Positions 1 through 64,000 of a stretch of DNA of 64,000 nucleotides are shown here, one piece after another. Source of the stretch: a bacterium (lineage in GTDB: Bacteria > Verrucomicrobiota > Verrucomicrobiia > Limisphaerales > UBA11358); the NCBI GenBank assembly GCA_021817945.1, contig JAKAFL010000009.1, forward strand, positions 1 through 64,000, written 5' to 3'. Each line of letters opens with the position of its first letter. Position 1 is the stretch's first letter. Both the position numbers and the translations under genes were made by a program. A model generated the notes under the pieces. The model had not been told where the DNA came from. It made no database searches and saw only the letters and a program-made list of their open reading frames with translations.

Positions 1-652
1 GCCCCAGGCGCAAATCGGCTTTGGGGATGGCCCGGAGGTACTTGGCCGCCGCCTCGGTTCGGCATCGCACATGCAGTTTTTCATAAATATGCATGAGATG
101 GGTGCGGACGGTGGTGAAGCTGATGTTGAGTTTGGAACCGATTTCCTTGTTTGAAAGGCCCTCTGCCAGCAGCGCCAGGATTTCTGATTCGCGGGCCGAG
201 AGTTGGCTGGTGTCCTTCACCTCGGCGGTGTCCCCAATGAAAGACCTTACAACCATGCGCGCGATTTCACTGGTCATGGGCGCTCCGCCGGCCCGGACTT
301 CCGCAATGGCCTCCAGAATTTCCTCATCATCAGAGCGTTTGAGAACATAACCGCAGGCTCCGGCTTTCAAGGCTTGGAAAATCATTTTCGTGTCCTTGTA
401 AACGGTCAGCATGATAACCTGCAAACTGGGCAATTTTTCCCGCAGCCGCGCGGTGCAGACAATTCCAGATTCCCCCGGCAGGTGAATATCCATGAGAACC
501 ACATCCGGTTTATGCTGGGGAATTTTGACGAGCGCCTCCTCGGCTGAGCCGCAGGCGCAGACACAGGCATTGCCGGGGGCGCCCGCCACAAACTCCGCCA
601 GGTATTGGCGCAGGGTGGCATTGTCCTCAACAATGGCGATGCGGGTTTTCAT
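1..652 (-). CDS. LuxR/NarL-family response regulator (3' end truncated by window edge)
   Basis: Reverse strand from ATG at 652 reads MKTRIAIVEDNATLRQYLAEF...DVVLMDIHLPGESG...VYKD...GYVLKRS...LSARESEILALLAEGLSNKEIGSKLNISFTTVRTHLMHIYEKLHV: receiver plus LuxR HTH. Missing from the ORF track because there is no stop in the window. Confidence 0.93.
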   Translation of the reverse strand, partial: MKTRIAIVEDNATLRQYLAEFVAGAPGNACVCACGSAEEALVKIPQHKPDVVLMDIHLPGESGIVCTARLREKLPSLQVIMLTVYKDTKMIFQALKAGACGYVLKRSDDEEILEAIAEVRAGGAPMTSEIARMVVRSFIGDTAEVKDTSQLSARESEILALLAEGLSNKEIGSKLNISFTTVRTHLMHIYEKLHVRCRTEAAAKYLRAIPKADLRLG

Positions 653-811
653 GGCGGTCTGGCCGGATTCCAACCCCAGGGGCGCTGCGGTCAGTTGCGG
701 CATTGACATCCTATGGCAATCCATGGTCTGGTGCAATGATTCACAATCACAAGCTACACCCTGGTTTGGTTCCGGCCTATCGGACATATGTACGATTAAT
801 CCGCAGCGGCC

Positions 812-3800
812 TCATGCTTTGGCTTGCGCCAGGGAAAAGTCCAGACTGATGCAAACGATGGTTCCCCGCCCCGGGTTTGACTTCAAATCCGCACTGCCGC
901 CCAACCGCTGCAATCTTTCTGGAATGTTTTTCAAACCCCGTCCGGCCTCCATTGCGCGGGCCGGGTCGAATCCACAGCCATTGTCCTCGACCTCAATCTC
1001 GAGGATCGTCCCGGTCATTCGAAGATGAAATCCCACCTCGGTCGCCTTTGAATGCTGGACGATGTTATGAATAATCTCTTTGACAGCCAGGAACAATTCA
1101 TGGCGCTGGCGCCCATCCAGGGTGACCATAGGAAGGGAGACAGGGATGCGAAAACGACAGGCAATGCCTGCGCCAGAGAGGTAATCGGCCACATAACTGC
1201 CAAGATAATCGGCAAGGGACTGAAGGGAATTTGCCTCAGGATCCACGGCCCAAACAATCACATCCAGGGCAGACACCAGGTTGTGAGCCTTTTGGGAAAT
1301 GGATTTAAACAAACCATTGGAGCGCCCGTCGTGGCCGTGGCCCCTCAGTCCGGTGCTGGCCATCACCCGAATTTCCGTGAGGCTGGACCCGAGGTCATCG
1401 TGCAAATCCCTCGCAATGCGCGAGCGCTCGGCCTCCAGGGCGCGCATCCGTTCGGCCTGCTCACGCCGTGAATGTTCGCGCTCCAGCATCCGGGTGCGCT
1501 GCTCGACTTTCCTCCGCAACTGGGTGATCCACAAGGATGCCGCAGCTAGAACCGCCACCAGGGCTGCCACGATGAAGAACAGGCGGCGCAGAGTCCACCA
1601 GGGCGGGCGCTGCAACAACTGAATATCATGGGGGCGGTTCAACAAAAGCTCAAAACCCGAACCGTCGCCCATGCTGCCATTGACCGGGGTGACATAGACT
1701 CCAGTGATGTGCAACCGGCTGCCCAGCGGGAATTCCCCCGCAAGATTGTCTGCCGTCACGATTTCCGCACGGTAGTTTCGGAGGCCTGTTTGTAATTCCA
1801 ACAGCCAGTCCTGCCCGGTCCTTTGCAGGCTGATCAATCTTGCCTCCGTCCCCACCAGCAACCCATCCATGGTCCCATCCCCTTTTCCGGCATCCGGCCA
1901 TGGCATTGGCGCGGGCAGGTCTCCATGGCCCGTCCTCCGCACCACCGCCTCATGCAGCACAGGCTCAGGTCCACCGAGTTCTGGAATGCCCACCACATCC
2001 ACAAAATCCCCAAGCGCCAGTCCGTTCATTCCCTCCGCCACAAACCGAAGCGCGCGGCCATCCGCCATCAGATAGGCATCCCCGGTGCCCATGTGCACAA
2101 TCTGGCCCGAAACCCGCACCCGCTGGAATCCGCTGGCATGAAGGTCAAACCTCAATAAATCCCCGATGCTTTTGGCTGGCGCAGAAAATGGCTCGACCGG
2201 GGGCAGTTGATCCACCTGAACCTCGGCATTGTGGATTTTGATCATCCCCACCTGGACTTGGCGGGTTTTGGAATTCCACAGCGCCAGCAGGCATCCACGG
2301 ATCCGCACCAGGGTGTTTTCAAAATGCTGAAGCTGCCCAGGACCCACTCCATGAACCTCCACATTGATTTTTCCACCATCTGTAAGAAGGGTCATTGTGT
2401 TGGATGCCAAGCCCGTGATGATGCCGCGCACCTCCACATATTGCACATCCATGCTGCCACTTATGAGCTGGTTGTAATTGGGGCGAACTGGAACGGGCAT
2501 CCTCCCGGGGCCCATCAAATTGAGCGATTGCACCTCCACCACCGGCGCGAAATCACCCACTCCCGTCACCCCGCGCAAATCCACGAAATCTCCCGCCTCC
2601 AAGCCGTCCCGGTAGGAATCGGGAAGCCTGCAAAACACGCCGCGCGTGTCATCCTGAACCGTTGCCCCATGCCATTCCACCAACGATGTCACCACACCTC
2701 GGATATGCACGGAAAAACCGCGTGCAGCCTCGCTGGCGCTCAACTGCTGCACCTGCGCCGCCATGGTCAATGTGGAGGGCAAGCCCAAACCCGGCGAGAG
2801 TGACCGGCAGTACGCCGGGCTCAATTCCTCCCTGCCATCCCTCATTCGACGGCTTCCCAAAACCTCCACATCTGCCCCATTGGTCCAACCACGCACATCA
2901 TCCAGTTGAATGGGCATGGATTCCCCACCTTCGGCCAACAGCCAGCGACCGTTGCCCCACTCCAGCCTGCCGCGGAGATGGGCAATGAAATTTCCGGCCT
3001 TGCGCCGGTGCAACTCTTCCAGTGAGGCGAGCGGATATTTGTCCCATTGCTCAGAAGCCAGTCGCTGAATGTGGACATATTGGGGCCCTGCAATGGATAA
3101 GCCTTCAAATTCCATCCTTCCCCCGGGACTGGTCACCTGATGCAAAACCCCCTCCACTTGGAGGGTGGCATTCACGAGCAGGGCTGGGCCGAGGGTTGAA
3201 CCATCCGGGACCCATGCCTGAATCTCGCGGTCTCCCACAGCCAGGTCCATCTCCAACTCATTCCCCGCCAACCCTGCAAATTGGACCACACCGGTCGCAG
3301 AAATCCATTGGCCTGAATCCACCCCATTTCCGGGGGCGGGCCATTGAATGTTGGGGATGGGTATTGGCAGGTTGGTGACCAGCACCTGAATCTCCGGATG
3401 CAGCCCACCCAGGTAGAGTTCGCTCCCATCATCCGACCGCAGCCTGAATTCGTATTCCCCAGGCTTGTGAACCTGCAGCCGGGCCTTGAAAATCATGGCC
3501 ACAAACTCCTCCGGGTTTCGCCGCTCAATATCACAAAAAGGGGCTTTCCCTGAAACGGATGGCGTGTCATCCAAAGCTTCATCCATGCTGGAGGGCGTTT
3601 CATTGTAACAAAAATAACTCACCCCAGGGACCGGGGCAGTTCCCTGACCCGAATCTTCAGGCTCCAAAAAAAGATTGCCCGCCCCCAAAGGTTGGTTGGT
3701 GAACCCCGGGCCGGACCATGTCGCCTCCAGCTCTGCCGGATTCTTGGCATTTAAATAAAAAAGCCGGAAAGAGTGAAAACCGGCCTCAAGGTGGATACGA

Positions 3801-4222
3801 CTGGACTTTTCCTCCGCCGAGTGAATGCCACCGTCATCCACCACGGGCGGCTCTCCCAGTTCAATCAATCCGGGGCGTCGGATCAGCTCGCACATGCCCA
3901 GAGCCAGGTGAATGCGCCGACCCGGCAGGCATCCCGACTGGGGCGTCTCCCACCGGCATAATTCCACGCCGGAATCATCGCGAATGACAAATGTGGACGC
4001 CGCAGGATCAGCCCCGCAAATATCGCCGACCAGATCCAGATGGCACAAGCAGCGTTCACGATCCGCCAGCGCCAGCCGCAAGGAATGAACATTCGTGACC
4101 ATAAGGTCCGCAGCAGCCTGCACTGGCAGCATCCCCATCAACAATCCCAAGGCCAGCCAGGCCAGCCTACCCGGCCACACGATGCAGGATGCACGTCCAG
4201 CGCCATCTTCATGGAGATTCAT
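812..4222 (-). CDS. Membrane sensor histidine kinase (HisKA_3/HATPase) with large periplasmic region containing PA14-like and repeated OB-fold-like segments
   Basis: Signal/TM N-terminus; 'GEYEFRLRSDDGSELYLGG' PA14-like; repeated 'VHIRGVVTSL...ATVQDDTRGVFCRL' units; TM 'WWTLRRLFFIVAALVAVLAAASLWITQLRRK'; 'RSRIARDLHDDLGSSLTEI' H-box; 'EDNGCGFDPARAMEAGRGLKNIPERLQRLGG' ATPase. Confidence 0.9.
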   Translation of the reverse strand: MNLHEDGAGRASCIVWPGRLAWLALGLLMGMLPVQAAADLMVTNVHSLRLALADRERCLCHLDLVGDICGADPAASTFVIRDDSGVELCRWETPQSGCLPGRRIHLALGMCELIRRPGLIELGEPPVVDDGGIHSAEEKSSRIHLEAGFHSFRLFYLNAKNPAELEATWSGPGFTNQPLGAGNLFLEPEDSGQGTAPVPGVSYFCYNETPSSMDEALDDTPSVSGKAPFCDIERRNPEEFVAMIFKARLQVHKPGEYEFRLRSDDGSELYLGGLHPEIQVLVTNLPIPIPNIQWPAPGNGVDSGQWISATGVVQFAGLAGNELEMDLAVGDREIQAWVPDGSTLGPALLVNATLQVEGVLHQVTSPGGRMEFEGLSIAGPQYVHIQRLASEQWDKYPLASLEELHRRKAGNFIAHLRGRLEWGNGRWLLAEGGESMPIQLDDVRGWTNGADVEVLGSRRMRDGREELSPAYCRSLSPGLGLPSTLTMAAQVQQLSASEAARGFSVHIRGVVTSLVEWHGATVQDDTRGVFCRLPDSYRDGLEAGDFVDLRGVTGVGDFAPVVEVQSLNLMGPGRMPVPVRPNYNQLISGSMDVQYVEVRGIITGLASNTMTLLTDGGKINVEVHGVGPGQLQHFENTLVRIRGCLLALWNSKTRQVQVGMIKIHNAEVQVDQLPPVEPFSAPAKSIGDLLRFDLHASGFQRVRVSGQIVHMGTGDAYLMADGRALRFVAEGMNGLALGDFVDVVGIPELGGPEPVLHEAVVRRTGHGDLPAPMPWPDAGKGDGTMDGLLVGTEARLISLQRTGQDWLLELQTGLRNYRAEIVTADNLAGEFPLGSRLHITGVYVTPVNGSMGDGSGFELLLNRPHDIQLLQRPPWWTLRRLFFIVAALVAVLAAASLWITQLRRKVEQRTRMLEREHSRREQAERMRALEAERSRIARDLHDDLGSSLTEIRVMASTGLRGHGHDGRSNGLFKSISQKAHNLVSALDVIVWAVDPEANSLQSLADYLGSYVADYLSGAGIACRFRIPVSLPMVTLDGRQRHELFLAVKEIIHNIVQHSKATEVGFHLRMTGTILEIEVEDNGCGFDPARAMEAGRGLKNIPERLQRLGGSADLKSNPGRGTIVCISLDFSLAQAKA

Positions 4223-4368
4223 TCAAGCCTTATCATAACCCAAATTCATCCGTCGGGCCAGTCTGGCCTGGGCCATGCCTTGTCGGGCAAGGTTATCGGA
4301 CACATGTCGTATGGCACGACGCAGAATTCGGGTTATGATGTTTCTAAATTATCACCCTGAAAGCGTAA

Positions 4369-5259
4369 ATGAGTTACACGCACCATTATCAGATGGACCA
4401 CTCCATGATTCCGCGCCCCTTTTTTAAACGCAGAGCCCGATTTTCCCATCCTGAATTTCCAAACCGTGCCCGGGCGGGGGGGGTGACCGCTTTTACCTTG
4501 ATTGAACTTTTGGTGGTGATTGCCATCATTGCCATCCTGGCAGCCATGCTGCTTCCGGCCCTCGCAAGGGCCAAATTCCGCGCCAAGGTCATCAATTGCA
4601 CCTCCAATTTCAAGCAGTGGGGAATCATGGCCAATGTTTATGCCGCGGATGATCCCATGGGTCGGCTGCCATCTTTCAACACGACTTCCTCGGGCGGAAA
4701 CCCCACGGATGTCTCCATTGATTTCCTCACCAACACAGCGGCGTATGGAATGAATGTGCCCATGTTTTTCTGCCCTGTGCGCCCCGGCGACCTCACGGCC
4801 GCCAACACTTGGTTTTATAACAATGGCATCCCCTACCATTCCGCGCTGGGAATCGTCACCATTGGCCAGTTGAATCAATATTTCACCTCCACCAGCGGGC
4901 GATCGGTAAATGGCGGATATGGAAAATTGTTCCATGATTGGTGGGTGCCGCGCCGGAACACAGGCAATCCAGCCACATTCCCATCGTCCGGATCAGGAAC
5001 CGTTCCCCCAGGTGCCCTGCCCTGGCCTGTCAAGACCAGCGACACCTCGGCAACCTGGCAACCCATCATCAGTGACCTGGCAGAAGGCAACGGGTCCACC
5101 AACCTCAATTCCATTCCGAACACTGAGGCGCACTTTGAGGGAAATGCCCTGTCTTCCATCAATGTCGGCTATGCCGATGGCCATGTGGAAACCCACAACC
5201 AAGCCAAGGTGGCTTGGCAGTACACCGGAAATGCCGGACAGCAAAGTTATTTTTATTGA
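4369..5259 (+). CDS. Type II secretion/prepilin-like pseudopilin with DG-containing C-terminus
   Basis: N-terminal methylation motif '[32 protein letters not shown]' and C-terminal '[13 protein letters not shown]'. Confidence 0.9.
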
Positions 5260-5337
5260 TCACAGGCTGTGCTGCCATGGCGCGTCAAACCTTTCAACCA
5301 TCCACCAGTCCATTCAACCAAACATCCACTAAAAACC

Positions 5338-7692
5338 ATGAAAAACAAATTGTTCAACCGCAGTTTCCCATCCCGGCGCGCCTGGCTGGCTCCAGCCATG
5401 GCGGTTTTGGCCGCTGTGACTGTTCACGCGCAGTTTATCCTCGGCAGTTGGCAGGACTCATCAGACGACGGATGGGTTCGTGTGAATGGGTCCGGCGCAA
5501 GCCTTGGCTCCATCTACGCATCGTCCAATGACCCGAGCGCGTTTCAGCAGGTGACCAATGTTGTGGCGGGTTATCCAGAAAGCCTGGACATCAAGGAAAC
5601 GGGCTATGGCAATGTGCGGGCCGAAATCAACATCGCCAGCCTCGCCGGCGGCGTGGCGGCTTGGAACGCCAATTCCAATCTGAATTTCACCTTCTCCTGC
5701 GGACCGGACACCGGCGCTGGTGCCGGATACATGCAGTTGGTCCAGTTCCAATACATTTCTGACAAAGCTGGCTTTAATAACATCACCAGCGGGTGGGGAA
5801 CCAATGGGTTCAGCGAAACTGGAAGCACTGGAAATGATTCCAGCGGCCAGCCGGTCTATTATTTCTATGCGAATTCCCCCTCCCGCTCCCAGGTTGTGAC
5901 TTGGAATTATTCCGGAGCGAAGGCTGCCATTGGCACCAATCCAAGCTATCTCAATATAATTTTTGTGTTTCAAACCGGCGGCGGGGCCCCAACCAATATT
6001 TACCTGAATAACGTCAACCTCTCCGGCGCCCCGGCAGCCGTCACCACCTCCACTTTCATCGTGGATGATTTTTCAACCAATGGCGTGAGCAATTCGAATC
6101 CAACCAATGACGATTACTATTCCAGCGCGCAAAACTACTCCCAAGGCTACATCACCAATGTCTGGTGGAATTGGTTTGGCGGAGCGTTCCAAGACCTGTC
6201 TTGGGATGGAACCGTGGATGCCAATTCGAACTCCGCCTCCGGCTCCATGAAGGTTTCCCTGGCTTTTGACAGCACCAACACCCAGTTTGTGGTCTGGGAC
6301 CAAGGCGAGGTGAACGATTATTATGCGCTCAACATCAGCGCCCTGACCTATACCAATTTCCAATGCGATGTCATGTTTGCTCCAGGATCGGCATCTGCGG
6401 CAGGCACGTTTGGCTATCCCATTTATGGTTATTTGCGCTTTGGGACGCGCACCGCAAGTTATGGACAAGACTGGTTCGGCGGGGTTGAAGTGGCCGCCAC
6501 CAACTCAGGCTGGGTTCATGTCAGCATACCCCTGAACGCAGTGACCGACACTAATTTGCTAAATATCCAAGGCCTTATCATGGGCATTGACAGCGGATAT
6601 TTCGGATTGAACTTGAGCGGATCATCCACTTTCTGGGTGGATAACATCAAATTTGTGGGTCCTGCGGTCGTCAGCACGCCTCCTCCACCGGTTCTGGGCC
6701 TCCAAAAAGCTGTTCCCGCGTTGCGCATTTTTGCGGGATCGTCTGCCAACACCTATGACCGCGAGGAACTGGCCACCACGGACAACAACCAGTCCTGGGT
6801 TTCCGCCGGGTCCGGAGCTCCGGCAACCTATTCGTTCACTCTTCTGGACCGTGGCGCGGATATCAACCAGACGCATATTTTTCTGGTGCCATCCACCCCA
6901 TCCGGCCAGGCTAATATGGGAAATGCCGGCACACCCAATGAGTTCATTGAGTACCAGGCATCAAACACGCTTTGGATGGTCATCAATCCAGCCGCCGCCG
7001 GGGCGGGTTACGTCACGGCCAGCGTCCAATGGAAAACCAACCTTCCTAATTCCAATCCCAACGTGACGGCCCTGACCATCACCAACAGCACCGCCATAGG
7101 CACCTGGACCCTGGCTTTTACCGGTCCCTCCACCGGCACTTTGACCGCTCCCGGCGCCAGCCCGGTGAGCTTCAGTATTGCCGATCCCAACGTGGCTGCT
7201 GATTTCGCAAATCCCTTGGTGGCGTATTTTGGATTGCAGCCCAATTCCACCGCCGGCGAAGGCGAATATGAAGATTGGGCCTCCATCACCGTAACCGGAG
7301 TCAGCGGGACGGCTGAAAATGAGAATTTTAGCAATGAATCCACGTTCAACAGCACATCCCAATGGGCGAATAATTCGGCGCAGGCGTCCAGCATCGAGCT
7401 TGCCACCACCAACACTCCCTATTGGATTAATTGGACACTGCCAGCCAGCGGGTTCGGCCTGGGCACGGCTGAAACCGTAACGGGCAACACCAACACATCC
7501 AATCCCTATATGTTGCCTGAGTACTATAACAACTACGGAGATGGCCAAACCATTCCCGGAGCTGCCATACAAGGTTCAAAAACATGGCTCCTTCTCCCGG
7601 TCAATGACCTGCCCACCGTGGACGGAACCTCCACAGGGGCGAAGTCTCCCGATGCCTTTTTCAGGCTGTTCAACCCGCCCCTTGTGAACTAG
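5338..7692 (+). CDS. Large exported protein of unknown function
   Basis: MKNKLFNRSFPSRRAWLAPAMAVLAAVTVHAQ signal peptide; Ser/Thr/Asn-rich beta-type sequence; C-term 'AFFRLFNPPLVN'. Start chosen at 5338 rather than the ORF-track 5269. Confidence 0.75.
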   Translation: MKNKLFNRSFPSRRAWLAPAMAVLAAVTVHAQFILGSWQDSSDDGWVRVNGSGASLGSIYASSNDPSAFQQVTNVVAGYPESLDIKETGYGNVRAEINIASLAGGVAAWNANSNLNFTFSCGPDTGAGAGYMQLVQFQYISDKAGFNNITSGWGTNGFSETGSTGNDSSGQPVYYFYANSPSRSQVVTWNYSGAKAAIGTNPSYLNIIFVFQTGGGAPTNIYLNNVNLSGAPAAVTTSTFIVDDFSTNGVSNSNPTNDDYYSSAQNYSQGYITNVWWNWFGGAFQDLSWDGTVDANSNSASGSMKVSLAFDSTNTQFVVWDQGEVNDYYALNISALTYTNFQCDVMFAPGSASAAGTFGYPIYGYLRFGTRTASYGQDWFGGVEVAATNSGWVHVSIPLNAVTDTNLLNIQGLIMGIDSGYFGLNLSGSSTFWVDNIKFVGPAVVSTPPPPVLGLQKAVPALRIFAGSSANTYDREELATTDNNQSWVSAGSGAPATYSFTLLDRGADINQTHIFLVPSTPSGQANMGNAGTPNEFIEYQASNTLWMVINPAAAGAGYVTASVQWKTNLPNSNPNVTALTITNSTAIGTWTLAFTGPSTGTLTAPGASPVSFSIADPNVAADFANPLVAYFGLQPNSTAGEGEYEDWASITVTGVSGTAENENFSNESTFNSTSQWANNSAQASSIELATTNTPYWINWTLPASGFGLGTAETVTGNTNTSNPYMLPEYYNNYGDGQTIPGAAIQGSKTWLLLPVNDLPTVDGTSTGAKSPDAFFRLFNPPLVN

Positions 7693-7712
7693 TCCCTTGC
7701 GTAATCATCTCA

Positions 7713-7741
7713 GCCTCCGCGCGGACCAAACCACGCGGGGG
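7713..7741 (+). terminator. Probable stem-loop terminator
   Basis: GCCTCCGCG...CGCGGGGGC inverted repeat followed by TTTG just after the 7692 stop; weak T tract. Confidence 0.5.
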
Positions 7742-7853
7742 CTTTGAAAAACCCACCGCCCTTCAAACTTTTTATTCGACCTCATTCAATGCTTTTCACG
7801 CCAGCCTTTTGTTGTCCGCAAGACCATTCATAATCCAGCGGCCCTGCCTGCTC

Positions 7854-10136
7854 ATGAATATCTTATCAATGGTTGGAGCCGATCGTCCCGCATGCAAAGC
7901 CATTCTTGTGATTCTTTTTCTTGGCCTGACGGCGGCCGGGTTGCATTCCCAAAACCTGATCACAAACCCGGGTTTTGAATCTGGCAATTTGAATGGATGG
8001 TTTTCATTTGGTTCGGATGTCCTCTCAATCGAAAGCCAGAGTGTTCATAGCGGATCCTACGCTGCATTGGTTTCCCAGCGCACCGCGACATACATGGGCA
8101 TTGCCCAATCTCTCCAGGGTTTGATCCAAAACGGCCAGTCATGCAGCATTTCTGCATGGCTGCAGCCCGCCAGCGCCTCCGCCGAGACCATGTACCTGAC
8201 CGTGCAACAAACCGATGGCAATGGCACCAGCTATTTCCATGTGGCCGGAGGCTCCCTGCCACCCGGGGTTTGGTCGCAACTTTCCGGCTCCTTTTCCTTG
8301 AACTACTCCGGCACCCTCACTTCCCTTGTTCTCTACGCGGAGATGCCTTCCAGTCCGACCAATTCCTTTTATATTGACGATGTTTCCGCAACCCTTTCAA
8401 CCCCTCCCTCCACAAACGCGCAATGCGTGGTGGATTGGGCAAAGGTGTTCCAGAGAATTGACGGCTTTGGAGCCTCTTCGGCATGGAACAGTTCCATTTC
8501 CAGTGCCCAAGCCAGCCTGTTTTTCTCGACCAACTCCGGCGCGGGCCTTTCCCTGCTCCGCAGCCGGATTGCACCGGATGGCACCACAGTGGAATCCAGC
8601 GTCATGCAGATGGCCCAGTCTCTGGGCGCCCGGGTCTGGAGCACCCCCTGGTCCCCTCCGGCCTCCATCAAGGGCACCAATCAAAATGGCGTGGTCAGTG
8701 TCAATGGCGGACCCTTGATCGGCAACCCCTCCAATTATCAGGCCTATGCCAGTCAATTGGCCCGCTATGTGGTCAATATGAAAAACAATTACGGCATTCC
8801 CATCTATGCCATTTCCGTCCAGAATGAACCGGACACCGATACGACCCAGTATGAATCCTGCGTCTGGACGGCCCAGCAATTTCATGATTTTATTCCGTAC
8901 CTTTCCGCCACTCTTGCCGCCTCCAATGTTGCCTCAACAAAAATCCTGTTCCCTGAAAGCTTCACATGGGCTGGCCACCTTTATTTTCAACAAACAGCCA
9001 TGAACGATCCGTCCGTGGCCCCGCTCGTGGGGATCATTGCCGACCATAATTACGATGGAATCAACTTCCAAACCGGCGACATCAACCCGCCCGCCGCCAT
9101 CACCAATTATGGCAAGGCCCTTTGGGAGACCGAGGTTTCCACAGGCGATCCTTTCGATGGCAGTATTTCCAACGCTGTTTATTGGGCGGGACGAATCCAT
9201 CTTTTCATGACCGTGGCCCAGGCCAATGCCTGGCATTATTGGTGGCTCATTCCTTCCGGGAGCGATAACCAGGGTCTCACCGATTCATCAGGGAATCCGG
9301 CCAAGAGACTTTATGCCCTGGGAAATTTCAGCCGGTTTGTCCGGCCCGGTTATTACCGGATGGGCGTGGACACCAACAATGGTCCGCTGGAAATCAGTGC
9401 TTATCAGGATGCCACCAACGAACAATTTGCCATCGTCGCCATTAACCCCACGTCCTCCTCCGTCACGCAGGGCTTTAACCTTCAATCCTTTGATTCCACG
9501 CAGGTAACCCCTTGGATCACCTCGGCCTCGCTCTCTCTTTCCAGCCAGTCTATCATTCCTGTCACCAATTCTGCTTTTTCCGCCGTCATCCCACCCATGT
9601 CCATTGTCACCTTTGTGGGATTCGCCACCAACCGCCAACCTCCCGTTCTGGCTTCCATTCCCACCCAGATCATCGGCGCTGGCATGACCCTGACGCTGAC
9701 CAATCAGGCATCGGATAACAATATTCCTTTTCCGCCCCTGACTTACTCCCTGCTTGGCGCTCCATCCAATGCCAAAATAAACACCACCAATGGCATTTTC
9801 ACCTGGCGCCCGCTGGTGAGCCAGGCGGACACCACCAATTCAATTGTCGTGAAAGTGGTGGACAACGTGGAAACCACCCTCTCGGACACCAACCAATTCG
9901 AGGTAATAGTCCAATCCTTGGCATTGCCAGTCCTCAACCTGGGCCGGCTGAATCCAAACAGTTATCTCGTTTCCATCACGGGCGCCCTTGGTCCTGATTA
10001 CACCCTGAGGACATCCACCAACCTCATCACCTGGAGTTCCCTGTCCACCACCAACCCTGTTTCAATGCCGCTAAACTTGCAGGTTTCCAACACACTCGAT
10101 CCCCGGCGGTTTTACCGTCTGCTACTGGGCCCGTGA
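7854..10136 (+). CDS. Secreted glycoside hydrolase family 30-like enzyme with N-terminal carbohydrate-binding-like domain
   Basis: 'QRIDGFGASSAWNSS', 'YAISVQNEPDTDTTQYESCVWT' (acid/base Glu), 'KALWETEVSTGDPF' (nucleophile Glu), 'WHYWWLIPSGSDNQGL' match the GH30 clan architecture; N-terminal 'NLITNPGFESGNLNGW' CBM-like region. Confidence 0.85.
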   Translation: MNILSMVGADRPACKAILVILFLGLTAAGLHSQNLITNPGFESGNLNGWFSFGSDVLSIESQSVHSGSYAALVSQRTATYMGIAQSLQGLIQNGQSCSISAWLQPASASAETMYLTVQQTDGNGTSYFHVAGGSLPPGVWSQLSGSFSLNYSGTLTSLVLYAEMPSSPTNSFYIDDVSATLSTPPSTNAQCVVDWAKVFQRIDGFGASSAWNSSISSAQASLFFSTNSGAGLSLLRSRIAPDGTTVESSVMQMAQSLGARVWSTPWSPPASIKGTNQNGVVSVNGGPLIGNPSNYQAYASQLARYVVNMKNNYGIPIYAISVQNEPDTDTTQYESCVWTAQQFHDFIPYLSATLAASNVASTKILFPESFTWAGHLYFQQTAMNDPSVAPLVGIIADHNYDGINFQTGDINPPAAITNYGKALWETEVSTGDPFDGSISNAVYWAGRIHLFMTVAQANAWHYWWLIPSGSDNQGLTDSSGNPAKRLYALGNFSRFVRPGYYRMGVDTNNGPLEISAYQDATNEQFAIVAINPTSSSVTQGFNLQSFDSTQVTPWITSASLSLSSQSIIPVTNSAFSAVIPPMSIVTFVGFATNRQPPVLASIPTQIIGAGMTLTLTNQASDNNIPFPPLTYSLLGAPSNAKINTTNGIFTWRPLVSQADTTNSIVVKVVDNVETTLSDTNQFEVIVQSLALPVLNLGRLNPNSYLVSITGALGPDYTLRTSTNLITWSSLSTTNPVSMPLNLQVSNTLDPRRFYRLLLGP

Positions 10137-10198
10137 ACCATCCCTTATAACTCTTTATCTGCTTGCCATCCATTCAACATTGTCCGGCCCTGGTTTTT

Positions 10199-12157
10199 AT
10201 GAAAAAACACTCCATCATTGGACCTTTGCTGCTGGCTTTTCTTTCACCCTTCGCCTCGATGGCAAACCCTCGGGATCCGCTGCCTTTCTTGAGCCCGATA
10301 TTTGGGGATCACATGGTGCTTCAACACAATCAACAAACACCCATTTGGGGCTGGGCCCAACCGGGCACCCTGGTCCAGGTGACTCTCGGCGCAGCCTCGG
10401 AATCTACCCTGGCCAATCAAGATGGCAAATGGCAGGTCTTCATTACCACACCGGGCCCGGGAGGGCCCTTTTCATTAAAAATCCAATCGCCAGGGCAACA
10501 GGAAATCCTTCATGATATTCTCATGGGAGATGTCTGGTTGTGTGGAGGCCAGTCCAACATGGAACTTCCACTCAGCCGTACGAGCAACGGATTGGAAGCC
10601 ATCCGAAATGCTTCGCATCCAAACATTCGAATTTTCAAAATCCCATCCCAACCAGCTTATGCCCCGGCGAAACTCGTCAAGGGTTCCTGGAATGTTTGCA
10701 CCCCGGAAACAATTTCAGCCGATGGAGGCTTTTCCGCGGTGGCCTATTACTTTGGACAAACAATCCAATCCCACACCAACATTCCCATTGGTTTGATTGA
10801 GGATTGCGTGGGTGGAACTCCTGCCGAGGCTTGGACCTCTCCTGAAACCCTCATGAAACTGGGCGGATTTCAACAAGGTTTGGACGAGGAATCCCGCCAT
10901 TTGTCGCACGGCGACCCTGAATACGGAAATTATATCATGCATTGGTATGATGATTATGATCCCGGTCAGAAAGGTTTATCATGGGCAAACCCTGGCTTTT
11001 CTGATGAGGATTGGAAACCCGTTCCCCTACCTGGCGGGTTTGAGGAATTGGGGGCGGGCACGAACCCGGCGGTTTGTTACTTTCGCAAAAGCATTGTGTT
11101 GCCAGATCCAGTGCCACCTGGCGACGCCACCCTTCATTTGGGAATCGTCGAACGCATGGATACGACCTTCATCAATGGGAAATGGGTGGGAGCCAGCGCT
11201 TGGGTGGAAAATCCCCGGGTTTATTCCGTTAAACATTCGATTCTGAAACCCGGAACCAACCTCATCACGGTCAGGGTTTTTAAAACCAAGCCGGAAGGCG
11301 GCTTTGAATCCGCCCCAGGCATCCTGAAACTTGTGCTTGGAAACGGGGACTCCATTCCCCTGGCCGGAATTTGGGCCGGACGAATGGCTGTGGATGCCCG
11401 CAAACCGCTTCCCTTACCCTTGACCTTTGAAAACTGGCCGGTCATGCCAGGCGTCCTCTATAATGGAATGATCGCTCCAATTCTGCCTTTTGCCATCAAA
11501 GGGGTGATTTGGTACCAAGGCGAAGCCAATGTGGGCCGCGCCATCCAATACCGTAAACTGCTCCCTGCCATGATCAGCAATTGGCGGAGGGACTTTGATC
11601 AAGGCCCATTTCCATTCTATATCGTCAGTCTGGCGGCATTTTTGCCCCACCGGGACCAACCTGGGGACGATGATTGGGCTGCCTTGAGGGAGGCTCAGGC
11701 CATCACATCCCAGAGCGTGAGCAACTCAGGATTGGCCATCACCATAGACATTGGCGATGCAGCGAACATCCATGCCCCAGATAAAATGGATGTTGGAAAC
11801 CGGCTTGCGCGGTGGGCTTTGGCCCGGGATTATGGAATTTCAATTCCCTGTTGCGGCCCGGAATTGCAGCAGGCGATTTTTAATCACGACGGTTGTAAAA
11901 TAATCTTCAGCCATGCCGATGGCGGCTTGGTCATCAAAGGAGGGCAGGCAGCAGAATTCAGCCTTGCGGGACAGGACCATCATTGGTTTTGGGCCAAGGC
12001 GACCGTGGATGGAAACGCCATCTGGCTTCATTCAAGCGAGGTTTCCCATCCTTTAGCTGCCCGGTACGCATGGCAGGCCAATCCCATCGCGACCCTGTAT
12101 AATAAGGCCAACCTGCCTGCGGTCCCGTTCCGCACAGACGACTGGCCAGTGAATTGA
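10199..12157 (+). CDS. Sialate O-acetylesterase-like SGNH hydrolase
   Basis: 'LSPIFGDHMVLQHNQQTPIWGWAQPG', 'DVWLCGGQSNMELPLSR', 'GVIWYQGEANVGRAIQYRKLLPAMISNWR'. Start at MKKHSII (10199). Confidence 0.88.
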   Translation: MKKHSIIGPLLLAFLSPFASMANPRDPLPFLSPIFGDHMVLQHNQQTPIWGWAQPGTLVQVTLGAASESTLANQDGKWQVFITTPGPGGPFSLKIQSPGQQEILHDILMGDVWLCGGQSNMELPLSRTSNGLEAIRNASHPNIRIFKIPSQPAYAPAKLVKGSWNVCTPETISADGGFSAVAYYFGQTIQSHTNIPIGLIEDCVGGTPAEAWTSPETLMKLGGFQQGLDEESRHLSHGDPEYGNYIMHWYDDYDPGQKGLSWANPGFSDEDWKPVPLPGGFEELGAGTNPAVCYFRKSIVLPDPVPPGDATLHLGIVERMDTTFINGKWVGASAWVENPRVYSVKHSILKPGTNLITVRVFKTKPEGGFESAPGILKLVLGNGDSIPLAGIWAGRMAVDARKPLPLPLTFENWPVMPGVLYNGMIAPILPFAIKGVIWYQGEANVGRAIQYRKLLPAMISNWRRDFDQGPFPFYIVSLAAFLPHRDQPGDDDWAALREAQAITSQSVSNSGLAITIDIGDAANIHAPDKMDVGNRLARWALARDYGISIPCCGPELQQAIFNHDGCKIIFSHADGGLVIKGGQAAEFSLAGQDHHWFWAKATVDGNAIWLHSSEVSHPLAARYAWQANPIATLYNKANLPAVPFRTDDWPVN

Positions 12158-12197
12158 CTTGGTTTCTATCCCTGCCCAATTCGGTCTGGCCGGGTTG

Positions 12198-12360
12198 AAC
12201 CCGAAAAGCGAAATGGAAAGGGTCAGGATGCGGCAAGATGCTGGAGTGGAAACTTTTCGGAAAAATCGAAACCACATCCGAAACGGACTTTTGGGGTTTT
12301 TCCAAAGAGTTTGCGCCCAGTAGATTGACGGAGATGGGCCTTTTGAATTTCGATTTTCGG
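12198..12360 (+). repeat. Dispersed intergenic repeat, copy A (with central insert)
   Basis: 12198-12232 and 12313-12360 match, in inverted orientation, 45305-45339 and ~45260-45307. The first block contains a 27-nt exact match. Confidence 0.8.
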
Positions 12361-12410
12361 ATTGAGTTGGAATGGGTCGGCGCACCTTTTCCTCCTGCCT
12401 GATGGGAAGG

Positions 12411-12441
12411 AAAAAGCCCGCTCTTGTAGAGCGGGCTTTTT
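12411..12441. terminator. Bidirectional rho-independent terminator of the ribosomal cluster
   Basis: AAAAAGCCCGCTCTTGTAGAGCGGGCTTTTT: GC-rich stem flanked by A and T tracts, just past the rplQ stop. Confidence 0.92.
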
Positions 12442-12464
12442 GAAGATACGACAGGACGGGAGAA

Positions 12465-12866
12465 TTACTGGCCGCTTGGAGCCTCCGCGGGCGCTTCAGG
12501 AACGGCAGGCGCATAATCCACCCACTCCAGAATGGCTTTTTGGGCGGCATCACCGATGCGTTGGTTCATTTTGACGATGCGAGTATAGCCACCTTTTCGG
12601 TCCTTAAAGACTGGGGCAATTTCCTTGAAAAGGATTTTTGCGGCATCCTCCTGGTGCAAACGGGCAACGGCCAGGCGCCTGTCATGCTGGGTGCCGCTTT
12701 TGCCCAATGTCACCATTTTTTCAGCGACAGATCGCGCAGCCTTGGCTCTGGCCAGGGTGGTGGTGACTCTTTTGTGAATGATCAGGCTGCACACCAGATT
12801 GGCCAGCATCGCGTTGCGATGCTCGGAGGTGCGTCCCAACTTGGCTGTCTTTTTTAAATGGCGCAT
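12465..12866 (-). CDS. rplQ: 50S ribosomal protein L17
   Basis: MRHLKKTAKLGRTSEHRNAMLANLVCSLIIHKRVTTTLARAK... Confidence 0.97.
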   Translation of the reverse strand: MRHLKKTAKLGRTSEHRNAMLANLVCSLIIHKRVTTTLARAKAARSVAEKMVTLGKSGTQHDRRLAVARLHQEDAAKILFKEIAPVFKDRKGGYTRIVKMNQRIGDAAQKAILEWVDYAPAVPEAPAEAPSGQ

Positions 12867-12873
12867 AACGTTT

Positions 12874-13890
12874 TTAAATGGCAGAAGCCTCTTCCTTGGG
12901 GGTGGAATCCACCAAGCCAGGCTCAAAATTCATCCCCAAAGCAAGACCAAGCGCAGTCAACTTGTCCTTGATTTCGTTCAGGGATTTCTTTCCGAAATTA
13001 CGGTATTTGAGCATTTCCTGCTCGCTCTTCAGGGCCAGTTGCCCCACGGTGGTGATGTTGGCATTATTCAAGCAATTGGCCGCCCGCACGCTCAGCTCAA
13101 TTTCATTCACGCTCATGTTGAGAAGCTTTTTGAGCTTGGCCTTCTCATCATCCTGCTTGTCGGCAGCTTCCTCAAACTCGACGGCATTCTTGTCGTACCC
13201 CACAAAAACATCCAGATGATGAAGCAGGATGGCGGAGGATTGGGTCAGGGCATCGTCAGGCGTAAGCCGCCCATCTGTCCAGATTTCCAGGACCAGCCGG
13301 TCATAGTCCGTGCGGTTGCCCACGCGGGCGGCTTCCACATTGTAACGAACGCGGGTGACGGGAGAGAAAAGGGAATCAATCGCCACGACACCAATGGCCT
13401 GATCTGGTTTTTTATTTTCGTCGCTCGGGCAGAAACCACGGCCAATCTGGACGGTTAACTCCATTTCGAGCTTTTTCTTGCGGTCGAGAGTGCAGATGTA
13501 CTGGTCGGGGTTGACCAATTCGAGGTTTTGGTTGACCTGAATGTCCGCGGCGGTAACAGCGCCCTCCTTGTTTACGGAGAGCAATATTACCTGTTCATCG
13601 CGGGATTGGGCTTTAAATTTGACCTTTTTCAGGTTGAGAACAATATCCGTGACATCCTCAACAACACCTTCCACAGTGGCAAACTCGTGCATGGCGCCAT
13701 CAATTTTGACTGAGGTGATGGCTGCGCCCTCGAGGGAGGACAAAAGCACGCGGCGAAGGGAGTTGCCGATGGTATGGCCATATCCGGTTTCGAACGGATC
13801 AGCGATGAATTTGGCATAGGTGGCGGTTGCGGAAGATTCATCCTTCTGCAATCGCTTGGGCATTTCAAATCGTCCTAGACGTACTGGCAT
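12874..13890 (-). CDS. rpoA: DNA-directed RNA polymerase subunit alpha
   Basis: 'FIADPFETGYGHTIGNSLRRVLLSSLEGAAITSVKIDG' and C-terminal 'LKYRNFGKKSLNEIKDKL'. Confidence 0.98.
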   Translation of the reverse strand: MPVRLGRFEMPKRLQKDESSATATYAKFIADPFETGYGHTIGNSLRRVLLSSLEGAAITSVKIDGAMHEFATVEGVVEDVTDIVLNLKKVKFKAQSRDEQVILLSVNKEGAVTAADIQVNQNLELVNPDQYICTLDRKKKLEMELTVQIGRGFCPSDENKKPDQAIGVVAIDSLFSPVTRVRYNVEAARVGNRTDYDRLVLEIWTDGRLTPDDALTQSSAILLHHLDVFVGYDKNAVEFEEAADKQDDEKAKLKKLLNMSVNEIELSVRAANCLNNANITTVGQLALKSEQEMLKYRNFGKKSLNEIKDKLTALGLALGMNFEPGLVDSTPKEEASAI

Positions 13891-13976
13891 ATTTTCCTTT
13901 CAACAATTTTAATCTGATGAACCGGCCTTGTTATTCCCGGGCCGGGACATCCATGTAATTGCTTTTTATTTTGAGT

Positions 13977-14585
13977 TTAGCGGGAATAAAATTCAACAAT
14001 GGCCTGCTCGTTGGCGATGGGCTGGATTTCCTCGCGTGTTGGCACGCGCATGACCACACCCTTGAAATCCTCCTTGTTAAGGGAGAGCCAGTCTGGCACG
14101 GCGCGGCTGGTGGAACCCTCCATGTTTTTGGTGGCCAATTGGCGGGACACATTGGTGTTTTTCACGCTCACCACGTCATTCACCTTGAGGGCGAACGAGG
14201 GAATGCTGACCTTGCGGCCATTGACGGTTATGTGCCCGTGGGACACCATCTGGCGGGCGGCCGACCTGGTGATGCCCAACCCCAAGTGATAAACCACGTT
14301 GTCCAGACGGGTCTCCAGAATCTGCAGCATGGTCTCACCGGTGATGCCACGCTTGTTTTTGGCCTTCTCATACACTCCGCGAAATTGCTTCTCCATCAAG
14401 CCATAGTAATAACGGAGCTTTTGTTTTTCGATAAGCCCCAAGCCGTAATCGGTGGTCTTGCGGCGGGATTTCGGGCCATGCACCCCGGGGGCGTAGTTGC
14501 GTCGCTCCAGATATTTGGTGGGACCAAAAATGGGGACGCCAAAACGGCGGCTGATGCGAACACGGGGACCTGTATAACGAGCCAT
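13977..14585 (-). CDS. rpsD: 30S ribosomal protein S4
   Basis: MARYTGPRVRISRRFGVPIFGPTKYLERRNYAPGVHG... Confidence 0.98.
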   Translation of the reverse strand: MARYTGPRVRISRRFGVPIFGPTKYLERRNYAPGVHGPKSRRKTTDYGLGLIEKQKLRYYYGLMEKQFRGVYEKAKNKRGITGETMLQILETRLDNVVYHLGLGITRSAARQMVSHGHITVNGRKVSIPSFALKVNDVVSVKNTNVSRQLATKNMEGSTSRAVPDWLSLNKEDFKGVVMRVPTREEIQPIANEQAIVEFYSR

Positions 14586-14619
14586 ATAATATAGTGTTTA
14601 AAATGCTTCGGATTTGGGT

Positions 14620-15180
14620 TCAGACGCGACGCTTTTTGCGCGGGCGGCAACCGTTGTGCGGCACCGGGGTGACATCCTTGATGCAGGAAATTTCCAACCC
14701 GATGGCTTGGATGGCACGGATGGCGGATTCGCGTCCGGATCCTGGGCCCTTGACGCGGATTTCCACTTCACGCATCCCATGGGCCATGGCCTGGCGCGCC
14801 GCATCCTGCGCCACTTGTTGAGCGGCATAGGCGGTGCTTTTGCGTGAACCCTTGAAGCCGACCCTGCCGGCGCTGGACCAACCGATCAGGTTACCCTGCA
14901 TGTCGGTGATGGTCACCTGTGTGTTGTTGAAAGTGGCATGAATGTTGGCCACGCCGATGGCCACATTTTTGGCGTGCTTTGCCTTGATGATTTTGCGAGC
15001 ATTGGCATCCTCACCCAGCAATTCCGCCGCAGTGGGTGCGGAGACTGCGGGGGCATCAGGAGCCTTGGAGGGATCTAGAGCCGCAGTTGCCGCAACCGGC
15101 TTGCTTTCCTTTGCAGGTGCAGCCGCGTCACTTTTTCCTTCCGCTTTGGGGGCGGTTTTTTGCTTTTTTTCTTCAGCCAT
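14620..15180 (-). CDS. rpsK: 30S ribosomal protein S11 with Ala/Lys/Pro-rich N-terminal extension
   Basis: '[52 protein letters not shown]' preceded by roughly 65 extra residues. Confidence 0.96.
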
Positions 15181-15213
15181 AACGTGAACCTATGCTTGAA
15201 CTTTATTTAAAAA

Positions 15214-15609
15214 TCAATGGATGCCGGTCTTGGCATTCGGGTTGCGCTGCACACCCACTGTCTTGCGCGGGCCTTTCCGGGTGCGGGCGTTGGTCTGGGT
15301 GCGTTGACCGCGCACCGGCAGGCTGCGCTGATGACGCACGCCGCGGTAGCACTTGATGGCCTGCAAACGCTTCAAATTCATGCCCAACTCACGGCGAAGG
15401 TCCCCCTCGATCACATACTTACCCTCTTGAATGGCATGCACAATCTGCGAAAGCTGCGCCTCCGTCAAATCCTTGGCCCGGATGGAGCGGTCAATATTGG
15501 CCCGCTCCAGAATTTCCAGCGCATTCACGGGACCGATCCCGTAAATATAGCGCAGGGCGATGTCTATTCTTTTGTTTGGTGGAACTTCCACCCCAATAAT
15601 ACGTGCCAT
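15214..15609 (-). CDS. rpsM: 30S ribosomal protein S13
   Basis: [40 protein letters not shown]... Confidence 0.97.
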
Positions 15610-15618
15610 AAAATTATA

Positions 15619-15732
15619 TCAACCCTGACGTTGCTTGTGACGTTTGTTGGAGCAAATCACCCTGATGACGCCGCGACGACGCACCACTTTGCAATGCTCA
15701 CACAATTTTTTAACAGACGCTCTTACTTTCAT
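15619..15732 (-). CDS. rpmJ: 50S ribosomal protein L36 (37 aa)
   Basis: Reverse strand reads [37 protein letters not shown]. Not in the ORF track because it is short. Confidence 0.95.
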
Positions 15733-15740
15733 TTTCTAAA

Positions 15741-15959
15741 TTATTTGTGTTTTACCAAGACCCGACCCACATTCAAATCAAAAGCCGTCAACTGCAATTT
15801 CACCGTGTCACCTGCGTGCACCGAGCTCATGTCAAAGCAGGTCTTATCCCTGCCCGCCACGAAAGCCAAAAGCTCGTGCCCATTGGTCAGCCTCACCCGG
15901 AGGGTGCCATTGGCCAGAACCTTCAGCACCCTGCCCTCAACCTGAAAGGCGTCGGACAT
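15741..15959 (-). CDS. infA: Translation initiation factor IF-1
   Basis: 'FQVEGRVLKVLANGTLRVRLTNGHELLAFVAGRDKTCF...GDTVKLQLTAFDLNVGRVLVKHK'. Confidence 0.92.
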   Translation of the reverse strand: MSDAFQVEGRVLKVLANGTLRVRLTNGHELLAFVAGRDKTCFDMSSVHAGDTVKLQLTAFDLNVGRVLVKHK

Positions 15960-15960
15960 G

Positions 15961-16719
15961 TCAGCCCGCCCATGTTAAAATCTCCGGCTTGCCATCAGTC
16001 ACCAAAACCGTATGCTCAAAATGGGCTGAGAGTGAACCATCTCTTGTCACCACTGTCCAGCCGTCTTTCAATATTTTTATGTCCGGCCCGCCCGCATTGA
16101 CCATGGGCTCAATGGCGATGGTCATTCCGGGCAAAAGCTTTTCATTAGACTTTATGTCCACAAAGTTAGGCACTTGCGGCTCTTCGTGCATGGATCTGCC
16201 CACACCGTGGCCCACAAATTCCCGAACCAAACTATACCCGTTGGACTCGACATATTCCTGCACCGCCCGCGATATATCGGTAACCCGGTTTCCCGGCAAA
16301 GCCGCAGCAATGCCCAGGTTCAGTGCGGTTTCGGTGACTTCCATCAACCGCTGCGCCGCCGGGCCACATCCACCCACCGCTATCGTCCGCGCGTTGTCGC
16401 CAATAAAACCTTTGTGAATCACGCCCACGTCCACGCTGATGAGGTCGCCCAAATTCAGCTCACGGTCACCCGCCAATCCGTGAACAATTTCGTCGTTAAC
16501 AGACAGGCAAGTATGGCAAGGATACTTGCGATAACCCAAAAAGGCGCTTTTCGCCCCGCGCACCTTTATCTGGTCACGTGCAAACTCATCCACATGCCTC
16601 GTCGTCATTCCGGGCTTGATGAACTGGACGATTTCATTCAAGACCTCTGCGGCAATCCGGCAGGCCGGCCGCATGCATTTCAAATCTGCCTCGGATTTTA
16701 GTTTGATTCCAGAGGCCAT
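15961..16719 (-). CDS. map: Methionine aminopeptidase type I
   Basis: 'PCHTCLSVNDEIVHGLAGDRELNLGDLISVDVGVIHKGFIGDNARTIAVG...GHGVGRSMHEEPQVPNF...TIAIEPMV'. Confidence 0.97.
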   Translation of the reverse strand: MASGIKLKSEADLKCMRPACRIAAEVLNEIVQFIKPGMTTRHVDEFARDQIKVRGAKSAFLGYRKYPCHTCLSVNDEIVHGLAGDRELNLGDLISVDVGVIHKGFIGDNARTIAVGGCGPAAQRLMEVTETALNLGIAAALPGNRVTDISRAVQEYVESNGYSLVREFVGHGVGRSMHEEPQVPNFVDIKSNEKLLPGMTIAIEPMVNAGGPDIKILKDGWTVVTRDGSLSAHFEHTVLVTDGKPEILTWAG

Positions 16720-16722
16720 CAG

Positions 16723-18087
16723 CTAGAAACGACCCCGAATCTTTCCCTTTTTCAGGAATCCGTCGTAATGCCGCATCATCAGGTGTGATTCCACCTGACG
16801 CATGGTATCCAACAAAACACCCACGGCGATGAGGATGCTGGTTCCACCGAAAAACTGGGCCACGTTCTGGTCAATGCTCAATTGCTTGTAAAGAATGATG
16901 GGGATGGTGGCAATGATGGTGAGAGCAAGCGCGCCCGCCAGTGTGATGCGGCTCATGGCCCGATGCAAATAATCACTGGTCCCCTGACCTGGGCGAACAC
17001 CCGGAATATAACCACCGTTTTTTTTCAAATCATCGGCAATCTGTATCTCGTTAAACTGGGTTGCCACCCAGAAATAGGAAAAGAAAAGAATCATCAACGC
17101 ATAAACCAAAAGATACAGCCATGAGCCGTAGGCGAGATCCATGGCCAGCCCGCGGAATTGGTCCTGCAAAAATGGCACATGAACAATATCCGCCAGTTTT
17201 TGAAGGGCGAGGCTTGGAAACATCAAAATGGATGAGGCAAAAATGATTGGCATGACCCCGGCATAATTGACCTTGAGGGGCATATAGTTGGTGCTGCCCT
17301 GGTACATTTTCTGACCCACCATCCGGCTGGCATACTGGACAGGAATTTTCCGTTGAGCCTGGGTGATGGCGATGACGCCGGCGATGACGGCTATCAGGAG
17401 TATCACAAGCAAAAGACCGGTGCCGATAAGAGAATGGGTGGGGTTCTCGCCGCCAAACATGCCCTCAAGGCCTCTGGCTGCGTTGGGAAGCCTGGCCAGG
17501 ATGTTTGCAGCAATGATGAGCGAAACACCGTTTCCAATACCCCGCTCGGTGATTTGTTCACCCAACCAGACCAGAAGCATGGTACCAGCCGTCATTAAAA
17601 TGACAGATTGGACCACAAACCATGCATGGTTTTGGACTAAAACCAGCGGAGCCATGCTCTGTGGATGCAGCCATCCATTGGCAAAATAAATGCCCTGGCC
17701 CACGCAAAGGACGAGAGTCAGGTAGCGCCCATATTGGACCACTTTGGTGCGACCGTCCGGTTCCCGCACCAATTTGCTTAAACGCGGCCATACCGCCGTC
17801 AGCAATTGAATGATGATGGTGGCGCTGATGTAGGGCATGATGCTCAAGGCAGACACCGCGCACCGATCTGAAGCCCCACCCGCGAAGGTATTGTAGAGGC
17901 CCAGTATGCCGCCGCTGCTTTGAGCCTTTGCTAAATTAGCCGCCAAAACGTTTCCATCAATCCCCGGCAGACGCACAAAACCCAAAAGCTGCGCCACAGC
18001 CAGGAGCCCCAGTGTAAAATAAATCCTGGAACTCAGCTCCGGAATTTTGAAGCAGTTTACAAAGGTGTTGTAAAAGTTGCGCAGCAT
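16723..18087 (-). CDS. secY: Preprotein translocase subunit SecY
   Basis: 'MPYISATIIIQLLTAVWPRLSKLVREPDGR', 'RKIPVQYASRMVGQKMYQGSTNYMPLKVNYAGVMPIIFASSI'. Confidence 0.98.
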   Translation of the reverse strand: MLRNFYNTFVNCFKIPELSSRIYFTLGLLAVAQLLGFVRLPGIDGNVLAANLAKAQSSGGILGLYNTFAGGASDRCAVSALSIMPYISATIIIQLLTAVWPRLSKLVREPDGRTKVVQYGRYLTLVLCVGQGIYFANGWLHPQSMAPLVLVQNHAWFVVQSVILMTAGTMLLVWLGEQITERGIGNGVSLIIAANILARLPNAARGLEGMFGGENPTHSLIGTGLLLVILLIAVIAGVIAITQAQRKIPVQYASRMVGQKMYQGSTNYMPLKVNYAGVMPIIFASSILMFPSLALQKLADIVHVPFLQDQFRGLAMDLAYGSWLYLLVYALMILFFSYFWVATQFNEIQIADDLKKNGGYIPGVRPGQGTSDYLHRAMSRITLAGALALTIIATIPIILYKQLSIDQNVAQFFGGTSILIAVGVLLDTMRQVESHLMMRHYDGFLKKGKIRGRF

Positions 18088-18102
18088 GAAGCTTTGTTAA
18101 AA

Positions 18103-18579
18103 TCAGGTGGACTGCTTTTCCGCCTGTTTGGATTTTTGGACGATTTCAATGGTGCCGCCCTTGGCCTCAATTTTGGCCTTGGCTGAGGCGCTGAAAGCGT
18201 GTGCCAGAACCTTGAGTTTGCGGGACAACTCGCCATTGCCAAGGATTTTGATCCCTCCGGACCGGCCGTTGGCCAGGCCCACTGTCCTTAATGCCATCTC
18301 GTCCACGCTGGCACCGTCTTCAAAACGGTTCAGATCCCCCACGTTGACACTCAGGTAACGGGTGCCAAAGCGGGTGTTGTTGAAACCGCGCTTGGGAATA
18401 CGGCGATACAAAGGCATCTGGCCGCCTTCAAAACCAATGCGAATGGAACTGCCTGAGCGCGCAGTCTGGCCCTTGCCCCCGCGTCCCGCCGTTTTGCCGT
18501 GGCCGCTGGATTCGCCCTGTCCCAGGCGTTTGGTCCGGTGTTTGGCGCCAGGGCGGGGTTTTAAATTATGAAGTCGCAT
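18103..18579 (-). CDS. rplO: 50S ribosomal protein L15
   Basis: MRLHNLKPRPGAKHRTKRLGQGESSGHGKTAGRGGKGQTARSG...; start at 18579, not the ORF-track 18855. Confidence 0.95.
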   Translation of the reverse strand: MRLHNLKPRPGAKHRTKRLGQGESSGHGKTAGRGGKGQTARSGSSIRIGFEGGQMPLYRRIPKRGFNNTRFGTRYLSVNVGDLNRFEDGASVDEMALRTVGLANGRSGGIKILGNGELSRKLKVLAHAFSASAKAKIEAKGGTIEIVQKSKQAEKQST

Positions 18580-18593
18580 ATTCGATTTTCCTT

Positions 18594-19223
18594 TCAAATG
18601 GTGGCTGGCACAGGCGTGGTGACCTTTTTGATTTCTTTGCCGCGGCTGGCGTAAATCACCTCGCGTGTCCGCAGGTTGAGCAGCGCTTGAAGCGTGGCTT
18701 TCACCACGTTGGCCGCGTTTTTGGAACCCAGGGACTTCGTCAGGATGTCCTTGACACCCGCAGATTCCAAAACTGCCCTCACAGTTTTGCCAGCAATAAT
18801 TCCCGTTCCAGGCGAAGCCGGCTTGAGCAGGATTTTTGCCCCGCCGTAAGTGCAATACACCTCGTGGGGAATGGTGTTATCCTTGATCATCACGGGAAGC
18901 ATCTGGTTGCGTGCCAGTTCACCCCCGCGACGGATGGCATCAGCCACTTCGGCAGCCTTGCCCAAGGCATAACCCACGCGGCCGCGTCGGTCACCCACCA
19001 CAACCAAGGCGCTGAAATTAAAACGGCGCCCGCCTTTCACCACCTTGGAGGAGCGGTTAATGAAAACCACTTTTTCCGACAAATCCTCGCCACCACCCTT
19101 TTCAAAGGCGTTCTCTGGCGCATCGCCGGGTTGGCGACGCCGTCCACCACGGGAGCCACGCCCGCGATCTCCTCCGCCGCCACTGGCGCCTTGTCCTTGT
19201 CCGGGTCTAGTAAATTCAGCCAC
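18594..19223 (-). CDS. rpsE: 30S ribosomal protein S5 with Gly/Arg-rich N-terminal extension
   Basis: 'LSEKVVFINRSSKVVKGGRRFNFSALVVVGDRRGRVGYALGKAAEVADAIRR'. Confidence 0.97.
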   Translation of the reverse strand: MAEFTRPGQGQGASGGGGDRGRGSRGGRRRQPGDAPENAFEKGGGEDLSEKVVFINRSSKVVKGGRRFNFSALVVVGDRRGRVGYALGKAAEVADAIRRGGELARNQMLPVMIKDNTIPHEVYCTYGGAKILLKPASPGTGIIAGKTVRAVLESAGVKDILTKSLGSKNAANVVKATLQALLNLRTREVIYASRGKEIKKVTTPVPATI

Positions 19224-19243
19224 AATATTCTTTGGGTTACAGG

Positions 19244-19603
19244 TTAAAATTTCAATCCGCCTTCACGCGCGGAATCGGCCAGCGCCTTTACCTTGCCGTG
19301 GTAACGCCGGGCGCCGCGGTCAAACACCACTTTTTCAATTCCTTTTGCCAGCGCGTTTTTAGCGGCGATGGCCCCCAGTTTTTTAGCTCCTTCCACGTTT
19401 GCGGAAAGCTCGCGGGCCTCGGTCTTGCTGACCGTGGATGCCGAAGCGAGCGTCACGCCTGCTTCATCATCAATGAATTGAACATGAATGTTCTCGTTCG
19501 CAAAGCAAACCGCCATGCGCGGCCTCGATGATGTGCCGGTCACTTTCTTTCGAATCCGCCAGCGCCGCAGTTGGGCCAATTTCAGTTTTTTTTCCGTTTT
19601 CAT
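19244..19603 (-). CDS. rplR: 50S ribosomal protein L18
   Basis: 'RRWRIRKKVTGTSSRPRMAVCFANENIHVQFIDDEAGVTLASAST...FDRGARRYHGKVKALADSAREGGLKF'. Confidence 0.96.
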   Translation of the reverse strand: MKTEKKLKLAQLRRWRIRKKVTGTSSRPRMAVCFANENIHVQFIDDEAGVTLASASTVSKTEARELSANVEGAKKLGAIAAKNALAKGIEKVVFDRGARRYHGKVKALADSAREGGLKF

Positions 19604-19657
19604 GACTGGTTTGCCACGGATCAGGCCGTGGCAGTCTTTGGATGGTGTTAATTAAAT

Positions 19658-20194
19658 TTATTGAACTGTCTTGCCTTCCTTGCGCTGGACATGCTCGCCC
19701 GCGTAGCGCACTCCCTTGCCTTTATAAGGCTCCGGAGGATAGAAGCCGCGGATCTCCGCAGCCACCTGGCCCACAACCATTTTGTCAGGACCTTCGATGG
19801 TCAGTTTGGTATTCTCCTCAACCGTCACTTTGATCTGGTCGGGGATGTTGTAATTAATGGGATGGGAATAACCCAAGGTGAGGTTGACCTGTTTGCCAAC
19901 CACTGCGGCTTTGAAACCGACGCCCTGGATTTCAAGCTTTTTGACAAATCCATCCGTGACGCCCTTCACCATGTTGTTGACCAGGGCGCGGCTCAGCCCA
20001 TGCATGGCCTTGGCCTCCGCCCCGTTGCCAGAACGGCTGACCAAAATGTTGGGTCCTTCCACCTTCAAGGAGGTTTGGCGGGGCAACTCCAAATTCAATT
20101 TGCCTTTGGGCCCCTCGACCAGGACGTTCCGGCCTTTGACCTCCACCTTGACTTTGGGCGGAATGGCTATCGGTTGTTTTCCAATGCGCGACAT
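19658..20194 (-). CDS. rplF: 50S ribosomal protein L6
   Basis: MSRIGKQPIAIPPKVKVEVKGRNVLVEGPKGKLNLELP...EPYKGKGVRYAGEHVQRKEGKTVQ. Confidence 0.97.
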   Translation of the reverse strand: MSRIGKQPIAIPPKVKVEVKGRNVLVEGPKGKLNLELPRQTSLKVEGPNILVSRSGNGAEAKAMHGLSRALVNNMVKGVTDGFVKKLEIQGVGFKAAVVGKQVNLTLGYSHPINYNIPDQIKVTVEENTKLTIEGPDKMVVGQVAAEIRGFYPPEPYKGKGVRYAGEHVQRKEGKTVQ

Positions 20195-20199
20195 AAATT

Positions 20200-20586
20200 T
20201 TACCAGATATGGCAGAGAAGCTCTCCACCCAGATTTTTGCGGCGGGCCTGGGAATCCGTGAGAAGTCCCTCGGACGTGGAGAGAATGGCCACACCCAATC
20301 CTCCGCGGACACGCGGAATTTCGGTGGCTCCCACGTATTTGCGAAGACCGGGCTTGCTGATTCGCCGGAGGCCTTCAATCACACTTTTTTTACCTTCGTA
20401 TTTCAGCCGGATCTTGATTTTTTTCTTGGCTTCGCCCTCCACGGCAACGTCGTTCACGTAACCCTCGCTTTTCAGGATTCTGGCCACACTTTCCTTGATC
20501 CGGGAGTGCGGCATTTCCACAGCGGGCAGCAGTGCGCGTCCGCCATTGCGGATGCGCGTCAACATGTCAGAAATGGGATCGCTCAT
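20200..20586 (-). CDS. rpsH: 30S ribosomal protein S8
   Basis: MSDPISDMLTRIRNGGRALLPAVEMPHSRIKESVARILKSEGYV...GGLGVAILSTSEGLLTDSQARRKNLGGELLCHIW. Confidence 0.97.
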   Translation of the reverse strand: MSDPISDMLTRIRNGGRALLPAVEMPHSRIKESVARILKSEGYVNDVAVEGEAKKKIKIRLKYEGKKSVIEGLRRISKPGLRKYVGATEIPRVRGGLGVAILSTSEGLLTDSQARRKNLGGELLCHIW

Positions 20587-20592
20587 AAAATT

Positions 20593-20862
20593 TTACCAGC
20601 TTGATTTGGTCACACCGGGTATCAAACCATTCAAGGCAGCCTCCCGGAACGTAAGGCGGGAAACGCCGAATTTGCGCCAGTAACCGCGGCGGCGCCCGCT
20701 CATTTTGCAACGGTTCACCACCCGGGTTGGGCTGGCGTCACGCGGCAGCTTGGCCAGACCGGCGTAGTCCTTCTTGGCCTTCAACTCGGCGCGAAGGGCT
20801 GCATATTTTTTTACCGTGTCCAACTTGCGCTTGTTGCGCTCCAACCATGCTTTCTTGGCCAT
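20593..20862 (-). CDS. rpsN: 30S ribosomal protein S14
   Basis: [28 protein letters not shown]...[38 protein letters not shown]. Confidence 0.96.
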
Positions 20863-20870
20863 AAAAATTA

Positions 20871-21413
20871 TTATTTTTCGGAAAATGGAAAACCCATCAG
20901 CTTCAGCAAATCATGAGCATGCGTGTTGTCGCCGGCTGTGGTGACAATGGTGATGTCCATGCCCTGGGTGCGTTTGACCTTTTCCAGTTCAATCTCCGGA
21001 AAAATGGCCTGGTCGCTGACGCCAAAGGTGTAATTTCCACGTCCGTCAAATTTGCGCGGTGACAATCCCCTGAAATCGCGGATGCGGGGCAGCGCGGTGG
21101 AAACCAGCCGATCAAAAAACTCGAACATGGCATCGTTGCGAAGCGTTACACGGCAGCCAATCGGCTGGTTCTCCCGGAGTTTGAACTGGGCAATCGCCTT
21201 GCGCGAGCGGCTGATGGCCGGCTTTCGCCCGGTGATCAGGGTCAAATCCTTGGCGGCATCATCCATGGCGCCCTTTTCAAGCGAGGCGCTGATGCCCATG
21301 TTCACAACAATTTTGACGAATTTGGGGACTTGGTGAACATTCTTATAGTTGTGCTTCTGCTTCAACGCAGGAACCACCTCATCCTTGTATTTTAAGTAAA
21401 GTCTGGATTTCAT
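20871..21413 (-). CDS. rplE: 50S ribosomal protein L5
   Basis: '[64 protein letters not shown]'. Confidence 0.97.
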
Positions 21414-21461
21414 TTTTTGTTGCCACGGATTTGCCGTGAACTTTTTATCATGCGCCCGGTA

Positions 21462-21701
21462 TCAGGCTCCCTTTGGCGCGGTTTTCCGCACGTTTGAAAT
21501 ATGAATGGTGCCCTCCCGCTCCACGATGGTGCCCTGTGGATTTTGTTGGTTTTTCCGGGTGTGCCGCTTGATCAACTGGAGCCCCTCGACAATCACGCGT
21601 GATTTTTTGGGGAAAACGGCGATGATTCTGCCCTGCTTGCCCTTTTCCCGTCCGGCCAGCACCAGAACCTCGTCCCCTTTTTTGACATGATGTTTGGTCA
21701 T
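21462..21701 (-). CDS. rplX: 50S ribosomal protein L24
   Basis: MTKHHVKKGDEVLVLAGREKGKQGRIIAVFPKKSRVIVEGLQLIKRHTRKNQQNPQG; ATG at 21701 preferred to upstream TTG at 21710. Confidence 0.95.
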   Translation of the reverse strand: MTKHHVKKGDEVLVLAGREKGKQGRIIAVFPKKSRVIVEGLQLIKRHTRKNQQNPQGTIVEREGTIHISNVRKTAPKGA

Positions 21702-21706
21702 AATAT

Positions 21707-22072
21707 TCAAATCACTTCCGGAGCCAATGAGATGATCTTCATGAATTTTTTATCTCGCAATTCACGGGCGATGGGACCGAAGATGCGGGTTCCCTTTGGA
21801 TTTAATTCCTTGTCAATGATGACACAGGCATTTCGGTCAAAGCGGAGGTAGGACCCATCATCACGGCGGATGGCCTGGCGTGTGCGCACGATGACAGCGT
21901 CATGAACTTCGCCTTTTTTCACGGAACCGTCCGGGGCGGCTTCCTTGATGTGCACCTTGATGACGTCACCGATGCCGGCATACGTTTGATTGCGGCCCAG
22001 CACACCGATGGCCCAAGCAACCTTGGCCCCGGTGTTGTCCGCCACATCCAGACTGGATCGAACTTGCAACAT
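21707..22072 (-). CDS. rplN: 50S ribosomal protein L14
   Basis: [26 protein letters not shown]...[45 protein letters not shown]. Confidence 0.97.
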
Positions 22073-22079
22073 AAAATGA

Positions 22080-22376
22080 TTATACGGCTGCGGTTTCTTC
22101 GGCGTTGCGTTCCACGACCTCGACGAGCTGCCAGCGCTTTAAGCGGGACAGCGGGCGGGTTTCCTGAATGCGCACCGTGTCGCCAACCTTGGCTTCCGCT
22201 TTTTCGTCGTGCGCATAGAACTTTTTGTAAGCGGTGACGATTTTCTTGAATTGTGGATGGGAAAAACGGCGTTCCACGCGAACCACGATTGTTTTGGTCA
22301 TCTTGTTGGAGACCACCTGACCCACGCGTTCCTTGCGGTTGCCGCGGGGGGTTGAGGATTTTTGTTCTTCAGCCAT
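22080..22376 (-). CDS. rpsQ: 30S ribosomal protein S17
   Basis: '[34 protein letters not shown]...[26 protein letters not shown]'. Confidence 0.96.
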
Positions 22377-22384
22377 ACAAAAAG

Positions 22385-22594
22385 TTAACGGGTCGTGGAT
22401 GTTGTCTTGTTGCGCAACGAGGAAATACGCGTTTCAACCCGGGCGATATCCTTTCGCAAGGTGCGCAGGCGCGCGGGTTTTTCCAACTGGGCGCTGGCCT
22501 GCTGGAGGCGCAGCGTAAACATTTCCTGGCGAAGATCCCGTCCTTTGGCAGCCAGTTCCGCCAGCGTCAGATCTTTTAATTCGTCAAATTTCAT
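22385..22594 (-). CDS. rpmC: 50S ribosomal protein L29
   Basis: [63 protein letters not shown]. Confidence 0.95.
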
Positions 22595-22604
22595 AAAAAG
22601 TAAC

Positions 22605-23027
22605 TCAGGCCGCGTGAGGATGACGGGAAACGAACTTGGTTTTGATGGGCATCTTGGTGGCAGCCAATCGCATGGATTCACGGGCCTCCGCCTCAGTCAC
22701 GCCATCCACTTCAAAAAGGATGTTTGCCGGCTTGATCACGGCCACCCAGCCTTCCAACGGCGCCTTTCCTTTTCCCATTCGGGTTTCCAGCGGCTTCTTG
22801 GTGAAAGACTTCTGCGGGAACACGCGAATCCACATCTTTCCCTTGCGCTTCATGTTGCGGGTGATGGCCACGCGCGCGGCCTCCAATTGCTTGGAATCCA
22901 TCCAGCAGCGTTCCAAGGCCATCAAACCGTATTCGCCGAAGGCGACCGTGCTGCCGCGCAAGGCCATGCCCTTGCGGCTTCCACGGTGCATTTTGCGAAA
23001 TTTTACTCTTGCCGGTTGCATTGCCAT
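22605..23027 (-). CDS. rplP: 50S ribosomal protein L16
   Basis: '[69 protein letters not shown]'. Confidence 0.97.
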
Positions 23028-23065
23028 ATCAAATGTCTTTCCTTAAAATTTCAACTGGCCCCAGG

Positions 23066-23734
23066 TCAGCTTTTTGCCTTGTTATCCACGGCGGGTTCAT
23101 TCCGCTTGGGTTTGTTTTCACCCTTGCAGATCCAGCATTTCACGCCCAGCTTTCCGTAAACGGTGAGGGCCTCGGCAAACCCATAGTCAATGTCCGCGCG
23201 CAGCGTGTGCAACGGAACACGTCCCCAGTGGTACAGCTCGGTGCGGGCCAGTTCAGCCCCGCCCAAACGCCCTGCACAGCGAATTTTAATTCCCTCCGCG
23301 CCAAAATCCCTGGCAGTTTGAAGGGCTTTTTTCATGGCGCGCCTGAATGAAACCCGGCGCTCCAACTGCAACGCAATGTTTTCAGCCACCAATTGCGCAT
23401 CCAATTCAGGCTGCTTCACCTCCACAATGTCCACATAAACCTCTTTGCCCGTCTTGAGGCTCAATTCCTCCTTCAACTTGTCAATTTCAGACCCCTTACG
23501 GCCAATCACCACGCCTGGGCGGGCGGTGAGGATGGTCACGCGGCAGCGATTGGTGGCGCGTTCAATCAAAATTTTGGGAACCGAGGCCGACTCCAGCTTC
23601 TTTTTAAGCAATGCCCGGATTTCGCGATCCTCGTTCAGCAACTGGCCAAACTCTTTTTTGCCGGCATACCATTTGGAACGCCAGTCTTTGTTGACCGCGA
23701 CGCGCAGACCGATTGGATTGGATTTTTGACCCAT
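23066..23734 (-). CDS. rpsC: 30S ribosomal protein S3
   Basis: [40 protein letters not shown]...[20 protein letters not shown]. Confidence 0.97.
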
Positions 23735-23749
23735 ATTAATGCTTGGGGA

Positions 23750-24082
23750 TTATTCGTCTGACAAAGTAATTTTGATATGGCAACGGCGCTTGATAATGGG
23801 ACCGGCCGAGCCGCGAGCCTTGGGGGTGAAACGCTTCATGCTGGTCGCGGTTCCGGCAACGGCTTCCTTCACCCGCAACCCTTCCGGGCGCATGTCCGCG
23901 TTGTTCGTCGCATTGGCGATGGCGGAGTGCAGGGTCTTGGCCACAAACCGGGCCCCCTTCCTCGGCACCACGGCCAATACCGCTTCTGCCTGAAGTGCAG
24001 GCAACCCTTGAATTTGACGCACCACCTCCCGCATCTTCTGAGCGGACATCGGTACGTTCCTGGCAATCGCAAAAACTTCCAT
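23750..24082 (-). CDS. rplV: 50S ribosomal protein L22
   Basis: 'ARNVPMSAQKMREVVRQIQGLPALQAEAVLAVVPRKGARFVAKTLHSAIANATNN'. Confidence 0.96.
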   Translation of the reverse strand: MEVFAIARNVPMSAQKMREVVRQIQGLPALQAEAVLAVVPRKGARFVAKTLHSAIANATNNADMRPEGLRVKEAVAGTATSMKRFTPKARGSAGPIIKRRCHIKITLSDE

Positions 24083-24086
24083 AAAT

Positions 24087-24368
24087 CTATTTGGCCTCCG
24101 CCTTGGCGGTGTGGGCTCCGTGCTTTTTAAAGGTTCGCGTCAAGGAAAACTCACCCAGCTTGTGACCCACCATGTTTTCCGTGATAAAAATGGGATTAAA
24201 CACCTTGCCGTTGTGAACGGTAAAGGTAAGCCCCACAAAATCAGGGGTGATGGTGGAGCGACGCGACCAGGTTTTGATCGGGCTTTTCTGATTGGTGCTT
24301 TTCGCCTTTTGGATTTTCTCCAGCAGGTGTTCTTCAACAAACGGGCCTTTTTTGATCGAGCGTCCCAT
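24087..24368 (-). CDS. rpsS: 30S ribosomal protein S19
   Basis: [84 protein letters not shown]. Confidence 0.98.
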
Positions 24369-24384
24369 ATAAATTATTGATCAA

Positions 24385-25239
24385 TTATTTATTCTTGATT
24401 GGCAACCCATTGCGGCGCACCACAATGAAGCGGTTGGAAAATTTAAATTTAGGCCTGGTTTTGCCACCCTTGGCCACCTTGCCCCATGGGGACATCAACT
24501 GTTGCCATCCGCCGCCGCCTTTTGATTTGCCCTGACCACCACCGTTGGGGTGATCCACAGGATTCCGAGCCATGCCACGGGTGATCCCGCGAATGCCACG
24601 GTGCCTGGAGCGGCCCGCCTTGCCCAAAATGACGTTTTCGTGCTCCGTGTTCCCAACCTGCCCTATAGTGGCGTAACACTCTTCGTTCACCTTGCGGATT
24701 TCACCGGAGGGCAGGCGAATCTGGGCGTATCCTTCATCAATCGACATTAACGTGGCTGCCCCGCCGGCTGAACGCACCACTTGCCCCCCTTTTCCGGGCG
24801 TCAATTCAAGGTTGTGAATGGCGCTACTCACAGGTATTGCCTTGAGCGGCAAAGCATTGCCAACTTCTGGAGGCGCTGATGGCCCGCTCGAAACTTTTCC
24901 GCCCACCTTGATTCCAACAGGCGCCAGAATGTATCGCTTTTCTCCGTCCGCGTACTGCAACAGGGCCAAGCGCGCCGAACGCATGGGATCATATTCAATG
25001 GCCGCCACGGTAGCTTCCACACCATGCTTGTTTCGTTTGAAATCAACCAGACGGATCTTTTGCTTATGGCCCCCGCCTATGCCGCGGGCTGTCACACGAC
25101 CGTAAGCATTACGTCCGCCGGTCTTCTTGCGAATTTCCACCAGCGATTTTTCCGGTCTCGTCTTTGTAATATCGCTGAAATCCGCGATCGTAATGTATCG
25201 CGTTGATGGTGTCAGCGGCCTAAATGTTTTAACTGGCAT
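24385..25239 (-). CDS. rplB: 50S ribosomal protein L2
   Basis: [33 protein letters not shown]...[33 protein letters not shown]. Confidence 0.98.
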
Positions 25240-25614
25240 AAAAAATTCAAGTGTTTACTTGACAGCAACTTTGAAGTTGGCCGGCCATCAATCCTGTCCC
25301 TGCAGGGACTAGTTATCGGTCGGCAAACAGGCTGCCTCGTCTTCCTTGCGGAGGACGAGGAGCAATGAATCTATCAAAGCCTTGGCTGGATGCAATACTT
25401 TTTTAAACTTTTTTTTGATCACCCCGTTTTGCACCCTTTTGGGTGGTGCCAGTTCTCTCGAACCCACCTTTCTCGTTCCTGCCATTTGATGTCGGCAAAC
25501 TTTGGCTGGCCTGCTTTTTAATGTAAAACTTGACTTCCCCATGAACTTGATGGAATAGCTGAAGGCAATAGCTATCAATTCGGTTTGGGCTCCAAACCGC
25601 AAACCGTTAAAATG

Positions 25615-27750
25615 CGCCCATTTCCTTCAAAATCTTTGTATTGCTGCCCATCGGCATTGGGTTCATTGCCCAGTCTGCCCCTGCTGGCATTGGTTTGCGC
25701 CATGCAGTTTTTCCTAAGCCAGTGTGCCCATGCTCAACCTGCCCCAGGGGTGCTTCAGACTGCCGCCCAAGTGCGGGCGTTGAGTGTCGCCCAGACCAGC
25801 CAGCATCTTCCGGTTTATCTCAAGGGCGTGGTCACGTTTTTTGACGAACAGCTTTTTTCCCACTTCATCCAGGATGAAACGGCTGGCATTTATGTTCGGT
25901 TTCCCACGAATGTGGCCCCACTCCGCCTGGACCCGGGAACCTTTGTTGCCATTACCGGATTCTGTAATCCTGGTGAATACGCGCCCGTGGTGGAAATTGA
26001 AGATTTAAAAGTGCTGGGCACAAGGCCATTGCCCCAGCCCAAATTGGTGACATTTGACAAGCTGGCCAGCGGCTCCGAGGACAGTCAATTTGTTGAAATC
26101 AACGGCATTGTCCGTTCGGTATCCTCCGTGCCAGACAGCCCGTATCAGCTTGTTGATATCGCCACGGGTGGCGGGCGCCTTTCGGTTTATTCGCTGAACT
26201 TGCCGGTGGCCCGGCCTGAGGCCTTGCCGGACAGCACGGTCCGGGTTCGCGGTGTCTGCTCCACTAAATTCAACCGGAAGCGCCAGCTCTTTGCCATCCA
26301 ACTCATGGTGCCCCGAAAAGAGGACCTCCAGGTTTTGCAGGCTGCCCCGGCCAATCCGTTCTCGGCCCCGGTCAAACCCATCAACAGCCTGCTTCAATTT
26401 GCACCACAGGAATCTTATGGGCATCGGGTTAAAACCACAGGCACGGTCATTTTTAACGATCCCGGGAATGTTTTGTATTTGGATGACGGGGAGGAGGGGG
26501 TGAAGGTGCAAACCCTTCAAAAAACGCCGGTGAAACTTGGTGACCGGGTTGAGGTATTGGGATTTGTAAGCCAAGGACCTTACACCCCCTTCCTGGAGGA
26601 CGCAGTGTACCGCGTCATCGGGCCAGGTACGCCCGTGGTGCCAACCCGGCTGAGTCTGGATGACACACTCAAGGGCACGCACGATTGCCGGTTGGTGCGC
26701 CTAACCGGCCGGGTGCTGGACCGCGCGGAGCATGGAGGGGATCATTATTTGATCCTCCAGGATGGGGATTTTATTTTTCATGCCTACCTGGCCCAGCTTC
26801 AGGGTGAGGATTTATTTGCGTCCATTGCCAATGGCAGCCGGGTGGCAGTGACCGGGGTTTGCCAGATTGACCCGGGCAAGTGGCAGGCGGGCGATGCGTG
26901 GCGTGCGCGGGGCTTTGGCATCTTGATGCGGTCCATTGACGATGTACAGGTCCTGAAAGCGCCATCTTGGTGGACATTGGAACGAATGTTATGGGTAGCC
27001 GGCGCCTTGGGTTTGGCTGCTCTGGCTGGCTTCGGGTGGGTGGCGGTGCTTCGACGGCAAATCGCCGAGCGCACCCGCCAGTTGGAGGTTCAAATCCTTG
27101 AACGGCAACGCGCCGAGCGCCGGAGGGAAATGGAGCAGGAACGGGCTCGTTTGGCACATGATCTGCACGATGACCTGGGGGCCGGACTTACCGAGGTCAA
27201 CATGCTTGGGTCCCTGGTGCGGAGCCCGGCCACTTCCCCCGAGGAAAAATCCTCCTACCTGAACGACCTTAGTGAAGCCACCTCACGCATGGTTAATTCA
27301 TTGGACGAGATAGTCTGGGCAGTCAATCCGCGCAACGACACCGTTCCCTCCCTGGCCAGTTATTTTGCCTCCTACGCCCAGCGTTTGCTCAACCTGGGAG
27401 GTATTTCCTGCGGCTTGGACATAGCTGAGGACCTTCCCAATCACCCGCTAGACCCCATGTTTCGCCAGCAGGTTTTTTTCGCATTCAAGGAGTCTCTTAC
27501 AAATGTGGTCCGTCACGCCTCAGCCACGCAGGTTTGGCTTAAAATATCGGTTAATGCCGGCAACTTGCACGTGCGGGTCCATGACAACGGGAAAGGCTTT
27601 GCTGCCACCACCCTGCCAGCGGGAAGTGACGGGCTGGAAAATATGCGCGAAAGGCTGAAAAAAATCGGCGGCCAATGCGTTATATCAAGCTCGGATCACG
27701 CCGGCACGGAGGTTTATTTCACCGCCCCGCTCCCTGAAAGCATCTTATGA
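25615..27750 (+). CDS. Membrane sensor histidine kinase (HisKA_3/HATPase) with repeated OB-fold-like periplasmic segments
   Basis: 'VYLKGVVTFFDEQLFSHFIQDETAGIYVRFP' repeats; TM 'WWTLERMLWVAGALGLAALAGFGWVAVLRRQ'; 'RARLAHDLHDDLGAGLTEVNMLG'; 'VHDNGKGFAATTLPAGSDGLENMRERLKKIGG'. Confidence 0.92.
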   Translation, partial: RPFPSKSLYCCPSALGSLPSLPLLALVCAMQFFLSQCAHAQPAPGVLQTAAQVRALSVAQTSQHLPVYLKGVVTFFDEQLFSHFIQDETAGIYVRFPTNVAPLRLDPGTFVAITGFCNPGEYAPVVEIEDLKVLGTRPLPQPKLVTFDKLASGSEDSQFVEINGIVRSVSSVPDSPYQLVDIATGGGRLSVYSLNLPVARPEALPDSTVRVRGVCSTKFNRKRQLFAIQLMVPRKEDLQVLQAAPANPFSAPVKPINSLLQFAPQESYGHRVKTTGTVIFNDPGNVLYLDDGEEGVKVQTLQKTPVKLGDRVEVLGFVSQGPYTPFLEDAVYRVIGPGTPVVPTRLSLDDTLKGTHDCRLVRLTGRVLDRAEHGGDHYLILQDGDFIFHAYLAQLQGEDLFASIANGSRVAVTGVCQIDPGKWQAGDAWRARGFGILMRSIDDVQVLKAPSWWTLERMLWVAGALGLAALAGFGWVAVLRRQIAERTRQLEVQILERQRAERRREMEQERARLAHDLHDDLGAGLTEVNMLGSLVRSPATSPEEKSSYLNDLSEATSRMVNSLDEIVWAVNPRNDTVPSLASYFASYAQRLLNLGGISCGLDIAEDLPNHPLDPMFRQQVFFAFKESLTNVVRHASATQVWLKISVNAGNLHVRVHDNGKGFAATTLPAGSDGLENMRERLKKIGGQCVISSSDHAGTEVYFTAPLPESIL

Positions 27751-28385
27751 TCAAGGTCTGCATTGTTGAGGACAACAACACCGTCCGCCAAGGATTCGAA
27801 ACTCTCCTCACGCGAACCCCGGGGTTTCAGTGTGCCTGCTCCTGCTCAACGGTGGGGGAGGCGCTCAAGAAAATCCCCAAACTCAGCCCGGACGTGGTGC
27901 TGATGGACATTCAGTTGCCGGATGCCACGGGCGTGGAATGCACCGCCAAACTCAAGGAATTGCTGCCCAAGGTGCATATCGTCATCGTCACAGTTTACGA
28001 GGATTCGGAGCGCATTTTCCAGGCTCTCCAGGCCGGAGCCTGCGGGTATCTCTTGAAAAGGTCAGGCCCTGAAAAAATCCTTTCAGCCATCCAGGAGGCG
28101 CACGAGGGCGGAGTGCCCATGACCCCGGAAATAGCCCGCAAGGTCATAGGCCAATTCAGGCAACAAGCCACGGTGAGATCGGAGGTGGAAGACCTTACTG
28201 AAAGGGAGCGGGAAGTCCTGGTTTTAGTCATGCACGGTCACGCCAACAAAGCCATAGCCGAACGCCTTGGGGTGACCATTGCGGCGGTAAAATGGCATTT
28301 GCAGCACATCTATGAAAAGCTGCATGTTCATTCCCGCACCGAAGCCGCACTGAAATTCAAACAGGGAACCTCCTCAGAAAACTAG
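27747..28385 (+). CDS. LuxR/NarL-family response regulator
   Basis: MIKVCIVEDNNTVRQGFETLL...DVVLMDIQLPDATG...GYLLKRSGPEKIL...LTEREREVLVLVMHGHANKAIAERLGVTIAAVKWHLQHIYEKLHVHSRTEA. Start overlaps the kinase stop (ATGA). Confidence 0.96.
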   Translation: MIKVCIVEDNNTVRQGFETLLTRTPGFQCACSCSTVGEALKKIPKLSPDVVLMDIQLPDATGVECTAKLKELLPKVHIVIVTVYEDSERIFQALQAGACGYLLKRSGPEKILSAIQEAHEGGVPMTPEIARKVIGQFRQQATVRSEVEDLTEREREVLVLVMHGHANKAIAERLGVTIAAVKWHLQHIYEKLHVHSRTEAALKFKQGTSSEN

Positions 28386-28499
28386 CCGGTTGGCTAGCTT
28401 CCGGTTTGGCCATGATGGCGTATGTTGTTCCCACACCGACAACATTATTGCACACGATCTACCCACACGATTTGTCTGCCCAAACCAAAAAAACAACCC

Positions 28500-30509
28500 A
28501 TGAAAAAAACAATCACTCAGTTATACATACTCCTCATCATTGCATGCGCCTCCTTGTTTGCCCCTGCCGGGGCCCGGGCTCAGGTGCTTCTTCAGGTGGA
28601 TCCCAGCCAGCCTTGGATTGGCTACATGAACGTGTTTGCCCTCCCGGCCAATGGCGGTGCCTATGAGTTTGGTTTCGTGGATGGCACGGCCGCCCTGCAG
28701 GCCGTTTTTAGCAGCACCAACCTGGTGCTGAGCCCCTGCACCAATGTTTGGGAGACCGTGGACACCACCTATGTCCAGGCGGATGGGCGAACACCGGCTG
28801 TGGATATGGACGCCAACTTCTATGTGGAGAACAACGCCCTGCTCAACACCAATGTCATTTTCTCCGGAACCTGCTCCAGCAACACCCTTACCTTGAACCC
28901 GGAACCTCTCACCGGAGTTTCCTATACCTCGGTGGCCTTCGTGAAGGTGTTTGATTCCGCTTACAGCCTCCTTGGATCCGTTACCACCAACCTGGTCGCA
29001 GGCAAGTTCTTTTCCATTGGGTTAAATACCGCAATCGCCAATGCCGCGCATGTGCAATATGGATTCGAGACATTTGGACCGGATGCCTCCCCTACGAACA
29101 CCACCCTTGGCGATGTTGTCGTGGCAGTGGCGGGACAGTCCGCCACGGTCACTGTTGATCCGAGCCAGAACTGGCTCGGATACATGAACGTTTCGGATCT
29201 TCCCGTTGCCAACGGAGGGGATGGGGTGTACCAATTTGGCAGTCCCTGGGGCGTGCCCAACCTGCAGGCATTCTTAACCCAATCCAACCTCACACTTTTG
29301 CCCTGCACCAATGTGTGGGAAACAACCAACACCTACTGGGTTCAAGCCAACGGAACCACGCCAAACAAGATGTGCGATGCAAGCGCCTATGTGCAGAACG
29401 ATAATTTGATCAACACAAACCTGATATTCATTGGAACCTGCCAGAGCAACAGCCTGACCTTGAGTCCAGAGCCTTTGACCGGCGTGACCTACACCTCCTC
29501 GGCCTTCATCAAAACTTTTGACGCCAGCTTTAATTTACTGGGCAGTTCCACCATCCCGCTTTCGGCTGGCCAATCCTTCGAGATCAGCTTGAACACGTCC
29601 GGTGCCGCGCATGTGCAATACGGGTTTGAGACTGTGGGACCCGATGCCAACCCGACGACGGCTGCCAGCCTGGGCGCCGTGGTCCTTTCAGCAGCCGTGC
29701 CGCCTTCTCCCACCCCGGTTCTGACCAATAATGCCCCCACCCCCACCCTGCCCCAAAGCGCGGTGCTCAGCCTTTATAATAGCAGCGGCGTTTACACCAA
29801 CCATCCCATTGAAAGATGGCTTGCCACCTGGAGCGGTGCCGCAGAATCGCCCTTCACCATCCCTGCCACCGGGCGGACCGTCCTGAAATATTCCAACCTG
29901 CAATACGCTGGGGTGGAATTTTACAACAACGATCCCACGCTGGGCGCGGGTGGGGACAACGTGGGCGGAGCCACCAATTTCTCCATCAACACCACCGGCT
30001 ATGACACCATGCATGTGGACCTCTGGACTCCGAACGGCAACCAGTTTGGAATTCAATTGGTGAGCATTAATCCCACCGAGGCCGCTCAGGTGAATTTCGT
30101 TCCTCCCGGCGGCGGCATCACCAACTTTGGCTGGGTGAGCTTGAACATCCCGCTCAGTTCCTTTGCCACCGCAAATCCCCTGACAGTATTCACGAACCTC
30201 CAGCAAATGTTGTGGATTGACAACATGACCAACGGCGTTTCTGGAAGCACGTTTTACCTGGACAACATCTATTTTTACAACAGCAGCGCCCAGGTGACCC
30301 GCCCTTCCATTGGTGCCTCAGTTGTGAACGGGTCCATGCAAATCTCGGTTGCCACGCAAATGGGTCATTCTTATGTGATCCAATACAAAAACCTGCTGAC
30401 AGATCCCGTCTGGCAGACCCTGACCACCCTCACTGGAAATGGTTCCATTCAGTTGGCCACAGATGTTAAAAACCAGTCCAGCCGGTTTTATCGAATCCTA
30501 GTGCAATAA
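28500..30509 (+). CDS. Exported protein with two tandem ~185-aa repeats, a carbohydrate-binding-like domain and C-terminal RFYR tail
   Basis: Signal peptide MKKTITQLYILLIIACASLFAPAGARAQ; repeats starting VDPSQPWIGYMNV and VDPSQNWLGYMNV; 'APTPTLPQSAVLSLYNSSGVYTNHPIERWLATW' domain; ends SSRFYRILVQ. Confidence 0.85.
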   Translation: MKKTITQLYILLIIACASLFAPAGARAQVLLQVDPSQPWIGYMNVFALPANGGAYEFGFVDGTAALQAVFSSTNLVLSPCTNVWETVDTTYVQADGRTPAVDMDANFYVENNALLNTNVIFSGTCSSNTLTLNPEPLTGVSYTSVAFVKVFDSAYSLLGSVTTNLVAGKFFSIGLNTAIANAAHVQYGFETFGPDASPTNTTLGDVVVAVAGQSATVTVDPSQNWLGYMNVSDLPVANGGDGVYQFGSPWGVPNLQAFLTQSNLTLLPCTNVWETTNTYWVQANGTTPNKMCDASAYVQNDNLINTNLIFIGTCQSNSLTLSPEPLTGVTYTSSAFIKTFDASFNLLGSSTIPLSAGQSFEISLNTSGAAHVQYGFETVGPDANPTTAASLGAVVLSAAVPPSPTPVLTNNAPTPTLPQSAVLSLYNSSGVYTNHPIERWLATWSGAAESPFTIPATGRTVLKYSNLQYAGVEFYNNDPTLGAGGDNVGGATNFSINTTGYDTMHVDLWTPNGNQFGIQLVSINPTEAAQVNFVPPGGGITNFGWVSLNIPLSSFATANPLTVFTNLQQMLWIDNMTNGVSGSTFYLDNIYFYNSSAQVTRPSIGASVVNGSMQISVATQMGHSYVIQYKNLLTDPVWQTLTTLTGNGSIQLATDVKNQSSRFYRILVQ

Positions 30510-30517
30510 GTTGTAAA

Positions 30518-30549
30518 GGCCTGGCCTGTGGTAATCCACAGGCCAGGCC
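30518..30549 (+). terminator. Perfect 14-bp stem-loop, probable terminator
   Basis: GGCCTGGCCTGTGG-TAAT-CCACAGGCCAGGCC followed by AAACCTTTT directly after the 30509 stop. Confidence 0.75.
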
Positions 30550-30563
30550 AAACCTTTTGAGTC

Positions 30564-31409
30564 ATGAACCCTGAAAATAACAAGTCATCCTTGAAAAAAA
30601 CATTTTCCGAAACCAAGCTGGATGCCGTTTGCCACCCTGCCGGGGCTTTGCCCACGCCAGAGGCCGGCAGGCGCGCGGCCTTCACCCTTATAGAATTGCT
30701 GGTGGTGATAGCCATCATCGCCATTCTGGCAGCCATGCTGCTTCCAGCCTTGAGCGCGGCCAAAAACAAGGCCAAAGCCATCGCCTGCACCAACAATAAC
30801 AAGCAAATTGGCCTGGCCATCGTGATGTACGCCGGAGATAACAACGATACCCTGCCCCCGCTTAACCAAAGGAATTTCAGTTCACACACCACAAACTGGT
30901 GGTTTGTCTATGTCAGCTCCGGCGCCTATATCACCAGCTCAAGCATCTCCAATAACGTCTGGAGATGCCCTGCCGTACTGGATTCCGACATACAACCAGG
31001 CACAGTAGCCTATTACGACGCGCCTTGTGAAGGGTATGGACCGCTCGAGGACACACAGAACCCCCAAAACAGCATCATTCGTTATTATCTCGACATGGCA
31101 GGCAATGTTGAGGGTGGCCGCAAAATGAGCACCATCTTGCGCACGAGCCAGATCTGGTTGGTGGGTGATGTCGGCACACCCAAGCAACCACAGCAGTACA
31201 ACATCATGCCCACCGCCTATAATACCGATATCACCACTATCAAGCCGATGATTGGAGCAGGCTGGGTCCATGTTCCATCCCAAAAACAGGCTGCCTGCCG
31301 GCACGCCGGCAAGGCTGTTTTCTCCTTCTGTGACGGCCATGTGGAAAGCTGGCGCTGGGCGGACTTGGACACGGATTTGAACGATGTCTTTGCCATCAGG
31401 TCCTTTTGA
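30564..31409 (+). CDS. Prepilin-like pseudopilin with H-X9-DG C-terminal motif
   Basis: '[60 protein letters not shown]' and '[17 protein letters not shown]' (exactly H-X9-DG). Confidence 0.93.
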
Positions 31410-31510
31410 GTCTTCAAAAAAGGAATCCCACGAAAGGACCATGCCCGCCAGATTGCCAATATTGGTTTGATTTTTTAAGTGAATATTTCACCACCCGCCC
31501 AGGAAATTTT

Positions 31511-32404
31511 ATGCCTAACTTTGCCTATCACATGAACCCATCAGCCGCACGGCGCCCCTGCCCCGCCGCCCGGATGGTGTCCTTTTTTTGCTGCGCGAGC
31601 ATCCTGCTGATTTCAGGTTCCCTTTCTTCGACCCAGGCCCAACCCACTGGATCCATTCCCGGGGACTGGCAACTGGTGTGGAGTGATGATTTTCACCAGG
31701 CCAATGGAAGCAGCGTGAACCCCTCCAAATGGACATTTGAAACAGGAGGTGACGGCTGGGGAAACAACGAAATGGAATTTTATACCACACGCACCAACAA
31801 TGTTCGTATTGAGGACAACAAACTGGTCATCGAGGCGGACAAGGAAAATTTTGGGGGCCGTCATTTCACATCCGGGAGAATACTAACCCGTGGACATTTT
31901 GCCTGGACGTATGGGGTATTTGAAGCGCGGATCAAAATCCCCAGCGGCCAGGGAATCTGGCCTGCCTTCTGGCTTCTCGGCAATGACATCTCCACCAATT
32001 CCTGGCCAAATTGCGGGGAAGTGGACATCATGGAGAACATCGGGCGGGAGCCAGGAGCCATACACGGCACCATTCACGGACCGGGTTATTCCGGTGCTCA
32101 CGGGATAGGAATGCCTGTTTACCTGCCAAATCAGGAGCGCATGGCAGACGATTTCCATGTTTTTGCAGTGGATTGCGAGCCCGGCTCCATTTCATGGTTT
32201 TTGGATGGAAAAAAATATTTCACCGTCACCCAATCCAGCCTTCCCAAAGGTGCCGCGTGGGTCTTTAACCAGCCCAAGTTCATTCTTATCAATCTTGCCG
32301 TGGGCGGATTCTGGCCGGGGTATCCTGACCAAACCAGCTCCTACCCCCAGAAAATGGTGGTGGATTACGTAAAAGTTTACCAGAAACCCCTCCTGGCCTA
32401 TTGA
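31511..32404 (+). CDS. Secreted glycoside hydrolase family 16 (laminarinase/beta-glucanase-like)
   Basis: 'WQLVWSDDFHQANGSSVNPSKWTFETGG...NNEMEFYT', catalytic 'GEVDIMENIGREPGAIHGTIHGPGYSG', C-term 'MVVDYVKVYQ'. Confidence 0.93.
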   Translation: MPNFAYHMNPSAARRPCPAARMVSFFCCASILLISGSLSSTQAQPTGSIPGDWQLVWSDDFHQANGSSVNPSKWTFETGGDGWGNNEMEFYTTRTNNVRIEDNKLVIEADKENFGGRHFTSGRILTRGHFAWTYGVFEARIKIPSGQGIWPAFWLLGNDISTNSWPNCGEVDIMENIGREPGAIHGTIHGPGYSGAHGIGMPVYLPNQERMADDFHVFAVDCEPGSISWFLDGKKYFTVTQSSLPKGAAWVFNQPKFILINLAVGGFWPGYPDQTSSYPQKMVVDYVKVYQKPLLAY

Positions 32405-32799
32405 AATCCCGGGTTTAGGCCTGAGATCATTTGCTTGGGGCTTGCCTGAGTGCGTTCTGACAGAGACGCGCCCAGAAATCCTCCAAAGTAAAATCTCGTC
32501 GAACATCATGCGCGGCCAGCCCAAAAGGCGGAAATCGTCCGTCGCTTGGGCATGATCCCGGGCCCATTCCAAATAGTTTAGTTCATCAGCCGCGCATGCA
32601 GGGGCGTTCATCTGGTTCATCAGCCTGCATTCCGGAGATAATTTAACGGTCCATGCAAAGCTGTTTCATTTTAAAATCCCCACCGTTTTTATGCCCTGCA
32701 GCGAAATCCCCAAAAACAGTCATGGAAATACGGGGATTGAATTGTCACACTGGCCAGGAAGGCGAAGTCGGTTCATACCTTCGACAAATCTTAAAATAA

Positions 32800-34107
32800 A
32801 TGAAGAAGGCCAATGGGCTCATGGGAATCTTAATTTCAGCAACGCTGGCCAGCGCTGCGGCTGGCTCCGACGTGTATTCCGTCCTGGATTACGGGGCTGT
32901 CCGGGACGGCCAGGCCGACAACACTGCGGCTTTTGAGAACGCATTTGCAGCCGCCAGCCATGCGGGCGGAGGCGTGGTATATGCGCCTCGCGGCAATTAC
33001 CTTTTCGCAGGCCATCTTGATGTGCCGGATAATGTGACACTCAAAGGAGTCTGGGAATCCGTGCCCTCACACACAGGATTGCGGGATGGTGGAAGCGAAA
33101 CCCCAACCACGGATGGAACCACATTTCTGATTGTCGAAAATGAGGGAAAAGAGAGCGGACCGGCATTTATCACATTGCACAACAATAGCACATTGAAGGG
33201 GGTGACGCTCTACTATCCCAGACAAAACCCGGCAGGAGATCCGAAACCTTATCCGTGGGCCATCGCAATGCGCGGTAAAAACCCGGCTGTATTGTCAGTT
33301 GAACTGCTCAACCCGTACAATGGCATTGACGCCAGTGATAATGCGCGGCATCTCATTCGCGACGTCCAGGGGCAACCCCTGAGACGGGGCATTTTCGTGG
33401 ACAGCGTTTACGACATTGGCCGGATCGAGGACGTGCATTTCAATCCCTGGTGGAGCATGAAACCGACCCTGTTTCACTGGCAGGAGGAACATGGCGAAGC
33501 TTTTGTTTTTGGCCGGAGCGACTGGCAATATGTGTTTGATACCTTCTGCTATGGGTACCACATCGGTTACAAATTCATCAAAAGCGACACTGGTGTTTGC
33601 AATGGAAATTTCCTGGGCATAGGCGCGGACGATTGCAACTCGGCGGTGGTCGTGGAAAATTCCGCCCCGTTTGGCATCCTTATCTCCAATGGCGAATTCA
33701 CTTCCTTCCACGGACAAGACCCGACAATGGTTCGCGTGGAGTCGGACAATTCCGGCAGCGTCCGTTTTGTGAACTGCACCTTTTGGGGGCCGTGCGATCA
33801 GATTGCCGCAATTTCCGGCCATGGCACGGTGGGATTCAGCGATTGCACCTTTGTGCAATGGGATGGTAATAGGCAGGGGCGTCATGCCATTCAGGCTGAA
33901 AGCGGGACCGTTCTGGTGAACGGCTGCGAGTTCCAGTCGGACAAACCACAGGTTGAGTTAGGCGCAAATGTTCGCCGCGCCATTGTTTCAGACAATGTTT
34001 TCACAGGCAAAACGCGTATTACCAACCGTTGCAAACACTCGGTCCACATTTCCGGCAATGTTGCGGATGCAGCGGAAGACACGGAAATTCATGGGTCAAA
34101 GCCATGA
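32800..34107 (+). CDS. Pectate-lyase-3-like right-handed beta-helix protein
   Basis: Signal peptide then 'VYSVLDYGAVRDGQADNTAAFENAFAAASHAGGGVVYAPRGNYLFAGHLDVPDNVTLKG'. Confidence 0.82.
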   Translation: MKKANGLMGILISATLASAAAGSDVYSVLDYGAVRDGQADNTAAFENAFAAASHAGGGVVYAPRGNYLFAGHLDVPDNVTLKGVWESVPSHTGLRDGGSETPTTDGTTFLIVENEGKESGPAFITLHNNSTLKGVTLYYPRQNPAGDPKPYPWAIAMRGKNPAVLSVELLNPYNGIDASDNARHLIRDVQGQPLRRGIFVDSVYDIGRIEDVHFNPWWSMKPTLFHWQEEHGEAFVFGRSDWQYVFDTFCYGYHIGYKFIKSDTGVCNGNFLGIGADDCNSAVVVENSAPFGILISNGEFTSFHGQDPTMVRVESDNSGSVRFVNCTFWGPCDQIAAISGHGTVGFSDCTFVQWDGNRQGRHAIQAESGTVLVNGCEFQSDKPQVELGANVRRAIVSDNVFTGKTRITNRCKHSVHISGNVADAAEDTEIHGSKP

Positions 34108-34206
34108 GTAGGAAGAAATAAAAAGTTCAATCAACCATTCGCTGCCGCAATTCCAGGGCGGCTTTTTTGGGCGGCAATGAAAATCTGGAGGAGGCGCAAA
34201 AGCGAC

Positions 34207-34740
34207 TCAAGCCTTGCGAAGCTTCTTGCGGTGAAACCATGCAAGAGATGCCAGGCCAACAATAATCAGCGACAGGGTGTTGGGTTCGGGAAGGACAACG
34301 CGGTCCGGCATCGGGGAATTTGGATTCATGGCGCCGCCGCTGCCACTGCCAGAACCAGACTGAAACGCGGGGACCCACACCGCGGTGGAAAGATCACCTG
34401 CGGGGCCGGTTGAAAAACCAGGCAAACCCGGCGATTTCATTTTTGTCGCCTGGGTCCCAGATTGGTTACTGGAAAACGCAACCATTGGGCTTGGAAGTGT
34501 CTCGGTGGATGACAGGCCAGACAAACGATCCAAACTGAACATCAAACCCACGGGACGGCCTGCTGGTGCCCCAAGCCCGGCTGTTGACAAACTCTGGGAA
34601 TCAGAATCAAGGAGGCTGGAAAGAGTTTGGTTCTCATTTGTAAGGATACTTGCACCCTTGACGGGGGGAACCGCCCCGACAACCATTAAGAAAAGCGCAA
34701 AGGCCAGACTTTTTGTCATAAGTGATTGGTTGCAACTCAT
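34207..34740 (-). CDS. PEP-CTERM sorting-domain protein
   Basis: Signal peptide 'MTKSLAFALFLMVVGAVPPVKGA' and C-terminal 'VLPEPNTLSLIIVGLASLAWFHRKKLRKA' (PEP motif, TM, basic tail). Start may be 34719. Confidence 0.85.
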   Translation of the reverse strand: MSCNQSLMTKSLAFALFLMVVGAVPPVKGASILTNENQTLSSLLDSDSQSLSTAGLGAPAGRPVGLMFSLDRLSGLSSTETLPSPMVAFSSNQSGTQATKMKSPGLPGFSTGPAGDLSTAVWVPAFQSGSGSGSGGAMNPNSPMPDRVVLPEPNTLSLIIVGLASLAWFHRKKLRKA

Positions 34741-35000
34741 GAATTAAAACTAATTCATTTTAAGTCCTTTTGCAATAAATAATTAAGTCCGTGTTCCATT
34801 GTACAAATTTCAATGAATGGTCTTAGGACCAGTGTGAAAATTGGAAAGGGCGCTGCAACCGCGGATTTTGGCCTTGGGCGAGACTTTGGCAAAGTCGCAG
34901 GTTTGCCAAACCCAAATTAATAAACCTTTCCAAACAATCTTATCGCCCCTTCGAAACTCATTTCTTATTAAAGAACAAAGGCAATAAGAGTGGTGTGTTT

Positions 35001-37643
35001 TTACCGCGCAGCGGAAGCTTGGGTATCACCGGGGTTTTGCTCGCGTTCCTCCTCCACAACTTGGGCAATGGCCTGGAGTTTGTCGCCTGGATCCAGATTG
35101 ACCAGTTTTACGCCCATGGTGTTGCGACCAGTTTCCCGGATCGCGGCCACGGATGTGCGCACCATTTGGCCACCCACGGTGATAAGCATGATTTCATCTG
35201 AATCCCGCACCGTCAAAGCCCCGGCCACGCCGCCGGTTTTATCACCGGTTCGCATGGTGATGATGCCTTTGCCGCCACGGCTTTGAACCCGGTATTCATC
35301 AAAGGCGGTACGCTTGCCGACGCCATTTTCCGCAGCGACGAGAAGTTTGGCATCTGGTACCACCACTGCTGCGGCCACGACGGCATCCTCGGCATCCAAA
35401 GTGATTCCCTTGACGCCGCTGGCAGGCCTGCCCATGGAACGCACATCATTTTCGTGAAAACGGATGCTCATTCCCAACCGGGTTATCAAGACCACTTCAT
35501 CCTGGCCGGTCGTGAGCTTCACGTCCATCAAGGCATCCCCGGAATCTATGCCAATGGCAATGATGCCTCCTTTGCGCACGTTTGAAAACTCACTCAGGGA
35601 TGTCTTTTTGACCGTCCCCAAGCGGGTGGTAAAAAACAATTCGCCGGGCTGGGACCAGGTCACGTCCTGCCGCATTTCATCGGTTCGGGATAAAATCCGG
35701 ATCATGGCTGCGATTTTTTCATCCGCCTTTAACTCGAGCAGGTTGGCAATGCTGCGGCCCTTGGCGGTGCGCACCATGTCTGGAATTTCGTGGACGCGCT
35801 CCACATAAACGCGGCCAAGGCTGGTGAAAAACATGAGGTAATCATGAGTGCTGGCAGTGAAAAGGTACTCGACAAAGTCCTTGTCTTCCGCCGTCTCGCC
35901 CTCTCGGGTGGTCATGCCAATGACACCCTTGCCGCCCCTTCGCTGCGCGCGATAGGAACTGACGGCGGTGCGCTTGATCAAGCCGCCATGCGTGAGCGTA
36001 ATGATGGCCCCCTCATTGGGAATAAGGTCTTCAATGGCCATTTCCCCCTCGTCAGGCAGGATTTCTGTAAGGCGCGGTGTGGCGTGCTTTTCCTTGATGG
36101 CCAGCAATTCCATTTTCATGATGGCCATGACGCGGGCTTCCCGGGCGAGGATATCGAGCAAATCCTTGATGCGTTCGAGCAACTCCTTGTATTCGGCCTC
36201 GACCTTGTCAATTTCCAAGCCGGTGAGCTGGTAAAGGCGCAGGTCAAGAATGGCATCCACCTGGCGTTCAGACAAGGTATAGCGGCCACTGGCCAGCCGG
36301 GCCTCCGACCGAATAAGGATGCCCCATTTTTCCACCTGGGAACGGGTCCATTCGAAGGCAAGGATTTTAACGCGTGCCTCCTCGCGATTGCTGCTGGACC
36401 TGATGATGTGTATGAATTCATCCAAGTTGGCCAGCGCAATCAAATAGCCCTCAAGTAATTCCGCCCGCTCCTCTGCCTTTTTCAGTTCAAAGCGGGTGCG
36501 GCGGAGAATGACCTCGCGGCGGTGCTCAATGTAGCACTGGATCATTTCCTTCAAGTTCAGCGTCTTGGGCTTTCCATGGTCAATGGCCAGTGCGTTGGCA
36601 TTGAAGGTCACCTCCATCTGGGTGTGCTGAAAGAGATTATTGATCACCACCTTGGCGCTCGCATCCCGCTTGAGCTCCAGCACCAGGCGCGTGTTTTCAT
36701 CCGATTCATTCCGCATGGCGCTGATCTCGGTAATGATTTTTTCATTCACCAGTTCAGCAATGCGTTCTTCGAGCGCCGCCCGGTTGACGTTGTAGGGGAT
36801 TTCGGTGATGACAATCTGTTCCCGGTTTCCCTTTAATTCCTCAACCCCCACGCGCCCCCTCAACTTCACGCTGCCACGCCCGGTCAGGAAGTAATTGCGG
36901 ATGCCTTCCAAGCCGCAAATGATGCCGCCCGTGGGAAAATCCGGACCTTTCACGTGTTGCATCAATTCCGGGATGGAAATGTCTGGACGTTCAATCTGGG
37001 CACAAATTCCATCCACCACCTCGCCCAGGTTGTGGGGAGCCATGTTGGTGGCCATTCCCACCGCGATGCCTGTGCCGCCATTGACCAGCAGGTTTGGAAA
37101 AGCTGCGGGAAACACGGCCGGCTCCGTCATCCGCTCGTCATAGTTTGGAACGAAATCAACTGTGTCGCGATCCATGTCTGACATCAGCGCGGCGCCCAGG
37201 TGGGTAAGCCTGGCCTCCGTATAACGCATGGCTGCGGGGGGATCGTTTTCGATGGAGCCAAAATTGCCCTTGCCCTCCACCAGGCGTTCGCGCATGGCCC
37301 ATGGTTGGGCCATGTGGACCAGCGTGGGATAAATAACCGCCTCACCATGAGGATGATAATTGCCGCTCGTATCACCGCAAATCTTGGCGCATTTATAGGG
37401 TTTGCGTCCGGGAAAAAGCGACAGTTCGTGCATGGCAAACAAGATTCGCCGCTGGGACGGTTTAAGCCCGTCCCGCACATCGGGCAACGCCCGTGCGATG
37501 ATCACGGACATGGAATAATCGAGAAACGAATTCTTGATTTCATCCGCGACGTTGATGGCGGAAATCTTTTCACCGCGGGTATAAGCGCCGCCTTCGGCCG
37601 GGCTCTGGGGCGGCGGCACGTTTGGTTCGTTTTCGTCAGGCAT
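35001..37643 (-). CDS. gyrA: DNA gyrase subunit A
   Basis: 'NSFLDYSMSVIIARALPDVRDGLKPSQRRILFAMHE', 'QAQRRGGKGV'-type box as 'YRAQRRGGKGVIGM'. Confidence 0.97.
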   Translation of the reverse strand: MPDENEPNVPPPQSPAEGGAYTRGEKISAINVADEIKNSFLDYSMSVIIARALPDVRDGLKPSQRRILFAMHELSLFPGRKPYKCAKICGDTSGNYHPHGEAVIYPTLVHMAQPWAMRERLVEGKGNFGSIENDPPAAMRYTEARLTHLGAALMSDMDRDTVDFVPNYDERMTEPAVFPAAFPNLLVNGGTGIAVGMATNMAPHNLGEVVDGICAQIERPDISIPELMQHVKGPDFPTGGIICGLEGIRNYFLTGRGSVKLRGRVGVEELKGNREQIVITEIPYNVNRAALEERIAELVNEKIITEISAMRNESDENTRLVLELKRDASAKVVINNLFQHTQMEVTFNANALAIDHGKPKTLNLKEMIQCYIEHRREVILRRTRFELKKAEERAELLEGYLIALANLDEFIHIIRSSSNREEARVKILAFEWTRSQVEKWGILIRSEARLASGRYTLSERQVDAILDLRLYQLTGLEIDKVEAEYKELLERIKDLLDILAREARVMAIMKMELLAIKEKHATPRLTEILPDEGEMAIEDLIPNEGAIITLTHGGLIKRTAVSSYRAQRRGGKGVIGMTTREGETAEDKDFVEYLFTASTHDYLMFFTSLGRVYVERVHEIPDMVRTAKGRSIANLLELKADEKIAAMIRILSRTDEMRQDVTWSQPGELFFTTRLGTVKKTSLSEFSNVRKGGIIAIGIDSGDALMDVKLTTGQDEVVLITRLGMSIRFHENDVRSMGRPASGVKGITLDAEDAVVAAAVVVPDAKLLVAAENGVGKRTAFDEYRVQSRGGKGIITMRTGDKTGGVAGALTVRDSDEIMLITVGGQMVRTSVAAIRETGRNTMGVKLVNLDPGDKLQAIAQVVEEEREQNPGDTQASAAR

Positions 37644-37675
37644 GGTAGAGGTAAAGGATCGAAAGTGTTTTGGTC

Positions 37676-40267
<2,592 letters not shown>

Positions 40268-40426
40268 TCAAGGGGAAAGCCACAATCTTAATCTTCGACT
40301 TTTTTGGGATAAAACACCATTAGTTGTGGCTGAATTTGCCCCTCCGCCAAACCTGTTGTGCCTGTCGCTTTTCCTTTCCTCCTAATTCCAACTGGATTTT
40401 CACGGCTGTTGAGGTACTCTGCCAAA

Positions 40427-43291
40427 ATGTCTAGGACACTTGATTTTTTAGCGGATTCCGAACCGTTTGCACACCGTCATATTGGGCCGGATGAGCATGA
40501 AACTGGTGAAATGCTGCAGTTGCTGGGTTATCCCACCCTCGAAGCCTTGGTGGATGCGGCCGTGCCGCCGCCCATTCGCCTCAAAAAGAGCCTGGCTTTG
40601 CCTCCCGCACGGAGCGAATTCCAGGCGCTGGCGGAGCTGAAACGCATTGCCGGGGAGAACAAGGTTTTTCGCTCATTCATTGGCCAGGGGTACTATGACA
40701 CCATCACCCCGCCCGTGATTCAGCGCAACGTGCTGGAGAATCCCGGATGGTACACCCAATACACCCCATACCAGGCGGAGATATCGCAGGGACGCCTTGA
40801 AGCCTTGCTGAACTTTCAGACCATGGTCACTGACCTGACCGGAATGGATATTGCCAACGCCTCACTTTTGGATGAAGCCACCGCTTGTGCGGAGGCCATG
40901 ACCATGAGCGCCAGGCTCAAGGAGGGACGGCGCAGATTTCTGGTTTCTGATTCCTGCCATCCCCAAAACATTGAAGTGGTTCAGACCCGCGCCCGGGCAT
41001 TAGGCATGGAGGTTCACGTTGGAAACCCTGAAACCTTTGACTTGAATGACCAGGTGATGGGCGTATTGGTGCAGTACCCGGACACTTACGGAGTGATCCA
41101 TGATTTCACAAAACTCTCGAAAAAGGTCAAGGAAGATGGAGCGCTGCTGATCGTTGCGGCGGATTTGCTGGCCTTGACCCTATTGAAGCCGCCCGGGGAG
41201 TTTGGGGCAGACATGGTGGTGGGCAGCGCCCAACGGTTTGGTGTGCCAATGGGATACGGTGGTCCTCATGCGGCCTTTTTTGCCACTCGAAACGAATTCA
41301 AGCGCCATATGCCCGGACGAATCGTGGGGGTATCCCGTGATTCCCGTGGAAAACCGGCTTTGCGGCTGGCCCTGGGCACGCGTGAGCAACACATCCGCCG
41401 TGAAAAAGCCACCAGCAACATTTGCACGGCCCAGGCTCTCCTCGCCAACATGGCTTCCCTTTATGCGGTTTACCATGGTCCCGAGGGCTTGAAATCCATC
41501 GCCACGCGCATTCACCGTCTGACCGCCAGTTTGGCTGGTTGGCTCGTGCGCAAGGGGTTCCGGGTGGAAAATGATGCCTTCTTTGACACGCTCACGGTGG
41601 TGGTTCCGGAAGCCGAGGCTGTTCACCGCGCCGCCGCAGAGTGCGGCATCAATTTCCGCATGCTCACAAGTGAACGGGTGGGAATAACGCTGGACGAGAC
41701 TTGCCAGGGATCTGATTTGGCCTTGATCGCGAGCGCCTTGACGGGGCAAAAAGTGGCGTTGGCCCAAATGGAGCTTCCCGAGCCCGCGAATCACATGCCG
41801 CCCTTTGCCCGAAGGCTCTCAACATTTCTCACGCACAAAGTCTTCAACAGCCACCACTGCGAAACGGAAATGCTGCGCTATATCAAGCGGCTTGAATCCA
41901 GGGATTTGTCATTGACTGCTTCCATGATTCCACTGGGGTCCTGCACAATGAAACTCAACGCGGCAGCAGAGATGTTGCCGGTGTCATGGCCGGAATTTTC
42001 ACGTTTACATCCTTTTGCGCCACTCAATCAGGCGCGCGGATACCAGATTTTGTTCCAAAACCTGGAGGATTGGCTGGAGGAAATCACGGGTTTTGCCGGA
42101 ATATCTCTTCAGCCAAACGCGGGGTCCCAGGGTGAATATGCCGGCTTGCTGGTCATCCGCGCTTATCTGGAATCCTGCGGCCAATCGCAAAGGAATATCT
42201 GCCTCATTCCCACTTCCGCACACGGAACCAATCCGGCCAGCGCCGTCATGGCTGGCATGAAGGTGGTGGCTGTGGCATGTGATGCCAATGGAAACATAGA
42301 CATGGCAGACCTTCGCGCCAAAGCGGATGCGCACCGGGAATCCTTGTCCTGCCTGATGATCACCTATCCCAGCACCCATGGCGTATTCGAGGAAACCATC
42401 AGGGAAATGTGCGAGGTGATTCATTCCCGGGGCGGACAGGTTTACATGGACGGGGCGAATTTGAATGCGCAGGTGGGCCTCACCTCGCCTGGGCGCATGG
42501 GGGCGGATGTCTGCCATTTGAATCTGCACAAAACCTTCTGCATTCCCCATGGCGGGGGAGGTCCCGGGGTGGGTCCCATTGGGGTGGCCAGCCATCTGGT
42601 TCCTTTCCTGCCCAGCCACCCCTTCTTCACCGGGCGACTGGCCAAAAAGGTTGAAAAGTCCCATATCGGACCCGTCTCAGGCGCACCCTGGGGCAGCGCC
42701 AGCATCCTTCCCATTTCCTGGATGTACATTGCCATGATGGGTGCCCAGGGCCTTGTCCAATCCACCGGACACGCCATTTTGAATGCCAATTACGTCGCCG
42801 CCAGACTTCAACCTTTTTTTCCCACCCTTTACCGGAATCGCAACCTGGTGGCGCACGAATGCATTCTGGACTTGCGCGCCTTTCACCTCACCACCGCGGA
42901 GGACGTGGCCAAACGATTGATGGATTACGGATTCCACGCTCCCACGCTAAGCTGGCCGGTGGCCGGCACCTTGATGGTGGAGCCCACTGAAAGTGAATCC
43001 AAAAAGGAACTGGACAGGTTCTGCGATGCCATGATCGCCATTCATGCAGAAATGGTGGAGGTGGAAAGCGGGCGTTTGGACGCGCAGGTCAACATGTTGA
43101 AACTGGCCCCGCACACTGCTGACCAGGTGGCTGGAGATGCCTGGGACCGCCCTTACTCCCGAATGAAGGCGGCCTTTCCATCCCCGCACCAACTCGAATA
43201 CAAATTCTGGCCCCATGTGGGACGCATTGACAACGTCTTTGGCGACCGCAACCCGGTTTGTTCCTGTGTTGGCATGGAGGAATACGCTTAG
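40427..43291 (+). CDS. gcvP: Glycine dehydrogenase (decarboxylating), P-protein
   Basis: '[22 protein letters not shown]', '[50 protein letters not shown]', '[24 protein letters not shown]'. Start at MSRTLDF. Confidence 0.97.
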
Positions 43292-43321
43292 GCTCGGGGG
43301 CCTGGCCCAGGCTCATTCAAT

Positions 43322-44077
43322 TCATGTTTTCAGTGTGATGCAAACCGGGCAATGATCGCTGCCGGGCACATCGGCCAGTATCCGGGCCGATGTCAGGCGC
43401 GGGCGCAGGACTTTTGAAACAAGAAAGTAGTCAATGCGCCACCCCACATTCCGCGCGCGGGCACCCGACATGGGACTCCACCAGGTGTAATGGCCGCCGG
43501 CTTTTTCAAATTCCCTGAACGTGTCCACAAAACCCGCCTTGACGAATGCCGTGAACCCCTCCCGTTCCTCCACGGTGAACCCGTGGTTGCGAACATTTGC
43601 CTTGGGATTGGCCAGGTCCAATTCCATATGCGCCACGTTCAGGTCGCCGCAAAACACCACCGGCTTTCGGCGTTCCAGTTTGCGAAGGTAAGCAAGGAAA
43701 TCCCGGTCCCATTTCTGGCGGTAGGGCAACCGCTCCAATTCCCGCCTCGAGTTGGGCACATAAACGTTTACCAGGAAAAAATCCTCGAACTCAGCCGTCA
43801 GAATCCTGCCCTCCTTGTCGTGCAATGGCTTGCCCATGCCAGTTTGGATTTTCAAGGGCGGTATCCGGGTGAGAATGGCCGTGCCGGAATACCCCTTTTT
43901 TTCGGCGCAATTCCAAAAAGACGCATAATACCCGGGCCATGTGGGGGTGACCTGATCCGGCGAACATTTGGTTTCTTGCAGGCACAGGACATCCGGCTTT
44001 TCTGATTCCAGGAATTCCAGGAAATTCTTTTTAAGGACCGCGCGCAGGCCGTTGACATTCCAAGATAAAATTTTCAC
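43322..44077 (-). CDS. xth: Exodeoxyribonuclease III
   Basis: Likely GTG start: [37 protein letters not shown]...[16 protein letters not shown]...WRIDYFLVS...GSDHCPVCI. Confidence 0.94.
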
Positions 44078-44201
44078 CAACCCAGAATAATGCCCATGCT
44101 GGCGTGCGCCAGCCCGGAATGGCGGCGGCGCCCGATTGCTGCTCTTCAGCTCTTCAGCGCATTGACGCGGGGTCATCCAGGGATTAGCTTGTTGATGAGT
44201 A

Positions 44202-44585
44202 ATGATTGCCAAAGCAACAGTCCAATCCCAATCCACCGCGTCCATACGGACAGGAGACGAGCGTTTGATCCGGCTTACGGAAAATGCCGCACGGAAGGTA
44301 TCTGGTTTGCTGACCCGGCAAGGCCGGCCCGGCGGGGTGTTGCGCGTGGCGGTGGTGGGTGGGGGGTGTTCCGGCCTGCAATACAAAATGGACCTGCAGG
44401 ACCAGCCGGCTTCCAGGGATATTTTAGTGGTCACTGCCGGTGTCCGCGTGGTGGTGGATCCCAAGAGCGCCCTTTATGTGACCGGCAGCGAACTGGATTA
44501 CCTGCAAACCCTGGATGGCGGTTTCAAGGTGAACAACCCCAACGCAGCCACCAGTTGTTCGTGCGGTGAAAGCTTCAGCGCCTGA
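44202..44585 (+). CDS. Iron-sulfur cluster assembly accessory protein (HesB/IscA family)
   Basis: '[15 protein letters not shown]...[18 protein letters not shown]...[45 protein letters not shown]'. Confidence 0.94.
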
Positions 44586-44652
44586 GGTCAACGCTGCCTG
44601 GTGGCGCAAGTGATATTCCACCAGCCCCGCCCGGCGGGAACCCTTTCGTTTC

Positions 44653-45258
44653 ATGACTGATTATTTTTCCCTGTTCAATGAAGTCCCGCGACCCTGGCTG
44701 GATCAGCAGAGTTTGCAGGACTCTTTCCACCGCATTGCCGCGCAGCTTCACCCCGATAAACAGGGGGATGCAGACCCGGCAACCCGGTCGAAGGCAGCCA
44801 GGGAATTTGCCGATTTAAACCAGGCCTATCAATGCCTCATGGATCCCAAGGCCCGTTTGCTGCATTTATTGGAATTAACCCGCGGGAAAAAGCCGGATGA
44901 CATGGAACAAATCCCCGCAGCCCTGGCGGATCGGTTCATTGGCGTGGCTCACACCTGCCGCGAAGGGGATGCATTGCTTGCGGAAAAATCCAGGACGGAG
45001 TCGCCCCTCTTGCGGGTGGGGCTGTTTCAACGCAGCCAGGCATGGCTGGAAAAGGCCGGCCGGTTGCAGGCTGAATTTTTGGAATGGGAAAAAAGGATCC
45101 TGGCGGATCTCAAAGCGCTTGACGACGAATGGAGGTTGCAACCTGCCATGGCCGCAACCGCGCTGCTGCCCCGCCTGGAGGAGCATTACCGGATGCTGGC
45201 CTATTTAAACCGCTGGAACCACCAACTGCGAAACCGCATTGGGCGAATGACCTTTTGA
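44653..45258 (+). CDS. hscB: Fe-S assembly co-chaperone HscB (J-domain)
   Basis: 'DYFSLFNEVPRPWLDQQSLQDSFHRIAAQLHPDKQ...FADLNQAYQCLMDPKARLLHLLEL' with HPD motif. Confidence 0.88.
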   Translation: MTDYFSLFNEVPRPWLDQQSLQDSFHRIAAQLHPDKQGDADPATRSKAAREFADLNQAYQCLMDPKARLLHLLELTRGKKPDDMEQIPAALADRFIGVAHTCREGDALLAEKSRTESPLLRVGLFQRSQAWLEKAGRLQAEFLEWEKRILADLKALDDEWRLQPAMAATALLPRLEEHYRMLAYLNRWNHQLRNRIGRMTF

Positions 45259-45281
45259 ACCCAAAAACGAAATTCAAAAGG
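45251..45281 (+). terminator. Stem-loop at end of hscB
   Basis: CCTTTTGAA...TTCAAAAGG perfect 9-bp stem overlapping the hscB stop; overlaps repeat copy B. Confidence 0.45.
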
Positions 45282-45339
45282 CCAATCTGCCCCAATCTAC
45301 CGGGCGCATCTTGACCCTTTCCATTTCGCTTTTCGGGTT
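45260..45339 (-). repeat. Dispersed intergenic repeat, copy B (no insert)
   Basis: Reverse complement reads AACCCGAAAAGCGAAATGGAAAGGGTCAAGATGCGCCCGGTAGATTGGGGCAGATTGGCCTTTTGAATTTCGTTTTTGG, aligning to 12198-12232 joined to 12313-12360. Confidence 0.8.
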
Positions 45340-45406
45340 GAAAGCAGGGACTCCCGCAGGGCAATTCCATGGCCGCATTTTGATGAAGCCTTGAATACCT
45401 GTCCGG

Positions 45407-47602
45407 TCAATCTTTTTGAAACACCACCACGCCAAGCGGGGGAAGTGTCAGGCTGGCGGAACAGGGTTGTCCATGCCACGGCTGGGGTTCGGCGGCGACG
45501 CTTCCCTGGTTTCCCAAATTGCTTCCACCATAAACTGCGGAATCACTGTTCAAAACCTCTTCCCATTGGCCCGCTGCCGGAAAACCCGCCCGATATTGGA
45601 AACGTGGAACCGGGGTGAGATTGAGAACCACCACGGTTTGATTCTGGCCATCCTGCGTCTGGCGCATGAAAATCAAAACGCTGTGGTGATGGTCGTTGCA
45701 GTCAATCCATTGAAAACCCCGGTGGTCATGGTCGGCCTGCCAAAGCCCGGGTGACTGGAGATAAAGCCGGTTTAGATCAGCGACAAAATCCTGCAATCCC
45801 TTATGATAGGGCCCGGCCTGCAGCAACCACCAATCCACCTGGCCGTTTTCACTCCACTCCTTGCGTTGACCCAATTCGCCGCCCATGAACAGCAGTTTTT
45901 TACCCGGAAAAAGCCATTGGTAGGCAAGCAGCGCCCTCAAATTGGCGAACTGCTGCCAGTCATCCCCCGGCATCCGTCCCAAGAGGGACAGCTTCCCATG
46001 CACCACCTCGTCGTGCGAGAGCGGCAGGATGAAGTTTTCGTTGTGATGATAAAGCATCGCAAAGGTCAGATCATTTTGGTGATACTGCCGGTGCACGCTC
46101 TCGCGCTTGAAATAACCCAGGGTGTCATGCATCCAACCCATGTTCCATTTGAAGGAGAATCCCAAGCCGCCCAGATGAGGCGGACGGGTCACCAGCGGCC
46201 ACGCCGTGGATTCCTCGGCAATGGTCAGGATGCCAGGATGCTCGGTATGGGTGATGTGATTGAATTTTTTGAGGAATTCAATCGCCTCCAGATTTTCCCT
46301 TCCGCCGTATTGGTTTGGAATCCATTCACCCTCTTTTCGCGAATAATCCAGGTAAAGCATGGATGCCACCGCATCCACCCTCAAGCCATCCACGTGGAAG
46401 CGTTCGCACCAATAGAGGGCATTGGCCACCAAAAAATTGGCCACTTCATTCCGGCCAAAATTGAAGATCAAGGTTCCCCAGTCCTGATGCGCGCCTTTGC
46501 GTGGGTCTTCATGTTCGTACAAGGCCGTGCCATCAAACCGCGCCAATGCCCACTCATCACGAGGAAAATGAGCGGGCACCCAATCCACAATCACACCCAC
46601 CCCGGCTTCATGCAAGGCATTGACCAGCCACTGAAAATCCTCCGGCGTCCCAAACCTGCTGGTGGGCGCATAAAAACCGGTCACCTGGTAACCCCATGAG
46701 GGGTAAAATGCATGCTCCGCCAGAGGCATGAATTCCACATGGCTGAAGCCCATCTTTTTGATGTAGAGAACCAGTGGTTCGGCGAGATCACGGTAACTCC
46801 AGGATTCGTTGGCGGATTTTTTGCGCCATGATCCCAAATGAACCTCATAAATGCTCAAGGGCGACCGCAGCGGATCACGCCGACCGCGGGCTTCCATCCA
46901 CGCCGCGTCGCTCCACTTGAAGGACCGGGTATCCCAAAAAATCGCAGCCTGCTTGGGGGCAACTTCAAAGAAAAATCCGTATGGATCCGTGTTGAGCTTC
47001 AGCCGGCCATGCACATCGCGGATTTCAAATTTATAGTGCGCCCCTTGCGCAACGCCAGGAATGAATATTTCCCACACGCCGGAGGCTCCAAGCAGGCGCA
47101 TGGCATGAACACGACCGTCCCATTGGTTGAAATCGCCCACCACACTGACGCGCCGGGCATTGGGCGCCCATACGGCAAAACTAGCCCCAGCCACTCCATC
47201 CAAAACCCTGGGTTGTGCTCCCAGCTTTTCAAAAATCCGCCGCTCATCCCCCTTGCCAAACAAAAAAAGGTCCGTCTCACCCAATGTCGGAAGAAATGAA
47301 TAAGGATCACGCTGACTTCGTGTGTGCCCCTGATGATCTGTCGCAACCAGGTCATAGGCATAAACCTCCTTCGATTTGCGTGTGGCCCCCTCAAAAACGT
47401 CGCTGTTTCCCAGCCTCTTCAATTCAAAAGAGGGCCGGTCAGGTTCATGAACGGGGCGGATTGAAACCTTTTTGACGTTGGGCAGCAAAGCCCGCACCAC
47501 CAGGCCGGAGCCGTCAGCCAACGGATGCATTCCCAACAATGAATGAGGCGAAGGATGAGTCACCTCGAGAAGTCCCTGCAGTTCACTTTCCGTAAGGATC
47601 AT
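45407..47602 (-). CDS. glgB: 1,4-alpha-glucan branching enzyme
   Basis: 'HPSPHSLLGMHPLADGSGLVVRALLP', 'VEFMPLAEHAFYPSWGYQVTGFYAPTSRFGTPEDFQWLVNALHEAGVGVIVDWVPAHFPRDEWAL', 'DGLRVDAVASMLYLDYSRKEGEWIPN'. Confidence 0.97.
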   Translation of the reverse strand: MILTESELQGLLEVTHPSPHSLLGMHPLADGSGLVVRALLPNVKKVSIRPVHEPDRPSFELKRLGNSDVFEGATRKSKEVYAYDLVATDHQGHTRSQRDPYSFLPTLGETDLFLFGKGDERRIFEKLGAQPRVLDGVAGASFAVWAPNARRVSVVGDFNQWDGRVHAMRLLGASGVWEIFIPGVAQGAHYKFEIRDVHGRLKLNTDPYGFFFEVAPKQAAIFWDTRSFKWSDAAWMEARGRRDPLRSPLSIYEVHLGSWRKKSANESWSYRDLAEPLVLYIKKMGFSHVEFMPLAEHAFYPSWGYQVTGFYAPTSRFGTPEDFQWLVNALHEAGVGVIVDWVPAHFPRDEWALARFDGTALYEHEDPRKGAHQDWGTLIFNFGRNEVANFLVANALYWCERFHVDGLRVDAVASMLYLDYSRKEGEWIPNQYGGRENLEAIEFLKKFNHITHTEHPGILTIAEESTAWPLVTRPPHLGGLGFSFKWNMGWMHDTLGYFKRESVHRQYHQNDLTFAMLYHHNENFILPLSHDEVVHGKLSLLGRMPGDDWQQFANLRALLAYQWLFPGKKLLFMGGELGQRKEWSENGQVDWWLLQAGPYHKGLQDFVADLNRLYLQSPGLWQADHDHRGFQWIDCNDHHHSVLIFMRQTQDGQNQTVVVLNLTPVPRFQYRAGFPAAGQWEEVLNSDSAVYGGSNLGNQGSVAAEPQPWHGQPCSASLTLPPLGVVVFQKD

Positions 47603-47705
47603 GATTCAATAATACCCACAATCCATCGTCTGGACGACAAATAAAAGAAAAAACCGCGTGAAAGGATTGAGACATGGCAAACCGGGTTTCCCGGGCATTC
47701 AAACA

Positions 47706-48323
47706 TCAAAGTCTGGCCTGCTGGGCCAGGCCCGACCAGCGTGCTTCTCGCAAAATTCTGGCCACCTGCTCTTCCAAGATACCAAGGCTTCCCTCGGACC
47801 AAAGAACCCTATGGGATCGGCTCATTTTCTCCTCAGCAGGCAATTGGGCCGCCAGGCGCCGGTGAATTTCCTCAGTGGACCAGCCCCGTTGGATCAATCT
47901 TTCCATTTGGGCCCGGGGTGTGCAGCCCACACACACCACCTGATCAAAAAGGCTCTCTGCCTCAGTCTCATAAAGCAGGGGAATCACCACCACGGCCAGG
48001 GTTGCACCTGCCAATAGCTGGCACTGAACCTGCCGTTGCCATTCCTGACGGATCATTGGGTGCAAAATGGACTCCAACCTGCGGCGGGCGGAGGAATCCG
48101 AGAAAACTATCGCAGCCAATTTATTGCGGGCCAGTCCTCCATCAGGAGCCAGGATCACGTTTCCAAATTGCTGAACCAATGCTTCCAAGGCCGGTAACCC
48201 GGGCCGCACCAGGTCCCGAGCGATTTGATCCGTATCCGTGACCCAAACTCCCTTGCGGCTGAAAATCGAGGCAACGGTAGATTTGCCCATCCCTATGCCA
48301 CCCGTCAATGCCCAGACACTCAT
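47706..48323 (-). CDS. coaE: Dephospho-CoA kinase
   Basis: MSVWALTGGIGMGKSTVASIFSRKGVWVTDTDQIARDLVRPG...HPMIRQEWQ...VVVIPLLYETEAESLFDQVVCVGC. Confidence 0.95.
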   Translation of the reverse strand: MSVWALTGGIGMGKSTVASIFSRKGVWVTDTDQIARDLVRPGLPALEALVQQFGNVILAPDGGLARNKLAAIVFSDSSARRRLESILHPMIRQEWQRQVQCQLLAGATLAVVVIPLLYETEAESLFDQVVCVGCTPRAQMERLIQRGWSTEEIHRRLAAQLPAEEKMSRSHRVLWSEGSLGILEEQVARILREARWSGLAQQARL

Positions 48324-48480
48324 GAGGTAAAATAGCAGGATTTGTTCTCCAACATAGGTTCTGTGCCATTGACACGGCACGAAAATCCAATCCTGGCAAC
48401 GCGTCAATGCCCCCAACCCGCCGGGCTACTCATGTTTGGATGGCCGAATAAAACCAGCCATCCGTGGATGAATAAGCCGG

Positions 48481-51400
48481 TCACTGCAAGACTTCCACGC
48501 GGTAATAGCGTTCGGAAGAGTTGGTCAAGGAATCAAAAATCCAGACATTGGTCACCGGGCCGGAGGCAGATTGAGGCGAAATAAAGCCGGAGGCGCTGGA
48601 ATTAGACACACTGACACCCGAGCCATAGTAGTATTGGCTGATTTTTGGAAGCGACAGCCACGGACCGGACACCAGATTGGTGGTATATTGAACAATATTA
48701 TTGGCGCCTGGGGGTGTGTTCCACTGAAGCTTGATCTGGTTGGGCGCCACGTTGGTGAGACTGGGAGTCAAGTTCACCTGACCGGCCACAAAAACAGTGG
48801 AGGGAGAACTTGCCAGCAATCCGGCATTCACGTAGTAGGTTTGGCCATTATAGGTGTAGGCAGCCGAGCTAAAATGTCCCACATAACTGGAAATCCAATG
48901 GAGGTGCCCATTGTTCTTGCCATCCAATGCCTTCGCCACAGAAACGCCATTCGAATAAGCCTGGGCGTAGTAGATGTTGAAATTGGGAGCACTTTTCAAT
49001 GCGACTGGGTTTCCTTGGGAATCCGTGCCAGCCGATGATCCATTCAAACTGATTGAGTCAATATAAATGGCGTTGGTGCTGCCTGTTCCGAAATAGTACC
49101 AGACACCGCCCAGTGCGCCAGCCAGGTTCAGTTCGCCGATTGCGGCATTATTGTTGAAACCCGAGGGATTTGCACCCAGATCGGCCCCTGCCCAAGTGTT
49201 ATACACCACTTTATTGGGCGGGGGCGTGGCATATATGGCGGTGCCCAACAACCCTCCGAATGCGGGCAAATCCAGCAAATTCAAGCCCGATGAATTGGTG
49301 CCGCCCACATTCCAGACATATGGGGCAGCCAATGGAATGGGACCTGCCACCACGCCATCGGTTAAAAGATTTGTCACCTGCAAACTGATGGAGCCAGAGG
49401 CGGTCAGGAGGGCGTTGCTGACAATCAAATCTTGGGAAGCCAGAGAAATTCCGAAAACGGATAAAACCGAGCCACCGGAAAACGCGGCAGTTTGGGCCTG
49501 CAATTCAATATTATCGCTGAATATGAAGCCTCCATTGTCGAAATTATTTGCAAATACATGCAGTGAGGAGGCATTCAGGCTTCCCTGGTTGATAAAATTA
49601 TTGTACCAGACTGGAACAGAGGCCACGTTGGTTGTTCCAGGAGTGGCATTCACACCCCCCGACAGCGATGAGCCTGATGACCAAACCAAAGATTTGGAAC
49701 TGACGGATACAGGCAGGCCATTGCCGGATGGACCGGTCAAAATAGACGTGACCGTGAAACCATTGGTGACAAAAGGCCCGGCAGTGACCAATGGATTGCC
49801 AGTGGTGTTGGTGCTGTAAAGAGAGCCTGATCCGGATGATACATTGATGGCCTGAATCAAGTTGCTGATGGATCCTGCCAGGGATGAAGCCACCGAAACC
49901 TGATCAGCAATCGTGTTTGTCAGGTGTTTCACATAGGTGTAGGTGGTGTATCCAACGGTAACAGTGTCCAAGGGGGCGACATTCGTGGCTCCCGACACTT
50001 CTGAAAGGACGGCTGTGGCATTTGCCTGGGGAGTGCCCGCTGTAACGGTCGTGGTATTGGTGGAACTTTCAAAAACGCCATTATTGGCCAGATTAATTAA
50101 ACCAAAATTGGTGAGGTTCAGAAGGTCTGGAAATGCAGAGGGCCAATTGAAAAGCGGGTTTTCAATGTTTAATCCACCCTCTGGAGAGGCTGCACCCAAA
50201 CTGACATCGTTGGTGGTTATTGTCAGGCTCAAGGAATTGGCGCCAAATGAATTCAAGATGTTCAGCGAATCACTGAAAGTCAGATTGTTGGTGGCGTTCA
50301 AAGCCATATTCATGACTTGTGGAATCGTTGTGGGGGAGAGAAAACTGGAAACCACGAGAACACGAAAATCGTTGGTGCCGGTGGTTGTCGAACCGTTGGT
50401 CCCGGTAATGCCCACCAACCATCGCGTTGACCACGCTTGAATAAGCCCATTCCAATAGGGTATCTGGGTCGCGATAAGGTTGGAAACAACAAGGCTGCCA
50501 TTCGTTGATCCCAAATTAAGGTCAAGATAGGGAGCGGCAAAGGATGCCCCCGAACTGGCGGCAAACTGATTGGGAGCCTGGATGGACACATAATTGGGGC
50601 CGCTGATCTGGGCATTGGTCAAATTCAACGAATGAGAGGCGCTGATCACCAGTTGGTCGGGCAAATTTGTGGGTGATCCATTGGCAATTTGATTGGTGCT
50701 GGCGCTTCCAGAGGACAAATAAATAATGCCAAGCGATGACTGGTTTGTAAGCGGGCCTGCGACGAAACCCGAATAAAAATTTGACGTGGAAGCAGTCGCA
50801 TTGGTCAGCAAAGGTAAAAAGGATTGGGTGATTTGAAAATTATTGGGCAATCCGTTTACAAAATTAACATTGGTGCTGGAACCTAATTGGTAATCATTGT
50901 TGAGATATAGATAGTTGGTTAAAACAATCCCGGTTGAAAGATTGGTGTATGGCGCAGACCATTGAATCGTCACGTTCCCAGGCCCCAACCCCTTGCCGGC
51001 GGTATTGAAATAAACCGCGTAGGTGACATTCCCACCACTATAATCCTGAACAAACGCCGAGTGAATGGTCTCGGAATTTGTTCCCACAGCATTGGTGGAA
51101 TAAAATGGGACGGTAGGATTCAGGGTGAAGCCATACTGGAGATAGCCCGGATTTGAATAAACTGCGTTGGTTGAAAAAAAACCAGTCCCGGCAGAAGTGG
51201 CCGTGAGAGATGATGGGTCCCAATAGTTGGTGCCATGAATGCCGACACCGCTTGTGTTATAGGTGGGGCCTTCAAAGGTCAAAGTAGCCCCGCTTAAATC
51301 CACGTCATTTCCGATGAAGTCCATTGAAGCACCCTGACCCACATCAACCAATCCAGGATTAATTATGTTTGTGGCCAAAGCGGCGTAGCCATACAAACCG

Positions 51401-51846
51401 GAAAAAAAGAACCCAAACGAGGTGGAGGAGCTAATAAAAAGTCCTCCGTTGGTTGATACAAATCCCGAAGAACAAAAAATAGAACCACTGTTAAAAATAC
51501 TCGCGGACATGGAACGACTATTGTTGAGAGGATTTTCGTCATCCATCAAAAACCCGGAATAGCATGTCATTTCGCCGGAGTTGGTATAATTCAGGGTGTC
51601 ACGCGTTTCATAGAGCGATGTTCCACCAGATAATATGTCAAAATAACCCGTATTTACGAAATTGGTCGCGTCAATGTCATCCGAAGTGACTGTTCCAGGA
51701 TAAAGGAATGACCCCGTGTTGATGAAAAAACTGTCTGCTGCGCAAGCCACCGGCAAATACCCCAGAAAAAGGACAACCAGGGGGGAAAGGACAAAAATAT
51801 TTTTCAGGATTCCCGACTTTCGAAATTTTTTAAAAAGTTTCTTCAT
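48481..51846 (-). CDS. Very large exported protein (1121 aa), unknown function
   Basis: Signal-like N-terminus 'ILKNIFVLSPLVVLFLGYLPVACAADS', long Ser/Thr/Asn/Gly-rich beta-type sequence, C-term 'NNIVQYTTNLVSGPWLSLP...SSERYYRVEVLQ'. Confidence 0.78.
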   Translation of the reverse strand: MKKLFKKFRKSGILKNIFVLSPLVVLFLGYLPVACAADSFFINTGSFLYPGTVTSDDIDATNFVNTGYFDILSGGTSLYETRDTLNYTNSGEMTCYSGFLMDDENPLNNSRSMSASIFNSGSIFCSSGFVSTNGGLFISSSTSFGFFFSGLYGYAALATNIINPGLVDVGQGASMDFIGNDVDLSGATLTFEGPTYNTSGVGIHGTNYWDPSSLTATSAGTGFFSTNAVYSNPGYLQYGFTLNPTVPFYSTNAVGTNSETIHSAFVQDYSGGNVTYAVYFNTAGKGLGPGNVTIQWSAPYTNLSTGIVLTNYLYLNNDYQLGSSTNVNFVNGLPNNFQITQSFLPLLTNATASTSNFYSGFVAGPLTNQSSLGIIYLSSGSASTNQIANGSPTNLPDQLVISASHSLNLTNAQISGPNYVSIQAPNQFAASSGASFAAPYLDLNLGSTNGSLVVSNLIATQIPYWNGLIQAWSTRWLVGITGTNGSTTTGTNDFRVLVVSSFLSPTTIPQVMNMALNATNNLTFSDSLNILNSFGANSLSLTITTNDVSLGAASPEGGLNIENPLFNWPSAFPDLLNLTNFGLINLANNGVFESSTNTTTVTAGTPQANATAVLSEVSGATNVAPLDTVTVGYTTYTYVKHLTNTIADQVSVASSLAGSISNLIQAINVSSGSGSLYSTNTTGNPLVTAGPFVTNGFTVTSILTGPSGNGLPVSVSSKSLVWSSGSSLSGGVNATPGTTNVASVPVWYNNFINQGSLNASSLHVFANNFDNGGFIFSDNIELQAQTAAFSGGSVLSVFGISLASQDLIVSNALLTASGSISLQVTNLLTDGVVAGPIPLAAPYVWNVGGTNSSGLNLLDLPAFGGLLGTAIYATPPPNKVVYNTWAGADLGANPSGFNNNAAIGELNLAGALGGVWYYFGTGSTNAIYIDSISLNGSSAGTDSQGNPVALKSAPNFNIYYAQAYSNGVSVAKALDGKNNGHLHWISSYVGHFSSAAYTYNGQTYYVNAGLLASSPSTVFVAGQVNLTPSLTNVAPNQIKLQWNTPPGANNIVQYTTNLVSGPWLSLPKISQYYYGSGVSVSNSSASGFISPQSASGPVTNVWIFDSLTNSSERYYRVEVLQ

Positions 51847-51856
51847 GAAATTACTT

Positions 51857-54226
51857 TCAATAAATATCCAAAGGATAGCCCCATTGAACCGTTCTAGACA
51901 AACTGTCAGTCAAAGTTACTGTCACAATGAAATTAGTGCCGGATTGAGTTGGCGTGCCATAAAGAATACCTGTGCCTGACATATTCAACCCTGAAGGCAG
52001 ATTCGCAGCAGACCAGGTGTAAGGCGGCGTAAATGACCCTCCTGAGGCGGTAAATGACTGCGGAGGATAAACCATCCCATTGGTTCCGGCAGGAAGACTC
52101 GCCGGACTGACTTGAATAAGGATTTGATTTTGCAGCTGGAAAAGGCTGGTTGAATTTGGATAAATGATTGGAGTATTTGTTGTTCCATCATAGGAGCCAT
52201 AAATAAAATAACTTCCAAACAATCCCGAGTTTTGGTTATTGAGGTAATTTGCCCCGCTAAGATCTAGCGTGCCCTGATTAATAAAAATAGCCGATGAATT
52301 ATTAAATGCAATTGTTGAAGGTGTTTGAATGGTCCCGGGCCCCGCCTCGGTTGGCAAAATATTAGCCTGGTTAAAATCAATGGTTCTGAAATACAGGTTG
52401 TCAATAATTCCATTACCCGCAGGAACAACCAAATCACTTGCGGAATAAAGAAAATCTGGAGCGGTAACAACCCTCGTGATGGTTTGAGGTTTTACCTGTC
52501 CATCCACCACAGACTCCATGGTATAGGTGTTTGTGATGGGCTGGAACAATTGTCCGACCAGTGAATCATAACTGCTATAAACAAAATCCAGCTTTCCAAC
52601 GCCCTCGTACAAGGCTGTTGCTCCGGCGGTTTGCGAGCATGTCACCGGATGCGTGGCATAGATTATGTTTGTATAGCTGATAATATTGCTCACCGCAATG
52701 CTTTGAACAGTGTTGTTTGCGTTTGTGGTTCCGCTGGTTGTGGTGGAATTTGTGGTGGTCGTGTTGGTAATCACCTCAAAATAGGAAAGATTTGTAACGC
52801 TGTACACATTGGTCAGAAGGGGCCTCGTAATATCCAGGCCGCATTGTCCCAACGGCGCATAATAATAATCACCCGAAGGATTGTTTGTATCTAAAATCGT
52901 CTGATACGTGGTATTGGTGACGTAAGGAGCACTGGCTGCCGCGCCTTTTATCGGTCCCACCGTGGTTGTCTGAACCTGGTATTTGGTGTAGGGATAATAA
53001 TTATTCGTGATGACATTTTCGAATGTGTCGGTGTACTCCGTGGCCACGCCAGTAGAATAGTTCGTCCCTACGAACAAATAAGGCGGACTGCCGATGGCTG
53101 ATCCCGGATAGTTGGTAAAATAAATCACCACGGTTTGGTTGGTCACCAGCACAAGCTGGCTGGTGGAGGTTGCGACAATCAAACCCGGGAACAGGCCAAC
53201 GAGAGTCACAGGATCCACAACGCGAGACGCCGCAATCAAGGTGCCAAGATTATAAGTTCCATAAGTGTTTGTTCCAATAATGTTCGCCAGGCTGTTGGTA
53301 AAATTTGGATTCACCGGAAAGGGGGATTCGTTTAACAGATTGGTCACGGAAAGCGTCACCGAGGCATCCGGGGAAATGGATTCCATAGCCACATTATTAC
53401 TGGACAATAAATAGCGCAGGCCCATGACATCGTCCCGTGTCAGCCCATTGAAATATTGACCAGCAAAATCATTTTCCGAGCGCGATGCCAAAGGAAAACC
53501 TTGGCCCAGCCCGCCACCCAATGCCTCATTCACCAAAATCGGTTCTGCCACCGCCAAAGGATTTGGCCCTTTGCAAGCCTCAATAATTTGATATGTGTAT
53601 AAATTTCCATCCACATATGGTGAGTCAATGGTGCTACTTCCTGAACTTCCAGGCAAAATGTATCCACCCAGGTCGAAATTACGCTGGACCACGTCGTAAA
53701 GAAGACCCACTGGACAAGTCACGCCTGAAGGGATGATTCGATCATGCAGAGTCCAATCGTAACGCACCGGATCCGTCAAACCTAGCTGCTCCATCATTAT
53801 TATTAAATTCATTGACTTCAGATCAAATATTCCCAAGGCCTGCGCCTGGTAATTTATGTGCGAAGCATCAAAAGGAAATTCTGATAGCGAGGAACTGTAA
53901 CCATCAATGTTTCCGGTGGGATTATTCGTAAATGCGCCGTTGAGGATTGCAAATGATGATTGAATGGCAATTAATCCATTGGTTCCAAAGAAATCCGCGA
54001 AATTGGCATCCACGGCGTAATACATCGTCTGAGTGTTCCTGCGGTATCCTTGGCCCCAATTTTTGGGTGCATCCAAGTCAAACGCCAACCCATATCCAAT
54101 GACTGGCAACTGCCATGCATCGCCGCCATTTCCTATTGGACCGCCGAGCGAGAATGCCCGGCTGTCCTGAGCCCAACCCAGGGTCAAAATGGCGACCAAC
54201 AAAAATATCTTCTTAAACAGTTGCAT
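51857..54226 (-). CDS. Large exported protein with C-terminal putative-Ig-like domain
   Basis: Signal peptide MQLFKKIFLLVAILTLGWAQDSRAF (start 54226, not 54688); C-term 'LPAGTNGMVYPPQSFTASGGSFTPPYTWSAANLPSGLNMSGTGILYGTPTQSGTNFIVTVTLTD' resembles the He_PIG domain. Confidence 0.75.
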   Translation of the reverse strand: MQLFKKIFLLVAILTLGWAQDSRAFSLGGPIGNGGDAWQLPVIGYGLAFDLDAPKNWGQGYRRNTQTMYYAVDANFADFFGTNGLIAIQSSFAILNGAFTNNPTGNIDGYSSSLSEFPFDASHINYQAQALGIFDLKSMNLIIMMEQLGLTDPVRYDWTLHDRIIPSGVTCPVGLLYDVVQRNFDLGGYILPGSSGSSTIDSPYVDGNLYTYQIIEACKGPNPLAVAEPILVNEALGGGLGQGFPLASRSENDFAGQYFNGLTRDDVMGLRYLLSSNNVAMESISPDASVTLSVTNLLNESPFPVNPNFTNSLANIIGTNTYGTYNLGTLIAASRVVDPVTLVGLFPGLIVATSTSQLVLVTNQTVVIYFTNYPGSAIGSPPYLFVGTNYSTGVATEYTDTFENVITNNYYPYTKYQVQTTTVGPIKGAAASAPYVTNTTYQTILDTNNPSGDYYYAPLGQCGLDITRPLLTNVYSVTNLSYFEVITNTTTTNSTTTSGTTNANNTVQSIAVSNIISYTNIIYATHPVTCSQTAGATALYEGVGKLDFVYSSYDSLVGQLFQPITNTYTMESVVDGQVKPQTITRVVTAPDFLYSASDLVVPAGNGIIDNLYFRTIDFNQANILPTEAGPGTIQTPSTIAFNNSSAIFINQGTLDLSGANYLNNQNSGLFGSYFIYGSYDGTTNTPIIYPNSTSLFQLQNQILIQVSPASLPAGTNGMVYPPQSFTASGGSFTPPYTWSAANLPSGLNMSGTGILYGTPTQSGTNFIVTVTLTDSLSRTVQWGYPLDIY

Positions 54227-54233
54227 AGAATCA

Positions 54234-56225
54234 TCACTGACGCAGTAAAACCACCCGATAAAAGCCTGATCCCCCTTTGCCACCCACATAGATGGAATCA
54301 TCATTTCCAGAGGCAAATCGAGGAGATCCCAAATTGGACCATGTCCTGGTGTCCGTTGAAACCTGCACTTGATAGGTGGCTCCAGGAACTGTATGCCAAT
54401 CCAAAAAGGTCCCTTGAGGGGTCTGGGTGATGGTCTGTTCCAGCCAGGTGGACGGGTCGGCGGTGGCGCCTGATAAAAAGGCTTGGTAAATGCTTGGGCC
54501 ACCGGGGGCAATTCGCGCAAGACCGGATGGCCAGGAGGAAATGTCCGTGCCAAAATTGGCCTGCATCCATTCAAACGGTATTCCATACCAATTGGCCCCT
54601 CCCCAGGTTGCCGCGCTGGTTGCAGGAGATTTGGGAGCCGTGCCTGCCGCCGTGGAATAGCTGACCTGAAAGGAATGCGTGCTGCCATCCGTCAAACCAT
54701 TGGCGGATGTCATGGTCCACTGGTTGGTTCCGACCACACCCATGGGCAAACTGGATCCATCCACATACACCTGATAATTGGAAACTTCCAAGCCTTGGAG
54801 TGGAGCCCAAGTCACGACCAACTGGGGTTGGTAAACGTTTGAAACCAAGGTGAACGGTGCATAAACAAACGGTGCAGGCATGGGATCCAAAACAGCCGCA
54901 ACATTAATATAGCGCTGGGCAAACAAATCAAAACTGGAAGCCGTTCCTGTGTAACTGGTCCAAAGCGCCAAAAACTGCTCGCTGCCATCCGACGCCACCA
55001 CCGGCTGCATTTGCTGGCTCACCGTGGTGGTATTAACCCTGATTTCGCCACCAACGAGGCTGGCGTCAGAATGGACAAACTGGCCGTACACACCCAATCC
55101 CGAGCCGTCTTCCCCCTGGCTCGACCAGACCGCGAAGTAGTCATTGCCAATGGAGCTTAACTTGGGTCTGAACTGGGAGTTGTTCAGGTAGGAATTCAAA
55201 CGCACCACGCTGCTGTTCAACCCATTGGTTCCACCCATGTTCACGGAACGGGCATAGATATCCCATTGATTGGTGACGCTGTTCATGTCGTACGCCGCCC
55301 AGGAAACCAGGAAGCTGCCGTCAGCCGCAGCGGCCACCGCCGGATCGGCGCAGGGATTCGAATCCGAGTTCACCTTGAATTCATTTCCGGCAGCGGCTCC
55401 ATTGGAAAGATAGAGGCGGGCATAAACATCCACGCTGGGCTGGATGCCCGTGACCCCCAAGTCAGAGTTATTGGTTACGGTCAGGCTGCCGTTGACAAAG
55501 GTGGGGTATGCAGTTTCCTGCTCTGACACCCAGGAGATTACAAACCCCCCATTGGCCAGGGCGGCCACGGCTGGGTTTCGCTGGTTATACGGGATGAATT
55601 GGTTCACCAGGAATTCATTCTGGACTGTGGCTCCTGTTGGCGAGAGGATTTTGGCATAGACATCCTGGTAGGAGTTGGTTCCAGCCTGGTCATAGCTGGA
55701 CCAAACAATGACCACATTTGAATTATTAAGCGTGGCGATGGCCGGATTGGCCTGAAAATAATTGGTGGCTTGGTTCACCATCAAGTCGGTGGTGGTCAGG
55801 AATTCGTTGCTGGAATTCATGAAGCGGGCGTAAATGTGCTGCGAACCCTCCACTCCACCCTGCCAGACAAAAACCGCGCCACCGCCCTTAAGCAGGGCGA
55901 CCCTGGGGTTTTCCTGGTCATTTGCACCCTGCACATTGACCCGGAAAACATCGCCGCTTCCTGACAGGTTACCACTCACCTGTTCCCCGCTGATACCCCA
56001 GCCACTTCCATCCGTGGCGTTATCCTGCCAGACAATATACCCGCCACTGGTGGAAACCGCCAGGTCCGGGAACATCTGGTCACCGGGCAGGCTGCCCGCA
56101 ATCGGATACTCCACGCCATTCGTGGTATAGTAGCTGGTTTGGCCGATTGCACTCACGGCGGCCATCAACGCCGCGCCCGCGACCAAGGCAGACGCCGTGG
56201 TGATTGACGGAGACAACATTTTCAT
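54234..56225 (-). CDS. Large exported repeat protein ('GGFVISW/W-S-Q-DGSG' repeats)
   Basis: Signal-like N-terminus MKMLSPSITTASALVAGAALMAAVSAIGQ; repeating 'NPAVAALANGGFVISWVS', 'FAVWSSQGEDGSGLGVYGQFVHSDASLVGGEIRVNTTT'; ends GFYRVVLLRQ. Confidence 0.75.
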   Translation of the reverse strand: MKMLSPSITTASALVAGAALMAAVSAIGQTSYYTTNGVEYPIAGSLPGDQMFPDLAVSTSGGYIVWQDNATDGSGWGISGEQVSGNLSGSGDVFRVNVQGANDQENPRVALLKGGGAVFVWQGGVEGSQHIYARFMNSSNEFLTTTDLMVNQATNYFQANPAIATLNNSNVVIVWSSYDQAGTNSYQDVYAKILSPTGATVQNEFLVNQFIPYNQRNPAVAALANGGFVISWVSEQETAYPTFVNGSLTVTNNSDLGVTGIQPSVDVYARLYLSNGAAAGNEFKVNSDSNPCADPAVAAAADGSFLVSWAAYDMNSVTNQWDIYARSVNMGGTNGLNSSVVRLNSYLNNSQFRPKLSSIGNDYFAVWSSQGEDGSGLGVYGQFVHSDASLVGGEIRVNTTTVSQQMQPVVASDGSEQFLALWTSYTGTASSFDLFAQRYINVAAVLDPMPAPFVYAPFTLVSNVYQPQLVVTWAPLQGLEVSNYQVYVDGSSLPMGVVGTNQWTMTSANGLTDGSTHSFQVSYSTAAGTAPKSPATSAATWGGANWYGIPFEWMQANFGTDISSWPSGLARIAPGGPSIYQAFLSGATADPSTWLEQTITQTPQGTFLDWHTVPGATYQVQVSTDTRTWSNLGSPRFASGNDDSIYVGGKGGSGFYRVVLLRQ

Positions 56226-56337
56226 GGATTTCAGTGACAATAACCCCTTCAGGGTTGATTGTCGAAAACATAACACGGTTCCAAGCAGAGAAAATTCCCC
56301 GCCAACCATTTTCTTTTTTTGTTTACCCAACATCATC

Positions 56338-57219
56338 TTAATTCAAACCGGCCAACCGCCCGGTCTTTGATTCCATTAATTCCCTCAGCATGCCCTTGAA
56401 CCCGAACTGCGCCAGCAGGTCCTGCAGCCTGGGTGTGTCTTCAGCGCCGGGTTTGACCTGATCCGGGATAAATTCACATGGCACACTCTGCAGGCGGACC
56501 AAGTCCAGGTTTTTGTAAACCAATGGCTTGGAGGCATCCAAAGCTGCGGCCAGACGGGGTGATTTCACCTCCGCAATCCGCTCATAAATCTTGTCCACCG
56601 ATCCAAATTGCCCCAGCAAAGAGGCGGCTGTCTTGGGTCCCACACCCGGCACACCCGGAATGTTGTCCACCTGATCACCCATCAGGGCCAGCCAATCTGC
56701 CACCTGATCAGGGTTCACGCCTGATTTGGCCCTAACCTGTTCCGCCCCCCAAACCATCCCCGATTTATCATTGGGGTTCAACAGGCCAATTCGATCATCC
56801 ACCAACTGCATAAAATCCTTGTCGGCGCTGGCAATGATCACCTGCCACCCCGCATCTGCCGCCAGACGTGCCACGCAGCCGATATGATCATCCGCTTCAA
56901 CTCCATCCGCACAAAAATCCGCCACCCCCGCTGCAGAGAGGTAGTGGCGAATCCTCTCAAACTGCGGCCTCAAATCATCCGGCATTGATGGCCGTTGCGC
57001 CTTGTATGCCGGCCATCTTTTAAGGCGCTCCGCGCTCAATCCGCCATCCCAAACCACCAATACATGCGTGGGACCCAAATCCGACCGCATTTTTGTCAAC
57101 GCCTTTATGAACCCGTAGATGGCATTGACCGCCATACCTTCTGGAGACTTGAGTTCCTTGATTGCGTAAAACGACCTGTAGGCATAGGCGTGACCATCAA
57201 TCAACAACAGCTTGTTCAC
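56338..57219 (-). CDS. Stand-alone 5'-3' exonuclease (Pol I N-terminal domain-like)
   Basis: MNKLLLIDGHAYAYRSFYAIKELKSPEGMAVNAIYGFIKALTKM...DGVEADDHIGCVARLA...SADKDFMQLVDD...ADWLALMGDQVDNIPGVPGVGPKTAASLL. Confidence 0.92.
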   Translation of the reverse strand: MNKLLLIDGHAYAYRSFYAIKELKSPEGMAVNAIYGFIKALTKMRSDLGPTHVLVVWDGGLSAERLKRWPAYKAQRPSMPDDLRPQFERIRHYLSAAGVADFCADGVEADDHIGCVARLAADAGWQVIIASADKDFMQLVDDRIGLLNPNDKSGMVWGAEQVRAKSGVNPDQVADWLALMGDQVDNIPGVPGVGPKTAASLLGQFGSVDKIYERIAEVKSPRLAAALDASKPLVYKNLDLVRLQSVPCEFIPDQVKPGAEDTPRLQDLLAQFGFKGMLRELMESKTGRLAGLN

Positions 57220-57221
57220 CG

Positions 57222-57887
57222 CTATTGCATGTTGGGTATGGAATGCGTGTTCTGCACCGTTTCCTCCGGTGTGGTGGCACCCGCAGGCTGGGATGGAATA
57301 GCGTTTTGGGCAAAAGGCAGCTCATCATCCGAATGAACGCGGTTCCCGGCCGGGTCAACGATGGTCGCCGTCACAAAAATCATGAGGTTTTTTTTGACAG
57401 ACGACTTGCTGCTGCTTTGAAACAAATTCCCAACAACCGGAATATCCCCAAGAACGGGCACTTTATCCTCGGTGCTCTCCACTTGTGAAGAAATCAACCC
57501 GCCAATCACCACCGTCTGGCTGTCCCAAACGTTCACGGTGGCAATCACCTGGCGCACTGTGAAGTTGGGCAAAATCACCGGCAATTGAACCACGTTCAAA
57601 CTTCCCGTGACATTCGCTATATTGGGTGGTGTGTCGTAACCGTTGAAATCGGTCAGGGAGGGAATCAGCGTCAAGTTGATCGTGTAGCCATCAGACAGGA
57701 CATAGGGTACTACGTCTAGAATCGGCCCAATCTCCACCTGCTGGGTATAGGGAATGATTGCTGATGCCCCTGGAGTGATGCTGGTCACCTGAGCCATCAA
57801 ATCTGGCGCCGCAGCAAAACCGAGTCCCACGGCACAGGCCAGGACCGCCTGCCTTGAGCAATTTTGTTTCGTCATAATCTTTTTCAT
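57222..57887 (-). CDS. C-terminal half of a secretin, preceded by its own signal peptide
   Basis: 'MKKIMTKQNCSRQAVLACAVGLGFAAAPDLMAQ' then 'VEIGPILDVVPYVLSDGYTINLTLIPS...VNVWDSQTVVIGGLISSQVESTEDKVPVLGDIPVVGNLFQSSSKSSVKKNLMIFVTATIVDP'. Confidence 0.88.
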   Translation of the reverse strand: MKKIMTKQNCSRQAVLACAVGLGFAAAPDLMAQVTSITPGASAIIPYTQQVEIGPILDVVPYVLSDGYTINLTLIPSLTDFNGYDTPPNIANVTGSLNVVQLPVILPNFTVRQVIATVNVWDSQTVVIGGLISSQVESTEDKVPVLGDIPVVGNLFQSSSKSSVKKNLMIFVTATIVDPAGNRVHSDDELPFAQNAIPSQPAGATTPEETVQNTHSIPNMQ

Positions 57888-57917
57888 GAAGGAAATGGAT
57901 TGAATCAGGACTGAAAA

Positions 57918-60272
57918 TCAGGGAAGTCCACCCACACCCAAGCTCGTGGTGGTATTGGCCTGTTGGAACCCGAAGCTCGTAACCACCGATTGCAAAACCG
58001 TGGCGCGCATCTGCGTCTGGCGCCCGCTGATGGTGGTGGCTTCCGGTTCAGCCAACTGCTCCACCCCGTCCCTTTGTTGAAGGGCCTGCAAAGCCACTTG
58101 AAAATTAGGCTGGGTAAAGATTCCAGTGATGGTCCCCAGGGTCGGCGCACCCAAGGTGTTTCTGAGCCCCGAGGTGAGGGATTGGTCATTGGCCGAAGGT
58201 TGAACTTCATTAGCCGTGGATGTTCCAGGGAACACACCCAGTGGATTGGCCGCAGACGGAGTGGTGTTGAGTGAGCTTGATGAACCACCCTGTCCTACAA
58301 CACCCTGACCGATATTGAATTGACCCAAATACCACTGGAAGCCCAAAGCTTCGGAATTGTTTTCTGTAACCTCAATGAAACGCGCCTTGATGTGAACCTG
58401 TGGAGGTAATTGATCCAAGGCTTGAATGGCACGCTCGATGGTATCCAGATCATCTTCAGTCGCTTTCACAAATAATAACCCCAAGCGATCATTGAAAAAC
58501 ACCGATTTACCAGGAGGACTCTGCAAATTGATCCCCAACGTGGTGAAAAAGTTACGGGCTGCAAGACTGACATCGGCAGACAGATTAACTGTGGTAATAT
58601 ACCTCAGGCCGCCTGCAGAGGTCGAAGTTCCGCCAGCACCACCGGGAAGGCCGCCTCTCGCCAAGGGATCCGTGGATCCGCCACCAGCGCCGCCAGCGCC
58701 GCCGGTTGCTCCGCCTCCACCACCCTGCGATCCAGCTTGGCGGGCTGCAGCAGCTCCAGGAACGGCATCCACCACGCCCAAAACACCCCCAGTATTCTGG
58801 GTCTGGCCACCAGCACCGGCACCACCACCCGCGCCGCCACCGCCGCCACCACCAGCACCACCACCGGCACCGCCGCCTGTGCTGGATGATTGCACAGAAC
58901 CAAAGTTTTCAGCATCCACGCTCTCCAAACCGGAGTAGAACGTATTGGGATCCACCCTGAAGGTCCGCATCATCAACTGGGGTGTTTCAACTCCCTTGTC
59001 TGAAAACACCACGCCATAATCTTGAACGGAGTACTTGATGGAATGGCCGGATGGATGTTCCGCAACCAAAAGAATGGCATCCAGCACCTCCGCCAAAGTG
59101 ACGTCACTGAGGTCCAATTTGACTTGAACCGAGGAAATATCAATAGGCTCACTGCCGCCACCTCCGGCCGGGGAAGCGACAGGCAATCCGGTATTCGGAT
59201 CAATGGCTCCGCTTTGGGCTGTTGTCGGCGCAGGCAAAGGAGCAGGCGCTGCAAATCCGCCGCCGCCGCCACCCGCACCTCCGCCAAAGTTGACCTGTGG
59301 AACGGCAATGGGAGGCCCTGATTCATCGGCATTAGGGTTAATGAGGAAATTGATTCCTTTCCGATCTGGATCCCGCAACTTGGACTGTTCCGATAATTGG
59401 CGCAGCACTTCACTCAGTGGCAACCCATCAAAATTCACCTCATCCAAATGAATGCGGTTGAGCTTGTCCATGATGATTTGACGGCCCGGCCCGGTGTAAA
59501 CCAAATCGTTGGTGGCGTATGGATTGGGAACGGGCAATTGCACATGCGGCGTTGGCAAAACCCACTGTTTTTCCACCTGGTCCATCCGCAAACGTGAATC
59601 GAGTGAGTGCTCGGCGGAATTGCGGGCATAATTTGCCTCGCCGATCAGGTTGAGATAGTAATAGGCGGCACGATTATCAGGATCCAATTTCAAAGCATCG
59701 CGAAGCTTTTGTTGCGCATCATCCAGTTTGCCCATTTCGTACAACACCTTGGCATCCTGCACCATGGTGGCCGCGTCCACTTTCTGGGAGGCGATTTGGG
59801 GCACCTCGTCCATGATGGCTGGCGAGGGCAGCTTGCCCTTGAGCGAATCCAGGATCTGATCGTTTTTTTGCTTGAAAGCAATGGCAGCTTGGTTGGATGG
59901 GTCCGCCTTGAGCACCGCGTTCACCCGAACCTGAGCCTCGCGATAATCACCACGGCTTTGGGCATCCTGAGCCAGCAACATGGAGGTAGTGCTTAGGCCC
60001 GCCACGGCTTGGGCGGTTTCGGTCTCAATGCCCGGACCAATCTGCTGGGCCAAATCCACGCACTCCTGATAGGCTTTCGCAGCGCCGAGAATGTCTCCCC
60101 GCTGGTAAATGGACTGGGCTTCGACCAACTTCTGCCTTAAAACGATCGTATTGGCCTGGTTTTCCACTGATTGATGCACAGCCATGTCAATGGGTGTGCC
60201 CTGGGCCAGGGCAAGCGATGGAATCAAAAGCAGCGCGGATAATCCGAACGCTAAACAAGGTACTTTAATCAT
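57918..60272 (-). CDS. N-terminal part of secretin (TPR-like region, N-domains, first part of secretin barrel domain)
   Basis: Signal peptide; N-domain 'FFNDRLGLLFVKATEDDLDTIERAIQALDQLPPQVHIKARFIEVTENNSEALGFQW'; 'FQVALQALQQRDGVEQLAEPEATTISGRQTQMRATVLQSVVTSFGFQQ' then stop. Confidence 0.9.
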   Translation of the reverse strand: MIKVPCLAFGLSALLLIPSLALAQGTPIDMAVHQSVENQANTIVLRQKLVEAQSIYQRGDILGAAKAYQECVDLAQQIGPGIETETAQAVAGLSTTSMLLAQDAQSRGDYREAQVRVNAVLKADPSNQAAIAFKQKNDQILDSLKGKLPSPAIMDEVPQIASQKVDAATMVQDAKVLYEMGKLDDAQQKLRDALKLDPDNRAAYYYLNLIGEANYARNSAEHSLDSRLRMDQVEKQWVLPTPHVQLPVPNPYATNDLVYTGPGRQIIMDKLNRIHLDEVNFDGLPLSEVLRQLSEQSKLRDPDRKGINFLINPNADESGPPIAVPQVNFGGGAGGGGGGFAAPAPLPAPTTAQSGAIDPNTGLPVASPAGGGGSEPIDISSVQVKLDLSDVTLAEVLDAILLVAEHPSGHSIKYSVQDYGVVFSDKGVETPQLMMRTFRVDPNTFYSGLESVDAENFGSVQSSSTGGGAGGGAGGGGGGGAGGGAGAGGQTQNTGGVLGVVDAVPGAAAARQAGSQGGGGGATGGAGGAGGGSTDPLARGGLPGGAGGTSTSAGGLRYITTVNLSADVSLAARNFFTTLGINLQSPPGKSVFFNDRLGLLFVKATEDDLDTIERAIQALDQLPPQVHIKARFIEVTENNSEALGFQWYLGQFNIGQGVVGQGGSSSSLNTTPSAANPLGVFPGTSTANEVQPSANDQSLTSGLRNTLGAPTLGTITGIFTQPNFQVALQALQQRDGVEQLAEPEATTISGRQTQMRATVLQSVVTSFGFQQANTTTSLGVGGLP

Positions 60273-60323
60273 GGCAAAATCGGGTTCGTCAGAAAGCTGT
60301 TGGTAAGGGTGGAATATGCCAGC

Positions 60324-61115
60324 TCAGGGCGTATATGGCAACGTGTATTTTCTTTGGTTTGATTGGTCCTCTAAAACTAATTCATCCTGGTTGACATCCT
60401 GAACCAGATAATCCACTCCAGCGAATGATACCAAATCGCCCACTCGTTTTCCATTGAAAACCTTTTTTTCAGGAGCGTAACTGAAATCCGCCGAATAGGC
60501 GTCCACGCGCTGATAGGGTTTGCCCGGTTGAACGGTCACGATTTCGCCGGTATCAACCAGTTTTACCTTCAAGGCGCTTGGATTGGAGGGATCGCCGGAG
60601 ACACTCAACAATTCAAAGGCATCGTTTTTATCCCCCACAGAGACGAAATGCTGTTCGGGGCGGCGTTTGTAAAGCTGTTTTTCGGCCTGCTTTTCGACAT
60701 AGACCTGGTAACGCGCTCCAAATTCATTGGTCATGGTTTCATTGAAGGACAACTTGAAGTAAAGTGGGTGGATGCCTGTGACCTTGGCCGCGCCAGCGCC
60801 TATTTCATTGCCATTGCTGATCTTGATCAACGATCCATCCGCCGTCTTCTGCCATTCCATGGTGTTGAAAAGCTTGTTGGTGGTGTTGAAATCCAGGGTG
60901 TAATCCCCTTGAACCCTGGCAAGAGCCTGGGACTCCACCGAAAGATCCAAATCCGGCAACGGGGGGGCCGTGCGCTTGATGTAGCCATTGGAACTGTTCA
61001 CCATTGCCTCATGATCGGCGCTGATGTAAAAAAACATGAAGACAAGAACCCCGATCAGGCCCGCCAAAACGATGCCCAACAGAATTTTTTCGTAATTTTT
61101 CTTGATGAAGTCCAT
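60324..61115 (-). CDS. Single-pass inner-membrane/periplasmic protein of pilus/secretion locus (Amuc_1099-position)
   Basis: MDFIKKNYEKILLGIVLAGLIGVLVFMFFYISA TM anchor; 'FNGKRVGDLVSFAGVDYLVQDVNQDELVLEDQ'; operon position between secretin and Amuc_1100-like gene. Confidence 0.65.
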   Translation of the reverse strand: MDFIKKNYEKILLGIVLAGLIGVLVFMFFYISADHEAMVNSSNGYIKRTAPPLPDLDLSVESQALARVQGDYTLDFNTTNKLFNTMEWQKTADGSLIKISNGNEIGAGAAKVTGIHPLYFKLSFNETMTNEFGARYQVYVEKQAEKQLYKRRPEQHFVSVGDKNDAFELLSVSGDPSNPSALKVKLVDTGEIVTVQPGKPYQRVDAYSADFSYAPEKKVFNGKRVGDLVSFAGVDYLVQDVNQDELVLEDQSNQRKYTLPYTP

Positions 61116-62120
61116 TTAGTTATTAGGCAATAGCTTCACAATTTCCACTTCCATTGTGGTGCGCAATAATTGCTCCTTGAGCACCGTCTGCAATCCACCC
61201 CGGGCCGAAACCGGTACCTGTGGCGCGGGTGTGGCAGGCGGGTATCCGGGGTATCCTCGCAGCGCGGGCGGATAGCCCGGCGTGGCAGGCGGGTATCCTG
61301 GATAAGCCGGGTTGCCAGGATTGCCCGGCATTTGATTTGGGTAAGCTCCCATGGGCATGCCCTGTGGCACCGATTGATCTGTTCCCCCGTCGTTGGAGGC
61401 CGGTTCCACGTTGATCGAATGAACAATGAATTCATTTGATGAATTGGCGAAGGCACAGATGACCTTGGCAATTTCAGGCGAGAAGGACCGGAATGAAATC
61501 ACATAGGGGGTTAGGATGGCCATGTCATTGGTGAAAGGTTGCATCTGTGCGTAGTCACTCTGCGGCCCATTGATATCATCGTCCGACACATGCACCCGCT
61601 GAATGGAGTCCAAGGAATTGACCTGCGCGGAAAAAACCAGCTCAGAAATCGCTTTGACCTCTCCCAACTGTTGGGCCAAAGGATCCAAACTGCCGGCGGC
61701 AAACTGCATCAGCGGCTTTTGCGCATCAAAGGAAAACATATACTCAGGCGGCAGCATGACCCCGCTCGCTTGGGCATCCTTGGTCAATTGGGCCAGGGTA
61801 CGTCGCAATGCGGCGGCAAACCGCTCGCTGGTGACGTTCCCATCTGGTATGGGGCTGATGGGTAAAAAATATCCACTGGTGGAGTGGATCCAGTCTTTAA
61901 GCTGTTTTTCCTGGTCCTTGGCCAGTTGTGCATTGTTGGCGCCTGGACCTGGTTTTTCATCAGCCAATTGTTTCAAGGTGCTGTAAATGTCTGCAAGCTT
62001 GCCTGAGGCATCTGAATTTTTGGAATACCCCTGATAGATGTAAAAACCCGCGCCTCCCAGTAAAACCAATGCAATGGAACCGCCAACGACAAAAAATAAA
62101 TTTCGCTTTATCCAGCCCAT
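61116..62120 (-). CDS. Amuc_1100-like membrane-anchored periplasmic protein with Pro/Gly/Tyr-rich C-terminal segment
   Basis: TM anchor; 'LGEVKAISELVFSAQVNSLDSIQRVHV' and 'ISFRSFSPEIAKVICAFANSSNEFIVHSINVEP' resemble my memory of Amuc_1100 'FELKAINSLVNKLAECGLSKFIKVYR...IAFQGDRESVLKAMNAITGMQDYLFTVNSIRI'. Confidence 0.65.
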   Translation of the reverse strand: MGWIKRNLFFVVGGSIALVLLGGAGFYIYQGYSKNSDASGKLADIYSTLKQLADEKPGPGANNAQLAKDQEKQLKDWIHSTSGYFLPISPIPDGNVTSERFAAALRRTLAQLTKDAQASGVMLPPEYMFSFDAQKPLMQFAAGSLDPLAQQLGEVKAISELVFSAQVNSLDSIQRVHVSDDDINGPQSDYAQMQPFTNDMAILTPYVISFRSFSPEIAKVICAFANSSNEFIVHSINVEPASNDGGTDQSVPQGMPMGAYPNQMPGNPGNPAYPGYPPATPGYPPALRGYPGYPPATPAPQVPVSARGGLQTVLKEQLLRTTMEVEIVKLLPNN

Positions 62121-62121
62121 A

Positions 62122-63993
62122 TTAAAAATCCAATGGTTTCAGAGGAGTCACATTCACTGTGAACGAGAACGTTCCGGTGGTATCATCCGTGGTGATTTGG
62201 CCCACGACCATGGTGGACTTGGGGTCCACCAGGTGCGAACTTTTAATGGCATCCCCCACAGCGTAGGCAATTTCCGGGTTGGCCGAAGGATCCACACTGG
62301 TGAGGCTGACCGCCCTGCAAAACAGGGTAACGGAGTTGGTGTTCGAACTGGAAATGGTGCCAAGCGCAGGAGCAGGTGCCGACGCAGGCGGACCGGACAT
62401 TCCGGGCATTCCGGGCATCGCCCCTGGCACCGGGACTTGGTAATTAATCCCCATTTGAGGGGGAGCCCCTTGAGGGGGAGCGCCGACCCCGAGGGCCACC
62501 GAACCGGCCAGGCTGGGGTCCGTGGTCATTTTTTCAACCCACACCCCAACCTGCACTCCGGGCTTTTGAGCACCCAGTTTTCTAGCCACCTGATTCTCTG
62601 CATTGATCAGGGCCAGCCTCATGTCCGCCAGAAAATCACCCCAATAATACCTGTCCTGCAAAAAATCGGAGATTTGTTCGGCGGAATTTCTGGCATTTTG
62701 AAGTTTTTTGTAAGCTTGATTAAACGAGGTTGACTTGGCTTGGGCGGCATCCACCTGGGGCTGAATCCGGTCAATCTCCGCCTGCTTGCTGCCCGCCAAT
62801 TGGTCAAAAAGAAAACCCACGGCAAAAGCCACCAGAACGAGACTGAAAACCGTGGCTGCCAGATAGGGTTTTTTCTCGTTCAAAGCCTGCCAGCGCAAGG
62901 TGCTTTCCGGCATTAAATTCATTTCCACCGGGCAATTGGCCAGATTGCGCAGGCCCAATCCGACCACCTCGCCAAAACAGTGCGCCACACGCGACAACTC
63001 CTCCAAATTCACGGAGGAATCAATCTGCACATTTCGGAAGGGGTTGAAGTATTCCACCGGCAGGTTGAGTTTTTCCGCAAAAAACTGGGCTGTGTAAGGC
63101 ATGATGGATGCCCCGCCTGAAAGAAAGAGGCGCTGGGGCGCCGAACCGCCCTGCTGGCCGCGGTAAAACTGCATGGTCTGGTTGACCTGAATGTGCAGTT
63201 TGGTCATGAACTGGCGGGCTATTTTTGAAATGGCCGCCTGATGAGGATTATCCGGCTCCTCGTAGGCCCCGCCCAAGCTGACAAAACCCTCGGCAATCTT
63301 GATCTTCTCCGCTTCATCAAACTTCAGCTTGGATTCATTGGCGAAGTCCTGGGTGATGGCATTGGCTCCAAGATTGATGCTGCGGGAGAAGACTTTTCCC
63401 TTTTCAAAGAAAAGCAGGTTGCTGGTCTTTGCCCCAATATCCAGCAACATGGTGCAATCTTCCAAATCACTATAGTTGAATTTAAAGGCGTTGCACAAAG
63501 CCGCCATGGAGGCGTCGCACAATTGAAGCTTGAGTTTGGACTGTTCGGCCACCCGGAACAGGCCCTCCACGATTTCCGACTTGATGGCCACCAGCAAAAC
63601 TTCCAACTCACCACTCGCTGCGGAGCCTAGGATTTGATAATCCCAAACGACTTCTGACAAGGGAAACGGAACATTTTGCTGGGCCTCGTACTGGATGATC
63701 TGCCCCACTTTGCTGGCTTCCACCGGGGGTAATTTGACGAACTTGGAAAAAACATGAAAACCCGGGGCGCAGACATTCACAAACTTGGGCTTCAAATCGC
63801 GTTCGGCGATCACCCCCTGCAAGGCTTGTTGGATGGCTTTTTCCCTGCTGGCTTCCTGCGAGCCTTCCAACCCGAGAGGTTGAATAATAAAACTCTTCAG
63901 GCAAAGCCCGCCTTCCTCATTGATTGCAAACTCAGCCAGCTTCAAGCTGCCCGCCCCAAAATCAATGGTCAAAAATGACTTGATGTTCAACAT
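62122..63993 (-). CDS. PilM-like ATPase fused to a PilN-like membrane/periplasmic domain
   Basis: 'FLTIDFGAGSLKLAEFAI...KLPPVEASKVGQIIQYEAQQNVPFPLSEVVWDYQIL...RLFLSGGASIMPYTAQFFAEKLNLPVEYFNPF' then TM 'LAATVFSLVLVAFAVGFLFDQL' and coiled coil. Confidence 0.88.
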   Translation of the reverse strand: MLNIKSFLTIDFGAGSLKLAEFAINEEGGLCLKSFIIQPLGLEGSQEASREKAIQQALQGVIAERDLKPKFVNVCAPGFHVFSKFVKLPPVEASKVGQIIQYEAQQNVPFPLSEVVWDYQILGSAASGELEVLLVAIKSEIVEGLFRVAEQSKLKLQLCDASMAALCNAFKFNYSDLEDCTMLLDIGAKTSNLLFFEKGKVFSRSINLGANAITQDFANESKLKFDEAEKIKIAEGFVSLGGAYEEPDNPHQAAISKIARQFMTKLHIQVNQTMQFYRGQQGGSAPQRLFLSGGASIMPYTAQFFAEKLNLPVEYFNPFRNVQIDSSVNLEELSRVAHCFGEVVGLGLRNLANCPVEMNLMPESTLRWQALNEKKPYLAATVFSLVLVAFAVGFLFDQLAGSKQAEIDRIQPQVDAAQAKSTSFNQAYKKLQNARNSAEQISDFLQDRYYWGDFLADMRLALINAENQVARKLGAQKPGVQVGVWVEKMTTDPSLAGSVALGVGAPPQGAPPQMGINYQVPVPGAMPGMPGMSGPPASAPAPALGTISSSNTNSVTLFCRAVSLTSVDPSANPEIAYAVGDAIKSSHLVDPKSTMVVGQITTDDTTGTFSFTVNVTPLKPLDF

Positions 63994-64000
63994 TCTAGTC

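Follow-up and report, generated by a model that had tools for sequence, protein, structure and literature searches.

A PilQ-type secretin of Limisphaerales probably built from two chains divided at the central-gate loop

Results and Discussion

Two adjacent open reading frames on the minus strand of the DNA analysed here (the window, 64,000 nt of a Limisphaerales genome, phylum Verrucomicrobiota) most probably encode a functional two-chain PilQ of the Amuc_1098 type, part of a type IV pilus, in which the gate loops have free ends. The first frame, ORF1, is made up of a signal peptide, TPRs, N-domains and the secretin C-domain as far as the putative first central-gate arm, and the second, ORF2, has a signal-peptide-like start, the putative second gate arm and the remainder of the secretin domain. 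The features of the locus, in the order of transcription, are:

62122..63993, minus strand: PilM/Amuc_1101-like protein (PF11104, E 2e-38; TIGR01175, 136.5 bits for a cut-off of 133)
61116..62120, minus strand: Amuc_1100-like pilus protein (NF038287, E 9e-20, under the curated cut-off)
60324..61115, minus strand: Amuc_1099-like pilus protein (NF042425, E 0.0024, a weak match under the curated cut-off)
57918..60272, minus strand: ORF1, 784 aa, ending in TGA (Amuc_1098 family, E 2e-64)
57921..58001, minus strand: C-terminal tail of ORF1, residues 758-784, predicted first central-gate arm with a low-complexity end (...FGFQQANTTTSLGVGGLP before the stop)
57888..57917, minus strand: intergenic gap of 30 nt separating ORF1 from ORF2
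57222..57887, minus strand: ORF2, 221 aa (PF00263 positions 51-169, E 6e-28; Amuc_1098 family positions 661-804 of 805)
57792..57887, minus strand: putative Sec signal peptide of ORF2, residues 1-32, read from the sequence
57726..57791, minus strand: mature N-terminus of ORF2, residues 33-54, predicted second central-gate arm (placed from a fused relative's model, by its disordered loop 479-502 and the strand that starts at 505)

Locus organization and the divided secretin domain

The gene order leading to ORF1/ORF2, Amuc_1101(PilM)-1100-1099-1098-like, is that of the Amuc_1098 family operon, with the caveat that the 1099 match is weak and the 1100 and 1101 matches score under their family cut-offs, and the locus is an Amuc_1098-type PilQ secretin within a pilus operon. 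ORF1 and ORF2 are presumably co-transcribed, because the 30-nt gap is too short for a promoter. The genome as a whole gives ten hits for the type II/IV secretion ATPase family, and a complete PF00263 domain occurs at three further loci. A phmmer search of the Amuc_1100-like protein against the PDB returned no match. Directly after ORF2 lies a 293-aa ORF (window 56338-57219) that by eye resembles a PolA-type 5'-3' exonuclease domain and has no obvious functional connection with the pilus. ORF1 itself contains a long Gly-rich low-complexity stretch ahead of its last N-domain (window 58600-58930), the counterpart of which (residues 165-272 in a modelled fused relative) was predicted to be disordered.

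Both frames were found where the first-pass annotation had placed them, with no further frameshift in either, and its claim that ORF1 carries the start of a secretin domain and ORF2 the rest was borne out by complementary matches in four profiles: MshL (ORF1 3-138, ORF2 168-290, of 290), SctC (210-321 and 343-462, of 463), PilQ (129-293 and 360-427, of 428) and the Amuc_1098 family itself (ORF1 from position 24, ORF2 as listed above). In the Pfam Secretin alignment that the same annotation had proposed as a check, ORF2 alone covered PF00263 as far as its last position, 169, above the cut-off; the ORF1 of the window gave no match at E <= 0.1, and the ORF1s of two split relatives matched positions 1-38 and 1-41, below the cut-off, so that the halves, with the ORF1 side taken from these relatives, fall on adjoining parts of one domain. 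ORF1-type ends and ORF2 together thus cover the domain that one fused chain spans, and the single polypeptide that is usual for PF00263, though not strictly defining, is interrupted here by a stop, a gap and a new signal-peptide-like start. Bit scores to NF042912 were 217.7 for ORF1 and 130.4 for ORF2, under the curated whole-protein cut-off of 750, but this model fits Limisphaerales loosely, because a fused relative with a truncated N-terminus reached only 289.2 bits. As judged from these alignments, ORF1 and ORF2 are complementary portions of one PilQ secretin.

Conservation of the split and alternative explanations

Conservation among relatives, a further check named in the first-pass annotation, favoured a genuine split. 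Among the 46 genomes of the genus with a readable orthologous junction the secretin was split in 32 and fused in 14 (the genus sample held 49 genomes including this one, and in the remaining three there was a paralogue alone or no strong hit). The split form was also found in seven further families of the order (f16, f19, f28, f31, f43, f44 and f54), for a total of 53 split loci from eight families, and the fused form in other families, for example at 9 of 9 loci read in f9; the order-level sample consisted chiefly of metagenome-assembled genomes. Other orders sampled had the one-gene form, and no split secretin outside the order was seen among the matches listed in the class, one short frame (G330) being a contig end. 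Fused relatives have a single gene of ~900-1000 aa with a low-complexity linker, rich in Gly, Ser, Thr and Asn, at the cut site.

ORF2 lay immediately downstream of ORF1 at every one of the 53 split loci, with a gap of 0 to 208 nt (median 23.5; one locus with a broken ORF1 left out). It was in the same frame as ORF1 at 22 loci, as it is in the window, and in another at 31; all three frame relations occurred, as did three stop codons at the end of ORF1. The near-relative G063 (DAIDJC010000080.1), an independent assembly, was likewise split, with an ORF2 99% identical. Between the present genome (G000) and G063, its closest relative, dN/dS was 0.08 for ORF1 (317 shared codons) and 0.05 for ORF2, and purifying selection acts on both halves.

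Residues 1-32 of ORF2 resemble a Sec signal peptide (MKKIMTKQNCSRQAVLACAVGLGFAAAPDLMA, with the putative cleavage before Q), and the plausible signal peptide of the first-pass annotation gained support from a 9-residue Kyte-Doolittle peak >= 1.9 near the start in 53/53 split ORF2s, most of which end this segment in an A-Q-type cleavage motif. The hydrophobicity score by itself is no proof of a signal peptide, because windows on fused linkers also scored high (top window 2.5, with 17 of 65 reaching 1.5, the barrel strand being caught in the window). Within the genus, ORF2 signal peptides were closer to each other than to ORF1 signal peptides or to those from other families, a similarity that is only modest and comes from pairs that are not independent. 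An origin of the ORF2 signal peptide as a copy of the ORF1 one was unsupported by this comparison.

These observations bear on several alternatives to a two-chain secretin. Decay, in which a stop codon broke the gene and left the downstream piece as a remnant, could be imagined in a genome that holds other whole secretin domains and in a group where some relatives keep the one-gene form, but it is very unlikely given an identical cut in 53 loci of eight families, a signal-peptide-like start on each ORF2, the low dN/dS and the invariant motifs that ORF2 retains. The earlier preference for functional fission over decay is strongly supported by this many-species conservation, by the start and dN/dS values and by the linker-bridged fused homologues. 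A sequencing or assembly error, or read-through of the stop codon to yield one chain, might be suggested by the single TGA that terminates ORF1 and by the shared frame in the window; this is harder still to credit, as independent assemblies concur, ORF2 is in a different frame at 31 of 53 split loci and a signal-peptide-like segment stands between the halves. Three frame relations and three stop codons leave read-through no general explanation, and an isolated error can be excluded, since the split recurs in the independently assembled G063 and throughout the 53 loci. The first-pass annotation had been prepared to abandon its reading if close relatives were intact and the TGA was an assembly error; some relatives are indeed intact, but the many split ones rule out the error. 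Recurrence across assemblies, the 53 loci and the frame differences led us to set aside sequencing error, pseudogene and read-through alike.

Separate jobs for the two products, with ORF1 forming a barrel-poor ring and ORF2 working elsewhere or pairing with another secretin, appear unlikely, if less so than decay or error. An ORF2 with its own start and signal peptide would permit a dosage differing from that of ORF1. Against such a division of labour, ORF2 follows straight behind ORF1 at all split loci, its conservation covers the strands and motifs that fused relatives also conserve, and the alternation of fused and split states among close relatives suggests equivalent function. We retain the two-chain PilQ as the preferred reading.

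Two further features were noted among the relatives. The ORF1 of one split relative, L090 (G111:C1:444500-448700), is itself broken, being a 293-aa frame with an unrelated tail, perhaps through a frameshift or sequencing error. Several genus-mates (G004:C247, G005:C79, G018:C19, G021:C74, G002:C142 and others) have a second, larger paralogous single-chain secretin related to this PilQ, with open frames of ~1000-1800 aa.

Position of the cut

In an AlphaFold2 model of the fused relative L037, the junction corresponds to a disordered loop (residues 479-502, pLDDT <50) flanked by strands at 465-476 and 505-525. The best PDB matches of this model were GspD, PilQ and InvG secretins, at modest TM-scores that are expected of one ring subunit with long disordered parts. 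In a profile of fused relatives the strand ahead of the cut aligned to Vibrio cholerae GspD in the region of G453, the gate residue that carries a mutation in 5WQ9. In XcpD the central gate (residues 466-496) lies between two strands of the inner barrel; T477/S480 form its tips, and glycines at the base act as pivots (PMC10550240). We placed the ORF1 tail through the HMM alignment of fused relatives with GspD around G453, carried to the window by hand, with gate limits taken from XcpD. When positions were carried over by hand without gaps, the pivot position was followed by ~26 further residues of ORF1, and the next strand was preceded by ~20 residues of mature ORF2. The second pivot was set by eye, because the HMM alignment of the first ORF2 strands to GspD is ambiguous and shifted by ~ten residues. 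These lengths argue for one gate arm per chain. Alignment and model together place the cut in the central-gate loop, which links two strands of the inner barrel. The first-pass annotation had located the split inside the barrel domain, and this stands as to a cut within the secretin domain, with the refinement that the predicted site is the central-gate loop and not an arbitrary point of the barrel.

Three genomes from two other families, f43 (L087 and L088) and one f16 genus (L096), have an ORF1 that does not stop at the gate arm; a Peptidase_S74 domain (E 2e-13 to 4e-9) follows, and after it a coiled-coil-like end:

L087:305-3043, L088:257-3049 and L096:58-3054: ORF1s bearing S74 (chaperone of endosialidase), joined at the predicted central-gate tip

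S74 domains act in phage tail fibres as self-cleaving intramolecular chaperones. The presence of one at this point makes most sense if the end of the gate arm is a real chain end, and a self-removing chaperone on a free C-terminus may help assembly.

History of fission and fusion

A tree built from both parts, with the junction removed, required 11 changes between split and fused states, of which well-supported branches forced 9. A further tree, with its root on other orders, required 13; all such counts derive from gene trees with several weak branches, on which the exact numbers depend. With the root fused, a two-rate model reached lnL -44.2 vs -62.7 for fission alone, a difference of 18 log units, and irreversible fission would require 18 events on the rooted gene tree. 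Fused forms were interspersed among split ones within the genus, where a single clade of split forms was rejected (AU p 0.008) and a single clade of the 13 fused genus-mates was not (AU p 0.14). The state appears to have changed repeatedly, with apparent re-fusions, of which at least one is likely and several are possible. The resemblance among the ORF2 signal peptides of the genus, in pairs that are not independent, favours a single fission at its base.

A history in which each split lineage arose by its own fission, with zero re-fusion, could hold together with a two-chain PilQ. It draws on the AU result for the 13 fused genus-mates, which leaves the number of re-fusions uncertain, and on the only modest similarity of the genus ORF2 signal peptides. 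We consider it doubtful in view of the 18 events and 18 log units that it would cost, the rejection of one clade of split forms and the closer mutual resemblance of those same signal peptides (again, for non-independent pairs) than to ORF1's or other families'.

Comparison with known systems and proposed assembly

Akkermansia muciniphila PilQ (Amuc_1098), a protein of 907 aa with a secretin domain at 650-876, has been shown in the outer membrane (PMC4960237). The locus described here shares with it the NCBIfam family, the operon type Amuc_1101-1100-1099-1098, a TPR N-terminus and a secretin C-domain, but Amuc_1098 is a single polypeptide whereas here there are two, each with a signal peptide (putative in ORF2). 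The nearest precedent is RhcC1/RhcC2 of rhizobial type III secretion, likewise a secretin function divided over two genes (PMC3574062, PMC3973906), in which RhcC2, which is Tad-derived, contains the secretin domain and RhcC1 is an N-domain remnant from another secretin (PMC3459982). In that system the barrel domain is uncut and the genes are non-adjacent, whereas ORF1 and ORF2 are cut inside the secretin domain and do not divide into an N-domain chain and a chain with the entire secretin domain. The predicted site corresponds to the GspD/XcpD gate (PMC10550240), the loop that joins inner-barrel strands and has pivot glycines at its limits; this loop is continuous there but here would be cut at its tip, with free ends on both arms. 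TadB/TadC of the inner-membrane platform is also a fission of a type IV filament component gene (PMC6668835), although of a different component, split between two repeated domains in one ancient event.

In our literature search the phrase 'split secretin' occurred solely for rhizobial-type T3SS, and no report of a gate-cut secretin was found in the open-access literature searched, outside which most subscription papers lie. To our knowledge, the secretins of known structure have the barrel domain on a single chain. A cut at the gate loop that is kept in many species and is apparently reversible would mark a part of the channel that needs no covalent join, and fused and split sister species would offer natural matched pairs for the study of gate closing and opening and of the assembly of a large multi-chain barrel. 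It would also illustrate a route for splitting an exported protein in which the new half bears its own (putative) export signal.

In the assembly that we propose, ORF1 would contribute the periplasmic domains and the barrel strands until the first gate arm, and ORF2, presumably exported by its own signal peptide, would supply the second gate arm together with the rest of the strands. After separate export the chains would come together in the periplasm or in the outer membrane, where the double-walled barrel would be completed through the strand interfaces of the uncut protein, presumably by 1:1 co-assembly into a ring with about 14-15 copies of each chain. Closure would not depend on the linker lost at the gate tip, each gate hairpin being replaced by two free ends, and the channel would pass the pilus with altered gating. 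More speculatively, every gate loop could be opened at the pore axis to give ~28-30 free chain ends that are moved or regulated differently, in a gene that toggles between two-gene and one-gene forms and is aided in some families by an S74 chaperone during assembly; we regard this fuller picture as tentative. Loss of this secretin might be tolerated, given the three other whole PF00263 loci, but its conservation argues against this.

ORF2 modelled alone had a mean pLDDT of 53, whereas the same strands within a fused chain were mostly at ~75-90, which fits a partner-dependent chain, although the poor lone model could instead be due to its alignment.
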